Positions 1 to 64,000 of a stretch of DNA of 64,000 nucleotides are shown in pieces. Under the pieces are notes generated by a model. The model was not told the DNA's origin. It made no database searches and saw only the letters and a list, made by a program, of their open reading frames with translations. The DNA comes from Butyrivibrio sp. Su6 (GTDB lineage: Bacteria > Bacillota > Clostridia > Lachnospirales > Lachnospiraceae), in the NCBI RefSeq assembly GCF_900108105.1, contig NZ_FNUR01000012.1, positions 1 to 64,000 on the forward strand. Reading direction: 5' to 3'. Each line of letters begins with the position of its first letter. Within the stretch, counting starts at the first letter, position 1. The translations under genes and the position numbers were made by a program.

Positions 1-34
1 TAATAATATATAGCTACACTTTTACCCTAAAACT

Positions 35-74
35 AATGCGAGGTTTCCGCATAATTACTGCGGTTCCTCGCATT
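35..74. other. imperfect stem-loop near window edge
   Basis: The arms AATGCGAGG (35-43) and CCTCGCATT (66-74) are exact complements, and an inner CCGC/GCGG pairing lies behind a small internal loop. No clear T-run follows on either strand. It may be a terminator for a gene outside the window or a backup terminator for the pectinase. Only the pairing itself is seen. Confidence 0.4.
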
Positions 75-142
75 TAGACTGTCAAAGATGGGATTATATA
101 CGTATTCGCCTTTTTGTGTATATTTATTTCGCTAATTTTAAA

Positions 143-173
143 AGAAGTTGCCCCCTTTTCGAGGACAACTTCC
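143..173 (-). terminator. terminator of the pectinase gene
   Basis: Read on the minus strand, GAAGTTG pairs with CAACTTC around a G-rich loop and is followed by TTTTAAAA. It lies about 50 nt after the stop codon of the giant pectinase gene, the right place for a rho-independent terminator. Confidence 0.6.
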
Positions 174-221
174 CACTATTTATCAGTAATGTTCACATGT
201 CAAAAGAGCTTTCTATTTTTA

Positions 222-3200
222 TCACTTTATGATGTGAAGGAAAGCAAGTAGTTTAGCCATAAGCCCAGTCTTTACAGCAACTGCTGCGGCCGCTACAACA
301 ACTACAGTCGCTCCTCCTGCTGCTACAGGCACAACAGGGATTGGTGTTTTTTCCGAAGGAGTTGCCTGCTCATTTGAAGGCTTCTCCTCAGCACTTTGAC
401 CTGCGGTCTGAGAACCATTGTCACCTGAATTATCTGCAGTTGCTGCCGTTTCAGTCTGCTGTTCTTCTTGTGTACTGCCATCTGCCGCTGTGTCTGAGTT
501 TTCTTCTCTTTCAGCGCCGGCAACCTCCTGCTCGTCGTCCCTATTGTCATTTCCAAAGATACGATTCACAAAATTGTTAACCTTGTCAGCAACTTTTTTA
601 ACTACATTCTCAATTGCTTTTACTACAGGAACAGGTTCTACCTTCTTGGCAGGAACTGATTCAGAAGTACTTGCTGTATCAGATTCAGAAGAAGATGATT
701 CTTCATCTGTGCTTCCTGATCCCTCACTTGCTGAATCAGAACCTGATGTTGAACCAGATGTATTTCCTTCCGAGCCGCTCTCAGTTGTCTGCTCCTCTTT
801 TGATGAACCTGATGAGCTTGATGATGACTCCTGTGTTGTTCCAGCAGAACCTGATTCCTCGCTTGACGCTGAGGAACCAGCCTCAGAACTTGATGCTGAA
901 GAGCCTGCTTCTGAGCTTGATTCTGAGCTAGCTTCGCTGGAAGGATCATTTTCCTCTGATGAATCATAGTTGTATGAAGCAGCTTCGTAGCTTCCATTTA
1001 ATGTAGCAATCACGTCGGAATATGTAATACCTGCTTTAGCAAGTGTCTCCATTCCTTTATCAGTAAGCTTTAAGAAATCTCCAAGATCAATTTTTCCGTT
1101 TCCACTTCTAATTCTCTCTGCAACTGCAAGAGGATCCGCAGCGTTTGCGTAAGGTGCTTCAAGTGAAACAAACCAGTCGTCTGCTACCGTAAGGCCATCA
1201 CTATTGGCAGATGCTCCATCGTTCCAGAAGAAATTGAGGGTACCATAAATCTTTGATGTGTCCTGTGTTCCCTTTGGCTTGAGCGTTTCGTTCGTGCTTG
1301 TTCCGGTTGTTCTGTATGAAAGCACGCCATCTACATAGAAATCAGTATTAGCTGTGTCATTTGTATAAAGAGCTACATTGCTGCCGCCGTTATTGAATGA
1401 CATGCTGTTGTAAACCTGAATGTCAGGACCGGAGTTAGAATCAATACCTTTCGCTTTGTTGCCCCATGCAACAGAATTTATGAGCTTGTGTGGGCCTGAC
1501 ATGCTTGAACCGCCCATCTTAAATCCGTTACCGTTACCTTCATTTGTTCCGTCAACGCCATAACCATTTGCAAACGCAACACAGTTCTGGATTGTGACCT
1601 GCCCTATGCAACCTGATTCTACCTTGGCAAAAAGATCCCAACCGTCATCGGCATTGTTATAGGAAATACATCCATCAAAAACTATTCCATCTGCAACTGT
1701 GAGCTTTGCCGCAAAGCCATCTGCATCTTCGTAACCCGCATCTGCATTACTGAAGGATGTACAGTTAAGGATAAGATCATCACTTGGCCAGTCATCCCAT
1801 TCATCTGTAGAAAGATATCTGCTTACCTGGATACCTGTATTTCCATTTTCATATGCATGAATATCTTCAAGTGTTATATGACTTCCTGATATCTGGATAC
1901 CCTTTTGGGAATTACCTGATCTTGTACAGTCAATTCCGCTCACATACCAGTAGTCTCCTGCAAATACAAAACCGGCGCATGCACTGTTAAAATCAAATAC
2001 TGCTCTGTCATCAGAATCAGCAATCATTCTGATTGGCTTAGATGAAGTTCCATCAATTCCCCTTGCAACTGTAACAGTACTCTTAAGTGAATATGTGCCG
2101 CCGGCAAGTCTTATTGTCTGTCCGGGCTGTACATATTTAACTGCTGTATAGATGTCTACTGGAGAATTCTCTGTTCCTTCCCCTGTGCTTGTGCCCTCAG
2201 GGGATACATATATCTCTTTTGCATCACTGATAGTCTTGTAATTTACAGTATGCGTAAATGTGCTTGCTTCATATGATGAAAGGAGCTGATACTCATCATT
2301 CTCAGGATGGAAAAATTCATCCGGGATAAATTTCACAGCAAAGGTGTTATCGCCCTTATTAAGTGTTGTTTCAACACTCTCAACTGCGTTTGCCTCCACA
2401 GTCTTGGCATTTACAAGAATATTTCCTTTTGCATCTGTAATTGTCAGTACGCCGTCCGCGTTACCTGTGTACTGAAGTGTATATTCAGCTGTATTGGAAT
2501 AAGCAGCTGAAATGATCTTGTAGCTTGGTGTTACATACGTAATAGGTCTTTCTTCTGCCAATTCATCATCTTCAGGATTTACAAGTGTAAGTTCAATATC
2601 GCTGAAGGTTGCTGTAGCATTTCTTGATGCAAAGAATCCGGCATAAACATAGTCACTGTCAATATTTTCAAGCGCCTTAGTATCGTAATACTTGTTTGTC
2701 GTTGTGTTTCCTTCAGCATCTGTGTAGCTTACAAAGTATCCCGTGTTGTTCTTTTGAATTGTAAGTTTAAATTCTGTTATAGGATTTGCTACTGTTCCAC
2801 TTACATCATTCGAAGCATTGCCAACGATATTGTATGTACCTGCTCCGCTGCTGCCGCATGATGTCTCAAGTGTTCTCATTGTTGATGAGAATTCTTTTTT
2901 CGTAACTTCTGTATCATTAGCTTTCAAGCTCTCCAGATTATCCTGTGTGACACCAATTTTCTGCTGTGATCCAAGTCCAAGTTTCATTGAAATCTTGCTG
3001 GCGCTTGTGTCATCTGTCACTTCTCCAGTTGATGCATCGTAGTAATATTCAACCTTTGTAGCACTTGCCATGTAGGAGTTATTCCAGAATACTGAAGAAT
3101 CTCCATTTACTCCAACAGCGTCTGCTGCCATAAGTCCAAAGCCTTCCTGACCATTTGAAAGCGTCCAGGAATCTATTGTTACCGTTGCTGAAAGAGTAAA

Positions 3201-6200
3201 GTTCTTACTTGCAGGTATGGTCGCATAATAGAATGCAAGACCGTCTGTAGAAGCAGGAACAAGCTTACCCTTACCGTTCGTTGATGCTACAGTGATCGAT
3301 CCATCATCATGAACTGTTGCTTTGTTGTAGGAAGTATTAACTCCTGATCCGAAGGCAGCAAAAGTCCACTCCTGCTCACCATCTTCAGTAACCTCAATAC
3401 TCATTGTGCTTTCAGCAGAAGTCTCTTCGCCTCTTTTTGCTGATAATACAAGCTTGTACTCATGGCCAACTGTAAGCCCCTTGAAGGTATAGTTGTACTC
3501 TGTTGAAGTATTTGTTACCACCTCTTCAGGAGTGTATGTTGTCTTTATTTCTGATGATGATTCATTTTCTGTATCAATGGCTAAAAGAGTATACTCAGTA
3601 GCCTCTTTTACTGAATAGAATTTTACTGTTACAGTTCCATTCCCCTTATTTACCGCATTTTTAAACTGTGGAGCTGTAAGAGGAAGTGTGAAGTCAAACT
3701 GTTCGGACTTAGCGCTTGTCTTTGCCTCTGTTTCCGTGTCGTCATCTCTTGAGAGAGATGCTACGAAATAGTATTTACCACTAATATCAGGGGTAAAAGA
3801 AAAATCGAAGGACTCTTTTTCTGCTGAGGACTTCTGAGTTTCTTTTGCAAGCCCACCCTCATCATACATAGTTACTGCAAGACTGTCTCCGCCATCTGTC
3901 CCGATAAGTGCATTTACTTTGACGTCAATCTTATTTGCATTACTTTCGTTAAGTGCAACACTCTCGATAACAGGAGCACTCACACTGCTCCAGTCGGCTC
4001 TTGTTACTTCTTCCGGCTCGCTGTCAGTTACAACAACCTTATAGATATTATTATTGTTGGTACTGCCTCCCAGGTAGTAAGTCCCTGATTTTTCTAACTT
4101 AAGCTTTGAATAATAAGGTGAATTTTTGGTATAGGTTCCGGATGTTATAGCAGCCACAGCTCCGTTTTCATCAATAACAGCCATCTCTCTGTTATCATCT
4201 CCACCTTGAACCCACCATATTTCAACCTGTGCTTCATCGCTTGATGTAGTAAACTTAATTGCATTTTTCTCAGTACTTACCTTGCTGCCAAAACTCAATC
4301 GCTGCGAAGATGCATATCCATCATCCCAAGTTTTTGCACTTGAATCAACTTTAGATTTTGCGCTGTATACTAATGTAAAGTATTCATCTGTGCCAGCCTT
4401 TTCAGTTTCTCCGTCACCCTTGGCTCCGACAACAAAAGCAGTCAAATCCGATGATTCAAATGTGTATTCTGTGGTCGTCGTTTCATCAGATTTTTCGTTT
4501 TCATCCGCAACGGGTTCCTCGGCTGTTGTTCCATCAGGGAAAGTAATGGTCATGTCATTACCATTTTCCTCAAACGGATCCCATTCGCCCAAAAATGCTG
4601 CTACTGATATTGCTGTTCCATCTGAGCAAACAGCTGTTTCAGGCTGCTGTGCCCAAGTTACACGAGATGCACTGTTATCTTCTCCCGATACTTCATATGT
4701 GCCATATTCAACGCATCTTGCAGACTCTCCACTAAGTGACGTGTTCCATCCTTCTGGCTGGATAAGTGATACGTTAGAGTCTGCATCATAAACATACTTG
4801 CCATCTGTACCACGGCTCCAGTTTGTTGACCCTACAACTGTATTAAAGAAAACAACCTCTGAAGTGTTTGCCTGCCAAGGTCTTCCAAACTGTCCCGGCT
4901 TTGACTTATAGCTTGATGCTGTGTCAACCCCCGGTGTTGTGCTTGTAACTGTACAGTTGTACATAAGGTAGCCACGTGTACTTGCAGATTTCTGCTGAGC
5001 TGCAGTTATGTAAGCAACGTCATTTTTGTCTTCACTTGTGTTAAGAACAAGGTCGCACTTCGCGAATACTGCGGTCATGCCGCCAAAGATATAGTCTGTT
5101 CCGCCATATACTGCACAATCATAAAATGCTGCTGTTGTTCCAACCGAACCATATAATGTGTCCTGGCGGCCCACAATTCGGCATTTATCAAAATATGCCT
5201 CTGTAGCTGATGATGTAAGAGCAAGAGCTGCAGCTCTTTCAACATATGACTTGTTCTGGACAGTTGTATCTCCGACTGACATACCTGCGCGGGCTACAGA
5301 TCCCTCTTTTGCACCGCTCTGAGGAACGATCACATCCTCTGCGGCCTTTTTTGACATATACTGGTTAAAAGAATTTTCAAAAATAATGTCTTTAGCTTCA
5401 AAACCGGAAGCACTTACTACAACAGTTGCATTCCAGTATGTATTTGTTCCTGAACCCGGATTGATTACAGATGCATAACCGTTGGCTTCATTTGTGGCAA
5501 GGACATCCGCATCATACTTATAATCATCTCCCATACTGTAGTAAGTATATCCGTGGCCATAGTACCAAGTGATACGAACTGCATTGTCATCAATATCAAC
5601 ACCTGCATTTGTAAGCGTATTTGTGGGATTAGCGCTCGCATTTTTCAGTGTTACATTAGGTACATCTACAACAAGCATTTCCTCATAGTTACCAGGTTCA
5701 ATGCTAACAATTACTCTCTCATCATTTTCTCTTTCCATGAGGCGGATCGCTTCAAGAGCTTCGCCAATGGAATCATAATCTGCCGCTTCTGATGCTCCAA
5801 CTAATATTTCTGACTTGTATTCTGTCTGATATACCGTTGCAATTTTGGTAATGTATGATGAACCCAGAACAGTTATATCAAAAGTTCCCTTTTCACCATT
5901 GTAGTCGTAGGTAAAAATATCATTCTGACTTGTGGAACCTGTTTTCACATTAACGGATTTCTCTGACTCATTTTCAAAGTAATATGAATACTGATAATTG
6001 GCAGTTACCTGTATCTGACACGCCCCTTTTACCGGAACAGATATTGTTCCCTGTCCCGAATAAAGATATACGCCATTATGCGATCTTCCGTTTGTCCATG
6101 ATAAGCCATTGTAAGTACCTTCTGTTGCATTCGAAAACTTATTTGCAAAAGCTGTATCAGAAAAATCCCACTCTGTAATATCTGAAGAGAATTCTATTTT

Positions 6201-8072
6201 CTTAGACACATCAGCGCCTTTTACGATCAGATCATTTGTAAGTTTCTGAACAAATGCTCCTGCATTTGATACCTCTACAGTATACTGGCCATCTCTAAGT
6301 GCGATATTATCTGGTCCTGTAAATACATAGACATATCCGTCAGCCACATAATCATTTTCTGTATCAAGTCTTGTAAATGTAAATGTCGCTTTTGCCAGGT
6401 CATCTAAAGTTGCCCCACTTGGAACAATTGTGACATTGTAGACCGGCTTTGCCTCGAATGCTATCTCGAAATTATCATTTGCCCCGTCTACAGATATCTC
6501 TTTTGTCAAAAGATTGTAATCCTCTACCTTGGCATAACTGTCTGTTGCTGTGTCTTCCTTATCAGCCACTTCCACAGAGTATGCCACTTTATCCTGAAGA
6601 GTAACTTCATACTCGATAGAAGCATCTGCAACATTCATGACAATTTGGGGAACATATACAGAAGATTCATCAGAAGGCTTAAAAGTGAATTCTGCAGCTT
6701 TAACAAATTCTTCTATATCATCCTCTGAAATACCGGTGATCTTACCCTTGTAATTAACAAGGTCTACACCTGAAGTAGTAATGTCATGGGTCATATCTTC
6801 ATCTTCAACTTCCACGACTGCTCCACTTTCTATGACATAGGCATCTGCTCCGTTTAAGCTGACATCATATGTATAGCCTTCTGCAAGCGATATGCTATAG
6901 CTTCCATCAACTATCTCAGCAGATGTTACTCTACCGTTTGACTGATTTTCAAATAAGAGGCTTACTCCCTCTGCATTTTCCAATCCGCTAACAGTTCCTG
7001 AAACAGTGTGATATGTGGCCTGAGTTCTTATAATTCTTGCCACTACTAATTTTTCATTAGAACAATACAATTTGTATGTGGCATCCTCTTTCGCATAGAA
7101 GGTAAGAGGCTCTACGCCATTTTTACCACTGTAATCTGCAGTCTGAACATCACTTGCGTCACTCATGTTAACAAAATAATACAGTGCCGCATTACCATTT
7201 GAACCGGCATAAAAAGTTACCTGCTCATCAGCCTCCATATCAATGGATAAATAAACCGAATCTGTAGAGCCAGAATTCGAATAAATATATCCTGTATAAG
7301 TATTTCCGTCGGCGTCATTTTTAGACTTTTTATCCCACCTCGTAATATCTGTATTAGTTGTCCTGATCCTGTGGGCCTTTCCTGATCCTTCAAATTTAAG
7401 GTCGTCAGTTTCAAAACTTGAAACAGTTGCGCCTTCTGATCCCACACTTATTGAAGAATCATAAAATCCATTAATAATATCTACTGTCAGCTTGTTATTA
7501 ACACCCTCAAGCTGTTCTGCTCCAAAATCCCAGACATCAACAGTATAGTCGCCTGAAGTCTCTTCCTCTTCTGTCGGTATAAATGTTGCTCCTGTAACTG
7601 CCTCTACTGAAGAAGCACTGCTTGCCGCAGAGCCCTCAACTGAAGATGCGCTGGTTGATGCAGCTCCTTCTGATGATGCTTCACTTGCAGCTGAAGAACT
7701 TGCGGATGCTGCTCCTGAAGACGCATTTCCGCTTGCAGCCGCTCCAAGTAAGGTCGCTCCTGCTGTTGCTGCAGTCAAAGAAGTTGCCACTTCAGTTCCA
7801 GCCAAAGTTGTTGCTGCATCCTCTGTTTTAACTGTTACTGTTTCTTCTTTTTCCTCATCAACACTTGATACTTCAGATGATGCATCAGAACTTCCATCAG
7901 TGCTACCTTCTTCGGAAATCTCACTTGTAGATTCTGATGAATTGTCAGTTGTTTCTGCATAGACAACAGTCTGCGGCATTACCATGGTGACATTTGCCAT
8001 CACGATCGCAGCAGACATAAGTACAGCCCCAACCTTAGTCCATGCTTTTTTGCATAGTCCTTTTCTTCTCAT
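222..8072 (-). CDS. giant secreted pectin methylesterase / pectate lyase (CE8 + PL9)
   Basis: A 2616-residue surface pectinase that should remove methyl esters from pectin and cleave the resulting polygalacturonate. Residues 1-40 form a signal peptide ending VVYAE. A Ser/Ala/Glu-rich low-complexity stretch follows. Repeated beta-rich modules with a WDF-like core begin near 175 and 632, and related modules near 1207 and 1570; they are probably sugar-binding. The CE8 domain is at about 790-1130, with GRQDTLYG (Q970, D971), DYIFGG (D993) and GRPW (R1064), which are the family's active-site positions. FN3-like modules lie at about 1360-1540. The PL9 domain is at about 1950-2245: D2118 in DADGF and D2142/D2143/D2146 in NADDGWD have the spacing of the Ca ligands of Pel9A, and the Lys in GFKMGG (about 2185) is the likely base. 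A Ser/Glu-rich linker (about 2367-2470) and a C-terminal hydrophobic segment (last 40 residues) suggest wall-spanning membrane anchoring; I see no LPXTG. It is monocistronic. Confidence 0.93.
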   Translation of the reverse strand: MRRKGLCKKAWTKVGAVLMSAAIVMANVTMVMPQTVVYAETTDNSSESTSEISEEGSTDGSSDASSEVSSVDEEKEETVTVKTEDAATTLAGTEVATSLTAATAGATLLGAAASGNASSGAASASSSAASEASSEGAASTSASSVEGSAASSASSVEAVTGATFIPTEEEETSGDYTVDVWDFGAEQLEGVNNKLTVDIINGFYDSSISVGSEGATVSSFETDDLKFEGSGKAHRIRTTNTDITRWDKKSKNDADGNTYTGYIYSNSGSTDSVYLSIDMEADEQVTFYAGSNGNAALYYFVNMSDASDVQTADYSGKNGVEPLTFYAKEDATYKLYCSNEKLVVARIIRTQATYHTVSGTVSGLENAEGVSLLFENQSNGRVTSAEIVDGSYSISLAEGYTYDVSLNGADAYVIESGAVVEVEDEDMTHDITTSGVDLVNYKGKITGISEDDIEEFVKAAEFTFKPSDESSVYVPQIVMNVADASIEYEVTLQDKVAYSVEVADKEDTATDSYAKVEDYNLLTKEISVDGANDNFEIAFEAKPVYNVTIVPSGATLDDLAKATFTFTRLDTENDYVADGYVYVFTGPDNIALRDGQYTVEVSNAGAFVQKLTNDLIVKGADVSKKIEFSSDITEWDFSDTAFANKFSNATEGTYNGLSWTNGRSHNGVYLYSGQGTISVPVKGACQIQVTANYQYSYYFENESEKSVNVKTGSTSQNDIFTYDYNGEKGTFDITVLGSSYITKIATVYQTEYKSEILVGASEAADYDSIGEALEAIRLMERENDERVIVSIEPGNYEEMLVVDVPNVTLKNASANPTNTLTNAGVDIDDNAVRITWYYGHGYTYYSMGDDYKYDADVLATNEANGYASVINPGSGTNTYWNATVVVSASGFEAKDIIFENSFNQYMSKKAAEDVIVPQSGAKEGSVARAGMSVGDTTVQNKSYVERAAALALTSSATEAYFDKCRIVGRQDTLYGSVGTTAAFYDCAVYGGTDYIFGGMTAVFAKCDLVLNTSEDKNDVAYITAAQQKSASTRGYLMYNCTVTSTTPGVDTASSYKSKPGQFGRPWQANTSEVVFFNTVVGSTNWSRGTDGKYVYDADSNVSLIQPEGWNTSLSGESARCVEYGTYEVSGEDNSASRVTWAQQPETAVCSDGTAISVAAFLGEWDPFEENGNDMTITFPDGTTAEEPVADENEKSDETTTTEYTFESSDLTAFVVGAKGDGETEKAGTDEYFTLVYSAKSKVDSSAKTWDDGYASSQRLSFGSKVSTEKNAIKFTTSSDEAQVEIWWVQGGDDNREMAVIDENGAVAAITSGTYTKNSPYYSKLKLEKSGTYYLGGSTNNNNIYKVVVTDSEPEEVTRADWSSVSAPVIESVALNESNANKIDVKVNALIGTDGGDSLAVTMYDEGGLAKETQKSSAEKESFDFSFTPDISGKYYFVASLSRDDDTETEAKTSAKSEQFDFTLPLTAPQFKNAVNKGNGTVTVKFYSVKEATEYTLLAIDTENESSSEIKTTYTPEEVVTNTSTEYNYTFKGLTVGHEYKLVLSAKRGEETSAESTMSIEVTEDGEQEWTFAAFGSGVNTSYNKATVHDDGSITVASTNGKGKLVPASTDGLAFYYATIPASKNFTLSATVTIDSWTLSNGQEGFGLMAADAVGVNGDSSVFWNNSYMASATKVEYYYDASTGEVTDDTSASKISMKLGLGSQQKIGVTQDNLESLKANDTEVTKKEFSSTMRTLETSCGSSGAGTYNIVGNASNDVSGTVANPITEFKLTIQKNNTGYFVSYTDAEGNTTTNKYYDTKALENIDSDYVYAGFFASRNATATFSDIELTLVNPEDDELAEERPITYVTPSYKIISAAYSNTAEYTLQYTGNADGVLTITDAKGNILVNAKTVEANAVESVETTLNKGDNTFAVKFIPDEFFHPENDEYQLLSSYEASTFTHTVNYKTISDAKEIYVSPEGTSTGEGTENSPVDIYTAVKYVQPGQTIRLAGGTYSLKSTVTVARGIDGTSSKPIRMIADSDDRAVFDFNSACAGFVFAGDYWYVSGIDCTRSGNSQKGIQISGSHITLEDIHAYENGNTGIQVSRYLSTDEWDDWPSDDLILNCTSFSNADAGYEDADGFAAKLTVADGIVFDGCISYNNADDGWDLFAKVESGCIGQVTIQNCVAFANGYGVDGTNEGNGNGFKMGGSSMSGPHKLINSVAWGNKAKGIDSNSGPDIQVYNSMSFNNGGSNVALYTNDTANTDFYVDGVLSYRTTGTSTNETLKPKGTQDTSKIYGTLNFFWNDGASANSDGLTVADDWFVSLEAPYANAADPLAVAERIRSGNGKIDLGDFLKLTDKGMETLAKAGITYSDVIATLNGSYEAASYNYDSSEENDPSSEASSESSSEAGSSASSSEAGSSASSEESGSAGTTQESSSSSSGSSKEEQTTESGSEGNTSGSTSGSDSASEGSGSTDEESSSSESDTASTSESVPAKKVEPVPVVKAIENVVKKVADKVNNFVNRIFGNDNRDDEQEVAGAEREENSDTAADGSTQEEQQTETAATADNSGDNGSQTAGQSAEEKPSNEQATPSEKTPIPVVPVAAGGATVVVVAAAAVAVKTGLMAKLLAFLHIIK

Positions 8073-8156
8073 TGCTCTCCTCCCAATTTATGTGTCTCCC
8101 ACAAAACACGAATCTTAACACCCCTATAAAAATGCAAGTTTATACTTTCTTAATAA

Positions 8157-8170
8157 TGTAAACGCTTACA
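8157..8170. promoter_or_regulatory. cre-like (CcpA/LacI-family) operator
   Basis: TGTAAACGCTTACA is palindromic and matches the catabolite-responsive-element consensus TGWAANCGNTNWCA at every position. It lies about 85 nt before the pectinase start and just downstream of the predicted promoter, a position typical of roadblock repression. A dedicated LacI-family regulator could bind it instead of CcpA. Confidence 0.7.
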
Positions 8171-8190
8171 TTTTTATAATTCGTGCTACC

Positions 8191-8220
8191 ATCATAACAT
8201 AGAAATAATGACGAAAACAA
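8191..8220 (-). promoter_or_regulatory. promoter of the pectinase gene
   Basis: On the minus strand TTGTTT (8220-8215), an 18-nt spacer and TATGAT (8196-8191) with an upstream TG form a plausible sigma-A promoter. The predicted start would put the cre-like palindrome inside the transcribed leader. Confidence 0.45.
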
Positions 8221-8351
8221 TATCTTAAAACTGGTTTTCATTGTGATATTGCACTAATTAATCAACAAACTTACAGAATAAAAACTGTGCATTTTTAATA
8301 ATTTGCGGTAGACAATATATTTTTTGCATCCAACAACATGTAAAATTGCAT

Positions 8352-8365
8352 TGTTAGCGCTTTCA
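8352..8365. promoter_or_regulatory. second, weaker cre-like operator
   Basis: TGTTAGCGCTTTCA matches the cre consensus with one mismatch. It lies 195 bp upstream of the perfect site in the same intergenic region. It may be an auxiliary operator or chance. Confidence 0.35.
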
Positions 8366-8375
8366 GAGAACCCTA

Positions 8376-8414
8376 CTAAAAAACGCCTGACCACCATAAG
8401 GCAATCAGACGTTT
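8376..8414 (-). terminator. terminator of the esterase/transporter operon
   Basis: On the minus strand AAACGTCTGA pairs with TCAGGCGTTT (one G-U) and is followed by a run of T. It sits about 27 nt after the esterase stop codon. Confidence 0.8.
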
Positions 8415-8440
8415 AATACTATATTCAAAAGTACTCGTAT

Positions 8441-9772
8441 TTATTTGGGATCTCCCCTAAAGGTATTTCGAATCAGCAAAACAGGATTTGCCCGCTTCAT
8501 TCGAAAGCCACCCTCAGAGATGTACAAAGGCTTTCCGCCTTTTTTCCAAATCGGTCTCCCCTCTCCGTTGGGATTACCGGTTCTTACAAATGCTGCCACG
8601 TAATCCATAATCAGTTCTGATGCAGCCTTATCCTTCTCGCCATAAGGTCGGAAGCTCTTATCCAAAGTACCAAAGAAATACCTCAGATCCGAAGAATGAA
8701 AGGCACCGTTATCATCTCCCGGCGCATCAATATCAAAGAAATAGCGATATCCTCTATTGCTCTTTATAAATTTCCAAGCCATGTGGTAAAGGACCACATT
8801 GAACATATCGTTGGATGTGGTACCTGCCATATAGTCAATGCGCAAAGGATGCTTCACCAGCTGCGCCGTATCTTTTTCCAGAAGATAACCATCCACAACC
8901 GGTTGTGTGTTTACCAGATTGTCATTTCGCTCAGTTTTGATAACTTCAACGGCTGCCATCACTTCTTTTTCATCCAAGTGCCGGAATTCTTCTAAAGTCT
9001 TTACCCCGGCTATTTTCATTACTTCTTTCCAATATTCTCTGGTTTCAGTAGCAGGCTTTGGCCTAGCTTTCTTAGGAAAAAGACCTCCACCAGAGAGCAT
9101 GATAGCACGCTTAAAGAGACCTTCTGCTTTTTGAGAAAGACAGAGGTATTGCAGAGAAATCGCTCCAGCGCTTTGTCCCATAGCCGTGATATTTTCAGCA
9201 TCGCCGCCAAAGGACGCGATATGTCTTTTTACCCATTTAATGGCAACTAAAATATCGTCCAGTCCAAAGTTTCCGTCGCGGCCATTCTTTTCCTGTATTT
9301 CCTCATGAGTCAGATATCCAAAGGCTCCCACCCTGTAGTTTATGCACACAAGTATGATTCCACGCTTCGCATAACCAGCGCCATCAAGATAGCCCTCGGA
9401 ATTGGCCATGGAATTAAAGCCTCCGCCGTGAATAAAAACCATAACCGGTGCGTTTTGAACACCCTTTGGTGCATAGATATTTAGATTAAGGCAGTCCTCA
9501 CTATAGGTAAAGTTCAGCCCCTCTCTAAACTCCCGGTGATAAAAAAGTCTCTCCGGAACATCAAGATGCGGAAAGTAGGTCCTGTACTGAGTACATGCAT
9601 CTCCGAAGTGCGTGGCATCATATGTCCCCTCCCATTTTTCTACAGGAACAGCATAGGAAAAACGCTCTGCCTTTGCATAGCGAATCCCAAGAAAGGCCAG
9701 GTCGTCTTCTCTCTCCAAGCCTCTAATTCTTCCCAGTTCTGTTTCTTTTTCAATAAACTTATTATCACTCAT
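8441..9772 (-). CDS. type-B carboxylesterase
   Basis: A 443-residue alpha/beta hydrolase of the carboxylesterase type-B (para-nitrobenzyl esterase) family. The oxyanion-hole motif HGGG is near residue 114 and the nucleophile elbow GQSAGA near 201. There is no signal peptide, so it should act in the cytoplasm. It is somewhat short for the family (often about 490-560 residues). The start overlaps the stop of the upstream GPH transporter gene by 4 nt (ATGA), so the two are translationally coupled. With pectinases nearby, a role in removing ester groups from imported glycans or aromatic esters is a fair inference, but the substrate cannot be read from sequence. Confidence 0.88.
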   Translation of the reverse strand: MSDNKFIEKETELGRIRGLEREDDLAFLGIRYAKAERFSYAVPVEKWEGTYDATHFGDACTQYRTYFPHLDVPERLFYHREFREGLNFTYSEDCLNLNIYAPKGVQNAPVMVFIHGGGFNSMANSEGYLDGAGYAKRGIILVCINYRVGAFGYLTHEEIQEKNGRDGNFGLDDILVAIKWVKRHIASFGGDAENITAMGQSAGAISLQYLCLSQKAEGLFKRAIMLSGGGLFPKKARPKPATETREYWKEVMKIAGVKTLEEFRHLDEKEVMAAVEVIKTERNDNLVNTQPVVDGYLLEKDTAQLVKHPLRIDYMAGTTSNDMFNVVLYHMAWKFIKSNRGYRYFFDIDAPGDDNGAFHSSDLRYFFGTLDKSFRPYGEKDKAASELIMDYVAAFVRTGNPNGEGRPIWKKGGKPLYISEGGFRMKRANPVLLIRNTFRGDPK

Positions 9773-11220
9773 AAATTCTCAACTCCAAAGTATGCTTCCT
9801 TTTTTGCCTGAAGTTCTGTCACTTTCTCCTTTGAAAGCGGATACCAGACAATCAGGAAAAGAGCCATCAGGGCAAACATCACTGCAGGAATCAGGGTTGC
9901 CAGTACATACATTAAAGACAGCTGCGTTCCGGTAAATTTGAATTCCAGCGTACTTGCGGTGTCATAATATCCCATTGCCAAAAGAGCTGCATTTACCGCA
10001 ATGGCTGAGATTACCTGCCCCAGTTTTCTGAAGAAATTAAGGAATGCATAAGCGGTTCCGTTGTCCTTGCTGCCGGTAGTGACTTCAATCTCATCAATGG
10101 CATCGCCTGCCATAGCCCAAAGCTGCAAAACAAAAAGGTTCAAACCAAATCCGGAGACAAAGCAGAGAAGCATAAATGGCATCAGTGCCGCTGCCGAATC
10201 CAGGAATTTCAGGAAAAACATCAAAAAGTTCGCTGCTGCCGCAATAATCATACCTACGGAAGTAATCTCTTTTTTGCCATACTTTCTGGCGAGCTTTGGA
10301 GTAAATGCCATCAGTATAGCCATTGGAATATAGGTAAGGATAGTCGGAAGTGATACAAAAATACCGCCCTTTCCAAAATAGTAGCGGATAAGATACACAT
10401 AGTAGCTTTGAGTAAACATCTGCCCTGCCAAAAGAAGCATAGCTACCACTGAAATAGATAACATGGACTTGTTTCCAAAGATAAGCTTTAAAGCTTTGCC
10501 TGCTGCGCCCTTTTCATGGTGCTTTGGCTCCGCCTTCACTCTCTCTTTTGTACCAATGAATGCAAATAGAAGCGCTATCATAGATAAAAGAGCCATGACA
10601 ATAACGCCGGTTAAAAGAACATCATATTTTACGATGGATTGACCTGTTGTTTTATCAGTGCTAAAGCAAAGCATTGAAAGCACCATGACAGGCATAGAAC
10701 CAAAAGCCGCACCAACAGCACGAAATACTGACAGTTTGGACCTTTCTTTGTCATCCAAAGTGATAACACTTGCAAGGGAGCCGTAAGGAATCTGCAGCAT
10801 GGTATAGATCATTCCCCATGCAACATAGGTCACTGTCGCATAAATATAGGCAGGCAGATTGTCTCCCGGCGTACCAAAGCCCGGGAATTTACAAAACAAC
10901 AGAATAGATGCTATAGCAAGCGGTATTGCCACGCGAAGAAACCACACACGATATCGACCATGCTTTGAGACCTTCGCTGTATCACAGATGCGCCCCATAA
11001 TTGGGTCATTCACCGCGTCCCAGACTCTTGTCAGCACAAACATGATCATGATAAAGAACGGACTTAAGATAAGTACATCCGTATAGTAAGTCTGCAGGAT
11101 GGAAGTCACCAGCCCAAACACCAGGCATCCACCCGCATCCCCCAATGCATAGCAGATATACTCTGCGGTCCTAAGGCCACTGGCCCTTTGGATCACACTT
11201 TTTTCTTCATTTTTCCCCAT
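9769..11220 (-). CDS. GPH-family sugar:cation symporter (MFS)
   Basis: A 483-residue membrane protein with about 12 hydrophobic segments, of the glycoside-pentoside-hexuronide:cation symporter family (MelB/GusB/XynP type). The early segment with RVWDAVNDPIMGRICD is the family signature. It should import an oligosaccharide or glycoside with H+ or Na+. It has a good ribosome site (GGAGGG), which overlaps the end of the upstream glycosylase gene 5 nt away, and it overlaps the downstream esterase gene. The coupling implies that the esterase acts on what this protein brings in, plausibly a decorated plant-wall oligosaccharide. Confidence 0.9.
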   Translation of the reverse strand: MGKNEEKSVIQRASGLRTAEYICYALGDAGGCLVFGLVTSILQTYYTDVLILSPFFIMIMFVLTRVWDAVNDPIMGRICDTAKVSKHGRYRVWFLRVAIPLAIASILLFCKFPGFGTPGDNLPAYIYATVTYVAWGMIYTMLQIPYGSLASVITLDDKERSKLSVFRAVGAAFGSMPVMVLSMLCFSTDKTTGQSIVKYDVLLTGVIVMALLSMIALLFAFIGTKERVKAEPKHHEKGAAGKALKLIFGNKSMLSISVVAMLLLAGQMFTQSYYVYLIRYYFGKGGIFVSLPTILTYIPMAILMAFTPKLARKYGKKEITSVGMIIAAAANFLMFFLKFLDSAAALMPFMLLCFVSGFGLNLFVLQLWAMAGDAIDEIEVTTGSKDNGTAYAFLNFFRKLGQVISAIAVNAALLAMGYYDTASTLEFKFTGTQLSLMYVLATLIPAVMFALMALFLIVWYPLSKEKVTELQAKKEAYFGVENL

Positions 11221-11225
11221 AGAAA

Positions 11226-12053
11226 TTACCCTCCTGTTCTTGAATAGAAAAACAAATACTGCTGCATAACCCCATTAAAAGGAGCATAGCTTTCAAAAGA
11301 AAAGCCTTTTTGATAATGTGCATCAAGAACTTTTTTTATCCACACATCTATCGGGAATGCATCAAGCCTGTGATAGCCAAAAAGAATCTCACAATTTGCA
11401 ACCTTAACCCCAACACCTAATAATTTAAGGAGATTCTCCATCAACTCTTCATCAGAAAGTTTTCCCCATCTATCAAGATCCACAGCGCCGCTTGCCACAT
11501 CAAGTGCCGCCTGATGAACATACTTATCTCTATATCCAAGGCTACAGGATGATAGCTGCTCCATTGATAAAGCTGCTATTTTTTCAGGAGTGGGAAAAGA
11601 ATATATTTTCCCAAACTCTTCTCCCTCATCAATTTCATTCCCCGCAAGAGCGCAGAGTTTTTCAATTGAGGCTTTGATAGCAGGAATATTTTTTCTCTGG
11701 GATATGATAAAAGAAATAAGCATTTCCCACGAATCCTGCCTCAAAATTCTTATTCCTTTGCCGTATTCTGAAGCATTATAAAGATATTCATCTTTGGTTT
11801 TATCAATCCTTGCACGAATATCGCTATAGCTGATGTCCATATCAAAATAGTTTTTCCAAAAGGAGTCATATTCTTTTTGGTCACAGCTAAATTCGTACCT
11901 GTTTCCGTCAAGTTTTTTAACCAGCACATGTTTGTCTAATGCTGCAACGCTGTAGTGCTCCTGCGACTCTTCTCCGCACTTGTTAAACCTGAAGCACTGT
12001 CCGCTGTCAGCTATTTTCCCAAGATCAAAATCATCTTTAATTTCTATTATCAC
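11226..12053 (-). CDS. ogg: 8-oxoguanine DNA glycosylase (OGG family)
   Basis: A 275-residue HhH-GPD glycosylase/AP lyase for base-excision repair of 8-oxoguanine. The N-terminal TBP-like domain has SGQCFRFNK. The helix-hairpin-helix has LGVGVKVANC near 217, with the catalytic Lys, and FPIDVW near 236 supplies the catalytic Asp. The start is GTG with AGGAG six nt upstream. The gene sits between a nuclease gene 18 nt upstream and a sugar transporter 5 nt downstream, which is functionally mixed company and says little about regulation. Confidence 0.92.
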   Translation of the reverse strand: MIIEIKDDFDLGKIADSGQCFRFNKCGEESQEHYSVAALDKHVLVKKLDGNRYEFSCDQKEYDSFWKNYFDMDISYSDIRARIDKTKDEYLYNASEYGKGIRILRQDSWEMLISFIISQRKNIPAIKASIEKLCALAGNEIDEGEEFGKIYSFPTPEKIAALSMEQLSSCSLGYRDKYVHQAALDVASGAVDLDRWGKLSDEELMENLLKLLGVGVKVANCEILFGYHRLDAFPIDVWIKKVLDAHYQKGFSFESYAPFNGVMQQYLFFYSRTGG

Positions 12054-12071
12054 TTTTTGCTCCTGTTTTTC

Positions 12072-12518
12072 TCATTTCTTTTCCATGTTATCCACATAGC
12101 CCCTGTCCCAAAGCATGATGTTGAGCTTTGTAGCCAGCTCCACAGCAGGCTGTGTGAAGTACTGGTTGGTCATGACAACACCAACCATCCTGCCATAGTA
12201 GTCACGCCCCGCGTATATCTCCTGGATAGCCTTGACTCCAATTGGCTTATCGTAGCATTTACACTGAAAAGCATATGTCACGCCATCTTTTTCAGCAAGG
12301 ATATCAGCGCCAAAGTCGCCGCTCCCCTTGGTCACTTCAACTTCGAGAAAGCCATTGTCTTTTAACAGATCCGCGCAATAATACTCGAAGTCATGCCCCT
12401 CCATTTCATCCATAGGAAGCGGGCGCATTTTATGTCTTTTAATTAGATAAAGTATAAGGACAGCAAGTAAAACCACCGCTGCCCCTATAACTGCATAAAT
12501 TATATTATCTCTAAACAT
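12072..12518 (-). CDS. membrane-anchored Mrr-like restriction endonuclease domain protein
   Basis: A 148-residue protein with one N-terminal transmembrane helix (about 8-27), a basic linker (LIKRHKM) and an Mrr-type PD-(D/E)XK nuclease domain. The catalytic core is visible as GSGDFGADI (near 66) and FQCKCY (near 86). Its job is unknown; anchored Mrr-like nucleases have been proposed to act on foreign or damaged DNA at the membrane. Its ATG overlaps the stop of the upstream PfoR-like gene (TAATG). Confidence 0.85.
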   Translation of the reverse strand: MFRDNIIYAVIGAAVVLLAVLILYLIKRHKMRPLPMDEMEGHDFEYYCADLLKDNGFLEVEVTKGSGDFGADILAEKDGVTYAFQCKCYDKPIGVKAIQEIYAGRDYYGRMVGVVMTNQYFTQPAVELATKLNIMLWDRGYVDNMEKK

Positions 12519-13606
12519 TAAAGTTTCATATCTCCGTCTGTTACCCAGCCAAGTTTTTTAACACCTGCATTTATTATAAGTGAAAAAACAGCCGGAAGCA
12601 CTATGGAAATCATTAAAAGTCCAAACCAGTCAAATCCTGTGATAGCTGCCTTGGCGCCATTTGCCACATCGCCGACCCATCCTGTATAAACTCCGATAGG
12701 TCCTACCATTCCGCAGGTTCCCATTCCTGATGAAACCGGAGCTCCATTCATCTGCAATCTGAAAAGACATGTAGCAATAGGGCCTGTTATGGCTGATGCA
12801 AGTGTTGGAGCGATCCAGATCCTAGGATTTTTAATGATGTTTCCCATCTGAAGCATGGATGTTCCGATTCCCTGTGAGATAAGTCCGCCCCACTTATTTT
12901 CTTTAAAAGAAATAACTGCAAAGCCGATCATCTGGGCACAGCATCCTGCTACAGCTGCTCCGCCTGCAAGTCCTGTAAGACCAAAGGCTGCGCAGATTGC
13001 TGCTGAAGAAATAGGAAGTGTAAGAGCCACACCAACAAGAACGGAAACCAAAATTCCCATAAGGAATGGCTGAAGCTCAGTTGCCCACATAATGAGGTTT
13101 CCTATCCACATAGCTGCTCTTCCAAGAGGCGGTGCAATGAGCCATGAGAAAAATACTCCAACACCTATAGTTACAAGAGGTGTGACAAGAATATCAATCT
13201 TTGTCTCCTTGGAAACTGCTTTACCAAATTCTGCTGCAAGTATTGCAACGAACAATACAGCCAAAGGGCCACCTGCTCCGCCCAAAGCGTTCGCAGCAAA
13301 GCCAACTGTTATCATTGAAAAAAGAACCAGTGGCGGGCACTTAAGAGCATATCCTATAGCTGCTGCCATTGCAGGTCCGCTCATCGCTGTAGCCAGACCG
13401 CCAACTGTATATTCTGTACCGGCAATCGTTGCCACTGTTTTCATCAAAAAAGGAACATGGAACTGAGTCCCGATTGTGTTGATGATAGTTCCGATAAGAA
13501 GTGAACAGAATAATCCCTGCGCCATTGCTCCCAGCGCATCAATACCATAGCGCTTCAAGGAAATCTCAATATCTTTCCTCTTCAAAAACTCTTTAAACTT
13601 TTCCAT
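12518..13606 (-). CDS. PfoR-like PTS EIIC-type membrane protein
   Basis: A 362-residue, Gly/Ala-rich multi-spanning membrane protein of the PTS_EIIC_2/PfoR family, first seen near the perfringolysin O gene. It resembles a PTS EIIC channel, but no IIA, IIB or phosphocarrier gene is nearby, so transport by phosphorylation is doubtful. Conserved blocks include SGPAMAAAIGYALKCPPLV and GAPVSSGMGTCGMVGPIGV. It is first in a minus-strand run continuing into the Mrr-like gene by a one-base overlap. Confidence 0.85.
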   Translation of the reverse strand: MEKFKEFLKRKDIEISLKRYGIDALGAMAQGLFCSLLIGTIINTIGTQFHVPFLMKTVATIAGTEYTVGGLATAMSGPAMAAAIGYALKCPPLVLFSMITVGFAANALGGAGGPLAVLFVAILAAEFGKAVSKETKIDILVTPLVTIGVGVFFSWLIAPPLGRAAMWIGNLIMWATELQPFLMGILVSVLVGVALTLPISSAAICAAFGLTGLAGGAAVAGCCAQMIGFAVISFKENKWGGLISQGIGTSMLQMGNIIKNPRIWIAPTLASAITGPIATCLFRLQMNGAPVSSGMGTCGMVGPIGVYTGWVGDVANGAKAAITGFDWFGLLMISIVLPAVFSLIINAGVKKLGWVTDGDMKL

Positions 13607-13648
13607 ACCATTCTCCCTGTTATAGTTTTGTCTTATAGCATCCCCACG

Positions 13649-13677
13649 ATTATACTATAACACTTTAGAGAATTGAA
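13649..13677 (-). promoter_or_regulatory. promoter of the PfoR-like operon
   Basis: On the minus strand TTCAAT (13677-13672), a 17-nt spacer and TATAAT (13654-13649) lie about 45 nt before the PfoR-like start codon. The -10 is perfect and the -35 is weak. Confidence 0.45.
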
Positions 13678-13706
13678 CTAAAAAAGTGACAACAGACAGT
13701 ATTTTC

Positions 13707-13726
13707 CGCAAATGCAAGTATATTTT
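13707..13726. repeat. 20-bp exact repeat, copy 1
   Basis: CGCAAATGCAAGTATATTTT occurs here, touching the end of the alkD-like gene, and again at 41330-41349. On the minus strand both copies contain TATACT, and both lie upstream of a minus-strand gene. The function is unknown. Confidence 0.5.
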
Positions 13727-14421
13727 TACTTTTGTGTCTTTATTTTCAGACCGCGCAAATACTCTTTTGCTTCATCCGTAATCCTATAGCTCTCAATTGC
13801 CTTCTGAATTGTCTTGTTATGGGTCCATACATCAAGCCTGTGATCTTGGATATACAAAATTGCTGACTCATACTGCTTGGCAAGAGCTGTAGCAAAATAC
13901 CAGGCTATCATCATGTTGATGTAGTACTCATCTGATCTGATCTTTGACACTTCTTTAAGGTATTTTTCATCAAAGTCCTCGTCCAGAAAATGCTGCATCA
14001 GCATGCCAATAGCAAACCTGATTGTGTAGGTTTTATCTGACTTAAGCCACTTTGGTATTTCTTTTAGCAAATCCTCTTTATGCTTCTTGAAAACCTTTGG
14101 TGACATCTGGTCGCACGTAGCCCAGTTATCCACAAATGGAAGGAAATCATTCAGCTCTTTTACACATTTATCATAGTCTTTTATCTCAGATATGATAAAA
14201 GCCTGAAGCTGATTCTCATCGAAATACTTATGGGGAAGGTCACTTAGGAATTCATCAATACCTTCCTTTTTCGCCAGCTCTTTGGCATATTTTCTAAGAT
14301 CCGGCGTCCTCACCCCGATGAACATTTCTTTTTCTGCAGTCGGTATGAGCCCACTCTGAAAATCCCTATATTTTTTATCCTGTAATTCAAAAAGCCTTGT
14401 TCTTATTTCTTCAATCATCAT
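13726..14421 (-). CDS. AlkD-like DNA alkylation repair protein
   Basis: About 231 residues, built of helical HEAT-like repeats of the AlkD/AlkC DNA glycosylase family, which removes alkylated purines. Family blocks include FIGVRTPDLRKYAKEL, DNWATCDQMSPK and RFAIGMLMQHFLDEDF. The frame is open for 15 more codons to 14466, but an ATG-ATG pair at 14421 follows GGAGAAAGAG and fits the family start, so I prefer the shorter form. It lies just downstream of the GNAT-methyltransferase gene on the same strand. Confidence 0.9.
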   Translation of the reverse strand: MMIEEIRTRLFELQDKKYRDFQSGLIPTAEKEMFIGVRTPDLRKYAKELAKKEGIDEFLSDLPHKYFDENQLQAFIISEIKDYDKCVKELNDFLPFVDNWATCDQMSPKVFKKHKEDLLKEIPKWLKSDKTYTIRFAIGMLMQHFLDEDFDEKYLKEVSKIRSDEYYINMMIAWYFATALAKQYESAILYIQDHRLDVWTHNKTIQKAIESYRITDEAKEYLRGLKIKTQK

Positions 14422-14484
14422 AATATCTCTTTCTCCATAATGTTTTGCTCCTTGGTTTTCATTCAAAAAATATTCTACATTTCT

Positions 14485-15774
14485 TCAAGGCTTTTTACAT
14501 ATATACAAAAGGTGATTTGTATTCCCAAGCAATTCCCTTTTTTCAGAGTATGACATATACCAATCTGAAAGTCTCTTAAAGTCATCGTCGGAGATTGCAA
14601 AATCTGCCCTATGCTCAATTGGCTCAATAAGTCCATCTACACCTGTCGTTGTAATATACGTTACGTTTTTGTCCTTAAACAGATTCTCAAATTCTAAAAT
14701 ATCATAACCGGTAAAGAGTTGTTCCTTAAAATGTCTAACCTTATTATCAACTGTAAAGTTCTCTTCTTGTCCCTTAGACCAATTTCCATAAAAGTAATTT
14801 GAATACATAATTGCATATACCGATATAAATGCAAACATTATCACTCCACCTGGTCTTGTTACTCTGATAGCTTCATCAATTGCCTTATTAACTTCTTTGC
14901 TCTCGTACAAGTGATACAGTGGTCCAAATACAAGTGTAACATCAAAGCTATTATCTTCAAACATGTTAAGATTTGTGGCATCTGCCTTGAGTGACCTTAT
15001 ATTACTGATACTCTTGCTTTTCTCCTTTAGAATCTCCAAATTCTTATCAACAAGTTCAACGGCAGTTACATTCATTCCTTCTTTTGCGAGAGCTATAGAA
15101 TACCTTCCTGTTCCTGCTCCGATTTCCAAAATCTTTGAATTTTTAGCACAAAATCTGTGGATATAATTCATCGTCGTAGTATATTCAAGTCGCCCATGCA
15201 CTGTTCTTTCTAGGCGACCATCCTCTTCATATTGAGAGAAAAATTTGTTGATAATTTCTTCCCTTGAAGAGCCTTCCTCAATCTCATTTATCCGTGTAAA
15301 ATACTCTGTTGCATTTTCATGATGAATATATGCTCCATTTTTTATCTGCACACGGAGGCTTGCAGGATTATCTTTATTAACAGACATATATACTTCATGA
15401 ATGCACATCTGCCTTGCCTTCGTAAGGGTAAGCTCAAGTCCTTTTGTTGCATATCCCTTTCCACGATATTTTTTCGAAATACAATAGCCAATATGACCAG
15501 GTCCTTCTCTCAAAAAATCATTCAAACAATGTCTTAAATTAAAAACACCGACATAAACACCTTCATCAACAAGCACATATGTGGTATCAGGAACAAATCC
15601 TTCAGGAAGATTTTTCCCCATTGACCAATTTCTCTTTTTTTCAATCCACTCAAGAAATTGTTCATAGCTATAACCGTATACATTATTCATGTACCCGTTT
15701 TCATTTTCAGGAAAGGACATATAAAGTTCATATGTTTTTCGATAATCAGAATCCTGTACTCTTACTAGTTCCAT
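14485..15774 (-). CDS. GNAT acetyltransferase - SAM methyltransferase fusion
   Basis: One 429-residue chain with two enzyme domains. Residues 1-170 are a GNAT N-acetyltransferase, with the acetyl-CoA loop YRGKGYATKG near 105 followed by SLRVQIKNGA. Residues 205-429 are a class I SAM-dependent methyltransferase, with motif I ILEIGAGTGRYS near 218 and LKADATNL and VTRPGG after it. Substrates are unknown. The start is set by GGAGG seven nt before the ATG at 15774; a frame extension to 15819 would run into a terminator hairpin. It is probably co-transcribed with the AlkD-like gene 60 nt downstream. Confidence 0.88.
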   Translation of the reverse strand: MELVRVQDSDYRKTYELYMSFPENENGYMNNVYGYSYEQFLEWIEKKRNWSMGKNLPEGFVPDTTYVLVDEGVYVGVFNLRHCLNDFLREGPGHIGYCISKKYRGKGYATKGLELTLTKARQMCIHEVYMSVNKDNPASLRVQIKNGAYIHHENATEYFTRINEIEEGSSREEIINKFFSQYEEDGRLERTVHGRLEYTTTMNYIHRFCAKNSKILEIGAGTGRYSIALAKEGMNVTAVELVDKNLEILKEKSKSISNIRSLKADATNLNMFEDNSFDVTLVFGPLYHLYESKEVNKAIDEAIRVTRPGGVIMFAFISVYAIMYSNYFYGNWSKGQEENFTVDNKVRHFKEQLFTGYDILEFENLFKDKNVTYITTTGVDGLIEPIEHRADFAISDDDFKRLSDWYMSYSEKRELLGNTNHLLYICKKP

Positions 15775-15807
15775 AACAAATCCTCCATTTATTTTTTTAT
15801 ATAAAGA

Positions 15808-15842
15808 AAGCCTCATCAAACTACTATTGTCTGATGAGGCTT
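15808..15842 (-). terminator. hairpin between small ORF and GNAT-methyltransferase
   Basis: The 11-bp perfect stem AAGCCTCATCA/TGATGAGGCTT is followed on the minus strand by TCTTTATAT. It sits after the stop of a possible 36-codon ORF and before the fusion gene, so it is either that ORF's terminator or an attenuator of the fusion gene. Confidence 0.6.
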
Positions 15843-15869
15843 CACTATATCTTATATACAGAAATAATA

Positions 15870-15980
15870 TTAGTAAAAATATTGTTTTTCCTCATCATTC
15901 ATAACACCAAAAGTCCCCTGATTAGTATTCACGGGATTAGTATTTGGTGTATTAGAATTATTGAGAAATGTATATTTCAT
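15870..15980 (-). CDS. possible small Asn/Thr-rich protein (36 aa)
   Basis: An ATG-initiated 36-codon ORF whose product begins MKYTFLNNSNTPNTNP and ends DEEKQYFY. It has only a weak purine-rich ribosome site (AGAAAAG), but an 11-bp terminator-like hairpin begins 28 nt after its stop, as if it were a transcription unit of its own. I recognise no family. It could be chance in AT-rich DNA. Confidence 0.35.
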   Translation of the reverse strand: MKYTFLNNSNTPNTNPVNTNQGTFGVMNDEEKQYFY

Positions 15981-16085
15981 ATCTTTTCTGCTTTCTTCAA
16001 TTTTTTATGAGTATAATCATGTAACGCCGTCATGTCAACTCAAAATCCTCGCATCATAGAATAATCAGCAAGATTTTCATTTTTT

Positions 16086-16268
16086 TCAACAACATGTTCC
16101 CGGACCATCATCATGTTGAACATAAATAACCTCAACGCTATTCTTCCTTGCGGCATCAATGATACTTGTAACATTCTTTAATAATCCAGCAAAATCATAT
16201 AATCTTTCGACATGTGTTCTAATGTACAAACCAAAGTAACAAAGAAAAAGAACGAGCAACCCGCACAC
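16086..16268 (-). pseudogene. remnant of an isochorismatase-family cysteine hydrolase
   Basis: A short frame whose C-terminal half (NVTSIIDAARKNSVEVIYVQ, then HDDGPG) is typical of residues about 30-60 of isochorismatase-like hydrolases. The usual start (DxQxDF) and the whole catalytic Cys half are missing, and the frame stops right after HDDGPG. It is best read as a decayed fragment. Confidence 0.5.
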
Positions 16269-16493
16269 TGTAACATGATCCGCGGTAAAAACCCGTTCCC
16301 AAAGAATTCTTTCTTATGCAGCAGCATCAATCAGGATCTTGACATTATCCGCTGTGAAAACATAAAAACATTTGGATGGGCGGCGTATCCATCATATCAG
16401 ATTCCACTTAGGGAGCGCAGGGTGCCTTTCCTGCTCGTCAAATGTTCTTATATCCGGAGTATAGCATCAGATATTTCGCGTAGTCAAGTGGTT
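16269..16493. other. non-coding decayed stretch between two gene remnants
   Basis: No plausible gene is visible on either strand. Short minus-strand stretches such as VFTADNVKILIDAAA look protein-like but are broken by stops. I take this as sequence decay between the two pseudogene fragments. Confidence 0.35.
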
Positions 16494-16766
16494 TTAACGA
16501 GCCTTCTTTGCCACTATAAGGTATCTGTGAATAGTACCTTCTACAAAACCATTCTTGTCAATTACTTCCTGTATTTCAAGTAATTTGTCAAAGCATTTTT
16601 CAACAGAGAAACCCGGAAATTCCCATTCAATAATATGCGCGAACCATACAAATGCCCCAACATCGTAGAACCTGATTGGTTTAAATACTTCTTCAGCTCT
16701 TATTATCTCAAAGCCTGCTTCTTCAAACTTCTTTCTCTGAATTGATAATTCAAGTTCCGGGATCAA
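16494..16766 (-). pseudogene. C-terminal remnant of a SAM-dependent methyltransferase
   Basis: About 90 residues matching only the end of a class I methyltransferase: PIRFYDVGAFVWFAHIIEWE followed by FPGFSVEKC, then TIHRYLIVAKK at the C terminus. The SAM-binding half is absent. The frame's only initiator is a TTG without a ribosome site, and it runs into the terminator of the next gene, so the 5' part has been deleted. Confidence 0.6.
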
Positions 16767-16785
16767 AATCGAAATCGAAGCATAA

Positions 16786-16829
16786 AAAGGCTCCTTGCCA
16801 CTGAACCTAATCAGTAGCGAGGAGCCTTG
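16786..16829 (-). terminator. terminator of the XRE regulator gene
   Basis: On the minus strand AAGGCTCCT and AGGAGCCTT form a 9-bp stem, extended by inner pairings, and are followed by TTTTTAT. It lies directly after the XRE regulator stop codon. Confidence 0.85.
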
Positions 16830-16835
16830 GTCTGC

Positions 16836-17450
16836 TTACTCTTCTTTTGTAAGAACTTTTCTCTGCCAGCTTCTTTTTCCACACTCCGGGCATTTCATAT
16901 ACCTTGTCCGTCCCATGTGCATAGCAAGATTTGTCTGCCAGTATGTAGGTACATATCTGTGGTGGCAATTCTGGCATTCATAGTATCCGGCCTTTTGCTC
17001 AATGCCCACAGCGATAAAAGCGACCGTAAAAATCATTATGAGAGCAAACACGATAAGTGCAATTCGCAGCCAGACTGGCATCTCTATAAATGAAGCCACA
17101 AACACCATGACCAGTCCGGAAATGACGGCAGGAAACGCGATCCAGTATTCCGTCTTAAGCATCTGTCTGTTCTTTTCCTCAACCTCTCGCCTCATTGCCA
17201 GCAGGTTTTCTTCTGCCCGTTTGTCATATGCTTCTGCCATAATTCTTTCGCCCGACAGGAGTTCGTTGACGTTAATTTTCAGAAGTTCACACAGCTCCAA
17301 CATAATCCCGGAATCTGGCATAGACTTTCCAGTCTCCCATTTTGATATCGCCCGGTCACTGATTCCGAGCTTCTCGGCAAGGACTGCCTGAGTCATGCCC
17401 TGTTCCTTTCTGCAGGATGCTATGAATTTTCCAATTTTGATTTGATCCAT
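16836..17450 (-). CDS. XRE regulator with transmembrane segments and zinc ribbon
   Basis: About 204 residues. An N-terminal XRE helix-turn-helix (GMTQAVLAEKLGISDRAISK) is followed by a helical linker, two adjacent transmembrane helices, and a C-terminal zinc ribbon (CQNCHHRY ... CPECGKRSW). This build is common in Firmicutes one-component regulators whose input is unknown; the membrane part may sense the envelope. The ATG at 17450 follows GGAGG by 8 nt, whereas an upstream GTG in frame lies inside that ribosome site, so I use 17450. Confidence 0.85.
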   Translation of the reverse strand: MDQIKIGKFIASCRKEQGMTQAVLAEKLGISDRAISKWETGKSMPDSGIMLELCELLKINVNELLSGERIMAEAYDKRAEENLLAMRREVEEKNRQMLKTEYWIAFPAVISGLVMVFVASFIEMPVWLRIALIVFALIMIFTVAFIAVGIEQKAGYYECQNCHHRYVPTYWQTNLAMHMGRTRYMKCPECGKRSWQRKVLTKEE

Positions 17451-17606
17451 ATCGGGCACCTCCTTTCATGACTCAAGCATAGCCGGTATCATCATATTTT
17501 TACACGAACCGTAGGTTGATTTCCTGCAACTCTACCGCTGGTTGAGTGCAGAAAAGCTCATTTTACTTTAACTTCGCATATAGAAACAAATGTTTCCTCG
17601 ATGGCT

Positions 17607-19127
17607 TTAATGGCCCACTAACCCCGTCCCCAAGTGGTCCCTATTCAGTGCAACGACAGTTTCAACATGACCGGACCAGCTAAACATATCGCAGGCACGG
17701 ATCTTATTGAGTGCATAGCCTCCATCAGCGAGGATACGCAAGTCTCTGGCGAGGGTTGCTGAATCACAGCTGACATATACAATGCGGTCAGGACTCATCT
17801 TGAGCATCGTCTCAAGGCACTTCTCATCACAGCCCTTGCGAGGCGGATCTACGACTATCACATCAGGATGGATAGCTTTCACATTGTCTTCTTCGCCACT
17901 CATACCTGATTCCGCGATTGTTCCTTCACTCTTGGCTTCCTTACTTAGCCTCTCATAGAACTCCGGAAGAACTTCCTCTGCCTTTCCGCAGAAAAACTCC
18001 GCGTTATCAAGGCCGTTTCTCTTAGCATTTCGCTTGGCATCTTCAATTGCATCAGGAATGATCTCTACGCCGTAGACTTTCCCTGCAGTCTTCGCCATAG
18101 CCAGAGATATTGTTCCGATACCGCAATAAAGATCCCAGACCGTCTCATTCCCTGTTAAGCCGGCATATGTAATTGCCTGTTCGTAGAGTCTCTGGGCCTG
18201 CTTGGGATTAACCTGGTAAAAAGAAAGAGGTGAAATCTCAAATTCTAGTCCACATAAAGTATCTGAAATCGTATCTTTTCCCCAGATAGTATGGATCTCT
18301 GTTCCCATGATAACGTTGGTCTTATCAGTGTTTATGCTGACAGAAATGCTGGTCATACCGTTAATATTCTGGAGTTTCTTAACAAGCTCATTCTGAGCCG
18401 CTATAAATTCATTGCTATTTCCAACAGCTTTTCCTCTATAGTTAATAACAAGGCACACCATGATCTGTCCACTTGTAAAGCCCTTCCTTATGAGAACGTG
18501 CCTTACAAGCCCCTTGCCTGCCGCCTCATCGTAAGCTGCAATTCCATGTTTTTCCATGTGTGCAAGCACAACATTAAGGATCTCTTTATTTTCCTCAACT
18601 CCGATAAAACAGTCATCCACTGGAATAATACTGTGAGTTCTTCCTGCATAATAGCCTGCAACAGGCTTTCCATTCTTGCCGGTGCCAATTGGGTACTGGG
18701 CCTTGTTCCTGTATCTCCAGGGCTCTTCCATACCGATTATTGGCTCCATGATGCTATCGATAAAAGACTCGTCAAATCCGCCTAAGCGAACAATATTGTT
18801 CCTTACTTTATTCTGTTTAAACTCAAGCTGCCTCTCATAGGTCATGTTCTGAAGCTGGCATCCGCCGCACTGTCTCGCAATAGGACATCTTGCTTCCTGT
18901 CTGTGAACAGATGGCTCCAAAACCTTTTCCAAATGGGCATAGGCATAGTTCTTTTTTGCCTTCATTATCTTGGCACTTACCTTGTCACCTATTACCGCAT
19001 CTTTAATAAAGAGGGTATAGCCGTCAACCTTGCCTATGCCCTCTCCGTCATTTCCTATGTCAGTTATTTCTACTGTGAGCAGATCATCTTTTTGATATTT
19101 GCAAACTGTCTTTATTTTCTTACCCAT
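17607..19127 (-). CDS. rlmD: 23S rRNA (uracil-C5)-methyltransferase, RlmD/RumA family
   Basis: A 506-residue enzyme that methylates a uracil of 23S rRNA using SAM (RlmCD type in Firmicutes). It has an N-terminal TRAM domain (VEITDIGNDGEGIGKVDGYT), an iron-sulfur motif CPIARQCGGC near 84, the SAM site DLYCGIGTISLAMA, DPPRKGC, and the catalytic Cys in VSCDSATLARDL near 453. A low-complexity insert (about 400-420) is unremarkable. It is the last gene of the mutS2-RR-HK-trmL-rlmD run, 51 nt after trmL. No clear terminator follows. Confidence 0.93.
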   Translation of the reverse strand: MGKKIKTVCKYQKDDLLTVEITDIGNDGEGIGKVDGYTLFIKDAVIGDKVSAKIMKAKKNYAYAHLEKVLEPSVHRQEARCPIARQCGGCQLQNMTYERQLEFKQNKVRNNIVRLGGFDESFIDSIMEPIIGMEEPWRYRNKAQYPIGTGKNGKPVAGYYAGRTHSIIPVDDCFIGVEENKEILNVVLAHMEKHGIAAYDEAAGKGLVRHVLIRKGFTSGQIMVCLVINYRGKAVGNSNEFIAAQNELVKKLQNINGMTSISVSINTDKTNVIMGTEIHTIWGKDTISDTLCGLEFEISPLSFYQVNPKQAQRLYEQAITYAGLTGNETVWDLYCGIGTISLAMAKTAGKVYGVEIIPDAIEDAKRNAKRNGLDNAEFFCGKAEEVLPEFYERLSKEAKSEGTIAESGMSGEEDNVKAIHPDVIVVDPPRKGCDEKCLETMLKMSPDRIVYVSCDSATLARDLRILADGGYALNKIRACDMFSWSGHVETVVALNRDHLGTGLVGH

Positions 19128-19178
19128 ACAATTTCCAATCTATTACAAAAAACTCTCGCTATTATAGACTCCCTGTCA

Positions 19179-19673
19179 TCACTCTTTCCAATGAAGCCTG
19201 TGAAGTTCGCCTTCTCTCTCAAGTCCTTTAAACTCGTTCTGCCTGAGAGCTTCATATAAAACTATCGCTACTGAATTAGACAGGTTTAAAGACCTAATAT
19301 CCTCTCCCATAGGGATTCGAATGCAGGTTTCTTCGTTGTCCACCAGTATTTCCTCAGGGATTCCGGCGCTTTCCTTGCCGAACATTATAAAGTCATCCAT
19401 ACCAAAAGAAACATCGGTATAAGAGTGTTTCGCCTTTGTCGTGGCATACCAGATCTTTGCCCCCGGATGCTTTGCCTTGAAATCTTCGTAGTCAATATAT
19501 TTAGTGACGTCAAGCTTGGGCCAGTAGTCCATTCCTGCTCTTTTAAGGGCCTTTTCATTGATACTAAAGCCAAGTGGCTCAATAAGATGAAGACTTGTGT
19601 TTGTTGCAACACAGGTTCTTCCGATATTTCCGGTATTCTGTGGTATCTCCGGCTGATGTAAAACTATATGCAT
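19179..19673 (-). CDS. trmL: tRNA (cytidine/uridine-34 2'-O)-methyltransferase
   Basis: A 164-residue SPOUT-fold (trefoil-knot) enzyme that methylates the ribose of the wobble base in tRNA-Leu. Signatures are MHIVLHQPEIPQNTGNIGRT at the N terminus, FGKESAGIPEEIL and IRSLNLSNSVAIVLYEALRQ in the knot. Length is normal. It starts 5 nt after the kinase gene's stop and is clearly in its operon. Confidence 0.95.
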   Translation of the reverse strand: MHIVLHQPEIPQNTGNIGRTCVATNTSLHLIEPLGFSINEKALKRAGMDYWPKLDVTKYIDYEDFKAKHPGAKIWYATTKAKHSYTDVSFGMDDFIMFGKESAGIPEEILVDNEETCIRIPMGEDIRSLNLSNSVAIVLYEALRQNEFKGLEREGELHRLHWKE

Positions 19674-19678
19674 TTAAA

Positions 19679-21115
19679 TTACTCCTCGTCATCAGCATCC
19701 ATTACTGCAGACTTTGGCAGAGAAAAAATAAACTCTGTTCCAACGCCGGGAGTACTGATAACATTAATATTTTCTTCGTGGGCCTTTATTATTTCTTTTA
19801 CGATAGAAAGGCCAAGACCTGTGCCCTTCTTATCTTTTCCTCTTGAAGAATCAGATTTATAGAATCTGTCAAAAATAAGCTTCTGATCCTCTTTGGGAAT
19901 TCCAATTCCGCTGTCCTTTACTGAAACGAAAACCTTGCTGTGTTTCTCTGTGGTTTCAATCTTGATGGATGAATCATGATGGCTGAACTTTATGGCGTTA
20001 TCCACAAGATTATAGAGCACCTGCTGGATCTTATCCACATCTGCATTTACCAGCATCTTCTCATCTGTAAGGATCAGCTCAATGGCAATCTTTTTATTTC
20101 TGCAGGTTCCTTCAAAAGACTCTGCGACTTTCCTTATAGTCTGGTTTATATCAAAATCAGATTTATTGAGCATCATACCTTTAGTGTTTAGGTTGTTCAA
20201 GGTAAGAAGCTCATTGGTAAGCTTGGTCAGTCTGTCAGTTTCATTGATTACAATGCCAAGGTACCTCTCATGCATCTCCTGGGGTATCGTTCCATCCTGC
20301 ATTGCCACCAGATAACCTCTGATAGATGTAAGCGGAGACCTGAAATCATGTGAAACATTGGCAATAAATTTCTTTTGATCGTCCTCTGCGCGTGCAATCT
20401 CGCCCGCCATATAAGACAGAGATGCTGCCAGATATCCCATTTCATCTTCAGACTCAACCGAAAATTCATATCCCATATTTCCTGCTGCGTACTGCTCCGT
20501 CGCCTTGGTTATCTTTCTGAGCGGAATATATACAAGCTCCGTAAAAAAGATAAGGATTATCAGTGACAACAGGAAAAGAACTATCAGCATAAGGTAGGAT
20601 ATATTCAAAAATTCATTGGCCGATTCCACCAGGTCCGATACAGGTTCATGAATAACGACATACGCCTGAACCTTATAGTTGGCAGTTATGGGCGCAAATA
20701 CACTTATGACATCTTCGTTAAAAGAGCCCCAGAAATTGCCGGTTGTATAGTAAGACCCGCCAAGCACAGAAGGATTAAAGCCTTCTATCACTATCTCATC
20801 TCCGGGTCCTATTACTCTCGACGAATCAAGGACAAGTCTGCCTGAAGGGTTGATTATCCATATGGGTTCATTATCCATATATTTGGACAATGTGACCATT
20901 TGTGTATGTACTGCTTCCAGCGAAGTTTCACTATTGTAAAGATCTGCCGCGTACGTGTTTGCAATCTGAGTGGCAACCTGATACATGTTGTCAGTTTTAT
21001 CTCTTCGCAGTCTCTCATAGGTCATGCTGTAAACGAATGTGGCAACAATAACAAACCCGAATACACCAAACAGAAGATAGGCAAGAAGAAACTTCAGATA
21101 AAGAGTTCTCTTCAT
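19679..21115 (-). CDS. sensor histidine kinase
   Basis: A 478-residue membrane kinase. Transmembrane helices at about 10-30 and 170-195 flank an extracellular sensor of about 135 residues. A HAMP domain follows, then the HisKA box ANVSHDFRSPLTSIRGY (phospho-His near 256) and HATPase motifs NLVDNAIKFS, DSGIGIPKED and GTGLGLSIVKEI. It pairs with the response regulator immediately upstream; the regulator's TAA directly abuts this ATG. The signal cannot be read from the sensor sequence. Confidence 0.93.
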   Translation of the reverse strand: MKRTLYLKFLLAYLLFGVFGFVIVATFVYSMTYERLRRDKTDNMYQVATQIANTYAADLYNSETSLEAVHTQMVTLSKYMDNEPIWIINPSGRLVLDSSRVIGPGDEIVIEGFNPSVLGGSYYTTGNFWGSFNEDVISVFAPITANYKVQAYVVIHEPVSDLVESANEFLNISYLMLIVLFLLSLIILIFFTELVYIPLRKITKATEQYAAGNMGYEFSVESEDEMGYLAASLSYMAGEIARAEDDQKKFIANVSHDFRSPLTSIRGYLVAMQDGTIPQEMHERYLGIVINETDRLTKLTNELLTLNNLNTKGMMLNKSDFDINQTIRKVAESFEGTCRNKKIAIELILTDEKMLVNADVDKIQQVLYNLVDNAIKFSHHDSSIKIETTEKHSKVFVSVKDSGIGIPKEDQKLIFDRFYKSDSSRGKDKKGTGLGLSIVKEIIKAHEENINVISTPGVGTEFIFSLPKSAVMDADDEE

Positions 21116-21817
21116 TTATTCAGTTACCTCAAACTTGTATCCTATTCCCCAGATTGTTGCAAGACGCCAGTTCTCGTGATCGCTTAATTTCTCACGAAGT
21201 CTTTTTATATGTACATCTACAGTTCTGGTATCGCCAACATATTCATAGCCCCAGATCTGATCAAGAAGCTGCTCTCGTGTAAACACGTGGTTTGGTGAAG
21301 CTGCAAGGAAGTATAAAAGCTCAAGCTCCTTAGGTGGCATATCCACACGCTCGCCCATGTAATTTACCGAATAATTGGTCATATTGATTTCAAGATCAGG
21401 ATATCTTACTACCTTGTCATTAGACTCAGGAGCTTCCTGAACCTGAGGCTTAAAGCGCCTTAATACCGCCTTTACTCTTGCCACCAGTTCTTTTGAATCA
21501 AAGGGCTTCTCCATGTAATCGTCAGCGCCCATCTCAAGACCGAGAACCTTATCAAACACCTCGCCCTTTGCGGAAAGCATGATGATAGGAGTCTGTGACC
21601 TGGTCCTTATCTCTCTGCAGACCTGGTATCCATCAATTCCCGGAAGCATCAGATCAAGCAAAATGAGATTTGGTTTAAATGTGTCAAAAGTGTTTATCGC
21701 AGATTCGCCGTCATTACATATCTTGGTCTCAAAGCACTCTTTTACCAGATACAAAGATATGAGCTCTGCAATGTTGTTGTCATCATCAACTATAAGAATT
21801 TTCTGTTTGCTAACCAT
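21116..21817 (-). CDS. OmpR/PhoB-family response regulator
   Basis: About 233 residues. The receiver domain has the acidic cluster VDDDNN and the phospho-Asp in LLDLMLPGIDGY (near 53). The C-terminal winged-helix ends with RTVDVHIKRLREKL. The ATG at 21817 (MVSKQ) follows GGGGG by 5 nt; an in-frame TTG 12 nt upstream lies within that site. It is coupled to the kinase gene and starts 15 nt after mutS2. Confidence 0.93.
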   Translation of the reverse strand: MVSKQKILIVDDDNNIAELISLYLVKECFETKICNDGESAINTFDTFKPNLILLDLMLPGIDGYQVCREIRTRSQTPIIMLSAKGEVFDKVLGLEMGADDYMEKPFDSKELVARVKAVLRRFKPQVQEAPESNDKVVRYPDLEINMTNYSVNYMGERVDMPPKELELLYFLAASPNHVFTREQLLDQIWGYEYVGDTRTVDVHIKRLREKLSDHENWRLATIWGIGYKFEVTE

Positions 21818-21832
21818 CTTTTCCCCCAAAGT

Positions 21833-24232
21833 TTATTTAATAAAAGTTACTATTGTAACACCGGCATCGCCTTCGCCGAATTCCCCAAGTTTAAAGGACT
21901 TCACGTAAGGAACGCCCTTCAAATAATTATGTACTGCCTGCCTAAGGATACCTGAACCCTTACCATGAACAACTCTTACATTATTAAGATGTGACATGTA
22001 GGCATCATCCAGATACTTATCAAGAGCCGCAATGGCGTCGTCGCTGTTTTTACCAATAAGATTAATCTCAGTCCTGATGCTGGCAGCACGGGAAAGATCC
22101 ATCTTTGAACCTGAACTTCCGCTTGTCCTGCCATAGAACTTCTTCATAGCCGTCTTGGCATCATCATCCTTTATAAGAACCAGATCCCTGATATTGGCTT
22201 TAGTCCTCATGATTCCGCACTGCACATAGAGATTGCCATCCTTGTCAGGCTTAGAGCTGATAGTTCCTTTAAGTCCCATGGATACGATTTTTACTGACTC
22301 CCCGAGCTTAAGCTGAGACTCTTTTAATATAGGATGAGTTTCTTTTGCCTTTTCAGCTTTCTTGGAGATCGCCTTGTTTTTGTCAGATATCTTTTGTCCG
22401 ACATTGGTCCTGGCTCTCTCAAGGTCCTGAATTGACGCGTTTGGTCCTGCTTTTCTGAAAGTCCTTATGGTCTCATCAGCAAGATCCTTTGCTTCCTGCA
22501 AAATAGCTCTCGCTTCTTCGTTGGCCTCTCTTATGATGTCATCCTTGCGGCTGTCGAGCTTTTCAGTCTTTTCCTCAAGCTGAGACTTAAGCTGCTCAAC
22601 TTCTTTTTTGTACTCAGAAATCTCAAGTCGCTCATTCTCAATGATCTTTCTGCTCTTCTCCAGGTCAGCCAAAAGATCTTCAAAGCGCTTATCCTCAGTG
22701 CTGATCTGCTCTTTTGCGGCTTCGATTATCCTGTCCGGAAGGCCAAGCTTTGATGATATAGCAAAAGCGTTGCTCTTTCCAGGAATTCCAATAAGAAGCT
22801 TATATGTTGGTTTCAATGATTCCACATCAAATTCACAGCTGGCATTCTTAATTCCGGGAGTGTTAAGGGCATAAACCTTAAGCTCGCTATAGTGAGTTGT
22901 TGCAAGTGTCCTTATCCTTCTGCTGTGCAGGTCGTTAAGAATTGATATGGCAAGAGCCGCTCCCTCTGTGGGGTCAGTTCCTGCTCCCAATTCATCAAAA
23001 AGACAAAGTGAATTCTCATCAGCTTTTTCAAGGATCGATACTGTATTGGTCATATGTGATGAGAAAGTAGACAGTGACTGCTCAATACTCTGCTCATCTC
23101 CGATATCGGCAAATACCTCATTAAACACTGACAGCTCTGACTTATCCCCTGCAGGGATCGCAAGGCCGGCCTGTCCCATAAGTGTCAAAAGACCTACCGT
23201 CTTAAGGGTAACAGTCTTACCACCGGTATTGGGACCTGTGATAATGAGCATGTCGAAATCTCTTCCGGCATAAACGTCAATAGGAACCACCTTATCTTTT
23301 GCAATAAGAGGGTGTCTTCCCTTCTTGATATCAAATGCGTGCTGGTCATTGAAAATAGGTGTTGTTCCATTTATCTCAAGCGCATAGGAAGCCTTGGCAA
23401 AAATAAAGTCAAGGTCTGTCATAATGTCTGAGTTGTACTTGATAGAGTCAATATGCTCTGCAACCTTGAGGCTGAGCTCGAGAAGAATCTTTTCAATCTC
23501 AGCGCTCTCCTGAAGTGCCATTTCCCTCAGCTTGTTATTAAGTTCTACAACTGCTGCCGGCTCTATAAAAAGAGTTGAACCGGATGAAGACTGGTCATGA
23601 ACAATACCATTTATCTGTGATTTGTACTCCGCCTTCACTGGAATGCAGTACCTGCCGTCCCTCATGGTGACAACAGCATCCTGAAGGTATGTCCTCATGG
23701 ATCCGTTTAGCATCCTGCCAAGCTGCTCATGTATTCTGTCATTGGTGAGCATTATGCCCCTTCTGATATGCTTGAGGGCAGGGCTTGCATCAGAACTTAT
23801 TTCATCCTCAGACACTATGCATCTTCTGATCTCTGCTGACACAAAAGTAAGTGGCTCTAATAGTTCAAAAGACTCTGTGAGGGAGTCACCTGTTTCATCG
23901 TCCCTTGTAGGTCTTCCATAGGTCTTTACCCTGTTAACATTGTCGAGAAATGCAGCTATCCTTAGAAGTGACACCGGCTCAAGAGCACTTCCTATCTTAA
24001 GTGCCTTAAGAGTTCCCTCAAAGTTCCTGTTATCCCCAAAAGAAGTTGATCCTTTTTTGAATATTCTTGAAATAGCATCAGAGGTCTTTTTCTGATTATT
24101 CCTTATCTCATTGATATCTGAAGAAGGAACAAGCTCCTTGCAGAGCTTTCTTCCCGGCTCTGATGTGGCGTGATCCGCCAGTCTTTCTATTATTTTATCG
24201 TACTCAAGTACGTGTAATGCTTTTGCGTTCAT
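21833..24232 (-). CDS. mutS2: endonuclease MutS2
   Basis: A 799-residue MutS-like ATPase that lacks the mismatch-recognition domain and is implicated in suppressing recombination and in rescuing collided ribosomes. Visible are the core and clamp region, Walker A GPNTGGKTVTLK near 334, Walker B LCLFDELGAGTDPTEGAAL, a long coiled coil (about 510-620), a KOW-like segment, and a C-terminal Smr domain with RVVHGKGSGILR. It is first of a five-gene minus-strand run. Confidence 0.95.
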   Translation of the reverse strand: MNAKALHVLEYDKIIERLADHATSEPGRKLCKELVPSSDINEIRNNQKKTSDAISRIFKKGSTSFGDNRNFEGTLKALKIGSALEPVSLLRIAAFLDNVNRVKTYGRPTRDDETGDSLTESFELLEPLTFVSAEIRRCIVSEDEISSDASPALKHIRRGIMLTNDRIHEQLGRMLNGSMRTYLQDAVVTMRDGRYCIPVKAEYKSQINGIVHDQSSSGSTLFIEPAAVVELNNKLREMALQESAEIEKILLELSLKVAEHIDSIKYNSDIMTDLDFIFAKASYALEINGTTPIFNDQHAFDIKKGRHPLIAKDKVVPIDVYAGRDFDMLIITGPNTGGKTVTLKTVGLLTLMGQAGLAIPAGDKSELSVFNEVFADIGDEQSIEQSLSTFSSHMTNTVSILEKADENSLCLFDELGAGTDPTEGAALAISILNDLHSRRIRTLATTHYSELKVYALNTPGIKNASCEFDVESLKPTYKLLIGIPGKSNAFAISSKLGLPDRIIEAAKEQISTEDKRFEDLLADLEKSRKIIENERLEISEYKKEVEQLKSQLEEKTEKLDSRKDDIIREANEEARAILQEAKDLADETIRTFRKAGPNASIQDLERARTNVGQKISDKNKAISKKAEKAKETHPILKESQLKLGESVKIVSMGLKGTISSKPDKDGNLYVQCGIMRTKANIRDLVLIKDDDAKTAMKKFYGRTSGSSGSKMDLSRAASIRTEINLIGKNSDDAIAALDKYLDDAYMSHLNNVRVVHGKGSGILRQAVHNYLKGVPYVKSFKLGEFGEGDAGVTIVTFIK

Positions 24233-24330
24233 AAATACTAGTCCTTAACATATGCTTTTTTACACAATTACCCAAAGTACAGTTTATCATTTATACCCCC
24301 TCATGGCTAGATTTAACCTATAAAAACGTC

Positions 24331-24336
24331 TATAAT
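24331..24336 (+). promoter_or_regulatory. -10 box of the HtrA-like gene
   Basis: A perfect TATAAT lies 30 nt before the start codon. No good -35 box is seen 17 nt upstream, so activator dependence or a weak promoter is possible. Confidence 0.4.
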
Positions 24337-24365
24337 AAGTTAAATGTTTATTGGGGGAATACGAA

Positions 24366-25715
24366 ATGCCACTTAATCCTGAAGATAACAAAAATGAGAA
24401 TTTGGCCAACACTGATTTTATCAGTGAAAAGATAAAACAGCGTCCTATCAATAGAAAAAAACTTCTGCGTCGCACGGTCATCACCGTTTCACTGGCAGTT
24501 ATATTCGGAATGGTCGCTTGTCTTACATTCCTTATACTTCAGCCGGTTTTCAGCGACAAACTTTATCCCGAAAATGAACCGGAAATGATATCCTTCCCCG
24601 AGGAAAAGCCAAGTGAAGAGCTGACTCCCGAGGAAATGTTTGCTGATGACAATCAGATAGCTGCGAGCGAAGCTCTAAGCCTTGAGGAGAGTCAGAAGGA
24701 TCAGATCGATCAGGCAATTGCCTCCTATTCTTTTGACGCTTACGACTATGAAAAAATGATCACTTCCCTTCGCAAGGTTACTACACAGGTTGAGAAAAAC
24801 ATCGTAAAAGTAACAGCTATCTCAAGCGACTCCAACTGGTTTACAGACTCCTACGAAACAAAGGGTTCCACATCAGGTCTCATTGTTGCTGACAACGGCA
24901 CCAATCTCTATGTCCTTGTCCCTTCAGCGTCTGTGTCTGATGCCGAGTCAATTGGCGTAACATTCTGTGATGGAGCCACAGCAACTGCTGAGATCAGTCT
25001 GATCGACACTATTACAGGGCAGTGCGTGCTTACTGTTCGCAGAACACAGCTTTCAGAAGGCACAAGACAGACAATTTCTCCTGCGGAGCTCGGAAGTTCA
25101 AGCGCCGGGAGCCTGACTGGTTCACCTGTTATCGCTGTTGGTAGCCCTATTGGTATCCAGGACTCAATAGCTTACGGAATCGTCACTTCGGAAAAGAGTC
25201 CCATGAATCTTGTGGATTCATGTTATAAGCTGATCACTACCGATATCTACGGAAGCAGCGATGCTACCGGTGTTCTCATAAACTTAAAGGGACAGGTCAT
25301 CGGAATAATAGATACATCCCACAATTCTACAGATATGACCAATCAGATCTGCGGAATCGGAATAACTGAGCTAAAGCCACTTATTGAAGACCTTTCAAAC
25401 GCAAGGCCAAGGCCGTATCTTGGAATCCACGGCGCCACAGTTCCACTCGAGATGCAGAATACACAAAATCTCCCTTCAGGAGCCTACATATCAAGCACCG
25501 AGATGGGATCTCCTGCCATGAAAGCCGGCCTTCAAAGCGGCGATATCATTACTGCTTTTAACGGCTATGATATCAACACCTATGACCACCTTATAACAAG
25601 GCTTGCAGGCTGTTCACCTGATGATGTAATATCAATTACGATCATGCGACAGGCACCTAATGAGTACATAGAACTTGAGATAGAAGCAACAATGTCAAGC
25701 TCTACAACTAAATAG
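24366..25715 (+). CDS. HtrA/DegP-like PDZ protein lacking the protease triad
   Basis: About 449 residues: a cytoplasmic N terminus, one transmembrane helix (about 38-60), an acidic linker, a chymotrypsin-like fold and a C-terminal PDZ domain (GIHGATVP ... SPAMKAGLQSGDIITAFNGY). The fold aligns with S1C proteases, but the usual TNxHV is replaced by YVLVPSASV, the Asp turn reads TGQCVLTV, and GNSGGPL reads SDATGVLI, so the His, Asp and Ser all appear lost. It probably works as a scaffold or adaptor outside the membrane. The ATG at 24366 has GGGGG upstream; a TTG 15 nt earlier lies next to that site. Confidence 0.85.
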   Translation: MPLNPEDNKNENLANTDFISEKIKQRPINRKKLLRRTVITVSLAVIFGMVACLTFLILQPVFSDKLYPENEPEMISFPEEKPSEELTPEEMFADDNQIAASEALSLEESQKDQIDQAIASYSFDAYDYEKMITSLRKVTTQVEKNIVKVTAISSDSNWFTDSYETKGSTSGLIVADNGTNLYVLVPSASVSDAESIGVTFCDGATATAEISLIDTITGQCVLTVRRTQLSEGTRQTISPAELGSSSAGSLTGSPVIAVGSPIGIQDSIAYGIVTSEKSPMNLVDSCYKLITTDIYGSSDATGVLINLKGQVIGIIDTSHNSTDMTNQICGIGITELKPLIEDLSNARPRPYLGIHGATVPLEMQNTQNLPSGAYISSTEMGSPAMKAGLQSGDIITAFNGYDINTYDHLITRLAGCSPDDVISITIMRQAPNEYIELEIEATMSSSTTK

Positions 25716-25743
25716 ATTTAATTTTAGAAATGAGGATTTTTTA

Positions 25744-26688
25744 ATGAAGTTTATCAAAGATCTAACACCCGGTGACCGCATTGCGGACATCTACATGTGC
25801 AAGCACAAGCTCAGCGCAACAACCAAAAACGGAAAAGAGTACTACTCTGTAACTCTCCAGGACAAGACAGGCACTATTGATGCCAAGATCTGGGAGCCAA
25901 ACAGTGACGGAATAGACGAATTTGACGACACAGATTACATTGACGTATTCGGAGAAGTAACAAGCTTTAACGGCGCTCTCCAGATCAATGTAAAAAGAGC
26001 CAGAAAATGCCACGAAGGCGAGTATGATCCATCTCTCTACCTTCCTGTTTCCTCCAAGGACATCGATGTTATGTACAAAGAGCTCCTTGGAATAATCGGA
26101 ACTATCCAGAATCCATATCTCAAAAAGCTCCTTGAAGAATTCTTTATTCAGGATGAGGCTTTCATCACAGCTTTCAGAAAATCCAGCGCTGCCAAGACTG
26201 TGCATCACAGCTTCATCGGCGGACTTTTAGAGCACACACTAAGCGTAACAAAGCTCTGTAACTTCTATTGCACAGCATATCCTGCGCTTAACAGAGACCT
26301 TCTTTTAACAGCTGCTATCTGCCATGATATAGGTAAGACAAAAGAGCTCAGTCTCTACCCGGTAAATGACTACACTGACGAAGGCCAGTTCCTTGGTCAC
26401 ATAGTAATGGGAACCGAGATGGTTGGAGAAAAGATCCGCGGAATCGAAGGCTTCCCTGTTATTCTCAAGCAGGAGCTTCAGCACTGTATCCTTGCCCACC
26501 ACGGCGAGCTTGAATATGGTTCTCCAAAGAAACCTGCCATCATTGAAGCTGTTGCTCTTAACCTTGCCGACAACACAGACGCCAAGATGGAAACTTTCAC
26601 TGAAATCCTTGGAAACATCACTACTCCAGGCTGGCAGGGCTTTAATAAGTTCTTTGAGTCCAATATTTTTTCAACAAAAATTGAATAA
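25744..26688 (+). CDS. yhaM: 3'-5' exoribonuclease, YhaM family
   Basis: 314 residues. An N-terminal OB-fold (TPGDRIADIYMCKHKLSAT, DKTGTIDAKIWEP) is joined to an HD phosphohydrolase domain with HHSFIGGLLEHTLSV, ICHDIGKTKEL and ILAHHGELEYGSPKKP. This is the architecture of Bacillus YhaM, which degrades RNA and ssDNA 3' to 5'. It follows the HtrA-like gene by 28 nt on the same strand and ends at a strong shared terminator. Confidence 0.92.
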   Translation: MKFIKDLTPGDRIADIYMCKHKLSATTKNGKEYYSVTLQDKTGTIDAKIWEPNSDGIDEFDDTDYIDVFGEVTSFNGALQINVKRARKCHEGEYDPSLYLPVSSKDIDVMYKELLGIIGTIQNPYLKKLLEEFFIQDEAFITAFRKSSAAKTVHHSFIGGLLEHTLSVTKLCNFYCTAYPALNRDLLLTAAICHDIGKTKELSLYPVNDYTDEGQFLGHIVMGTEMVGEKIRGIEGFPVILKQELQHCILAHHGELEYGSPKKPAIIEAVALNLADNTDAKMETFTEILGNITTPGWQGFNKFFESNIFSTKIE

Positions 26689-26698
26689 AACAAGACGC

Positions 26699-26737
26699 AA
26701 AAATGCCACTTACCTTGAACAGGAAGTGGCATTTTCT
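26699..26737. terminator. bidirectional terminator
   Basis: The 12-bp perfect stem AAAATGCCACTT/AAGTGGCATTTT, with A- and T-rich flanks on both sides, lies between the convergent yhaM and ArsR-family genes and can serve both. Confidence 0.9.
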
Positions 26738-27654
26738 TATTCTATAGCACTATATCCAATTTTAATATTGATATCCTGATTATAATTGCCAAAGCCCTTG
26801 CCAAAAATGGTAAGTCCTCCAACATGCTCCGCATCCTCAGGAACTTCAAGTTTAAGTTTCAATTGACTCTTGGCTGTGAGTCCAAGCTCATCTATCACCA
26901 CATCTGAAATTCTTCTTCCATCTACGAATGTTCCATCGTGATTTATAACAAGAGTCTTAAGCATTCCATACTGATTCCAGTTTGGGAACCACCAGTCCGG
27001 TGTAAACAGCCCCTTAACATCTCCAAAATCTCCAGGCGATGTCCATGTTCCAAGCAGAGTCTCATTCAGATAAAAATAAATATCTGAGGGCCAAACATTA
27101 TTTACTCCCGGAGCTTCTGAACTCAGCTCTGCGGAAATACATATCTCATCAATCTTTTGATTGGCAGGAACAAAATTGGGAATCATATACTCAACATACC
27201 CTTTGGTAAACCAGAGTATATCCGCCTCGAATCTGTCAGGATGAGCAAAGTATCTTGTGTCATCAACTTCACCGATAAGCCTGCTTGAATTGGCAAGTCC
27301 GCAGGTAGGATAAACTGAATAATCAGAAAACAGCCCCACCTTGATATCAGTGGTGTAAATATTGGCGTTTACAGGCTTATCCTGAAGTTCAATCAGAATC
27401 TTATCCAAATGAACTGAACACACCTTTTGATTACCATGCCCGGGCGCTTCAGAAGATACTGCAACAACGCCGCATTCCTCAAGTTTTTTAATATGACTCG
27501 TCAACGCCCCGTTTGTGATTCCAAGCTTACAGGCAAGATCATTCATATTTAGCGATCCCTCGTTTAGAAGAATCTTGATTATTTCCACCCTTACATCTGA
27601 ACCAAGAGCCTTAAAAAGCTCTAACCCATCATCTATGGATTTAATATGAAGCAT
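26737..27654 (-). CDS. ArsR-family regulator with C-terminal beta-rich domain
   Basis: 305 residues. A winged HTH at the N terminus (LGSDVRVEIIKILL ... LACKLGITNGALTSHIKKLE) is followed by about 220 residues of Trp- and Asp-rich beta-type sequence (WPSDIYFYLNETLLGTWTSP). It has no metal-binding Cys pair. Similar proteins occur near glycan-use genes in Lachnospiraceae, and the C-terminal part may bind a sugar; that is inference. It is last in a minus-strand run after the aminotransferase (30 nt gap). Confidence 0.8.
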   Translation of the reverse strand: MLHIKSIDDGLELFKALGSDVRVEIIKILLNEGSLNMNDLACKLGITNGALTSHIKKLEECGVVAVSSEAPGHGNQKVCSVHLDKILIELQDKPVNANIYTTDIKVGLFSDYSVYPTCGLANSSRLIGEVDDTRYFAHPDRFEADILWFTKGYVEYMIPNFVPANQKIDEICISAELSSEAPGVNNVWPSDIYFYLNETLLGTWTSPGDFGDVKGLFTPDWWFPNWNQYGMLKTLVINHDGTFVDGRRISDVVIDELGLTAKSQLKLKLEVPEDAEHVGGLTIFGKGFGNYNQDINIKIGYSAIE

Positions 27655-27684
27655 TTTTCACACTCTCTTTCATAAATGGTATAT

Positions 27685-28845
27685 TCAATTAATCTTCTTA
27701 ATGAAATTCTCAAGCCTTTCCATAGCAAGCTTTAAATTATCCAGTGAATATGCATAGGAAATACGAATAAATCCTTCTCCGCAGTCACCAAAAGCGGTTC
27801 CCGGAACTACTGCAAGCTTCTCCTCTTTAAGAAGTCTTGTACAGAATTCATCGCTGCTCATTCCAAACTTCTTTATGGATGGGAATACGTAAAAGGCTCC
27901 AAAAGGCTCAAAGCAAGGAAGTCCAAGTCTCTTAAATTCATTCAGGAGGTATCTTCTTCTGTGATTGTATTCCTCGCGCATGATCCTTACATCTTCATCT
28001 CCGTTTTTAAGAGCCTCAACCGCAGCGTACTGGCTGGTTGTAGGAGCGCACATGATAGCAAACTGATGTATTTTTACCATCTGCTTCATGATTTCTTCCG
28101 GTCCGCATGCGTATCCAAGTCTCCAACCGGTCATAGCATAAGCCTTGGAGAAACCGTTGATAAGAATTGTTCTCTCTTTCATTCCAGGGAGAGATACAAT
28201 TGAAACATGCTTGCCATTGTAAGTGAGCTCACTGTATATCTCATCAGAGATAACAAAAAGATCTTTCTCGATTACGACCTTTGCAATGGCTTCAAGATCC
28301 TCTTTTCCCATTACTGCACCTGTTGGGTTGTTTGGGAATGGAAGAACCAGGATCTTAGTCTTGTCAGTAACCTTCTCAAGCACTTCCTCTGCAGTAAGCC
28401 TGAACTGATTTTCCTCTTTTAGCTCTATGATCACAGGAACAGCGTCAGCTAAAATAGCACAAGGCTCATAAGAAACATAGCTTGGCTGAGGAATCAGAAC
28501 TTCGTCCCCCGGATCCACCATAGCTCTAAGAGCCAGATCAATCGCCTCAGATCCACCTACTGTAATGAAGATCTCTTTTATCGGATCATATGTCACATCC
28601 TGTGTTCGTTTGATATAGTTTGAAACTTCCTGTCTAAGCTCCTTAAGTCCGGAGTTGGATGTATAGAAAGTTCTTCCTTTTTCAAGAGAATAAATTCCCT
28701 CGTCTCTTATGTGCCAGGGAGTATCAAAATCAGGCTCGCCCACACCAAGAGATATAGCGCCCTCGGTCTCCTGAACAATGTCAAAAAACTTTCTGATTCC
28801 TGAAGGCTTGATGTCTACTACCTTTTTTCCTATTGGATTTCTCAT
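27685..28845 (-). CDS. class I/II PLP aminotransferase
   Basis: 386 residues, fold type I aminotransferase of the aspartate/aromatic (PatA/AspC-like) group. Motifs are GVGEPDFDTPWHI, PFPNNPTGAV, SDEIYSELTY, and the PLP lysine in NGFSKAYAMTGWRLGY. It overlaps the Lrp-family gene by 4 nt (ATGA), a common pairing in which the regulator controls the enzyme. The exact amino acid cannot be told from motifs alone. Confidence 0.92.
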   Translation of the reverse strand: MRNPIGKKVVDIKPSGIRKFFDIVQETEGAISLGVGEPDFDTPWHIRDEGIYSLEKGRTFYTSNSGLKELRQEVSNYIKRTQDVTYDPIKEIFITVGGSEAIDLALRAMVDPGDEVLIPQPSYVSYEPCAILADAVPVIIELKEENQFRLTAEEVLEKVTDKTKILVLPFPNNPTGAVMGKEDLEAIAKVVIEKDLFVISDEIYSELTYNGKHVSIVSLPGMKERTILINGFSKAYAMTGWRLGYACGPEEIMKQMVKIHQFAIMCAPTTSQYAAVEALKNGDEDVRIMREEYNHRRRYLLNEFKRLGLPCFEPFGAFYVFPSIKKFGMSSDEFCTRLLKEEKLAVVPGTAFGDCGEGFIRISYAYSLDNLKLAMERLENFIKKIN

Positions 28846-29330
28846 GGTGTAATGATCTCCCTTGTGTCTTCGTACTTTTTGGTCAAAATAGTTCCGTGAT
28901 CCTTATATTTCTTAAGGATGAAGTGTGTCGCTGTACTAAGCACGTTGTCCAAAGTAGCAAGCTTGTTATTTACAAAGCCCGCAACCTCCAAAAGAGATTT
29001 ACCTTCAACTATAACCATAAGGTCAAAACCGCCACTCATAAGATAAACGCTTGTAACCTCAGGATATTTGTATATTCTTTCTGCAATATTATCAAAGCCC
29101 TGTCCTCTTGTAGGTGTGACCTTAACCTCTATAAGGGCATTGACCTTTTCTATGTTGGTCTTAGACCAGTCGATCATTGAGTGATATCCGCAGATAACGC
29201 CCTCTTCTTCAAGAGCTTTCAGCTCATTGGCAACAAGTATCTCTTCCGCCCCCAGAAGAACACTGAGTTCATGTACATCAATGCGGCTGTTTTTCTCAAT
29301 AATGCTTAATATCTCTTCTCTGGTATTCAT
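28842..29330 (-). CDS. Lrp/AsnC-family regulator
   Basis: About 162 residues: an N-terminal HTH (RIDVHELSVLLGAEEILVAN) and a C-terminal RAM ligand-binding domain (VTPTRGQGFDNIAERI, VTSVYLMSGGFDLMVIVEG). It probably senses an amino acid and controls the coupled aminotransferase. AGGAG precedes both an in-frame TTG (29336) and the ATG at 29330; I use the ATG. Confidence 0.9.
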   Translation of the reverse strand: MNTREEILSIIEKNSRIDVHELSVLLGAEEILVANELKALEEEGVICGYHSMIDWSKTNIEKVNALIEVKVTPTRGQGFDNIAERIYKYPEVTSVYLMSGGFDLMVIVEGKSLLEVAGFVNNKLATLDNVLSTATHFILKKYKDHGTILTKKYEDTREIITP

Positions 29331-29356
29331 AAACAAAAAGCTCCTCCAAATTATCT

Positions 29357-30325
29357 TTATCCAAGGATTTTATGGATCTCATCTGCCTGTGGCATCTCCA
29401 AAAACCTTGATTCATCTTCGTTAATTATATCTTTTCTATTACCTTCCTGCAAAAAACCTATGACAGAAGCGGGGATTCCCGCATTCTTAAGATCATCTAC
29501 AAGCTTTTCTCCGTCATCTGTGGCAAAAAGAAGCGCTCCACCTGATAAAAGCTGATAAGGATTTATCTCAAAAAACTCGCAGATCTCAACGGTTTCCTGT
29601 CTCAAAGGTATGCTCTTCAAATTTACTTTTAGTCCACAGCCTGCGCGTTCTCCCATTTCCCAAAGAGCTGCAAAAACTCCGCCATTTGAGAGATCATGAA
29701 CTGCACTGACTCCGGACTTAATGGCGACTGCAGCCTCTGACTCTACAGACATATATTCTTTAAAATCTATAGCGTCATTGATAAATGGTGCCGGATACTT
29801 AGTTGTAAGCTCCTGCTTTTTTTCTTTTGCCAAAAGAGCTGTTCCCTCAAGGCCTACCCACTTGCTTATTACAAGCGCCTGTCCTGCTTTGGGCTTTCCA
29901 AAAGAAATATCATTTTCCTTATACCCTACGCAGGTTGCTGTTATCACAGGTCTTTTTACAGCGGTTGAAATCTCTGTATGGCCGCCGGCGTATACTGTTC
30001 CCGCAGCCTTACTGCCATCTATGCAGTCCCTGACTATTTCTTTTAAGCGCTTTTCTTCTATATCTTCACTTAATAGGATACTTACATCCACGTGATCCGG
30101 TGTGATTCCCTGCGCAGCCAGGCCATTTGCCGCCTTAACCACAGCATAATATCCCACTTCTTTAGCATCCAAAGCATATGTCGCTACAGATGAAAATACT
30201 TTTTTAGATTCAGAAAAAGCGCAGTCTGCCCCTACAGCTGCGCCTGTTCTTTCTTTAAATTCTGTTTTTATAAGTTTTAAAACTGAACGCTTTAAAGCAT
30301 TCTCAGTTATTTTTCCAATTCTCAT
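29357..30325 (-). CDS. AIR-synthase-related (PurM/HypE/SelD-like) protein
   Basis: 322 residues of the ATP-binding AIR-synthase superfamily. It has the N-terminal half with VGADCAF and VKAANGLAAQGITPDHVDV, and a C-terminal domain with VHDLSNGGVFAALWEMGERA and LLSGGALLFA. It lacks the terminal Cys motif of HypE and the Cys/Sec of SelD, and no hydrogenase or selenium genes are near, so the substrate is unknown. It sits 14 nt after the VanW gene and 26 nt before the Lrp gene. Confidence 0.8.
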   Translation of the reverse strand: MRIGKITENALKRSVLKLIKTEFKERTGAAVGADCAFSESKKVFSSVATYALDAKEVGYYAVVKAANGLAAQGITPDHVDVSILLSEDIEEKRLKEIVRDCIDGSKAAGTVYAGGHTEISTAVKRPVITATCVGYKENDISFGKPKAGQALVISKWVGLEGTALLAKEKKQELTTKYPAPFINDAIDFKEYMSVESEAAVAIKSGVSAVHDLSNGGVFAALWEMGERAGCGLKVNLKSIPLRQETVEICEFFEINPYQLLSGGALLFATDDGEKLVDDLKNAGIPASVIGFLQEGNRKDIINEDESRFLEMPQADEIHKILG

Positions 30326-30339
30326 ATAATTGCCAATGA

Positions 30340-31956
30340 TCAGCCTTCTGTCTGTATAGTTTCTGCAGTATCTGTTCCTTCAGCACTCTCTGCCGGCTGC
30401 GATTCCTGCGCTGCCTGTGCCTCTGCCTGCTGCTGCGCAAGCTGTGCATTTGCCGCATTGACGGCATCTGCTGCCGCCTGAGCTGCTGCAGCTTCATTTT
30501 CTGTTCCTGCTGCACTTCTGGCTGCACCAAGTGCACCGGCAACAGCCTTAACGGTAGCCACATCACCTGTAGCTATTGCTGTGTTTATCTGTGCCATAGC
30601 AGTCTCATCAGCTCCTGCTGTACCAATTGTAACAATCTTAGGAACCATTTTGTAGTTACTGCTATTTATAACTTCTCTGCTCACTTCAGCGCCATTCTCA
30701 GTTACGATCTTCCAAAGCTGAGCCTTGTATCCAAGATGAGCTGACTGTGTTCCAACATAGCCAACAGCCTGTGAACCATCACACACGAACTGATCTGCTG
30801 AAGCAGGTGTTGTTTCAAGGACTTCACTCTTAAAGCTTACCTTACGTCCGGCGTCTCTTGTCTCTACCCCGTATATCGTAAAGGTTATGTGCTTGTCAGA
30901 TGTTGTTGAACCTTCAATATATATAGGATACTCGGTATTATTGACAAACTTAAAGTTCTTTCCACCAGATTCTGCTATTGCAGCATCTGCAGAAGGCTCT
31001 ACATAAGTAACTATCATTGAATGGTTGTGACGCTCAGTAACTTCAAGCTCTGCCAAAAGAACTGCATTATAAAGTGTAGTAGAAACCTGACAAATACCGC
31101 CTCCAACACTCTCAACCACAAGCCCGTTCAAATAAGAACCTGCAGGGAAATAGCCATTTGCCTCAGTAAATGGAGTAATTGTATCAAGTACAGAGAACTC
31201 TTCTCCCGGATAAACTGTAGTGCCATTTATAAGTGAACAACCATTTGCTACATTGGCGCTTCTGGCAGCACCTGAGGTTTTATAGCTTGTTGTAAAGGTA
31301 CCAAGAACATCTTTTACCTTTGCCAGATCCTCTGCGCTTCCAAGAGGCTTATCTTCCTTAACAGAAAGTGTGATGGTAGCATTCTCTGGTGTGAGCTCAT
31401 TTTGAATAAAGCTCTTTATTACAGAAGCAGATGCCTCCTTATCCACAATATAACCTGTCTGGCCATCAGTAACTACGAAGCCCTCGTCTGTTTTCTTTAG
31501 GCTGTAGTTGACTTTCTCCTGGTCAAAAGAACTGCTGCATCTGTCAATAATAGCTGCAAGAGCCTCATCATCAAAACCATATTCAATATCAAAAACATGA
31601 TTGGATTTCTCAAGATCTTTTAAGGCTTTATATCTCTGGATGATATTTCCCTGATGTCCAAGGGCATAGGCCTCATCCACTACATCAGTGTTTTCCCATG
31701 TTATTCCAAGATCAGAGCCAAATATTGTAAGATTCTTATCTTCACCAACAGTAAGCGTTATTTCTGAATTTTTCTGACTTTCAACTAATGATGAAACCGC
31801 TTGTTCCGCCTCATCAACAGACATTCCTGAAACATCAAGCGAACCAATATATACACCACTTGCGATTGTTTTAGAGTCAGCAGCGTCTACAGGCGTTCCT
31901 GGCCAAATTACAAGAAAAGACAAAAAGAGGACCAATCCTCCAAAAAATTTTTTCAT
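30340..31956 (-). CDS. VanW-family secreted protein
   Basis: 538 residues. A signal peptide (1-25, ending VDAA) is followed by a YoaR-like putative peptidoglycan-binding domain (VYIGSLDVSGMSVDEAEQAV), then the VanW domain (NGCSLINGTTVYPGEEFSVL, SVGGGICQVSTTLYNAVLLA, ERHNHSMIVTYVEP). The C-terminal 90 residues are Ala/Gln/Glu-rich low complexity. The biochemical role of VanW is unknown, but the exported wall-binding layout points to envelope work. It is the first gene of a five-gene minus-strand run down to the ArsR regulator. Confidence 0.9.
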   Translation of the reverse strand: MKKFFGGLVLFLSFLVIWPGTPVDAADSKTIASGVYIGSLDVSGMSVDEAEQAVSSLVESQKNSEITLTVGEDKNLTIFGSDLGITWENTDVVDEAYALGHQGNIIQRYKALKDLEKSNHVFDIEYGFDDEALAAIIDRCSSSFDQEKVNYSLKKTDEGFVVTDGQTGYIVDKEASASVIKSFIQNELTPENATITLSVKEDKPLGSAEDLAKVKDVLGTFTTSYKTSGAARSANVANGCSLINGTTVYPGEEFSVLDTITPFTEANGYFPAGSYLNGLVVESVGGGICQVSTTLYNAVLLAELEVTERHNHSMIVTYVEPSADAAIAESGGKNFKFVNNTEYPIYIEGSTTSDKHITFTIYGVETRDAGRKVSFKSEVLETTPASADQFVCDGSQAVGYVGTQSAHLGYKAQLWKIVTENGAEVSREVINSSNYKMVPKIVTIGTAGADETAMAQINTAIATGDVATVKAVAGALGAARSAAGTENEAAAAQAAADAVNAANAQLAQQQAEAQAAQESQPAESAEGTDTAETIQTEG

Positions 31957-32023
31957 AATGCTTCCTCTGTGTTATGATGAAAATAAGCATAACTTATTAC
32001 GGTTAACTGAAAGGATATTATAG

Positions 32024-32683
32024 ATGAAATTACCTTTTTTAGCAAGTTTCATTATACTTGCTGTCTTTTTTAATATCAGCATGCGAAGGGTATCCAGAAA
32101 GATTGAAAAAAAGGAAGCTGACTTCTGGGAAAAAGAGCGCGAAGCCAACAGCGTAAGGCGAAAAAGTCTGGAAAACCTTGAATACATACATATTCCTTAT
32201 AATCTACTTCCATTTGATACCGCAGGAGATAATGAAGCACTTCAAAAAGCCGAAGATGAATTAAAGGCACTTCAATTTGAAAAAATAGTCAATTTCACCG
32301 GAATCAGCAATACAGACCTAAAGCTCGAATATGGAACCGCCAATATAACTGCACTTACACAGTACGATCAGAATTACACCACTTTAGTCCGTGCCCTGCA
32401 AAACTGGGGAGAGCTTTTATATAACGCAGGAAGATTTGAGGACGCTGCCAATGTTTTGGAATTTGCCGTTAAAACAAGGACCGATATTTCCGGAACCTAC
32501 AGGCTTCTTGTGGACATGTACAAAACAAAACTTGGCCTTAGTGAAGAGGAGATTCAGAAAAAGATCGATGGTCTCATACCAATTGCCAAAAATTTAAACT
32601 CATTAAGCAAAAATCAGATTCTTAACATGCTCGGCGTTGAGACTCCCACTCAAAAGAAAAAAGCTCCGCTTGTAACTTTTTGA
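32024..32683 (+). CDS. hypothetical membrane-anchored protein with TPR-like helices
   Basis: 219 residues, family not recognised. There is one N-terminal transmembrane helix (about 3-18), then a basic/acidic helical stretch. A TPR-like helical pair (ALQNWGELLYNAGRFEDAAN, VLEFAVKTRTDISGTYRLLV) lies at about 125-175, and the tail is Lys-rich. It diverges from VanW with 67 nt between starts and ends in its own terminator. Confidence 0.75.
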   Translation: MKLPFLASFIILAVFFNISMRRVSRKIEKKEADFWEKEREANSVRRKSLENLEYIHIPYNLLPFDTAGDNEALQKAEDELKALQFEKIVNFTGISNTDLKLEYGTANITALTQYDQNYTTLVRALQNWGELLYNAGRFEDAANVLEFAVKTRTDISGTYRLLVDMYKTKLGLSEEEIQKKIDGLIPIAKNLNSLSKNQILNMLGVETPTQKKKAPLVTF

Positions 32684-32693
32684 GATTTATATT

Positions 32694-32731
32694 TCGCTCT
32701 CCTATTATAATAGGGGAGCTTTATTTTTAAC
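32694..32731 (+). terminator. terminator of the TPR-like protein gene
   Basis: GCTCTCCTATTA and TAATAGGGGAGC form a stem with G-U wobbles, followed by TTTATTTTT, 12 nt after the stop codon. Confidence 0.8.
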
Positions 32732-32734
32732 ATT

Positions 32735-32763
32735 TTGACAGGCTTATAAAACAAAGAGATATT
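32735..32763 (+). promoter_or_regulatory. promoter of galK-galT
   Basis: A perfect TTGACA (32735-32740), a 17-nt spacer and GATATT (32758-32763) lie about 75 nt upstream of galK. Confidence 0.5.
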
Positions 32764-32837
32764 TATTATAAGTAGTTTAAAGGGGTAATATATAGTCACA
32801 AAATACATATTTGTCTGGTTAAAACCAAGGAGGTTAT

Positions 32838-34019
32838 ATGATCGATCAGGAAATGAAAAAAGCTGTTCTTGAAAACTTCGAGAAGGCTTATGGAAAAAAA
32901 GAAAATGTAAAAGCATACTTTGCTCCGGGCAGAGTTAATCTTATAGGAGAACATACAGACTACAACGGAGGTCATGTTTTCCCATGTGCTCTTACCATCG
33001 GTACTTATGCAGCAGCTGCAAAAAGAGATGACAGAATGATCCAGCTCTTTTCTTTAAATCAGGATAAGGTTGGTGTTGTTTCATTTTGCCTCGATGACAC
33101 AATCGCTCCTTCAGAGTCTGCAGGCTGGACCAATTATCCTATGGGAGTTGTATGGGCCTTTGAAAAAAGAGGCATGAAGCTTGATACAGGCTTTGACATG
33201 GTGATCTACGGAAACATTCCTAACGGATCAGGACTTTCATCATCTGCATCCCTTGAAGTTCTTACAGGTTTTGTTTTAAGAGACCTCTATGGATTTGAAG
33301 TAACAAACCAAGAGCTTGCTCTTATCGGTCAGTATTCTGAGAACAACTTCAACGGCTGCAACTGCGGTATCATGGATCAGTTCGCTGTAGCAATGGGCCA
33401 GGAAAACAGCGCCATCTTCCTTGATACAGCTGATCTTTCTTTTGAATACGCACCAATTAAACTTGAAGGTGCAAAGATTATCGTTACAAACACAAATAAA
33501 AAGCATAAACTTACAGATTCTCAGTACAACGCTCGCCGCAGCATGTGTGAAGAAGCTCTTTCTATCCTTCAGAAAAAGCTTGATATCAAAGGACTTGGCG
33601 ATCTTTCTATCGAAGAGTTCGAGGCTAATAAAGCTCTTTTAACCGATCCTGATATGCAGAAAAAGGCTAAACATGCAGTATACGAGAACCAGCGTACTAT
33701 TGAAGCAGTTAAAGCCCTTAAGGATGGAGATCTTGAGCACTTTGGAAAGCTTATGAGACAGTCCCACGAATCACTTCGCGATGACTATGATGTAACAGGC
33801 ATTGAGCTTGATACTCTTGCAGAAGAAGCCTGGAAGGTTCCCGGTGTTATCGGCTCACGTATGACAGGTGGCGGCTTTGGTGGCTGCACTGTTTCTATCG
33901 TAAAAGATGAAGCAATCGATAACTTCAAAAAGACTGTCGGCGAGAACTACAAAAACAAAATTGGCTACGAAGCTACATTTTATACAGTAGAAATCGGCGG
34001 TGGCCCTGAAGTCATCTGA
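32838..34019 (+). CDS. galK: galactokinase
   Basis: 393 residues of the GHMP kinase family, phosphorylating galactose to galactose 1-phosphate (Leloir pathway). It has the galactokinase signature GRVNLIGEHTDYNGGHVFP at the N terminus, the ATP loop GNIPNGSGLSSSASLEV and the C-terminal GSRMTGGGFGGCTVS. A strong GGAGG lies 6 nt before the ATG. It is followed by galT 73 nt downstream; galE is not in the window. Confidence 0.97.
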   Translation: MIDQEMKKAVLENFEKAYGKKENVKAYFAPGRVNLIGEHTDYNGGHVFPCALTIGTYAAAAKRDDRMIQLFSLNQDKVGVVSFCLDDTIAPSESAGWTNYPMGVVWAFEKRGMKLDTGFDMVIYGNIPNGSGLSSSASLEVLTGFVLRDLYGFEVTNQELALIGQYSENNFNGCNCGIMDQFAVAMGQENSAIFLDTADLSFEYAPIKLEGAKIIVTNTNKKHKLTDSQYNARRSMCEEALSILQKKLDIKGLGDLSIEEFEANKALLTDPDMQKKAKHAVYENQRTIEAVKALKDGDLEHFGKLMRQSHESLRDDYDVTGIELDTLAEEAWKVPGVIGSRMTGGGFGGCTVSIVKDEAIDNFKKTVGENYKNKIGYEATFYTVEIGGGPEVI

Positions 34020-34092
34020 CCTGATTGTTAATAATGTCAGGAGCAAAATATAGCTGCTCCTGGCATTTAATCTTTAAATTCGAGGAGTTATC

Positions 34093-35628
34093 ATGGATAT
34101 ACAAAACGCAATCAATAACCTTGTTGCATATGCCCTCAAACAGGGCCTTATAGAAAAAGAAGATGTGATCTACGCCATCAATTCAATCCTTATTGACCTT
34201 GGGATTGATGCTGCTGATTACGAAGCAGCAGACATAGAAGCCCTGGCAAAAGAGCTTCCTGCAGATGAAATTGAAAAGGGAACATTCCTTGAAAATGTTC
34301 TTAAAGTGCTCGATGACTATGCCGCTGCAAATGGTCTTTTAGAAAATGACAGCGTTGTCTATAGAGACCTGTTTGATACAAAGCTCATGGGCGAGCTTAC
34401 AGACAGACCAAGCAACATCATCAAAAAGTTCAATGAAAAGCTTGCAGAAAGTCCTGAGGCAGCTACAAACTTCTACTATGAGTTTTCAAAGAACACAGAT
34501 TACATCAGAAGATACCGCATTTCCAAGGATATGAAATGGATCGCTCCTACAGAGTACGGCGACCTTGATATTACAATCAATCTCTCAAAGCCGGAAAAAG
34601 ACCCTAAGGCAATCGCCGCTGCAAGAAATGCCAAGCAGTCAGGTTATCCTAAATGTCAGCTTTGCTGGGAGAACGAAGGCTATTCAGGAAGAGTTGATCA
34701 CCCCGCAAGAGAGAATCACAGGATCATTCCTGTAACAATCCAGAACTCAAAATGGGGATTCCAGTATTCTCCATATGTTTACTACAATGAGCACTGCATC
34801 GTGTTTAATTCAAAGCACATCCCTATGAAGATTGAGCATGATACCTTCTGCAAGCTCTTTGATTTTGTTAAACAGTTCCCTCACTACTTTGTAGGATCCA
34901 ATGCGGATCTTCCAATCGTTGGTGGTTCAATCTTAAGTCATGACCACTTCCAGGGCGGACATTATACTTTTGCTATGGCAAAAGCTCCTGTTGAGAGAAC
35001 CTTTACCGTTAACGGCTTTGAAGATGTTAAGGCAGGCATTGTAAAATGGCCTATGTCAGTTATAAGAATTTCTGCTCCTGAGGTAAATAGAGTAATTGCA
35101 CTTGCTGATGTGATCTTAAATAAGTGGAGTGGCTACACAGACGAAGCTGCATTTATCTATGCTGAGACAGATGGAACACCTCATAACACTATTACTCCTA
35201 TCGCACGAAAACGCGGTGAAGACTTCGAGCTTGACCTTGTTCTTAGAAACAACATTACAACAGATGAACATCCTCTTGGTGTATACCACCCTCACGCAGA
35301 GCTTCATCATATTAAAAAGGAGAACATCGGCCTTATTGAAGTTATGGGCCTTGCAGTACTTCCTGCAAGACTTAAGAAGGAGATGGCTGATCTTAAGGAA
35401 GCAATCCTTTCAGGAAAAGATATAAGAAAAGACGAAGTTCTTGAAAAGCACGCTGATTGGGTTGATGCCTTCAGCAAAAAATATGATCACATCGATGAAA
35501 CAAATATAGACGACATTATCCAGAATGAGATCGGCGAAATTTTCATGCATGTTCTTGAAGACGCCGGTGTTTACAAAAGAACTCCCGAAGGGCAGGAAGC
35601 TTTCGACCGCTTTGTAAAAACTCTATAA
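34093..35628 (+). CDS. galT: UDP-glucose-hexose-1-phosphate uridylyltransferase (class II)
   Basis: 511 residues of the longer, Firmicutes-type GalT. It exchanges UMP between UDP-glucose and galactose 1-phosphate. The N-terminal domain has PKCQLCWENEGYSGRVDHPA and NEHCIVFNSKHIPM; the active-site region is GGSILSHDHFQGGHYTFAM. It completes the galactose operon with galK and ends at a strong terminator. Confidence 0.96.
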   Translation: MDIQNAINNLVAYALKQGLIEKEDVIYAINSILIDLGIDAADYEAADIEALAKELPADEIEKGTFLENVLKVLDDYAAANGLLENDSVVYRDLFDTKLMGELTDRPSNIIKKFNEKLAESPEAATNFYYEFSKNTDYIRRYRISKDMKWIAPTEYGDLDITINLSKPEKDPKAIAAARNAKQSGYPKCQLCWENEGYSGRVDHPARENHRIIPVTIQNSKWGFQYSPYVYYNEHCIVFNSKHIPMKIEHDTFCKLFDFVKQFPHYFVGSNADLPIVGGSILSHDHFQGGHYTFAMAKAPVERTFTVNGFEDVKAGIVKWPMSVIRISAPEVNRVIALADVILNKWSGYTDEAAFIYAETDGTPHNTITPIARKRGEDFELDLVLRNNITTDEHPLGVYHPHAELHHIKKENIGLIEVMGLAVLPARLKKEMADLKEAILSGKDIRKDEVLEKHADWVDAFSKKYDHIDETNIDDIIQNEIGEIFMHVLEDAGVYKRTPEGQEAFDRFVKTL

Positions 35629-35633
35629 TGGGT

Positions 35634-35675
35634 AAAAAAATAAGACTCAGTCATCTGACCGGGTCTTATTTTTTC
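35634..35675. terminator. bidirectional terminator between galT and glycosyltransferase
   Basis: AAAAATAAGAC and GTCTTATTTTT flank a short loop; A- and T-runs on both sides let it stop the convergent galT and glycosyltransferase transcripts. Confidence 0.9.
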
Positions 35676-35688
35676 CCCTTCATAATAT

Positions 35689-36561
35689 TTATAACGCCTT
35701 TGGCACCGCAGAGTCCTGACCAATGATAAATCTCATAAAGGAGATTGGTCCTAAAAAAGTTGAAAGCCTGGACTTTATCTCACTGTTATATATATCATTT
35801 TCAATCGCCATCTCTTTTTTGAGATTATAGACTGTAACTATATTTTCCCAATTTTGTGGACCATAGGATTTCTTTTTTCTTATAGCTTTATAGCTTGAAT
35901 AATCATATCGATACAGTTTTTTCTCGGAAACAACGCATTTATCAGCCTTCATAAGCGCATGAAGCATAATTATCTCATCATCATAATAGCGGATTTTTTC
36001 TCCGGCATATTCTTCCATGCCACATAGAGCTTCTCTCTTGATCAATGTATTCCAAAGGTAACCCGTATAGGAATTGTCATCACTATCAAGCTTTCCAAAT
36101 AGCATTTTCCCAAAGGAGTCGATTACCTTTTTGCTTGAGTAATTCCCCGGGAACATCTCAGAATCATAAACCTTTGTATCAAAGCCTTCCCTTTTGATTA
36201 TCGCTCCAAAGAATATAATATCCGCATCATTTTCTGCTGCCACTGAGTGCATCACTTTATATCTTTTTTCAGCACATACATCATCAGCATCTATAAAGCT
36301 TATATACTCTCCTCTGGAAACTCTGATGCCCTCAAGCTTTGCCAGGAAAAGGCCTCTGTTCTCCTGCTGTCTATAAACTACATTGGGGCATTTCCATGCA
36401 TAATCCATGCATATATTTGGTGTATTATCTGTTGATCCGTCGTCAACTATTATGAGCTCATCATTCTCTCGAAGGCTAAGTAGAGCGTTCTCTATACATT
36501 CTGCTATTGTTTTTTCTGAATTATAAACCGGTAAGATCACACTGATGTTTTTTTCACTCAT
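35689..36561 (-). CDS. family 2 glycosyltransferase
   Basis: About 290 residues with a GT-A fold of family GT2: NISVILPVYNSEKTIAECIE at the N terminus, IIVDDGSTDNTP, and the metal-binding DxD in ISFIDADDVC. The sugar and acceptor are unknown. The frame opens at 36585, but AAGGGGG lies 10 nt before the ATG at 36561 and 7 nt before a GTG at 36564, so the start is one of these two. It diverges from the exported-peptide gene. Confidence 0.88.
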   Translation of the reverse strand: MSEKNISVILPVYNSEKTIAECIENALLSLRENDELIIVDDGSTDNTPNICMDYAWKCPNVVYRQQENRGLFLAKLEGIRVSRGEYISFIDADDVCAEKRYKVMHSVAAENDADIIFFGAIIKREGFDTKVYDSEMFPGNYSSKKVIDSFGKMLFGKLDSDDNSYTGYLWNTLIKREALCGMEEYAGEKIRYYDDEIIMLHALMKADKCVVSEKKLYRYDYSSYKAIRKKKSYGPQNWENIVTVYNLKKEMAIENDIYNSEIKSRLSTFLGPISFMRFIIGQDSAVPKAL

Positions 36562-36635
36562 CACTATATAGCCCCCTTTCATCAAGTCAAAGTTTTGTTG
36601 TTAATAACATAATAAAATTTTACAGTGCTAAAGAA

Positions 36636-36688
36636 AAGTGACAGAGTATTTTACAAAAAAATCATAAAAGTAAAATACTCTGTCACTT
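36636..36688. repeat. 19-bp perfect inverted repeat upstream of the exported peptide gene
   Basis: AAGTGACAGAGTATTTTAC (36636-36654) and its exact reverse complement (36670-36688) are separated by 15 A-rich nt. The right arm runs into the predicted -35 box of the small peptide gene, which suits an operator. On the minus strand it is followed by TTTTCTTTAG, which would also suit a terminator for the convergent regulator gene. Which of these it is cannot be settled here. Confidence 0.75.
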
Positions 36689-36715
36689 GCAATGGTGCGG
36701 CTTTTGATATATTTT
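36687..36715 (+). promoter_or_regulatory. promoter of the exported peptide gene
   Basis: TTGCAA (36687-36692), a 17-nt spacer and TATTTT (36710-36715) lie about 35 nt before the start codon. The -35 overlaps the inverted repeat by two bases. Confidence 0.4.
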
Positions 36716-36751
36716 AGTTTACAAAACTAATTTAATTGGGAGGGCTCTAAA

Positions 36752-36970
36752 ATGAAAAAAATTAGTAGCTTACTTGTTCTTGTACTTGTTATTTTTAATC
36801 TCACATTTACTATTTCATTTCCATTCGTTACTGTTTCAGACAATACAAATACAAACACTGAGACAACAACTGTTTCTGTAAGTGATTTAGTTGGTGACAC
36901 AACTGTATCTGAAGAAAACATTATTACTCTTCAGTCACACTTTCCTATCAGCATATTAAGAAATCAGTAA
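36752..36970 (+). CDS. small exported peptide precursor, candidate signalling peptide
   Basis: 72 residues. The N terminus is a Sec-type signal peptide (MKK, then a long Leu/Val/Ile/Phe core to about 25). The rest is Thr/Asn/Val/Ser-rich and ends SHFPISILRNQ. The ribosome site GGGAGG lies 8 nt before the ATG, which is strong support for a real gene too short for many annotators. It ends 7 bp inside the 3' end of a convergent HTH/TPR regulator gene. Small exported precursors beside TPR regulators are the hallmark of RRNPP signalling, where a C-terminal fragment is re-imported. No family match is recognised, so the signalling role is inference. Confidence 0.65.
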   Translation: MKKISSLLVLVLVIFNLTFTISFPFVTVSDNTNTNTETTTVSVSDLVGDTTVSEENIITLQSHFPISILRNQ

Positions 36971-38814
36971 TGTTTCCAATCTTCATTTTTTTCAAGCATT
37001 TCTTTGATTAAATTGTAATACTCTTTATGAACAGAGTTATTGATAAAATCGCATATTTTTACAATTTTATCAAATCTCTGTTCATAATATTTTCTATCCT
37101 TTTCTTCTATCTTTGCGTTATTTCTGAGGAGCATAAATAGTGCCCCATGAAGGCCAAATAATCTATGGCTCTTTAATTCCAATATTAACAACTCACTTGC
37201 TATTTTTTTAACTTTTTCTATTTTGTCGGCGTCACTATATACATCTGTCAACCATAGTGTTATTGATTCATATGTGCTATAATCCACCGGATGTCCGCCA
37301 GATTCATGATTACTACAAAAAGACTGTAAATACTCCATCAAGTGCTCTTTTTCTTCATCATCTTCAGTATATTTTCCTATACCAATCAAAAGGTTTAGTT
37401 CAGCATGAAGAACATATCCATCTTTTATTTCCAATACTGGAACAGGAAGAGTTAAGGTTAAATCTTCTTTCAGTTTAGTTGCATACTGTTCTCCCGTGAT
37501 TTTACCTTCATCCATGCTTAGCAATAGTTTTATAATGTCCAGCAGCTGCTTGTTTGTAGCAAATGAAAAATCTATTTTTTCTTCCAATTCCTTATACAGC
37601 GTTTCATAATCCGCAGCCACATAATTATTGATCATATTTGCCAGAGAATAGTACCTGTCCATAACTTCCCTATCATCAGTAATTATATCTGAACGAGTAT
37701 AGTCGCAGTTAATATTCAGTTCATCCATAATAGGGCGCAGAACGGCCTTCTGGGCAGAAATGGCGCTATTCTCAATACGCATCAACGTCCTGTAGGAGCA
37801 TTTTACCCTGTCTGCAAGTTCTTCTCTGCTAATCTGCATCATCTGCCTTCTTGATTTAATAACATCCCCGATGCAGTAAATATCTGAATCTCTGTAGATA
37901 TAGCAGTTATAATCCATAAGATAGTCCACATCGTATTCACTATAGATTTCTGCAAAAAGGTCATAGAGCTCTTTTGCTTTTTTAAGCTCCTCTTCATCAC
38001 CGTTTTTTTCCAATACACTGATCTTTCCTGAAAGAATTTCAGCAATGTAGTAGCTCCTGCTCTTTTGCTTCAAGTATTCCAAAGCCTTGTCGTACTGCTT
38101 AAGAACTGTCTTTTTGTCCACCTGCGCATAATCATTCTTATGGGCAATGTTCCCTAAAGCAACTGCTCCTGCTGTATATACTTTCGCTTTTCCCAGAATA
38201 TCAATAGCTGACTTTTCAAGATGATCAAGCACTGACAGGCAAACATCTGCTATCTTAGAGCTTTCATCAGGTGTAACTGAGCACTCTGCCTTGGCTTCTA
38301 ACATTTTAAACAGCAAAAAGTATTCGAGTGTTGCCCACACGCCAAACTTTTTCTCACATACTTCTTCAATGATCATAGTAAGCGAACAGGCTTTTTCATA
38401 CATTTCATATACTTCGCCCCAGGGAGCCTTTCTGAAATGCAGACACCTTGCCTTCATGTCATAGTAGAACTGAAGCTCTAATTTATTCAGGTTTAAATCT
38501 TCATCAAAAATAACCTGATCAATTTGCTCTTCTGCTTCAGCAAAGCTTTTTGACTCAATGAGCTTAATAAGCTCCATCCTCTTTAGATATCTTTTGTATT
38601 CATCAGGCTGTAAAAAGTCCTCATAGCCTTCTGATGAAATACCCAATCTGGACATGATACGGTTACGCATCATATAGTCAGGAAGAGTTGTTCCTTTTTC
38701 TATCTGCGCCATCATACTCTTTGTATAAAGTCCTTTTCCAGCCTCCTCAAGAGACACGTTGGCCGCTTCTCTGGTCATCTTCATAAATGCATGGAACTTT
38801 ATGTCGTCTCTCAT
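36964..38814 (-). CDS. double XRE-HTH / TPR-like regulator (RRNPP-like)
   Basis: 616 residues. The first HTH is at about 10-60 (VSLEEAGKGLYTKSMMAQIE) with about 250 residues of helical, TPR-like sequence after it. A second complete HTH lies at about 315-370 (ISREELADRVKCSYRTLMRI), followed by another helical region of about 240 residues. This HTH-TPR-HTH-TPR order looks like an internal duplication of an Rgg/PlcR-type regulator. Its 3' end overlaps that of the small exported peptide gene on the other strand. Peptide-controlled transcription is a reasonable inference; no target other than the peptide's own promoter is suggested by sequence. Confidence 0.75.
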   Translation of the reverse strand: MRDDIKFHAFMKMTREAANVSLEEAGKGLYTKSMMAQIEKGTTLPDYMMRNRIMSRLGISSEGYEDFLQPDEYKRYLKRMELIKLIESKSFAEAEEQIDQVIFDEDLNLNKLELQFYYDMKARCLHFRKAPWGEVYEMYEKACSLTMIIEEVCEKKFGVWATLEYFLLFKMLEAKAECSVTPDESSKIADVCLSVLDHLEKSAIDILGKAKVYTAGAVALGNIAHKNDYAQVDKKTVLKQYDKALEYLKQKSRSYYIAEILSGKISVLEKNGDEEELKKAKELYDLFAEIYSEYDVDYLMDYNCYIYRDSDIYCIGDVIKSRRQMMQISREELADRVKCSYRTLMRIENSAISAQKAVLRPIMDELNINCDYTRSDIITDDREVMDRYYSLANMINNYVAADYETLYKELEEKIDFSFATNKQLLDIIKLLLSMDEGKITGEQYATKLKEDLTLTLPVPVLEIKDGYVLHAELNLLIGIGKYTEDDEEKEHLMEYLQSFCSNHESGGHPVDYSTYESITLWLTDVYSDADKIEKVKKIASELLILELKSHRLFGLHGALFMLLRNNAKIEEKDRKYYEQRFDKIVKICDFINNSVHKEYYNLIKEMLEKNEDWKHY

Positions 38815-38839
38815 CCTGTATTACCTTCCTATATAAGTA

Positions 38840-38872
38840 AAAGGAGCATAGAATCATTGATGGTTCTACGCC
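38840..38872 (-). terminator. terminator of the XpaC-TelA operon
   Basis: On the minus strand GGCGTAGAA pairs with TTCTATGCTCC through G-U wobbles and is followed by TTTTAC. It lies just after the TelA stop codon and before the double-HTH regulator gene. Confidence 0.75.
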
Positions 38873-38894
38873 CCCTCATATATATTCTTTAATC

Positions 38895-40055
38895 TTAGTT
38901 CTTTGCAGCTTCTAAAAGCTTATCTTTAAGCTGATTCTCAATCTGAGCAAGCTCTGCCTCGGCTTCACGACGCTTTGTCTTGCCTTCTGTCTGAATCTTT
39001 AACACTTCATCGAGAGTTGAGATAAGAGACTCATTTGTATGCTTAAGAGTTTCAATATCAACAATTCCTCTCTCTGCTTCTTTTGCACTCTCAATAGTTG
39101 CTACCTTAAGTGCATCTGCATTCTTTCTAAGGAGCTTATTAGTCATATCGTTAACTTCGCGCTCTGCCTGAGCAGCCTGAGTTGCATGCTCAATGCCGAT
39201 TGCGATTACCATCTGGTTCTTCCAAAGCGGAATTGTATTTACGATGGTTGACTGGATCTTTTCAGCCATTACTGTGTCAGAACTCTGAACCATGCGGATC
39301 TGTGGACCTGTCTGCATTGCGATTGTTCTTGTAAGTTCCAGATCATAGATCTTTTTCTCAAATCTGTCGCACTTGTTAGCAAAGTCTTTTGCCTTCTCAG
39401 CATCCTCAGGAAGGCCTGATTCTGCAGCCTTTTTCTGAAGCTCTACAAGAGTTGTATTTCTCTCTTCCTCAAGTTTCTTTTTACCTGCAAGGATGTACAT
39501 CGTAAGCTCTTTGAAATAGTTGAGGTTAAGATCATACATTCTGTCCAAAAGCTCAACGTCCTTCATAAGTGTTACCTGGTGCTTTTCAAGTTCGTTGCTG
39601 ATTGTCTGGACGTTTGTTTCAACCTTGCTGTACTTGGCCTTTAATGACTCGATCTTGTTGGCACTCTTTTTGAATAATGCCTTTAAGCCTTTTTCTTCCT
39701 CTTCAACATCGAAGTTTTTTAGCTGTGTAACAAGATCAGTGATCATGTCACCAACTTCGCCCATGTCCTTGGTCTTGACATTATCAATTGCTTTCTCTGA
39801 GAAATCTGCAAGCTTTTTCTGTGTGCCAACACCGTAGTTCATGATGCCTGTTGAATTAGAGATATCAATCTGCTTGCTGAACTCATCTACCTGCTTAAGC
39901 TCTTCAGCGGAAAGCTGTGCTTCCATAGCAATATTTCCGTTGTCTTTTTTCTCCTCTTCAGGTGCCTGTGCTGCAGCTGTCTGAGCCTGCTCCTCTGCCC
40001 CGAATGTTAGTGATGGTGCAGCCGGTGCTGCATCAAATTCTAAATCTACTCCCAT
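38895..40055 (-). CDS. TelA-family (toxic anion resistance) protein
   Basis: 386 residues. An acidic, Ala/Gln-rich N terminus is followed by the long helical TelA domain, with conserved blocks SNSTGIMNYGVGTQKKLADF, LELTRTIAMQTGPQIRMVQ and VNTIPLWKNQMVIAIGIEHA. The family was named for tellurite resistance, but its molecular role is unknown. It is co-transcribed with the XpaC-like gene 67 nt upstream, a widespread pairing. Confidence 0.9.
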   Translation of the reverse strand: MGVDLEFDAAPAAPSLTFGAEEQAQTAAAQAPEEEKKDNGNIAMEAQLSAEELKQVDEFSKQIDISNSTGIMNYGVGTQKKLADFSEKAIDNVKTKDMGEVGDMITDLVTQLKNFDVEEEEKGLKALFKKSANKIESLKAKYSKVETNVQTISNELEKHQVTLMKDVELLDRMYDLNLNYFKELTMYILAGKKKLEEERNTTLVELQKKAAESGLPEDAEKAKDFANKCDRFEKKIYDLELTRTIAMQTGPQIRMVQSSDTVMAEKIQSTIVNTIPLWKNQMVIAIGIEHATQAAQAEREVNDMTNKLLRKNADALKVATIESAKEAERGIVDIETLKHTNESLISTLDEVLKIQTEGKTKRREAEAELAQIENQLKDKLLEAAKN

Positions 40056-40122
40056 TTTTTCCTCCTAAAATCCTCATACAATACTATTAACAGCCGATTT
40101 GCTGTTCATGTCACAATTTTGA

Positions 40123-41301
40123 TCACTCTGACCTTGGCATAGTCTGCATTGCCATGCCGCCCTCATTTGTAAGTCCATCCTGCGCCATCATGGTCTTCAT
40201 AACAGAAATATCTGAAGAAATATCCCATGCCATATCCTGGAACAGACTGTCTAAAAGCTTTTCAAAAGCTTCATTTATCGTATCCATTGCTGAATCTATC
40301 TCATTCTTGGTCTGCTGAACGTTCTCTCCCTGAACTGTCTGTCTATCCAGTTCCACATATGCTTCTAAAAGCTTCTTGGTAGTTGGAAGATAATAGTTCA
40401 TGAGTTTGTGAAGATCCTCAGCGCTCTGAGGGTTCTTTTTCACCTGTTCAAAGATCCTGTTCATGATGCTCTCAAGTCTGTAGAGCTTGTTGGACATGTC
40501 CTCTGTATCAGGGATGATATCATTAGTAGCTCTAACGTACTTAATATAGTCCTCACCATCAGCAAGGATAGCATCAACTCCTGTAAGATTCTCTCTTGAT
40601 CTGCTGTCCACATTTATTGAAGCCTTCTGCTGATCAAGCTCTCTTTTTTCTCTCTCGAGTCTGTCTTTCTCAGCGCCAAGATAAAGCTGATAAGCTTCGT
40701 CTGTTATCATACAGGTTGTCTCTGTAGCATCAAGCCTTGCTCTTGGCAGGTAACCTTTTTTTATCATCTTCTTAATGTCTTTTAACACTTCAGAATCTGA
40801 CTTAAGAACTGCCTTTGCAAGATCAGAGATCTTAAAGAACTCATTCTCTTTAACAGCATTGCCATATTGATGAAAAAGCCTGGCCAGCTTCAACTTACCT
40901 ATTCCCGGAAAAACTAAAGCCCCGCTGACCGTAGCTAAAATTCCAAGTCCAAGTAATGACCACCAGCCACCAACAAAGGCTGTAGCAATTACTAAAGGTA
41001 AGAAGCAAAAGAATATTGAAGTTCCCAGAATAATCTCGAGAAGTCCCTGATATTTACTGACTCTTTTTGCAAAGAACGGGTACTGTGGCTGTTTGTAATT
41101 ATTTGTCTTTGTCGCGCTATACTGAGTAGCGCCGCTTCTTCTTGCACTTGAATAAGTAGTCTTCGGTTCAAAACTGACTGACTTTATCGTGTTTGTTATA
41201 TCACTGGCAAGCCTGCTATAATCGTTTTTATCTATGGCCGCGGTAACACTTTTTAAAATTTCACCGCTGGCTCTTATTACTTCTTGGGTATTATTATCCA
41301 C
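40123..41301 (-). CDS. XpaC-like membrane protein
   Basis: About 392 residues of the 5-bromo-4-chloroindolyl phosphate hydrolysis (XpaC) family. An N-terminal cytoplasmic region is followed by a transmembrane hairpin at about 85-130 (FFCFLPLVIATAFVGGWWSL, LGLGILATVSGALVF), then a long helical domain. The start is GTG at 41301, six nt after GGAGG; an upstream in-frame ATG at 41388 has no ribosome site. It forms a pair with TelA. Confidence 0.85.
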   Translation of the reverse strand: MDNNTQEVIRASGEILKSVTAAIDKNDYSRLASDITNTIKSVSFEPKTTYSSARRSGATQYSATKTNNYKQPQYPFFAKRVSKYQGLLEIILGTSIFFCFLPLVIATAFVGGWWSLLGLGILATVSGALVFPGIGKLKLARLFHQYGNAVKENEFFKISDLAKAVLKSDSEVLKDIKKMIKKGYLPRARLDATETTCMITDEAYQLYLGAEKDRLEREKRELDQQKASINVDSRSRENLTGVDAILADGEDYIKYVRATNDIIPDTEDMSNKLYRLESIMNRIFEQVKKNPQSAEDLHKLMNYYLPTTKKLLEAYVELDRQTVQGENVQQTKNEIDSAMDTINEAFEKLLDSLFQDMAWDISSDISVMKTMMAQDGLTNEGGMAMQTMPRSE

Positions 41302-41329
41302 AACTAGCCTCCACTGCATACAGATAAAT

Positions 41330-41349
41330 CGCAAATGCAAGTATATTTT
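41330..41349. repeat. 20-bp exact repeat, copy 2
   Basis: Identical to 13707-13726. On the minus strand it contains TATACT about 40 nt before the XpaC-like start codon, so it may include a -10 box. Confidence 0.5.
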
Positions 41350-41404
41350 ACAGTAAAAGAAATAGACATTCAACTTATGAAAGCGCAAATTATATGCGTT
41401 TATT

Positions 41405-41415
41405 TATGCTATAAT
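41405..41415 (+). promoter_or_regulatory. extended -10 promoter of the AraC gene
   Basis: TGCTATAAT, a perfect TATAAT with the TGN extension, lies about 26 nt before the AraC-family start codon. No good -35 is evident, as expected for an extended -10 promoter. Confidence 0.5.
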
Positions 41416-41440
41416 ACCGATTAACAGAAAGGATAGACAA

Positions 41441-42355
41441 ATGGAAAAAGCATATAAACTTCTTTTTAATACTGAAGAATCTGATGATCTGTATGTATAT
41501 TGCTGCGGAATGTCCAAAACTGAAGCTCACCACAGCTTTGGACCTGCACTCAAACCTCATTTTATGATTCATTACATCATGAGTGGAAAAGGCTCTTTTT
41601 CTATTGGTGGAAAAAACTATCCCTTGGAAGAAAACTACGGATTTTTGATAGTGCCTGATGAACTGGCCTATTATGTGGCTGATGAGGAAGACCCCTGGAC
41701 GTATACCTGGATAGGTTTCGGTGGAAAAAAAGCTGAATCAATTGTTTCACAGCTCGGCTTATCAGTACAACAACCGATATTTAAAAGCGATAAATCTGAA
41801 ACAATTTACAATCTTATAAAAGATATGATGGACCACAACACTTTCAGTGTTGAAGACGATCTGCGCAGAACAGGTCTTTTAGCAATGTTCCTGTCTGTAC
41901 TCGCTTCAGGATTAAGCGTTACGCCCAAAAGCGATTCAGGAACAGACAACGACTATGTCACAAAAGCTCAGGCTTTCGTAAGAAGCAATTACTGCAATCC
42001 CATAAAAGTAACAGACATAGCGGACTATGTCTGTATCAATAGAAGTTATCTGTATACACTTTTTCAAAACCGTCTTGGGATATCGCCACAGCAGTATCTT
42101 TCAAGCTATCGTATCGCCAAGGCCACAGAGCTCCTCCAGCTGACATCCTTATCGATTGAATCAATTGCCATTTCCTGCGGCTACTCAGACCCTTTGGTCT
42201 TCTCTAAGGCATTCAGACAGGAAAAGAAGCTTTCACCTTCACAATATCGTAAATCTCTTCCCAAAAGCGATACCAAGGCTGGAAGCAAAGAACATTTAAA
42301 GCAGGTAGAGCAGTTTATAAAAGAACGTTATATGGCCTCAACTGATCCAAACTAA
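41441..42355 (+). CDS. AraC-family transcriptional regulator
   Basis: 304 residues: an N-terminal cupin-type sugar-sensing domain (HFMIHYIMSGKGSFSIGGKN, YTWIGFGG) and two C-terminal AraC HTH motifs (KVTDIADYVCINRSYLYTLF and SIAISCGYSDPLVFSKAFRQ). It is of the type that governs glycan-use genes. The adjacent genes do not name its target; glycogen phosphorylase and hydrolases lie on the other side. It is divergent from XpaC and convergent with the Mbeg1-like gene, whose stop is 2 nt away. Confidence 0.92.
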   Translation: MEKAYKLLFNTEESDDLYVYCCGMSKTEAHHSFGPALKPHFMIHYIMSGKGSFSIGGKNYPLEENYGFLIVPDELAYYVADEEDPWTYTWIGFGGKKAESIVSQLGLSVQQPIFKSDKSETIYNLIKDMMDHNTFSVEDDLRRTGLLAMFLSVLASGLSVTPKSDSGTDNDYVTKAQAFVRSNYCNPIKVTDIADYVCINRSYLYTLFQNRLGISPQQYLSSYRIAKATELLQLTSLSIESIAISCGYSDPLVFSKAFRQEKKLSPSQYRKSLPKSDTKAGSKEHLKQVEQFIKERYMASTDPN

Positions 42356-42357
42356 AT

Positions 42358-43806
42358 CTACGTCTTTAGTACAAACAGAAGGCTTATTAAAAATATTGCT
42401 ATAAGTATCAGCACACCTTCAGCAATCAGGCGGATTTTCCTCTTTGAGATCACAAGCCTTGATTCTGCTCTTATAACTATGCTTTCGTCTTCAGCATTAA
42501 GATCCTTTCCACTGTAGCGCAGTGGATTGATCTTTCTCATTTTTCGTGCCACCAGAACTAATAGTTCGAACAATTCCTGGTGGTTACTTAGAAATCCCGT
42601 TATACTCTCCGGTGCATGTCTCATTTTTAATATACCAAGTACTGCACCAGGCTTTTTTCCGATAAATTCCATCAGAATGCCGTGATTTGTTATGAAATCC
42701 ACCAGCCCCAGCATCTCTGTATTAAAACCGTTCTGGCTGAGCACCTCTCTTAAAGACGCTACTATTTCCGGTTTCTCTGCCTTATATCTGAATACATATG
42801 CTATGAGCTGCGCTGCACTATCTGAGTATCTTTCATCTGAAAAAGCAGCTATCAGGTTATCAGTATTGCCACTCTTGGCATTTACAATAACGTTCCCCAG
42901 CATCCTGGCCACTTTTTCTCTGGTGGTCATCCTGACTGACCTGATAAAGCTGTTTAACATTTCATCCAGATCCGACATTTTCTTGTCCTGACCCGGAGCT
43001 TTCCACACTGACATTCCTCCAACGCTGTCATAAAAAACTATTGCATTAGCACAGTGATTCTCGGCAAATCCCAATCTTCCATAATTCGTCCCGAGATAAA
43101 ACTGTTTTTTACCAACGTCATTCAGAAGAATATTTACAAAGTCACTCTCAGCGATCACATTGAATATTTTGTGCTGATTCTGCCTGATCCTTACTGCATA
43201 CTTCTGTATAAACTCATCAGAAAAGCCCTGTCCGTCAAAAGAAAAGCAGCTGTCTACACGGTCGTCCATGATAGTGATGAATTTTGACTTGTTACCACCT
43301 TTGGAATGGCCTGTCACTGTAATAATGTCGCAGCCACTAAAATCCAACGTCCTGAACCAGGAAAGAGCATTGCTCTGATACTCTGTAGGAACCTGATACA
43401 AGCCTGAAACGTTGTCTATCCACTCCGCATCACTCTGCGTTCCCTTAAATGCTACTATAGCTTCTTTAGAAGACGGATCAAAAAGATATACACTTCTTCC
43501 GCCACCTGCAGCATCGCTTTCATAATGGACTTCTTTTATTACTATGTTTTTCAGGTGCTCATTGGGCCTTATAGCCCACATGATCTCCTTATACTCTGCC
43601 CCGGTAACTCCGGTGCTGTACTCCTTATCATTTTCTATTTTTGCAGCATTCCTGAGAACCCCATTGATGTAATCACCAATAGTTCTCGATTCCTGATTTT
43701 TTGAAAGAAATGTACCTCTTGGGCCACCAAGATTTTCACAATACAACAAGTTGTTGATAAGTACGATCTCTTCAACAGTCATATTGCTAGTGTATTCACC
43801 GCCCAT
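42358..43806 (-). CDS. Mbeg1-like lipase-fold protein with C-terminal membrane anchor
   Basis: 482 residues of the Mbeg1-like (DUF2974) alpha/beta-hydrolase family. It has IVAFKGTQSDAEWIDNV, the nucleophile elbow GHSKGGNKSKF and a tail-anchor transmembrane helix in the last 25 residues. A helical repeat-like middle part (about 290-430) separates the hydrolase from the anchor. It may be a lipase or esterase at the membrane; the substrate is unknown. It follows the hypothetical gene by 14 nt. Confidence 0.8.
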   Translation of the reverse strand: MGGEYTSNMTVEEIVLINNLLYCENLGGPRGTFLSKNQESRTIGDYINGVLRNAAKIENDKEYSTGVTGAEYKEIMWAIRPNEHLKNIVIKEVHYESDAAGGGRSVYLFDPSSKEAIVAFKGTQSDAEWIDNVSGLYQVPTEYQSNALSWFRTLDFSGCDIITVTGHSKGGNKSKFITIMDDRVDSCFSFDGQGFSDEFIQKYAVRIRQNQHKIFNVIAESDFVNILLNDVGKKQFYLGTNYGRLGFAENHCANAIVFYDSVGGMSVWKAPGQDKKMSDLDEMLNSFIRSVRMTTREKVARMLGNVIVNAKSGNTDNLIAAFSDERYSDSAAQLIAYVFRYKAEKPEIVASLREVLSQNGFNTEMLGLVDFITNHGILMEFIGKKPGAVLGILKMRHAPESITGFLSNHQELFELLVLVARKMRKINPLRYSGKDLNAEDESIVIRAESRLVISKRKIRLIAEGVLILIAIFLISLLFVLKT

Positions 43807-43820
43807 ACAATACTCCCCTA

Positions 43821-44486
43821 TTAATGATCCAATGAAAAACTGTCAGAAAAAAGTCTGTCTTTTACCGGATCGCCTTTAAAATCCTTGATGACTACAATGT
43901 ATACTTCTCCACAAATACCTTCGTTTTTTAGTGAGTTTTCCACTTTTTTTACAGTTGCATTGTAATTTTTATCACCCAAGCGGGTATCATCCAAAAAAAT
44001 CTTAATATCATTCCCAGCAACAATTTTTCCCTTCAGAACTTCCGTAGCAGAAATATCCTCTTTGTATTCGTTTCCCAAATACTCCCAAAAGCTTATTTCT
44101 GTCTTGATTATCGGGATCTCTTGTTTGGAAAGAATCTCTTCAAGCTGCTTTAATGCTTCATTCTTAATTATTTCCCCATAAAAATCATCCTTTATTTCAT
44201 ACTTATCCCCTATCTCTTTTGATGTGGCGATATAAGCAGAATCTCTTTCTACTTCCAGGGCCTTATAATACCATTCATTATAATCACGGATGGTTCCCGC
44301 CTTGGGATCACATCCAGTTATTTCGAAAGTATAGGAAGGATATTTTTCTCCCAGATATTTTTTTACTTCTCTCATTTCTTCAAGCAGTTTAATATCTGCG
44401 TCACAAAGATTCCCACTCTCTATCTCTTCTGAGCAAAAAGATATTGCTGCCAATATCCTTTTCTCATCATTAGTAAGTTCAATCAT
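43821..44486 (-). CDS. hypothetical protein
   Basis: 221 residues, no recognised family. It is charged and soluble, with no signal or membrane segment, and mixed helix/strand character; the C-terminal half has LKGKIVAGNDIKIFLDD and GEVYIVVIKDF. It sits 30 nt after glycogen phosphorylase and 14 nt before the Mbeg1-like gene, so it is probably in one transcript with them. Confidence 0.7.
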   Translation of the reverse strand: MIELTNDEKRILAAISFCSEEIESGNLCDADIKLLEEMREVKKYLGEKYPSYTFEITGCDPKAGTIRDYNEWYYKALEVERDSAYIATSKEIGDKYEIKDDFYGEIIKNEALKQLEEILSKQEIPIIKTEISFWEYLGNEYKEDISATEVLKGKIVAGNDIKIFLDDTRLGDKNYNATVKKVENSLKNEGICGEVYIVVIKDFKGDPVKDRLFSDSFSLDH

Positions 44487-44516
44487 ATCCTTCTCCCCTT
44501 ATTTCGCCTTACAATA

Positions 44517-46988
44517 TTACATTTCAAGCTTATCCAGGTGCCATACTTCGTCAACATACTCCTGAATAGTTCTGTCAGACGAGAATTTTCCGCAGCTTGC
44601 AGTATTGAGAAGTGCCATTTTTGCCCAACGCTTCTTGTCCTGATATGCATCAGATATTCTCTTCTGAGCCTCAAGGTATGACTCGAAGTCCTTAAGGATA
44701 AAGTACTGATCTGCCTTGTTGGAATTTACTGTATTTAACAGGCAGTTATAAAGCGGTCTAAATAGCTCTCTGTCTTTAGAGAAGGTTCCATCTACCAGCA
44801 TATCAAGAACTTTTTTTACATTAGGATTGCTGTTGTAGATATCCATTGGATTGTAGCCGCCGTTTCTCTCATAATCCATAACTTCCTGTGAAGTAAGACC
44901 AAAGATAAACGCGTTCTCTTCACCAACTTCATTAACAATCTCAACATTTGCTCCGTCAAGGGTTCCAAGAGTTACTGCTCCGTTAAGCATCATCTTCATA
45001 TTACCTGTACCGGAAGCCTCTTTTGAAGCGGTAGAGATCTGTTCTGATACATCTGCTGCCGCAAATATAAGCTCTGCATTTGAAACTCTGTAGTCCTCTA
45101 TAAATACAACTTTGATCTTGCCACCAATATCAGGGTCATTATTTACAACATCTGCCACTGCATTGATGAGCTTAATTGTAAGTTTGGCTGTAAGATAGCC
45201 GGCTGCTGCCTTGGCGCCAAAGATATATGTCTTTGGGTAGAAGTCCTTATTAGGGTGTGTCTTGATATCGTTGTACTTATGAATAACCTGAAGGATATTA
45301 AGGAGCTGCCTCTTGTATTCGTGAAGTCTTTTTACCTGAACATCAAAGATTGACTTAGGATCGACTTCAACTCCGTTGTGCTTCAGGATGTATTTAGCAA
45401 GGCGCTTCTTATTCTGAAGCTTGATATCCATGAACTCCTGCTGGGCTTTCTTATCGTCGGCAAAGGCCTTGAGTTTCTCCATCTGTGACAGGTCAACAAT
45501 CCAGTCATCACCGATCTTTTCCGTTACCCAGTCAGCCAAAAGAGGATTTGCATGCATAAGGAATCTTCTCTGGGTGATACCGTTTGTCTTATTGTTGAAC
45601 TTCTCAGGCATCATCTCATAGAAATCCTTAAGCTCTCTCTTTTCAAGGATCTCTGTGTGGAGCCTTGCAACGCCGTTAACTGAGTGTCCGCCGACAATTG
45701 CAAGATGTGCCATCTTAACCTGATTGTCATACAAAATTGCCATGCTTCTTATCTTGGCCTGAACATCGATTCCTGCTGAACCTGAGTACTGACGCATGAT
45801 CTGATCAACAAATCTTCGGTTTATCTCGTCAACAATCTGATAAATTCTTGGAAGAAGTCTCTGGAACAGGTCTACAGGCCACTTTTCAAGGGCTTCTGCC
45901 ATAATCGTATGGTTGGTGTAGCAGCAGGTCTTAGTTGTTACATCCCAGGCCTCATCCCATGAAAGATAGTATTCGTCCATGAGAAGTCTCATAAGCTCTG
46001 CAACTGCAACAGTTGGATGAGTGTCATTTAGCTGGAATACATTTTTTTCATAGAACTTTCTGATATCCTCATGATGCTTAAGATATCTCTGAAGAGCAGT
46101 CTGTACTGAAGCAGATATAAAGAAATACTGCTGTTTAAGTCTCAGCTCTTTTCCTGCTATATGATTGTCGTTTGGATAAAGAACTTCACAGAGCTGGCTT
46201 GCAAGATTTTCCTGCTCAACAGCTTTCTGATAATCACCCTTATCAAAAGAATCAAGCTGGAAGCACTGAACAGGCTCTGCATCCCAGATTCGGAGGGTGT
46301 TTACCACACCGTTTCCATATCCAACAACGGGAAGGTCATAAGGAACAGCTCTTACCACCTGATAGCCTTCCTGCTTGAACATGGTTCTTCCACGCTCGTC
46401 TGTATACATATTTACATAGCCGCCAAACTTAACTTCTTTGGCGTACTCATTTCTTCTAAGCTCAAATGGATTGCCGTTCTCAAGCCATGTATCCGGAACT
46501 TCTACCTGATAACCATCCTGAATTTTCTGACGGAACATTCCGTATTTATATCTGATTCCACAACCATAGGCCACGTATCCAAGAGTTGAAAGAGAATCCA
46601 AAAAACATGCAGCAAGTCTTCCAAGTCCACCATTTCCAAGGGCTGGATCCGGCTCCTGATCCTCAATTAGATTTAAATCAATATTGAGCTCATCAAGGGC
46701 TTCTTTTACCGGCTTATATGCCTGAAGGTTTATCAGGTTATTTCCAAATGCTCTTCCCATAAGAAATTCCATGGACATGTAGTACACAATCTTTGGGTCC
46801 TGCTCAGCTGCTTTTTTCTGTGTGGTCATCCAATGATCTACAATTGCATCCTTTATGGCATAGGCTGCTGCCTGGTAAAGCTCTTGCTCAGTAGCTTCTT
46901 CCATGGTCTTTCTGTAGAGAGTCTTTACGTTGTACTGGACACTTCTTTTGAATAAGTCCTTATCAAACTTTAGTGGTTTTTTCTTCAT
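44517..46988 (-). CDS. glgP: glycogen/maltodextrin phosphorylase
   Basis: 823 residues, full-length GT35 phosphorylase, releasing glucose 1-phosphate from glycogen or maltodextrins. Visible are LGNGGLGRLAACFLDSLSTL, YGCGIRYKYGMFRQ, NDTHPTVAVAEL and the PLP-lysine block EASGTGNMKMMLNGAVTLGT (near 663). AGGAGG precedes the ATG. The two following genes are close enough to share its mRNA. Confidence 0.97.
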   Translation of the reverse strand: MKKKPLKFDKDLFKRSVQYNVKTLYRKTMEEATEQELYQAAAYAIKDAIVDHWMTTQKKAAEQDPKIVYYMSMEFLMGRAFGNNLINLQAYKPVKEALDELNIDLNLIEDQEPDPALGNGGLGRLAACFLDSLSTLGYVAYGCGIRYKYGMFRQKIQDGYQVEVPDTWLENGNPFELRRNEYAKEVKFGGYVNMYTDERGRTMFKQEGYQVVRAVPYDLPVVGYGNGVVNTLRIWDAEPVQCFQLDSFDKGDYQKAVEQENLASQLCEVLYPNDNHIAGKELRLKQQYFFISASVQTALQRYLKHHEDIRKFYEKNVFQLNDTHPTVAVAELMRLLMDEYYLSWDEAWDVTTKTCCYTNHTIMAEALEKWPVDLFQRLLPRIYQIVDEINRRFVDQIMRQYSGSAGIDVQAKIRSMAILYDNQVKMAHLAIVGGHSVNGVARLHTEILEKRELKDFYEMMPEKFNNKTNGITQRRFLMHANPLLADWVTEKIGDDWIVDLSQMEKLKAFADDKKAQQEFMDIKLQNKKRLAKYILKHNGVEVDPKSIFDVQVKRLHEYKRQLLNILQVIHKYNDIKTHPNKDFYPKTYIFGAKAAAGYLTAKLTIKLINAVADVVNNDPDIGGKIKVVFIEDYRVSNAELIFAAADVSEQISTASKEASGTGNMKMMLNGAVTLGTLDGANVEIVNEVGEENAFIFGLTSQEVMDYERNGGYNPMDIYNSNPNVKKVLDMLVDGTFSKDRELFRPLYNCLLNTVNSNKADQYFILKDFESYLEAQKRISDAYQDKKRWAKMALLNTASCGKFSSDRTIQEYVDEVWHLDKLEM

Positions 46989-47016
46989 GTTGCCTCCTCA
47001 TAGAACTGATTGCAAT

Positions 47017-47045
47017 CCATATTTTTATTTCATAAAAAAATATGG
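47017..47045. other. AT-rich stem-loop in the glgP leader
   Basis: CCATATTTTT (47017-47026) pairs exactly with AAAAATATGG (47036-47045), about 29 nt before the glgP start. The stem is almost all A-T. It may be a weak leader structure; no known riboswitch is recognised. Confidence 0.3.
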
Positions 47046-47107
47046 TATACGAAATAATTTTACCGCATATCCGTTTACAATTCCATAAAATCCAACAAAA
47101 AAGACAT

Positions 47108-47147
47108 AAAAAAAGCCTCCGGACTTCCCTGTCCATGAGGATTAAAT
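47108..47147 (-). terminator. terminator of the flagellin operon
   Basis: On the minus strand CCTC...GGAC pairs with GTCC...GAGG and is followed by CTTTTTTTAT, about 12 nt after the flagellinolysin stop codon. Confidence 0.75.
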
Positions 47148-47159
47148 AATTTTTTATTA

Positions 47160-49130
47160 TTATTGTAATAACGCTAACACTCCCTGATTGGTCTGATTAG
47201 CCTGGGCCAGCATTGCCTGACCCGCCTGCTCAAGAATCTTTTGGTTTGAATATCTGACCATCTCCTCCGCCATATCCGTATCGCGGATCAGAGACTCTGC
47301 GCTCTGAGTGTTTTCAACTACGTTGTCCAGATTTCTGATCGTGTGATCAAGTCTGTTCTGCAGGGATCCGTAGTAGCTTCTGACACTGTTTACATTCAAA
47401 AGTGCTTTTTTAACTGTTTCAATTGTTGACAGGGCCTTATCCCTGGTTGATATATCAAATACTCCATATTCGGTGAGAGCGTCGAGACTGATATTAAAGC
47501 GCTTTAATTCTATCCTGTCCGTCGGTGAGTTTTCTGATCCAACCTGCAAGTATAGAAGACCGCTTCCCTCGGGATCATCACCGCCACTTCCGCTTCCGCC
47601 ACCGCCTCCTCCTGTAGTTCCAGGCTCTTTTTCGGGGATTGTATATCCTGTTCCAAAATAATTGGCGTATTTGGTGTTATCTGAATTTATTATGTAGTTC
47701 TGAGCGCTTGTACTTAAGCTCGAAGGTGCAAATACCGTTGCTTCTGATTTTGAAAGATCATCAAATATGGACCCCGCTCCGTTTGTTCCTTTGGCGGCTA
47801 AAAGATCCTTAATAAAAGCTACCGGTTCTGCGGCTCCCGATTTTACCGCATTTTCAAAGGCTGACTGGCCTCCTGTGTAATTTGTCAGATTTTTGATTGC
47901 CGTATCAAAAGAAGCTGGTGTGGTCGCCATATAATTCATTAACTTATCAAGGCCACTTGCTATATTAGCCGATGTCACTGCTGTGTTTCCATCCTTTGCA
48001 GAAACAGCATAACCAAGGTACATTGTCGCAAGATACCCTGCTCCATATGGGCCAAATCCTCCTGACTGCTGAGTTGTCTGTGTGAGCACTGACATATAGT
48101 TCGTTATAGCTGCATCTGTAGAAGAAGTGTTCAAAAAGTTTGAAACCCAGCCATTATCGCCGCTTGACGTCTGTGCAGCTCCTTCAACAAACCAGTCCGG
48201 GAAGCCGGAAAACATGCCGGATGTAAGTGTGTCATACATTGCAAGATGGGTCATTTCATGGGCTATAACTGCCGCCAGGTCAGCTTTCTGTGCGTCCGTC
48301 ATAGATGAATAGTTAGACATTGAATAATCAGATGAATCGACTGTCATCCAATAAGTCATTGTTGCAGAAGTCCCGTTACTTGAAAGCTGAAGTGAAGCAC
48401 TTGCCAGGGTATTGCTGGCTCCATCGATATTTGCAAGGTTTAATCCCACCTGAATAGTCTGTGATGCAGCGTTAGAAAAAAGACTTGGAAAATTATCATA
48501 CAGGTTAGATACCGCATTAGCAGCTGCGTCTTTGATAAACTGTGCAAAAGCTGTATCTGCGTAGGTCGTATCCTGACCAACTGCTGAACTTTCCTGAAGG
48601 TCTACTTTATTGCCACTGCTATCTACAAAATCAACAGTTATTTCTACGGTACTTCCATTTGGAAATCCCAAAGCAACCTTATTAGGGGATGTAACAGTAT
48701 TAGGTGCATAGCCATCATCCGCAAATATATCGATGTTATTAAACTGCGTAGTAGAGTGAACTCTGTCAATTTCCTGACCAAGCTTCTGCAGTTCCTGATT
48801 GGCAAAATTTCTATCATCGTTCAAAAGAGTATCATTAGCAGCTTTTACAGCAAGCACATTAGCCCTTTGGAGCATGTCACTAACTTCGTTTAAAGCTCCA
48901 TCTGCAATCTGGCACCATGAAACGCCGTCCTGTGCATTAGCAGACGCCTGAGTAAGACCCCTTATCTGCCTTCTCATCTTTTCCGAAATAGCAAGCCCTG
49001 CTGCATCATCAGCTGCTCTATTGATCTTGTATCCCGATGAAAGCTTTTCAGATGATTTGGCTGTAAGTCCGGTTGAAATATTCAGTTGTCGGTTAGCATT
49101 CATACCTGCTATATTATGCTGAATAACCAT
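47160..49130 (-). CDS. flagellinolysin: flagellin with inserted zinc metallopeptidase
   Basis: 656 residues. The N-terminal D0/D1 flagellin part (MVIQHNIAGMNANRQLNIST) and the C-terminal D1/D0 part (SLIRDTDMAEEMVRYSN, ending QGVLALLQ) are standard. The normally variable middle (about 150-500) is a gluzincin-type peptidase with H291-E292-M-T-H295 and a third ligand in WFVEGAAQ (E316). A Gly-rich hinge (about 505-520) follows. Such proteolytic flagellins are known from Clostridium haemolyticum and relatives and assemble into filaments as minor subunits. It lies downstream of a structural flagellin and a zinc-ribbon gene on the same strand. A GGAG ribosome site overlaps the leader, where an AAGGAT motif also occurs. 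Confidence 0.93.
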   Translation of the reverse strand: MVIQHNIAGMNANRQLNISTGLTAKSSEKLSSGYKINRAADDAAGLAISEKMRRQIRGLTQASANAQDGVSWCQIADGALNEVSDMLQRANVLAVKAANDTLLNDDRNFANQELQKLGQEIDRVHSTTQFNNIDIFADDGYAPNTVTSPNKVALGFPNGSTVEITVDFVDSSGNKVDLQESSAVGQDTTYADTAFAQFIKDAAANAVSNLYDNFPSLFSNAASQTIQVGLNLANIDGASNTLASASLQLSSNGTSATMTYWMTVDSSDYSMSNYSSMTDAQKADLAAVIAHEMTHLAMYDTLTSGMFSGFPDWFVEGAAQTSSGDNGWVSNFLNTSSTDAAITNYMSVLTQTTQQSGGFGPYGAGYLATMYLGYAVSAKDGNTAVTSANIASGLDKLMNYMATTPASFDTAIKNLTNYTGGQSAFENAVKSGAAEPVAFIKDLLAAKGTNGAGSIFDDLSKSEATVFAPSSLSTSAQNYIINSDNTKYANYFGTGYTIPEKEPGTTGGGGGGSGSGGDDPEGSGLLYLQVGSENSPTDRIELKRFNISLDALTEYGVFDISTRDKALSTIETVKKALLNVNSVRSYYGSLQNRLDHTIRNLDNVVENTQSAESLIRDTDMAEEMVRYSNQKILEQAGQAMLAQANQTNQGVLALLQ

Positions 49131-49166
49131 ACATAAATCTCCGACAAATCCTTTTTGCTACAACAG

Positions 49167-49541
49167 TTAATCCCAATGTCCCACAACAGTTACTTCCATT
49201 TTTCTTTTGCAGATTGGACAAATGCGCTCCTCAGTCAATAACTGCAATTCACTTCCACAAGAGCACTTTGATCTGTATATTCCGCTCTTTCCATCAGCTG
49301 TTTTTAACGTCAGCACTCCACACTCCACTATCTTTTTACAGGATGGGCACCAGGCTGCTGCCTTCCTCGCAAACCAAGTCATTCCCTTGTTTTTATCAAG
49401 AGTATTCTTTAGTTTTTGGGTCATTTCTTTGTCAAACAGGATATCTATTATCTCAATGTTGCAGTATCGCATCCCTGCTCCTGTCATTACATCCTGCTCA
49501 ATATTACAGTTCTTACACCTTATCTTTTCTATATTTCCCAT
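49167..49541 (-). CDS. small zinc-ribbon protein between the flagellin genes
   Basis: 124 residues with four cysteine pairs or clusters: CKNC near the N terminus, CPSC, CSC and CPIC near the C terminus, so probably two zinc ribbons or rubredoxin-like knuckles. No signal or membrane segment. Family not recognised. It is 18 nt after flagellin and 36 nt before flagellinolysin, with no terminator between, so it should be expressed with them. A role in metal supply or assembly is possible but unproven. Confidence 0.75.
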   Translation of the reverse strand: MGNIEKIRCKNCNIEQDVMTGAGMRYCNIEIIDILFDKEMTQKLKNTLDKNKGMTWFARKAAAWCPSCKKIVECGVLTLKTADGKSGIYRSKCSCGSELQLLTEERICPICKRKMEVTVVGHWD

Positions 49542-49559
49542 ATCTTTTTCCCACTATTA

Positions 49560-50885
49560 TCACTGAAGAAGTGCCATTACTCCCTGATTGGTCTGATTAG
49601 CCTGCGCTAGCATTGCCTGCCCTGCCTGCTGTAAAATATTGTTATTTGAATACCTGACCATCTCTGCGGCCATATCTGTATCTCTTATCTCTGATTCGGA
49701 ATGCTGAGTATTTTCAACCACGTTGTCCAGATTCCTAACCGTGTGCTCAAGTCGGTTCTGGTATGCACCCATGCGGCTTCTTTGCTCGCTTACAAAGTTC
49801 AGACCTGCCTTTACGCTATCTATTGCATTTCTTGCTGACGAGCTTGTTAAAACGCTTATGGAGCTTATCTTACAAGTCGTTGCGTTAATATATGGAAGCT
49901 GCAATTTAATCGTGTTTTCTTCTCCTGAATCTGCCCCAACCTGAAGAATCAGATCTCCCTCTGCATCATCAAACGTAGCCTGTTGTTTTGCTACTCCACC
50001 ATCAAATGCGCCCATTCCTGAGCCAGGACTTGCTTTTTGTCCCGGTCTGTTGTCATGAATATAAAGAATACCATTTCCGCCATTTTTAAACTCGGTATAA
50101 TGGCCTGTATTTATAGCTGCAACCTTTGCAACAATGTCATCTCCTGTTGTGCATCCCGAAATATCTACGTTATAGATCATATGCTCGCCACTTGTTTCAG
50201 CGCTGTCACCTTCCCCATTGTTGAAATTTATGCTGTAATGTTTATTACATGTGCAGCATGTTGTGTTAAAACCAGTACCTGCCAGCTCCTCCTTCATTGC
50301 GTCAGATCCATCAAATGCGCTAAAGTCTACCTTTGATGATGTGTACGTTTTATCTCCCTCTGTATATTCACCAGACATATACCCGCCGTCATTATCTGAA
50401 ATAGCCGCCCAGGAAGGAAGCTTTGAATTAGGATCGATTGATATGCCAAGGTCCAAATCTCCAATTATTGATCCCTTTAATACGAATATTTCATTAAAGG
50501 TTGTTTTCTCATTTATCGCATCAAGTTCTTCTTTTATCTTATCTATTTCAAGCTGAATATATTGTCTGTCACTGTTTGTCAGTGTTTCGTTAGCCGCCTT
50601 CACTGCAAGTTCATTACATCTTTGCATCATGTCATGGACTTCAGCCATAGCCCCATCAGCCACCTGAACAAGGGAAATACCATCCTGCGCATTGGCTGAC
50701 GCCTGTGTAAGTCCTCTTACCTGTCTTCTCATTTTTTCGGAAATAGCAAGACCTGCTGCATCATCTGCAGCACGATTGATCTTATAACCAGAAGACAGCT
50801 TTTCAGACGACTTGGCCTGCATCCAAGTCGTCATTCCAAGCTGTCTATTAGAATTCATAGCAGTTATATTGTGCTGAATTACCAT
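49560..50885 (-). CDS. flagellin with cysteine-rich variable domain
   Basis: 441 residues. The conserved D0/D1 ends (MVIQHNITAMNSNRQLGMTT and EMVRYSNNNILQQAGQAMLA, then QANQTNQGVMALLQ) frame a variable domain of about 200 residues that contains TTCCTCNKHYSINF and an SGC turn. Flagellins usually lack cysteine; this one has at least six, some clustered, suggesting metal binding or disulfides in the exposed part. It is first in the flagellar run; the leader has a SigD-like promoter and CsrA-like sites. Confidence 0.95.
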   Translation of the reverse strand: MVIQHNITAMNSNRQLGMTTWMQAKSSEKLSSGYKINRAADDAAGLAISEKMRRQVRGLTQASANAQDGISLVQVADGAMAEVHDMMQRCNELAVKAANETLTNSDRQYIQLEIDKIKEELDAINEKTTFNEIFVLKGSIIGDLDLGISIDPNSKLPSWAAISDNDGGYMSGEYTEGDKTYTSSKVDFSAFDGSDAMKEELAGTGFNTTCCTCNKHYSINFNNGEGDSAETSGEHMIYNVDISGCTTGDDIVAKVAAINTGHYTEFKNGGNGILYIHDNRPGQKASPGSGMGAFDGGVAKQQATFDDAEGDLILQVGADSGEENTIKLQLPYINATTCKISSISVLTSSSARNAIDSVKAGLNFVSEQRSRMGAYQNRLEHTVRNLDNVVENTQHSESEIRDTDMAAEMVRYSNNNILQQAGQAMLAQANQTNQGVMALLQ

Positions 50886-50892
50886 GGCAAAG

Positions 50893-50964
50893 ATCCTTCT
50901 ACTATCCCTATTGATTTAGGGATTTCCTAAGCACAAGCATCCTTGCATGTAATGCCGCATCCTT
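50893..50964 (-). promoter_or_regulatory. candidate CsrA-binding leader of flagellin
   Basis: On the minus strand three AAGGAT motifs occur in the flagellin leader: 50964-50959 inside GCCG...CGGC, 50944-50939 inside GCAAGGATGCTTG, and 50898-50893 inside AGAAGGATCT. The last is the Shine-Dalgarno site. A 7-bp hairpin (50904-50923) lies between. GGA in small hairpin loops, with one over the ribosome site, is the pattern of CsrA repression of Bacillus hag. csrA and fliW are not in this window. Confidence 0.55.
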
Positions 50965-50977
50965 ACGGCTATTAATG

Positions 50978-51004
50978 ATATCGGTTATTATTGAAAAAAA
51001 ATTA
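50978..51004 (-). promoter_or_regulatory. SigD (sigma-28)-like promoter of flagellin
   Basis: On the minus strand TAAT, 15 nt, and ACCGATAT resemble the TAAA-N15-GCCGATAT consensus with one mismatch in each box. The predicted start leaves a leader of about 85 nt holding the CsrA-like motifs. Confidence 0.5.
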
Positions 51005-51058
51005 CATCTTTATTAAAATCATAGAATTTAAAATACAGTTTAAAAAAATGTTTAAAAA

Positions 51059-51092
51059 AAAGACGGTTTTATAAAAATGACCGTCCTTTTAC
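51059..51092 (-). terminator. terminator after small ORF / possible small RNA
   Basis: On the minus strand GGACGGT pairs with ACCGTC around an A/T-rich loop and is followed by at least eight T. It stops a transcript arriving from about 51100-51250, upstream of flagellin. Confidence 0.7.
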
Positions 51093-51100
51093 CATTTATA

Positions 51101-51181
51101 CTATTTTTCATTATGCGGTGATGCGACTGTTGCAAGTTTTGAACGGTCAAACATCCAAGAAAGAACTCCCATGACTTCCAC
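51101..51181 (-). CDS. possible 26-aa small protein or small RNA
   Basis: A GTG-initiated 26-codon ORF encoding MGVLSWMFDRSKLATVAS from its fourth codon onward. AAGG lies 5 nt before the GTG. A strong terminator follows within 10 nt of the stop, and a perfect CTGCGC/GCGCAG hairpin (about 51204-51223) precedes it. It could be a tiny gene, or part of a non-coding RNA. No family recognised. Confidence 0.35.
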   Translation of the reverse strand: MEVMGVLSWMFDRSKLATVASPHNEK

Positions 51182-51223
51182 ATATGCCTTTTTTAACGTT
51201 TCCCTGCGCTTTTTGGCGCAGAG

Positions 51224-51680
51224 AACACTCTATCACAGCTGTCATAACAGTACAATTAGCAATACAATACAAAAAAATATGTCGAATTTGTGATAACTCT
51301 GTTGTTCAATTTCAACACTCGTTTGTTGGTTTGAAATTTTATTATCGTCATTCACAGAATATCGATAATTCCTAGCAAAAGGAAATATCGCTTATCTGCC
51401 GTTGTTTCACGCCGCTAACATAATTATATGTGTAATTTGTGAAAAAATAATCCGTTCTGAATCGCACGCCCCTTATATTAATCGTTTTTTAGATTTATAT
51501 TAGTCGGTATAATAATTCGATTGATCGATTTATTCTTATTACCCAGAAAACTTGCACAATGTTTTGTTTATTTTTTACCAAACAAACGTTTATCAAAATC
51601 TTCTCAAGCATGCCACAAGGCGCATACTCATAGCATTTTCTTACTCTTTCCTGTTATTCTCCTGTGTTACGCTAACTAAA
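51224..51680. other. AT-rich intergenic region
   Basis: About 450 nt with no supportable gene. It holds an 8-bp inverted repeat AATTTCAA/TTGAAATT near 51305-51340 and a palindromic ATCGAT near 51523. I assign no function. Confidence 0.4.
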
Positions 51681-51713
51681 TAAAGCGCAGCTTCCCTTGC
51701 TACGCTTTTTCTC
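51681..51713. terminator. terminator of the XRE regulator gene (bidirectional)
   Basis: AAGCGCAGC and GCTACGCTT form a 9-bp stem with one G-U around a short loop. T-rich flanks occur on both strands. It lies 48 nt after the XRE regulator stop on the minus strand. Confidence 0.65.
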
Positions 51714-51760
51714 ATTATCATCAAAAATGATACAACTATTATCGTCACCATGAATAAATA

Positions 51761-52237
51761 CTACTCATTTGTATTACGATTGTTCCTAACAATTAGTCTT
51801 ACCATCTCTGTTGCCATATTCTTATTCTGAGGCGATAATTGGTGATAGTAATAAATCAGTTCCAAATCTTCAGGTTCCATCCACTCTTTCAATTCTCTGT
51901 CACTCATCTCCGGACAGTTATTGATAAACTCAAGATATAACGGATCAAGCGAGGATGACATTGGATTATCAATGAATAGCCCATCAAATCCTCCTTGTTT
52001 TAACTTTTCAAGCTCTTCTTTCTTTGACACTGCTGACAGTTTTATAAGATGCATCAAAGGAACTTCATAAAGGATAGAAAGCTTGTTCAATATATCATTT
52101 GAAGGAATCGTTATGCCTGTTTCATAGTGTGAGTAGTTAGCTCTTGTGGTGCCAATATAATCTGAAACCTTTTTCTGTGTATAATGATGACGTTTTCGTA
52201 ACATTCTTAGCTGTTTTGTTAATGGTGTGTCCGCCAT
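51761..52237 (-). CDS. XRE-family regulator
   Basis: 158 residues. The N-terminal HTH (HYTQKKVSDYIGTTRANYSH) is followed by a helical linker and an acidic C-terminal helical part (EMSDRELKEWMEPEDLELIY) of the kind seen in regulators of mobile elements and immunity-repressor-like proteins. AGGAG precedes the ATG. It stands alone beside a DUF4143 ATPase. Confidence 0.85.
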   Translation of the reverse strand: MADTPLTKQLRMLRKRHHYTQKKVSDYIGTTRANYSHYETGITIPSNDILNKLSILYEVPLMHLIKLSAVSKKEELEKLKQGGFDGLFIDNPMSSSLDPLYLEFINNCPEMSDRELKEWMEPEDLELIYYYHQLSPQNKNMATEMVRLIVRNNRNTNE

Positions 52238-52411
52238 GATTATCTCCTGAACCGCTTATTTATTACATAATCTCTATATTTAGGCTAGTCCAGGAATTAT
52301 CAAAATGTAATAGTTAGAAAGGCTTTTTATCATATTTATAAAAACGGTAAGTATTTTATCTTTTGTCCCAATTCATATTTTGTGTTTGCTTTATCTTCCA
52401 CCGCCCCTTTT

Positions 52412-53752
52412 TTAAATTATAATTTTCTCAAGTATTGGCATTTCCAGCTTTTTCTTCATAAATGTTGTCATGTATATTGGATAATATACAATTTTTCCAT
52501 CTACCGAGATATCATGCCCTGAAAATACAAATGCCTCTTCAATATCAAATTCATTATTGTTTACCACATTGCTGATTGCAGAATGAACATAATAGTCTTT
52601 GCCGCTTTTTACTTCGATTGGTAAAACTCTTCCATTATACTCAACGACAAAATCCAGCTCACCAAGTTTTTTACTATTATAATAATAAACATCAAATCCA
52701 TTAGCACTTAACTCTTGGATAACTGCATTTTCATACACTCCTCCTAAATTAGGAACTCCTTCTCCATATAGTATTCCACGTCTCATTGAATCCCCACATG
52801 AGAATGTCAATAACCCGACATCTGAATAATAAAGTTTTACCAGACTACTCTTTTCATTTAACTTCAAGGCAATTTTGGGCTCTGTAACATTGAAAGATGG
52901 GAGCACGACTCCTGCTTTATACAGCCACATAAAAGAATTCTCCACCTTTTCAAAACGTAATCCCTTTTTTATATCTGCATAATTAAATCTTCTGTTTTGT
53001 TTTAGAAGTTGAGCAGGAATCAAATCATATATGTCATTTAGTAAAAGTCTTTTGTCTACATCCTCATATTTTGTATAATCTCGTTTGTAAAAAGAAATAA
53101 TATCCCCCTGTATCTCATCAATTTCACCAGTATTTCCTGTATCTATCAGCTTTTGAACCGACTGTGGCATTCCACCAACAACAAGATATCTATTGAACAG
53201 TTTCATCACCTTATTATGGACTATCTCACCTACTTTTTTCTTATTTTCAAAACAGTCCCTTAAGTGATTTAACACTTCTTCAGTTACACCATTAGCAATC
53301 ATAAATTCTTCGAACGTAAGCGGATACATCTTAAGCTCATGTATGTAACCAACAGGTGCCGATCTGAGTGCTCTAAGTTCCACTCCAAGCAATGATCCAC
53401 TTAAAATGTACCGAAAACTGGCATCATCAACCCAAAACTTTATTCTTGTGACAAGTTCTTTTAACTCCTGTACTTCATCTATAAATACTATGGTTTTATT
53501 CTTTATGAATGTATGCCCTGTAGAAGCAGATAGATTAATCACCAGATCATCGACAGATTCTGATTTCGTTAAAGCCTTCAAAGCATCTTGATTATCTATC
53601 AGATTAACTTCAACATAATCACATTTTTGTTCTTTTAAGCAATGCCTTATAGTATAAGTTTTTCCAACCTGTCTTGCTCCATCAACAAGCAGGGCTCTAT
53701 GATCACCCATTATCCAATTTGATATTTCTTTTTCAATTGTTCTTCTTATCAT
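52412..53752 (-). CDS. AAA ATPase with DUF4143 domain
   Basis: 446 residues. AAA_14-type ATPase with Walker A DGARQVGKTYTI near 29 and Walker B IVFIDEVQEL near 89. A winged-helix-like middle is followed by the DUF4143 C-terminal domain with a nuclease-like ELDFVVEYNGRVLPIEVKSG. This is a very common Lachnospiraceae accessory protein; its role is unknown, though defence or DNA processing is suspected. Confidence 0.9.
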   Translation of the reverse strand: MIRRTIEKEISNWIMGDHRALLVDGARQVGKTYTIRHCLKEQKCDYVEVNLIDNQDALKALTKSESVDDLVINLSASTGHTFIKNKTIVFIDEVQELKELVTRIKFWVDDASFRYILSGSLLGVELRALRSAPVGYIHELKMYPLTFEEFMIANGVTEEVLNHLRDCFENKKKVGEIVHNKVMKLFNRYLVVGGMPQSVQKLIDTGNTGEIDEIQGDIISFYKRDYTKYEDVDKRLLLNDIYDLIPAQLLKQNRRFNYADIKKGLRFEKVENSFMWLYKAGVVLPSFNVTEPKIALKLNEKSSLVKLYYSDVGLLTFSCGDSMRRGILYGEGVPNLGGVYENAVIQELSANGFDVYYYNSKKLGELDFVVEYNGRVLPIEVKSGKDYYVHSAISNVVNNNEFDIEEAFVFSGHDISVDGKIVYYPIYMTTFMKKKLEMPILEKIII

Positions 53753-53816
53753 ATGGCCTCCTGTAGATTCCTACGGAACAAAAAAACACTTTTTCTATAA
53801 TCTCCGCTCTTATATT

Positions 53817-53876
53817 ATACACTTTTTCCATGATTTTTACTCCAATACCATACACTTTTTCCATTTTTATTCCAAT
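53817..53876. repeat. two tandem ~30-bp direct repeats
   Basis: ATACACTTTTTCCAT...CTCCAAT (53817-53846) is repeated with a 3-nt deletion and one substitution at 53850-53876, and a third partial CACTTTTTCT lies at 53787-53796. The last copy touches the stop codon of the HipA-like gene. They may be iteron-like binding sites or a simple duplication. Confidence 0.55.
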
Positions 53877-54682
53877 CACTTAAACAGATATTTATATCGC
53901 CTTTTCATCTCCATAATCACTTCCACAACACGTTCTTTTTCCTTATTTGTGTAATTGTTCTCTGTAAAACATATATCCTCCACCTCTTCTTGCGAAAAAT
54001 GAAATGAAATACTCTGTCCATAGAGTTTTTCTGATATTTCAAGTTGCTCCTCAAAAGATGTTGAAAATGTTTTGGGGTTAACATCATTTATCTGTGAAAA
54101 AACATCTCTCTCCAAAGGATAATCCATCTTTGTATCTGAAAGAAGGCCTGCTCCATTATCAAATACCGGACACAATCTAAACTCATGCTTATCATTCATA
54201 AGAACTGCTATATTATGCGTATGTCTGTCTTCATTAAGAAATAGCGCATCAATAGTAAGCAATTTGTTCATATAAGCCCCAAAACCTGTAAGCCCTGTAA
54301 TGCGCTCGGTCTGATTGACTATCAGTTTTAGTCTGTCTTCATGGCTCTGAGTTCGATATATCAACTTATTAAGCGACTCTCCAAAATTATCCGCAAAAAG
54401 CCTTTCAAGAGTAATTAATTTCCATCCATCGGTGAAATCAATGCTTTTACAGCCTCTATAAGTATTTCCCTTATAACCTATTGTCTCAAAGTCATAGCTC
54501 ACATACTCATCTTTTTCAAGGGATGATTTTGTTAAAAGAGCTGATATTACACATTCTGCCAATCCCTCATAGCCCATATTATCAGCCTTGTACCACACTC
54601 CATCTCTCTCAAATTTGAGTTGATTACCTTTTGAAGACTTTCGATTTTCAGTTTTTATATCTTTATCAAAAAGCTCTACCAT
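53876..54682 (-). CDS. HipA-like kinase
   Basis: 268 residues with the HipA-type kinase core: catalytic NEDRHTHNIAVLM near 152 and the metal-binding VFDNGAGL near 175. It is shorter than HipA (about 440), lacking the N-terminal subdomain. HipA toxins phosphorylate tRNA-charging enzymes. It follows an XRE-HTH gene by 3 nt, as in hipBA-type toxin-antitoxin operons. Whether it is a toxin here is inference. Confidence 0.82.
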   Translation of the reverse strand: MVELFDKDIKTENRKSSKGNQLKFERDGVWYKADNMGYEGLAECVISALLTKSSLEKDEYVSYDFETIGYKGNTYRGCKSIDFTDGWKLITLERLFADNFGESLNKLIYRTQSHEDRLKLIVNQTERITGLTGFGAYMNKLLTIDALFLNEDRHTHNIAVLMNDKHEFRLCPVFDNGAGLLSDTKMDYPLERDVFSQINDVNPKTFSTSFEEQLEISEKLYGQSISFHFSQEEVEDICFTENNYTNKEKERVVEVIMEMKRRYKYLFK

Positions 54683-54685
54683 GCT

Positions 54686-55228
54686 TTACCACTCCAATTT
54701 TATCCAAAAGTCATCGTCAGCCATTCGGCCTTGAGTTTTCTCAATTATCATGATTGGATCATAAAAAGGTATGTCTAATCTTTTTAGCTCAAGTTTGAGT
54801 TTATCCCTGCTCTCCGGAAAGCATCTGGATTTTATAAACTCTACATATTCGTCATAGGTGGGCTCAGTATTAACTCCAAACGCTCTATACAATGGATTGG
54901 AAATATAGTTGTGTATTAACACCTTCTTTTCCATCTCGTCAACATCAATTATTGTGCACACGAAATCATGATACATGTACCACAAACGCATTTTGTATTT
55001 TTTCTGTGGAACCGAAAGGTCTTCCGCCAATCCATGATTCTTGATTATTAAATCTGATAACACCGTAATAGGACCCGTTATTTGTTCATCTGTGGATTCC
55101 CATCTTTCAACTGTACGCTTCGAAACATTTACAAACTCCGCAAATTCTTTTTGCGTCATTCCCAAAATCTCTCGTACAAGCTTTATTTCTTCTGCGGTTA
55201 CTCCTGCAGGAGTTATGTACTTTGCCAT
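54686..55228 (-). CDS. HTH protein paired with HipA-like kinase (antitoxin-like)
   Basis: 180 residues. The HTH (LGMTQKEFAEFVNVSKRTVE) spans about 12-60. The C-terminal about 110 residues (NPLYRAFGVNTEPTYDEYVE, SRCFPESRDKLKLELKRLDI, MADDDFWIKLEW) are not a classic HipB extension and may stand in for the subdomain missing from the kinase. AGGAC and TGGAGG lie upstream of the ATG. It starts downstream of a long inverted repeat that overlaps its promoter, suggesting autoregulation. Confidence 0.82.
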   Translation of the reverse strand: MAKYITPAGVTAEEIKLVREILGMTQKEFAEFVNVSKRTVERWESTDEQITGPITVLSDLIIKNHGLAEDLSVPQKKYKMRLWYMYHDFVCTIIDVDEMEKKVLIHNYISNPLYRAFGVNTEPTYDEYVEFIKSRCFPESRDKLKLELKRLDIPFYDPIMIIEKTQGRMADDDFWIKLEW

Positions 55229-55248
55229 AGCTTAGTCCTCCATAAATA

Positions 55249-55310
55249 ATTATAACCACATTTTTGTCGGTTGTTCAACTTAATTTTGCCGTCAAAAATG
55301 TGGTTATAAT
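55249..55310. promoter_or_regulatory. 18-bp inverted repeat over the hip-like promoter
   Basis: ATTATAACCACATTTTTG (55249-55266) is exactly complementary to 55293-55310, with a 26-nt spacer. On the minus strand TTGAAC (55278-55273), 18 nt, TATAAT (55254-55249) form a promoter whose -10 lies within one arm. The other arm carries TATAAT facing the + strand gene. Strong candidate operator for the HTH protein. Confidence 0.8.
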
Positions 55311-55367
55311 AATTGTTTTTCCATATCCGGTAAAGTGGTATTATCTTCTAGGAGGTGAAAAAAAGTT

Positions 55368-55826
55368 ATGTTACTAACAATCGCAAGCATCGTTTTTTCT
55401 ATAAAAATCAGCACCGGAATGATAGTTGGTATAGGACTTATAGCTGGGGGAGCTCTTTTTTCCTATATCGCGTACAGAATATTAAAGTCTACTAAAGAGA
55501 TGATCAAAAATTGCAGCGGCGCATGCACCGGTAAAGTCATTGATTATTATAATGACACTGACCACGACGGACATAGAATCTATATACCTGTTGTTCAGTA
55601 TGTAGTGGGCGGCACGGAATATACAATAGAAGGTAGCCAGAGCCACCTTGAAGAAAATCTCCCTCCGATAGGAGAGGTTTTGCAGATTCTATATAATCCT
55701 CAAAATCCGAATCAGGCGTATACTGCTACAAATTTTTCCGGCGAAAAGATAACTTCTACAATATTTATTATCACCGGCATCATTCTTTTCCTGGTTGGAT
55801 TTTTCATTTTATTTTTCAGTTTATAA
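55368..55826 (+). CDS. DUF3592-type membrane protein
   Basis: 152 residues. Transmembrane helices at about 5-40 and 125-150 flank a soluble beta-rich domain (GKVIDYYNDTDHDGHRIYIP, VVQYVVGGTEYTIEGSQ, GEVLQILYNPQNPNQAY) typical of DUF3592. Function unknown. AGGAGG precedes the ATG. It is transcribed away from the hip-like pair, possibly from the same intergenic repeat region. Confidence 0.8.
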   Translation: MLLTIASIVFSIKISTGMIVGIGLIAGGALFSYIAYRILKSTKEMIKNCSGACTGKVIDYYNDTDHDGHRIYIPVVQYVVGGTEYTIEGSQSHLEENLPPIGEVLQILYNPQNPNQAYTATNFSGEKITSTIFIITGIILFLVGFFILFFSL

Positions 55827-55835
55827 ACTCTTTTT

Positions 55836-55890
55836 GCAAAAAAACACCCTATAGAGCAATGTTTGGCATTAACTCTATAGGGTGTATTTA
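55836..55890. terminator. bidirectional terminator between DUF3592 gene and ileS
   Basis: The 13-bp perfect stem ACACCCTATAGAG/CTCTATAGGGTGT (55844-55856, 55873-55885), with a T-run on the minus strand and TATTTATT on the plus strand, serves the convergent genes. Confidence 0.9.
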
Positions 55891-55893
55891 TTA

Positions 55894-58800
55894 TCAAACT
55901 TTCTCTACGCCGATTGTAACTTTCTCGCCGTTGATATCCCACTCTTTTGCATTTGCTACATCAGAGCCATAGATGATCTCATTAGCAAGAACCTTTGTTG
56001 AGATGCTGCTTTCATTAGCCTTGATGATCTCAGCAAGCTTGTCATTGCCATTTAAGGAAACCTTGATGTGATCCATAACTTCGAATCCGGAATCCTTACG
56101 CATTGTCTGAACCTTACTGATTACTTCAAGTACGAAGCCTTCATTCAAAAGTTCTTCTGAAAGGTTTGTATCAAGAACAACTGTGATACCCCAGTTCTCC
56201 TGTGAAATAAAGCCTTCCTTCTGAGCCATCTCGATAAGAAGATCTTCCTTAACAAGTTCAACATCAACGTCATTTACTGTGAACTTGATGCTTCCGTTGT
56301 TATTAAGCTCATCCATTGTGGCATTTCCATCAAGGCCTTCAAGATAACTCTTGATAGCTCCGATGTTCTTACCATACTTAGGTCCTAATGTCTTAAGCTG
56401 TGGCTTGAATGTGTAGCTTGTGAAGTCACGAACATCATCTGTAAAGCTTACATTCTTAACGTTGAGCTCTTCTCTGATGATCTCAGTATAGAACTCGCCA
56501 ACAGTCTCTTCTGCTTTTACATACATCTGACCGATAGGCTGACGGTTCTTGATGTTTGCTGCATTTCTTGCTGCACGTCCAAGAACAACGATATCAAGAA
56601 CTTCTTCCATATCTTTCTCAAGCTTTGTATCGATCATGCTCTCATCAACCTCAGGGAAGTCACAGAGGTGAATACTTTCAGGAGCATCCTTAAAGCTGTT
56701 TCTTACAAGGTTCTGATAAATCTCCTCAGTCATGAATGGAACCATAGGAGCTGCTGCCTTACATACTGTTACAAGTGCTGTATAAAGAGTCATGTAAGCA
56801 GAAATCTTATCCTGCTCCATTCCCTTAGCCCAGAATCTTTCACGTGAGCGACGTACATACCAGTTAGACATCTCGTCTACAAATCCGTCAAGAGCCTTTC
56901 CTGCCTCAGGAATTCTGTAATTTGCAAGGTTCTCATCTACAGCCTTTACGCAGCTATTAAGCTTTGAAAGAAGCCATTTATCCATAACTGTAAGCTTATC
57001 TGTCTCAAGCTTGTAGTTAGCAGCATCGAATCCGTCGATGTTTGCATAAAGTGTGAAGAATGCATATGTATTCCAGAGTGTTCCCAGGAACTTACGCTGT
57101 CCTTCCATAACGGCATCACCTGAGAATCTGCTAGGAAGCCATGGAGCACTGTTAGTGTAGAAGTACCATCTGATAGCATCTGCGCCGTATTTTTCAAGTG
57201 CATCGAAAGGATCAACCGCGTTGCCCTTTGACTTACTCATCTTCTGTCCGTTCTCATCCTGCACAAGGCCGAGTACTATAACATTTTTAAATGCAGGCTT
57301 GTTGAAAAGAAGTGTTGCCTCTGCGTGAAGTGAGTAGAACCATCCTCTTGTCTGGTCTACAGCCTCTGAAATAAATTCAGCAGGGAACTGTTTCTCGAAG
57401 AGTTCTTTATTTTCAAATGGGTAGTGAAGCTGGGCAAATGGCATTGCTCCTGAATCGAACCAGCAGTCGATAACTTCTTTTACCCTGTGCATCTTCTTGC
57501 CGCACTTAGGACATGTGATCTCAAATTTATCAATATATGGTCTGTGAAGCTCACAAGTTTCTGCTGAAGGATCTCCTGAAAGCTCAGCGAGTTCTTTTCT
57601 TGAACCAACAGAAAGCTGATGTCCACAGTCATCGCACTCCCAGATATTAAGAGGTGTTCCCCAATATCTGTCACGTGAGATACCCCAATCCTGGATATTC
57701 TCAAGCCAGTCACCAAAACGTCCCTTACCGATTGACTCAGGAACCCAGTTGATCTCTTTATTGTTGCGGATAAGGTCATCCTTAACTTCTGTAACTTTAA
57801 TGAACCATGATGAACGAGCGTAGTAAAGAAGTGGTGTTCCACATCTCCAGCAATGAGGATAATCATGCTCCATCTTTGGTGCACCAAAGAGAAGTCCTCT
57901 CTTATCAAGGTCTTTTAATACCTCTGGATCTGCACTGATAGCACCCTCATCCATTTCCTTCTGTGTAGGCTTACATCTCATGCCTGCAAAAGGAGTTTCA
58001 GGTTTAAGACGTCCCTCTGAATCAACCATCTGAACAAGAGGAGCATCATACTTACGACCAACTCTTGCGTCGTCTTCACCGAATGCAGGAGCGATATGTA
58101 CGATACCTGTACCATCTGTCATAGTTACATATGTATCGCAGTAGATAAAGAAGGCCTTCTTGTGCTGTTTCTCTGTCTCATCAGCTGCGCACTGATAAAG
58201 TGGCTCGTACTCTTTGTACTCAAGATCTGTACCAACGTATGTCTCAAGAACTTCATAGGCCTTTTCGCCTTCTTCTTTTGCAAGGCTTCCAAGTACGTTA
58301 TCTGCAAGTGCCTGAGCAAGATAGTATACGTTGCCATCTGCTGCCTTAACCTTGATGTATTTCTCATCAGGGTTTACGCAAAGTCCGATGTTTGAAGGAA
58401 GTGTCCAAGGTGTTGTTGTCCATGCAAGGAAGTAAGCATCCTCACCCTTAACCTTGAAACGAACGATAGCTGAACGCTCTTTTAATGTCTTGTAACCCTG
58501 TGCAACCTCGTGTGATGAAAGAGGTGTGCCACAACGAGGACAGTAAGGAACTACCTTAAAGCCCTTGTACAAAAGACCTTTCTTCCAGATCTCATTAAGA
58601 GCCCACCATTCAGACTCAATGAAATTGTCATCATATGTGATATATGGGTGTTCCATATCAGCCCAGAATCCAACTGTGCCTGAGAAATCTTCCCACATTC
58701 CTTTGTATTTCCAAACAGATTCCTTACATTTTTTGATGAAAGGCTCCATTCCGTACTCTTCGATCTGCTCTTTGCCATCAAGGCCAAGCATCTTCTCAAC

Positions 58801-59085
58801 TTCGAGCTCAACAGGAAGACCGTGTGTATCCCAACCAGCCTTACGTGGAACTGTATATCCCTTCATTGTGCGGTATCTTGGGATCATATCCTTGATAGCA
58901 CGGGTAAGAACGTGTCCGATATGTGGCTTACCATTGGCTGTTGGCGGGCCATCATAGAACATATACATTTCACCCTTACTTCTGGTGTCAACACTCTTCT
59001 GGAAGATGTTTTCTTTTTTCCAGAATTCTTCAATCTTTTTCTCTCTGCCGACGAAATTCATGTCAGTTTCGACTTTTGAATACAT
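55894..59085 (-). CDS. ileS: isoleucine-tRNA ligase
   Basis: 1063 residues, full-length class I aminoacyl-tRNA synthetase charging tRNA-Ile. The HIGH motif is in GKPHIGHVLTRAI (near 57), WTTTPWTLPSNIGLCVNP marks the editing CP1 domain, KMSKS is in GQKMSKSKGNAV (near 617), and a C-terminal anticodon-binding and extension region is present. It is preceded by a T-box leader specific for isoleucine and ends at a strong shared terminator. Confidence 0.98.
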   Translation of the reverse strand: MYSKVETDMNFVGREKKIEEFWKKENIFQKSVDTRSKGEMYMFYDGPPTANGKPHIGHVLTRAIKDMIPRYRTMKGYTVPRKAGWDTHGLPVELEVEKMLGLDGKEQIEEYGMEPFIKKCKESVWKYKGMWEDFSGTVGFWADMEHPYITYDDNFIESEWWALNEIWKKGLLYKGFKVVPYCPRCGTPLSSHEVAQGYKTLKERSAIVRFKVKGEDAYFLAWTTTPWTLPSNIGLCVNPDEKYIKVKAADGNVYYLAQALADNVLGSLAKEEGEKAYEVLETYVGTDLEYKEYEPLYQCAADETEKQHKKAFFIYCDTYVTMTDGTGIVHIAPAFGEDDARVGRKYDAPLVQMVDSEGRLKPETPFAGMRCKPTQKEMDEGAISADPEVLKDLDKRGLLFGAPKMEHDYPHCWRCGTPLLYYARSSWFIKVTEVKDDLIRNNKEINWVPESIGKGRFGDWLENIQDWGISRDRYWGTPLNIWECDDCGHQLSVGSRKELAELSGDPSAETCELHRPYIDKFEITCPKCGKKMHRVKEVIDCWFDSGAMPFAQLHYPFENKELFEKQFPAEFISEAVDQTRGWFYSLHAEATLLFNKPAFKNVIVLGLVQDENGQKMSKSKGNAVDPFDALEKYGADAIRWYFYTNSAPWLPSRFSGDAVMEGQRKFLGTLWNTYAFFTLYANIDGFDAANYKLETDKLTVMDKWLLSKLNSCVKAVDENLANYRIPEAGKALDGFVDEMSNWYVRRSRERFWAKGMEQDKISAYMTLYTALVTVCKAAAPMVPFMTEEIYQNLVRNSFKDAPESIHLCDFPEVDESMIDTKLEKDMEEVLDIVVLGRAARNAANIKNRQPIGQMYVKAEETVGEFYTEIIREELNVKNVSFTDDVRDFTSYTFKPQLKTLGPKYGKNIGAIKSYLEGLDGNATMDELNNNGSIKFTVNDVDVELVKEDLLIEMAQKEGFISQENWGITVVLDTNLSEELLNEGFVLEVISKVQTMRKDSGFEVMDHIKVSLNGNDKLAEIIKANESSISTKVLANEIIYGSDVANAKEWDINGEKVTIGVEKV

Positions 59086-59374
59086 TTTTGAGCTCCTTTC
59101 TTAAAAGCAAAAGCCCCGTCCTTGTAAAAAGGACGAGGCTGTAATTACACTCTCGTTATACCACCTGTTTACACATACGCGCCATTTAAAATGGTTGAAT
59201 ACGCTTCCCGTTAACGAAGGGATACTCGTCAGGATCTACTATAGGTTCAATCCTGCAGCTCAGAAGTGATTTTCGATAGCGTCTACTCGCACCGGCTCAC
59301 ACCAACCGCCGGCTCTCTGAAAGCTTTCATACACTGCCTACTGTCTTCGTCACAGCTTTTTTATTCTTAATAAC
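59086..59374 (-). promoter_or_regulatory. T-box leader (isoleucine) of ileS
   Basis: On the minus strand the leader contains a stem I region with the specifier ATC followed by GAAAATCACTTCTGAG (specifier at 59277-59275), the conserved T-box AGGTGGTATAACGAG (59166-59152), and a terminator GCCTCGTCC...GGACGGGGCTTTT (59140-59107). Uncharged tRNA-Ile would stabilise the antiterminator and raise ileS expression. The ATC specifier agrees with the gene it controls. Confidence 0.92.
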
Positions 59375-59380
59375 GTTCAT

Positions 59381-59409
59381 ATAATACTACTAATTTTTTT
59401 ACCATGCAA
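59381..59409 (-). promoter_or_regulatory. promoter of ileS T-box transcript
   Basis: On the minus strand TTGCAT (59409-59404), 17 nt, TATTAT (59386-59381), just upstream of the T-box leader. Confidence 0.6.
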
Positions 59410-59417
59410 GATAAAAA

Positions 59418-60104
59418 TTACTCTTCAAGATAATTATACAAAAGAGCTGCAATTGCTGCCCCTGCAAGTGGTCCAACAATGAAAACCCAAAGGCTTGCAA
59501 GAGGTGCTGAATTTCCTGTGAATGCTGCAAATAATGCAGGGCCGAAACTTCTTGCCGGATTTACAGATGTTCCGGTAAGTCCGATTCCAAGAATATGAAC
59601 AAGAACAAGAGTAAAGCCTATGATAAGTCCGCCAAAAGAGCCGTGACCTGCTTTATCTGATGTGACACCGAGAATAGTAAATACAAATACAAATGTAAGA
59701 ACTATCTCAACGCAAAGACCTGCCAAAGGATTGCCATTTACACCGGCCAGTCCGTTTGCACCAAAGCCTCCTGTCTTATCAGTCACGCCGCCAACTCCAA
59801 AGATAATTGCCAGGATCCCTGAACCGATTATTGATCCCAAAACCTGAGAGATCACATAACCGATGAAATCATTAAGCGATAACCCGCCTCTCATGAATAC
59901 ACCAAGTGAAACCGCCGGATTGATATGGCATCCCGATATATTGCCAACACAATAAGCCATGCCAACGATAGTCAGACCAAAAGCAAGCGCTGTCAAAAGA
60001 TATCCACTGCCATTTGCTGCATCACACCCAACAAGCATCGCTGTTCCACAGCCCAATACTACTAATACCGCTGTCCCAATACACTCTGCTACATATTTCT
60101 TCAT
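59418..60104 (-). CDS. aqpZ: aquaporin / MIP-family channel
   Basis: 228 residues with six transmembrane helices and two half-helices bearing NPA: SGCHINPAVSLG near 63 and GTSVNPARSFGPALF near 183. The residue pattern and short loops look more like the water-selective AqpZ than the glycerol facilitator GlpF, with moderate confidence. GGAGGG precedes the ATG. It lies upstream of ileS on the same strand but ileS has its own promoter. Confidence 0.9.
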   Translation of the reverse strand: MKKYVAECIGTAVLVVLGCGTAMLVGCDAANGSGYLLTALAFGLTIVGMAYCVGNISGCHINPAVSLGVFMRGGLSLNDFIGYVISQVLGSIIGSGILAIIFGVGGVTDKTGGFGANGLAGVNGNPLAGLCVEIVLTFVFVFTILGVTSDKAGHGSFGGLIIGFTLVLVHILGIGLTGTSVNPARSFGPALFAAFTGNSAPLASLWVFIVGPLAGAAIAALLYNYLEE

Positions 60105-60122
60105 ACCTTTTCCCTCCTGATG

Positions 60123-60171
60123 TAAAAAAATGCCGCCCCATCGGCAAATTTCAAGCTACAACTGTATTATA
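60123..60171 (-). promoter_or_regulatory. aquaporin promoter and hairpin/T-run leader
   Basis: A minus-strand TATAAT (60171-60166) with no good -35 is followed by a GC-rich TGCCG...CGGCA hairpin and seven T (60147-60123), all before the ribosome site. The hairpin looks like a short terminator inside the leader, so attenuation is possible; with a 5-bp stem it may be inefficient. Confidence 0.4.
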
Positions 60172-60311
60172 ATCCTTTTGTTTAGGATTTTGCATATTAT
60201 TTTAATGTTTTTTCGTATGGTTGAAACTGCGTGATTTAAGGTCATTTTCAGATAGATTCATTTTTTCTCTGCACTTATGATGGATTTATACATTAGAAAA
60301 GAGGATTTCCT

Positions 60312-61877
60312 ATGAGTATTTGTTTTGATTTTCTTTTAGATTACAGAGTTGCCGATACCTTCGCAGAAATTTTTTGGGATCTTCCGCTTGATGCAGATCC
60401 TGACTGTGAATACCTCGTTGTTAATGCCGATACCCTCGACACCATAAAGACTAAAAAGACCCACGCTTCTCTCACAGATCTTACTCCTGATACTTCCTAT
60501 GGAATATCGGTTTATATCGTTTATTCTCCTGAAAAGGATGGATCAGGCAAAAAAGATCCGGTTCTTCTGGGGGATCTTAAGATCCACACAAAAAAAACAC
60601 GTGAGAGGATCGACATCACAAAAGCTCCGTACTATGCGGTAGGCGACGGAAAAACATTAAACACCGATGCTATCCAGGCCGCTCTCGATGCCTGTGATGA
60701 AAAGACATCTCTCTATATTCCCGCCGGAACATTTTTGACCGGAGCTCTAAACGTTCATTCAAACACAGAAATTTACCTTGATGAGGGAGCTCTTTTGCAG
60801 GGCTCTGAAGAGCCTTTCGACTATCTTCCCAAGATAAAGAGCCGCTTCGAAGGCTATGAAATGGAGTGCTACAGGAGCCTTCTGAATATGGGTGAGCTTG
60901 ACCATGACGCCGGATACAATTGCGAGAATGTACTGATCCACGGAAAAGGAAGCATCATGGGCGGCGGGGCTACTCTTGCGAAAGCCATCGCCAGAATTGA
61001 AGGTGAGCGTCTTAAAGACTACATCGCCTCTCTCGGAGATAAGATAAAAGAATATGAAAAGCCTGAAACCATTGCCAGCAGATTTCGCGGAAGGCTCATC
61101 AACATGAGCAACTGTCAGAACATTTGGATCCATGGTCTCACCCTTGGATACGGCCCTTCCTGGAATCTCCACTTCATCTATTCCGACAGAGTCGTAACTG
61201 ACCACTGCATTTTGAAATCTGAAGGCGTCTGGAACGGAGATGGCTGGGATCCTGATTCATCAACTAACTCCACGCTCTATGCCTGCGAGTTCTACACAGA
61301 AGATGATTCAGTAGCTATCAAATCAGGAAAAAACCCTGAAGGAAACGTTATAAACAGGCCTACCAAGCACATTCGAGTTTTTGACAGTATCTGTCACTTT
61401 GGCCACGGACTTTGCATAGGAAGTGAAATGTCGGGCGGCGTTGAAGATGTAAGGCTTTGGGACTGCGATATGGGACCCACCTGGTCTGGAATTGAAATCA
61501 AAGCCACCAAAAAGCGAGGCGGGTATGTTAAAAATGTCATTGTAAGAGATATAACTGCTTCCCACATCCAAATGCATTCTGTTGGCTACAACGATGACGG
61601 TGAAGGCTCAAAAGTGCCCCCGGTACTGGGCTTCTGTCACTTTGAAAGACTCCATATCCTAGGGCGCTACCTCGACAACAATGCCGGCAAAAATGAGTGG
61701 CACGACTGCCCTTCAATTCTCCTGTGCGGATTTGATGAGCCCGGTTACGAGATAAAAAATATTTCTTTCAAAAATATAACCATGGAAAATCCTGCAGCCG
61801 AAGCAGATAGTATTCATATGGAATACTGTGAGAACGTCTCTTTCGAAAATATAAAAAGCGTTCCACGAATTAACTAA
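60312..61877 (+). CDS. GH28 polygalacturonase, cytoplasmic
   Basis: 521 residues: an FN3-like N-terminal domain (1-95) then a right-handed beta-helix of family GH28. Catalytic signatures are NGDGWDPDSS (near 310), EDDSVAIKSG (near 331), GHGLCIGSE (near 363) and IEIKATKKRGG. No signal peptide is present, so it should act inside the cell, probably trimming galacturonate from imported oligogalacturonides. It complements the giant surface pectinase at the window start. It stands alone and ends at its own terminator. Confidence 0.93.
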   Translation: MSICFDFLLDYRVADTFAEIFWDLPLDADPDCEYLVVNADTLDTIKTKKTHASLTDLTPDTSYGISVYIVYSPEKDGSGKKDPVLLGDLKIHTKKTRERIDITKAPYYAVGDGKTLNTDAIQAALDACDEKTSLYIPAGTFLTGALNVHSNTEIYLDEGALLQGSEEPFDYLPKIKSRFEGYEMECYRSLLNMGELDHDAGYNCENVLIHGKGSIMGGGATLAKAIARIEGERLKDYIASLGDKIKEYEKPETIASRFRGRLINMSNCQNIWIHGLTLGYGPSWNLHFIYSDRVVTDHCILKSEGVWNGDGWDPDSSTNSTLYACEFYTEDDSVAIKSGKNPEGNVINRPTKHIRVFDSICHFGHGLCIGSEMSGGVEDVRLWDCDMGPTWSGIEIKATKKRGGYVKNVIVRDITASHIQMHSVGYNDDGEGSKVPPVLGFCHFERLHILGRYLDNNAGKNEWHDCPSILLCGFDEPGYEIKNISFKNITMENPAAEADSIHMEYCENVSFENIKSVPRIN

Positions 61878-61884
61878 TAATAAG

Positions 61885-61921
61885 AAAAAGCTTACCCTCT
61901 AAAACAAGGTAAGCTTTTTGT
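61885..61921. terminator. bidirectional terminator between GH28 and threonine aldolase genes
   Basis: The 12-bp perfect stem AAAAAGCTTACC/GGTAAGCTTTTT, with an A-run on one side and T-rich sequence on the other, serves both convergent genes. Confidence 0.9.
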
Positions 61922-61933
61922 TTTTGTTGAGTA

Positions 61934-63019
61934 TTATAAATATTTAAAAAGCGTATCAATATCTTCTACTGTTGTTGCCCAGTCTGTGGCAAATCTCACA
62001 ACAGTATGGGTATCATCAAGTTTCTCCCAAAATCCGTAGCTTACATGCTCTGAAAGCTCTTTTAATTTATTATCTTCCATAACAACAAACTGCTGGTTTG
62101 TTGGGGAGTCGATATATATCTGATAACCTCTCTCAACGAGCTTATTTCTGAGGATCTCAGCCATTTCTATTGCATTCTTGCTGATCTTCATGTAGAGATC
62201 ATCCGTAAAAAGAGTGTCGAACTGAAGGCCAAGAAGCCATCCCTTTGCAAGAAGCGCGCCGTGCTGCTTTATCACAGGGACAGGATGCTTAACAGGAACA
62301 CCCTTTGTAAATACAACCGCTTCTCCAAACAATGCTCCAACCTTGGTTCCGCCCACATAGAAAACATCTACAAGTCTGGCTATGTCCTCTATTGTGACGT
62401 CAGTTCTTTTGCTCATAAGACCATAACCAAGTCTTGCCCCGTCGAGGAATAGCGGGATACCGTACTCTCTGCAGATTCCTGATATCTCCTCAAGCTCTGC
62501 TTTGGAGTATAATGTGCCATATTCTGTGGGGTGGGAAATGTAAACAGCTCCCGGGAAAACCATGTGCTCATGATTGTCGTCGGCGTAGAAGTCATCAATG
62601 AGCTTCTTTAGATCTGCGCCTTTTATCTTTCCGACCTGGTCTGAATAACAGGGCTTTTCTTTGTCTGTAAACTGCGGTTCTTCATTAAAACTTGGAAGCG
62701 TCAGGACTTTATGGCCTGAGAATTCGATGGCACCAGCTTCATGGGCGGCAACATGGCCTGTCTGCGCCGCAACAACGCCTTCGTATGGCTCAAGAAGCAT
62801 ATCGATGACCGTTTGGTTTGTCTGAGTACCTCCGACCAAAAAGAATACATCTGCATCTTTTGCATTGCAGCTCTTCTTGATTTTATCCGCTGCCTGCTTG
62901 CAATAATCATCTGTTCCATACCCAACGATCTGTTCAAAATTCGTCTCCTGCAAACGCTGCAAGATCATTGGGTGAGCGCCTTTTGTGTAATCACTGGAAA
63001 AAGAAATCCTATCCTTCAT
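61934..63019 (-). CDS. threonine aldolase-family PLP enzyme
   Basis: 361 residues of the beta-eliminating lyase/threonine aldolase family, splitting (allo-)threonine to glycine and acetaldehyde. Motifs are SFSSDYTKGAHPMILQRL, GGTQTNQTVIDMLL, LDGARLGYGL and the PLP lysine in YVGGTKVGALFGE. Length is normal for low-specificity LtaE-type enzymes. It follows the fRMsr gene on the same strand with a 70-nt gap. Confidence 0.9.
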   Translation of the reverse strand: MKDRISFSSDYTKGAHPMILQRLQETNFEQIVGYGTDDYCKQAADKIKKSCNAKDADVFFLVGGTQTNQTVIDMLLEPYEGVVAAQTGHVAAHEAGAIEFSGHKVLTLPSFNEEPQFTDKEKPCYSDQVGKIKGADLKKLIDDFYADDNHEHMVFPGAVYISHPTEYGTLYSKAELEEISGICREYGIPLFLDGARLGYGLMSKRTDVTIEDIARLVDVFYVGGTKVGALFGEAVVFTKGVPVKHPVPVIKQHGALLAKGWLLGLQFDTLFTDDLYMKISKNAIEMAEILRNKLVERGYQIYIDSPTNQQFVVMEDNKLKELSEHVSYGFWEKLDDTHTVVRFATDWATTVEDIDTLFKYL

Positions 63020-63089
63020 ATCGTTATTTTACCCCTTATTGTTCCTGCATTTTATGATTATAAACAAACGATTAAGCGTTTATAAACTG

Positions 63090-63560
63090 TTATTCAAAGG
63101 ATACTCCACTAAAATCCACTACTTCTTCGAGCACCTTTACAAAGTCCTCAAGACCAGTTTTGTCTTCCTCTGTAAATCTGCCAAGGTTGGGGCTGTCGAT
63201 ATCAAGTACAGCTACTACCTTTCCATCTTTGTGAATCGGTACGACGATTTCAGAATTGGACGCGCTGTCACAGGCAATATGTCCAGCAAACTCATGAACA
63301 TTTTTTACAAGCTGTGTCTCATCATTTCCTGCTGCTGTTCCGCAAACGCCTTTTCCAAGCTCGATTCTGATGCAGGCTACCTTTCCCTGGAATGGTCCCA
63401 GCAAAAGAGATCCTTTATCCATAAGGTAAAATCCCGCCCAGTTGAGGTCCTCCATGTTTTCATATAATAATGCTGATGCATTGGAAAAAACAGGTAAAAA
63501 ATTGGGTTCATCCTCTGCCAGCACTTTGATCTGCTGCGCTAATAACTTATAATCTGTCAT
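63090..63560 (-). CDS. msrC: free methionine-(R)-sulfoxide reductase (GAF)
   Basis: 156 residues, a single GAF domain of the fRMsr type that reduces free methionine-(R)-sulfoxide. Signature is the Cys-bearing CIRIELGKGVCGTAAG and AGHIACDSASNSEIVVPI, with three conserved cysteines. The ATG at 63560 follows AAGGAG by 7 nt; the frame is open to 63611 without a ribosome site. Confidence 0.92.
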   Translation of the reverse strand: MTDYKLLAQQIKVLAEDEPNFLPVFSNASALLYENMEDLNWAGFYLMDKGSLLLGPFQGKVACIRIELGKGVCGTAAGNDETQLVKNVHEFAGHIACDSASNSEIVVPIHKDGKVVAVLDIDSPNLGRFTEEDKTGLEDFVKVLEEVVDFSGVSFE

Positions 63561-63711
63561 AACTGTGCTCCTTAATGTTATTATCAAAATCTTAATGGGA
63601 AAGACTCCCACTGCTCATTAGCACGATTCTATCATCATTTTGTCTTGTGTACAATCTATTGTTTTCCTCTAATTGTTCGATTTATTTTATATTTCTTTTA
63701 TAGTGCTTTTC

Positions 63712-63740
63712 TTGATGATGAAAAGTAAATATAGCATAAT
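63712..63740 (+). promoter_or_regulatory. promoter of the symporter gene
   Basis: TTGATG (63712-63717), 17 nt, CATAAT (63735-63740), about 48 nt before the symporter start codon. Confidence 0.55.
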
Positions 63741-63787
63741 ATAAATGTGCGTATTTGCGGTAACATTTTTACGAAAGGTGGTTTTGT

Positions 63788-64000
63788 ATGGATAACAATA
63801 GCAAACAAAATATTGTTGAAACAGAAAAAAAAGGCTTATCCCTTGCAACTCAAATCTTTATTGCTCTTGCTCTTGCAATAGTTGCCGGACTTCTTTTGCA
63901 AAATGCAGTCTGGTTCGCAGAGGAGTATATTAAACCCTTTGGTACAATTTTTCTTAACCTCGTTAAATTCATTATTTGCCCTATAGTTCTTTTTTCTATT
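63788..64000 (+). CDS. dicarboxylate/amino acid:cation symporter, 5' part
   Basis: The first 71 codons of a gene cut by the window end. The product starts MDNNSKQNIVETEKKGLSLA, then a transmembrane helix (TQIFIALALAIVAGLLLQNA), then FGTIFLNLVKFIICPIVLFS. The last block is the conserved second-helix motif of the DAACS (GltP/DctA/SstT) family, which imports glutamate, aspartate, serine or C4-dicarboxylates with Na+ or H+. AAAGGTGG lies before the ATG. Confidence 0.85.
   Translation, partial: MDNNSKQNIVETEKKGLSLATQIFIALALAIVAGLLLQNAVWFAEEYIKPFGTIFLNLVKFIICPIVLFSI

Follow-up and report, generated by a model that had tools for sequence, protein, structure and literature searches.

In the PlcR-PapR system of the Bacillus cereus group the PapR precursor is exported, and the PapR7 signal peptide is described as ADLPFEF. 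Group III Rgg/SHP (MutRS) systems have a peptide gene that converges with the receptor gene and overlaps its end, and Rgg2 and Rgg3 of Streptococcus pyogenes are related receptors that compete for common promoter sites, as stated in the available text of PMC13361665. SHP propeptides are reported to pass through PptAB (PMC10075063), and ComR-ComS systems are described as forming pherotypes with receptor-signal coevolution, ComR dimerising on peptide binding (PMC8605241). The validated RRNPP receptors of PMC10075063 consist of one unit and measure 285-473 aa; the default length range of RRNPP_detector given there is 250-500 aa. Double receptors of 600-700 aa would therefore be missed by it.

Lachnospiraceae are abundant rumen and gut bacteria. 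Quorum sensing in the rumen is treated as LuxS/AI-2 in the available part of PMC7035670, and the data of PMC10626739, as far as accessible, list RRNPP receptors for Streptococcus only. Neither 'Lachnospir' nor 'Butyrivibrio' occurs in the main text of PMC10075063, neither 'Lachno' nor 'fusion' in the accessible text of PMC9765709, and a fused receptor is absent from the accessible portions of PMC12700828 and PMC12445099. A literature search whose scope left most subscription papers and preprints outside retrieved no paper joining RRNPP and Lachnospiraceae, and none joining Lachnospiraceae, peptide pheromone and tetratricopeptide. Here we describe a Butyrivibrio locus which, in our judgement, very probably encodes a cytoplasmic peptide-signalling (quorum-sensing) system of the RRNPP type, in which a double receptor is made as a single chain.

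The locus and its orthologues

The window, that is the whole stretch of 64,000 nucleotides analysed, comes from a 3.7-Mb Butyrivibrio genome and contains two genes lying tail to tail (Table 1). As the initial annotation had described from the sequence alone, a 72-aa exported-looking precursor preceded by a ribosome site (TTGGGAGGGCTCTAAA-ATG) is convergent with a 616-aa regulator: both open reading frames are present, and their 3' ends overlap by 7 bp. The leader was called signal-like by a hydrophobicity rule, and the convergent ORF bearing it corresponds to the adjacent small exported propeptide gene that characterises RRNPP systems. Besides the glycosyltransferase gene, we take neighbours of the pair to be galK-, galT- and TelA-like.

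Precursor, inverted repeat and regulator are all conserved in three other Butyrivibrio species. At the same locus, the regulator is 85% identical in B. proteoclasticus P18 (G305 hereafter), 82% in the MAG RGIG9232 (G350) and 71% in Butyrivibrio sp. AE2015 (G306), these labels being matched by identity, and the precursor orthologues of the three species are 88-90% identical. Only part of the genus has the system: of 79 Butyrivibrio genomes, the window's own among them, 4 have a close orthologue of the regulator and 16 have any match at E <= 0.001. At that threshold the regulator is single-copy in its own genome, which also encodes eight oligopeptide-binding protein (SBP_bac_5) genes. A search of the same 79 genomes found no precursor copies beyond the four orthologues; matches at E up to 1 occur in 45 genomes, all those outside the orthologues having E values of 0.001 or worse.

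Table 1. Positions of the genes, domains and sites discussed, in window coordinates
Feature	Position	Strand	Remarks
Putative pheromone precursor gene, 72 aa	36752..36970	+	Signal-like leader, Thr/Ser-rich linker, SHFP, variable core ISILR, NQ; ribosome site TTGGGAGGGCTC 5' of ATG
Hypervariable core codons	36947..36961	+	ISILR here; RNVLF, RTAFF, THRVNV in orthologues; presumed specificity part of mature peptide
Regulator/receptor gene, 616 aa, HTH1-TPR1-HTH2-TPR2, predicted fused double RRNPP-like receptor	36964..38814	-	Pfam, AlphaFold2, structural matches
HTH1, residues 10-60, PF13560 HTH_31	38635..38787	-	E 1e-07; residues 1-70 96-100% identical in 4 orthologues
TPR1 helices, residues 70-293	37936..38607	-	AlphaFold2; residues 71-300 63-90% identical in orthologues
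HTH2, residues 319-371, PF01381 HTH_3	37702..37860	-	E 2.2e-06; similarity tracks operator sequence across family
TPR2 helices, residues 382-608, presumed pheromone-binding domain	36991..37671	-	AlphaFold2; most divergent domain, 56-75% in orthologues
Family-2 glycosyltransferase gene, divergent, likely target	35689..36585	-	PF00535, E 2.3e-31; likely ATG at 36561; same place in all 4 orthologues
Presumed operator, inverted repeat, 19-bp arms, 15-nt spacer	36636..36688	.	Flanked by the peptide and glycosyltransferase genes, which diverge
Polymorphic specificity cassette, most of receptor and peptide core	36947..38470	.	Between conserved flanks; ends approximate; window against 71% orthologue

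A duplicated HTH-TPR module

AlphaFold2 models the regulator with the domain order HTH-TPR-HTH-TPR (mean pLDDT 90.7, pTM 0.91). This is the order proposed initially: Pfam recognises both HTH domains, and the TPR fold on which the proposal had been staked is predicted in both halves. The protein is an internal duplication of a module comprising an HTH domain and five TPRs (half against half, E 3e-44). The succession of an N-terminal XRE-type HTH and a TPR domain that defines RRNPP receptors, as judged from the Pfam HTHs, the AlphaFold2 model and the fold matches, thus occurs twice in one chain. At 616 aa the receptor falls outside the RRNPP_detector default, into which each half, at about 300 aa, would fit.

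PlcR, ComR and Rgg are among the leading structural matches of the regulator model, and PlcR is the best match of the C-half model. With the full-length model, PlcR (13.6) is equalled in score by unrelated TPR proteins (13.3), and in the search lists many unrelated TPR proteins lie close in score to the RRNPP entries; AimR and PrgX are absent among the best 50 matches listed. At the sequence level, RNPP_C (PF18768) matches four of 40 family members, the window protein not among them, and the window regulator matches no TPR or RNPP_C model in Pfam. At E up to 1, its PDB sequence matches include no RRNPP protein, Rgg included, and its Pfam/NCBIfam matches no Rgg-named model, a result compatible with distant kinship.

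Recurrence of the convergent pair

A profile built from 40 finds gave matches at E <= 1e-10 in at least 48 of 299 family-level genomes, the best four candidates per genome being considered. The loci collected held 339 unique ORFs of at least 200 aa, of which 103 belong to the family at E <= 1e-5; the remaining 236, less 28 lacking 300 bp of 3' flank, served as 208 controls. A peptide was scored where an antisense ATG ORF of 30-120 aa had a ribosome site, a hydrophobic N-terminus and a stop lying between -80 and +60 of the regulator stop. This rule was fixed after a first look at overlapping loci, and its contrast with the controls is descriptive rather than blind: 26 of 48 long regulators have a convergent exported small ORF at their 3' end, as against one of the 208 non-family genes taken from these loci. 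The control rate rules out the precursor being a chance ORF. The peptide ORF, whose conservation in related genomes had been set as a test, is conserved beside homologues of the regulator.

The 26 positives include the window and its three orthologues, outside which group the count is 22 of 44, L042 being a weak candidate; two further long regulators had too little flank to enter the 48. Among short or fragmentary relatives 11 of 52 have a convergent peptide, or 10 of 51 without L051, a truncated copy of the window locus. The strict rule is failed by 22 of the 48 long members. Relaxed criteria reveal similar ORFs at L063, L064, L091, L092 and L097, leaving 17 without a clear peptide. Possible peptide ORFs also lie slightly further away at L066 and L126.

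Fused and tandem forms

Eight loci (L017, L020, L071, L075, L113, L119, L125 and L128) carry two adjacent genes of 251-356 aa. Measured from the first possible start, six of these pairs overlap by 19-49 nt, and the other two leave 17 and 53 nt between their genes. Every upstream gene matches mainly the profile's first half, and every downstream gene its second; a convergent peptide lies behind the second gene in six of the seven testable pairs and behind the first in none of eight. A tree of 77 halves and genes, in which 22 of 43 fused proteins were sampled and members below 100 bits and L051, L031, L079 and L080 were omitted, is split in two by a 100/99 branch. One side holds 21 N-halves, all eight first genes, four single genes and one C-half, the other 21 C-halves, all eight second genes, 13 singles and one N-half. 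Gene order, peptide position and the split in the tree together indicate that the fused and split receptors descend from one old duplication. Both exceptions in the tree are halves of a single protein, L145, and many end branches are long.

In a phylum sample of 398 genomes, which holds few Lachnospiraceae, a full-length match at 1e-25 was found only in the window's own genome among the best three candidates per genome. At least seven genomes match at this threshold, the six besides its own in open frames of 210-334 aa. On these samples, then, the fused double receptor appears only in Lachnospiraceae. The initial annotation had presented the duplicated regulator as unusual; it is no isolated case, for there is a family in Lachnospiraceae, with unfused tandem pairs too.

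A polymorphic cassette

Among the four orthologues the leader, the presumed operator and the HTH domains are nearly the same, receptor residues 301-380 being 94-97% identical, whereas the core of 5-6 residues and TPR2 differ. The precursors have signal and linker in common and end in SHFP-ISILR-NQ, SHFP-RNVLF-NQ, SHFP-RTAFF-NQ and SHFP-THRVNV-NQ. Between the window and G350, 6 of 195 nt differ in codons 1-65 and 10 of 15 in the core; G305 and G350 give a weaker contrast (12 of 195 and 4 of 15). Since the final Gln and stop overlap the last codons of the receptor, conservation there may be forced.

Comparison of the window with G306 puts approximate limits on the variable block. Counted over 100-bp steps, the flanking genes mostly show 89-99% nucleotide identity, which drops to 56-83% from about 38.47 to 36.95 kb; dS is 0.12-0.29 in neighbouring genes, 1.29 in the regulator and 0.07 in the precursor leader. 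The same comparison has another low patch (55-68%) at about 41132-40850, and in the other orthologue pairs the glycosyltransferase gene is itself divergent. Window, G305 and G350 have much of TPR1-HTH2 in common (83-95% nucleotide identity at 38171-37771) and less of TPR2 (57-91%). With TPR1-HTH2 partly common and TPR2 and core differing, the smallest unit to vary across all four orthologues is TPR2 together with the core.

Simple dN/dS values of 0.07-0.21 in TPR2 speak against positive selection in the receptor. With ratios so low, the divergence looks like exchange of old alleles rather than fast amino-acid change alone, and since synonymous sites have diverged too, block exchange fits better than fast point change. 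The cassette may thus consist of old alleles exchanged as a block.

The suggested test, whether the peptide C terminus co-varies with the TPR region, gave a favourable result in that core and TPR2 differ together in all four orthologues. The covariation is supportive as an association and falls short of proof, because four related species are compared and TPR2 is the fastest domain anyway. A second close orthologue set was sought in two other genera (4 and 3 genomes), where nothing exceeded 46% except the in-genome paralogues L111/L112, so that the covariation rests on one orthologue group.

The pattern of variation also bears on how the two halves might divide their work. A sub-case of the double-receptor reading, overlapping it in probability and with chances a little short of even, is that TPR1 is a structural, dimer-like scaffold and only TPR2 senses. 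This would agree with TPR2 differing in all four orthologues while part of TPR1 (38171-37871) is 83-95% common, at the nucleotide level, to three with different cores; against it, G306 has a replaced TPR1 as well, and the TPR1 of G350 varies at 38571-38271. A single-chain receptor with two inputs is a more doubtful proposal, though one we take seriously. TPR1 and TPR2 would bind different ligands, or the same peptide differently, and the two HTHs on the long palindrome would give a combined response, the tail-to-tail order making signal and sensor one exchangeable cassette. The system's own pheromone would then be read in the variable TPR2 and a second, more constant peptide in TPR1.

Taken with the layout and the operators described below, these comparisons suggest that the double receptors form a clade marked by a layout and a type of operator of its own, and by a specificity cassette that can be exchanged.

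Divergent genes

Of 32 loci with enough flank (a further four had too little), 28 have a divergent gene as the first one listed beyond the peptide. The first genes include a few doubtful short ORFs, 87-114 aa in length. A Pfam scan of 20 divergent genes or their operon neighbours matched glycosyltransferase 2 (window), radical SAM (L115, L116), GH43 (L110), VWA (L140), MFS (L045), FtsX (L112), a C39-like protease (L004) and ThiF accompanied by a sub-threshold PqqD match (L086). MacB_PCD (L038) and HEPN_Swt1 (L033) fell just under curated cut-offs, and the other nine of the 20 had a weak Pfam match or none. Several of the genes lacking a match start, by eye, with a signal-like leader.

The RiPP-type enzymes of L115, L116 and L086 raise the question of whether the small exported peptide is an effector, an antimicrobial or modified-peptide precursor, made as a product while the regulator answers some other cue; a hypervariable core could reflect bacteriocin diversification. 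We consider this highly improbable. In those relatives the enzymes are divergent from the peptide rather than co-directional with it, and no modification or immunity gene is seen among the immediate neighbours at the window locus. Moreover, the core is only 5-6 residues long, the TPR2 of the receptor changes with it, and the PlcR, ComR and Rgg folds are those of known peptide receptors.

The inverted repeat

The inverted repeat between the divergent genes is exact, as had been reported: its 19-bp arms (36636-36654 and 36670-36688) are 100% complementary. It had also been said to touch the -35 box of the precursor. A -35-like TTGCAA (36687-36692; TTGAAA at the same place in the orthologues) does overlap the end of the repeat by 2 bp, but the box was chosen by eye and a consensus promoter scan does not list it, the by-eye -35/-10 pair lying below threshold and four other candidates appearing in the region as against 1.0 in shuffles.

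Long inverted repeats lie upstream of the peptide in 28 of 36 loci, close relatives included, at a level reached by at most one of 40 first-order Markov shuffles; the other eight promoters have no significant palindrome. The arms measure 13 to 33 bp. The repeat at L093 abuts the ribosome site and is probably an artefact of it rather than an operator. In a less redundant set of 21 arms (median length 22 bp) the pattern ATG[AGT]C, picked after inspection, occurs in 10 as against 0.93 expected in shuffles, and an exhaustive test of the best 6-mer gave seven arms against at most six in 500 shuffles.

Such a repeat might instead be a transcription terminator of the regulator or another message. A 19-bp RNA hairpin would form, with TTCTTTAGC following its stem on the regulator strand. 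A terminator scan found none, but it allows only loops of 3-8 nt, which puts a repeat with a 15-nt loop outside its reach. The comparative evidence nevertheless makes this reading quite improbable: the stems are AT-rich (median G+C 36% in the 21 arms), the distance from repeat end to peptide ATG is 50-75 bp for 18 of the 28 significant repeats, the ATG[AGT]C core recurs, the twin systems L111/L112 keep the same arms, and arm sequence tracks HTH2.

This last relation was measured over 18 loci by Mantel tests. Arm similarity correlates with HTH2 identity (r 0.40, p 0.0005) and also with TPR1 (r 0.28, p 0.008) and TPR2 (r 0.29, p 0.0035); HTH1 is unsupported as the reader (r 0.12, p 0.15, not significant). 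The partial correlations with the arms are 0.46 for HTH2 and 0.13 for HTH1 given the TPRs, and 0.04 for TPR1 and 0.15 for TPR2 given the HTHs. That arm similarity follows HTH2, also given the TPRs, fits an operator read mainly by HTH2. A single XRE half-site is usually shorter than arms of about 22 bp, and the long arms would suit two HTHs per arm, or a dimer of chains over the whole repeat. In the window's own genome the exact half-site is confined to the two arms, and at up to three mismatches its 23 matches are so near the 19 of a reversed control pattern that they give no evidence for further operators of a wider regulon.

Proposed mechanism

Reading the locus as a peptide-signalling system, we infer a cycle running from export, processing and import through binding of peptide and DNA to the sign and target of regulation. 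The 72-aa precursor would leave the cell via Sec and be trimmed extracellularly to a short peptide from its C terminus (roughly FPISILRNQ, or less), which an Opp-type oligopeptide permease would re-import. Inside, it would bind the receptor mainly in TPR2. The receptor, as two fused HTH-TPR units, would be a built-in dimer sitting on the palindrome via its HTHs, HTH2 making most of the sequence choice, and binding of peptide would switch transcription from two promoters, that of the peptide gene itself, as feedback, and that of the divergent glycosyltransferase gene. As the sensing end of the receptor and the peptide core lie tail to tail, one recombination event could swap both, and new signal types may spread as a unit between conserved flanks.

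The finding assigns to Lachnospiraceae a family of peptide-signalling systems that has diversified. With the fused receptor, the sensing role of each dimer half becomes directly testable, and the polymorphic cassette is a ready set of alleles for specificity swaps.

Comparison with known systems

The RRNPP-type layout of the Rgg/PlcR kind that had been suggested is upheld by the conserved pair, the predicted TPR fold and the fold matches to PlcR, ComR and Rgg, and the convergent, overlapping gene order is the one described for streptococcal group III Rgg/SHP (MutRS) systems. Like the latter, the window genes converge and overlap; Rgg3 is a leading fold match, and some relatives of the window locus stand beside RiPP-type enzymes. 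The streptococcal receptor is, however, a single unit, and in contrast to SHP the window precursor has 72 aa, with a Sec-like leader and a Thr/Ser-rich linker. With PlcR-PapR the locus has in common an HTH and TPR receptor and an exported-looking precursor carrying a presumed C-terminal signal peptide. PlcR, though, is a single unit, of 280-284 residues in the matched chains, where the window receptor has two fused units, and the window peptide gene is convergent and overlapping. Each half is predicted to resemble ComR in fold and domain order, with five TPRs and a cap helix, but ComR is a single unit that dimerises on peptide, whereas the window units are joined in one chain. There is, finally, a loose likeness to Rgg2/Rgg3 in the placing of two HTH-TPR units on one palindrome; those are separate proteins, while in the window family the units are fused or encoded by adjacent tandem genes.

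Conservation around the peptide gene

The leader and linker of the putative pheromone precursor (window 36752-36946) differ at only 0-2 of 32-34 fourfold sites from the orthologous Butyrivibrio loci L078, L079 and L080. Synonymous-site divergence is greater, in the same ortholog pairs, in both the regulator (32-63%) and the neighbouring genes (9-58%). A second low-identity patch, at about 41132-40850, has 55-68% identity to L079 and sits within the gene at 40123-41388, its flanks being better conserved in the same comparison.

Apart from the two arms of the putative operator, the window contains a single half-site-like match (Table); genome-wide, the count of such matches is near that of the control.

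Features in the window and in related Lachnospiraceae loci
Feature	Location	Strand	Remarks
207-aa ORF	window 46542-47165	-	weak family-profile match, 29.9 bits, HTH2 part of profile
Single half-site-like match, GCAACAGAGTATTTTAC	window 15296-15312	-	2 mismatches
RiPP-type enzyme, ThiF	L086 1-990		operon divergent from putative pheromone gene
RiPP-type enzyme, radical SAM	L115 4565-5569		operon divergent from putative pheromone gene
RiPP-type enzyme, radical SAM + SPASM	L116 65-1090		operon divergent from putative pheromone gene

Variation among related loci

Twin systems, L111 and L112, lie 11 kb apart on one contig. Their regulators are 78% identical and the 25 bp arms of their putative operators are the same, while their peptides are different: a single type of operator may receive input from two signals. 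In the fused regulator of another locus (L145 929-2839) each half falls in the tree clade opposite to that expected, as if the halves had been swapped in order or the duplication were independent.

The three loci with RiPP-type enzymes, among which SPASM is found in L116, are candidate signal-controlled RiPP clusters.
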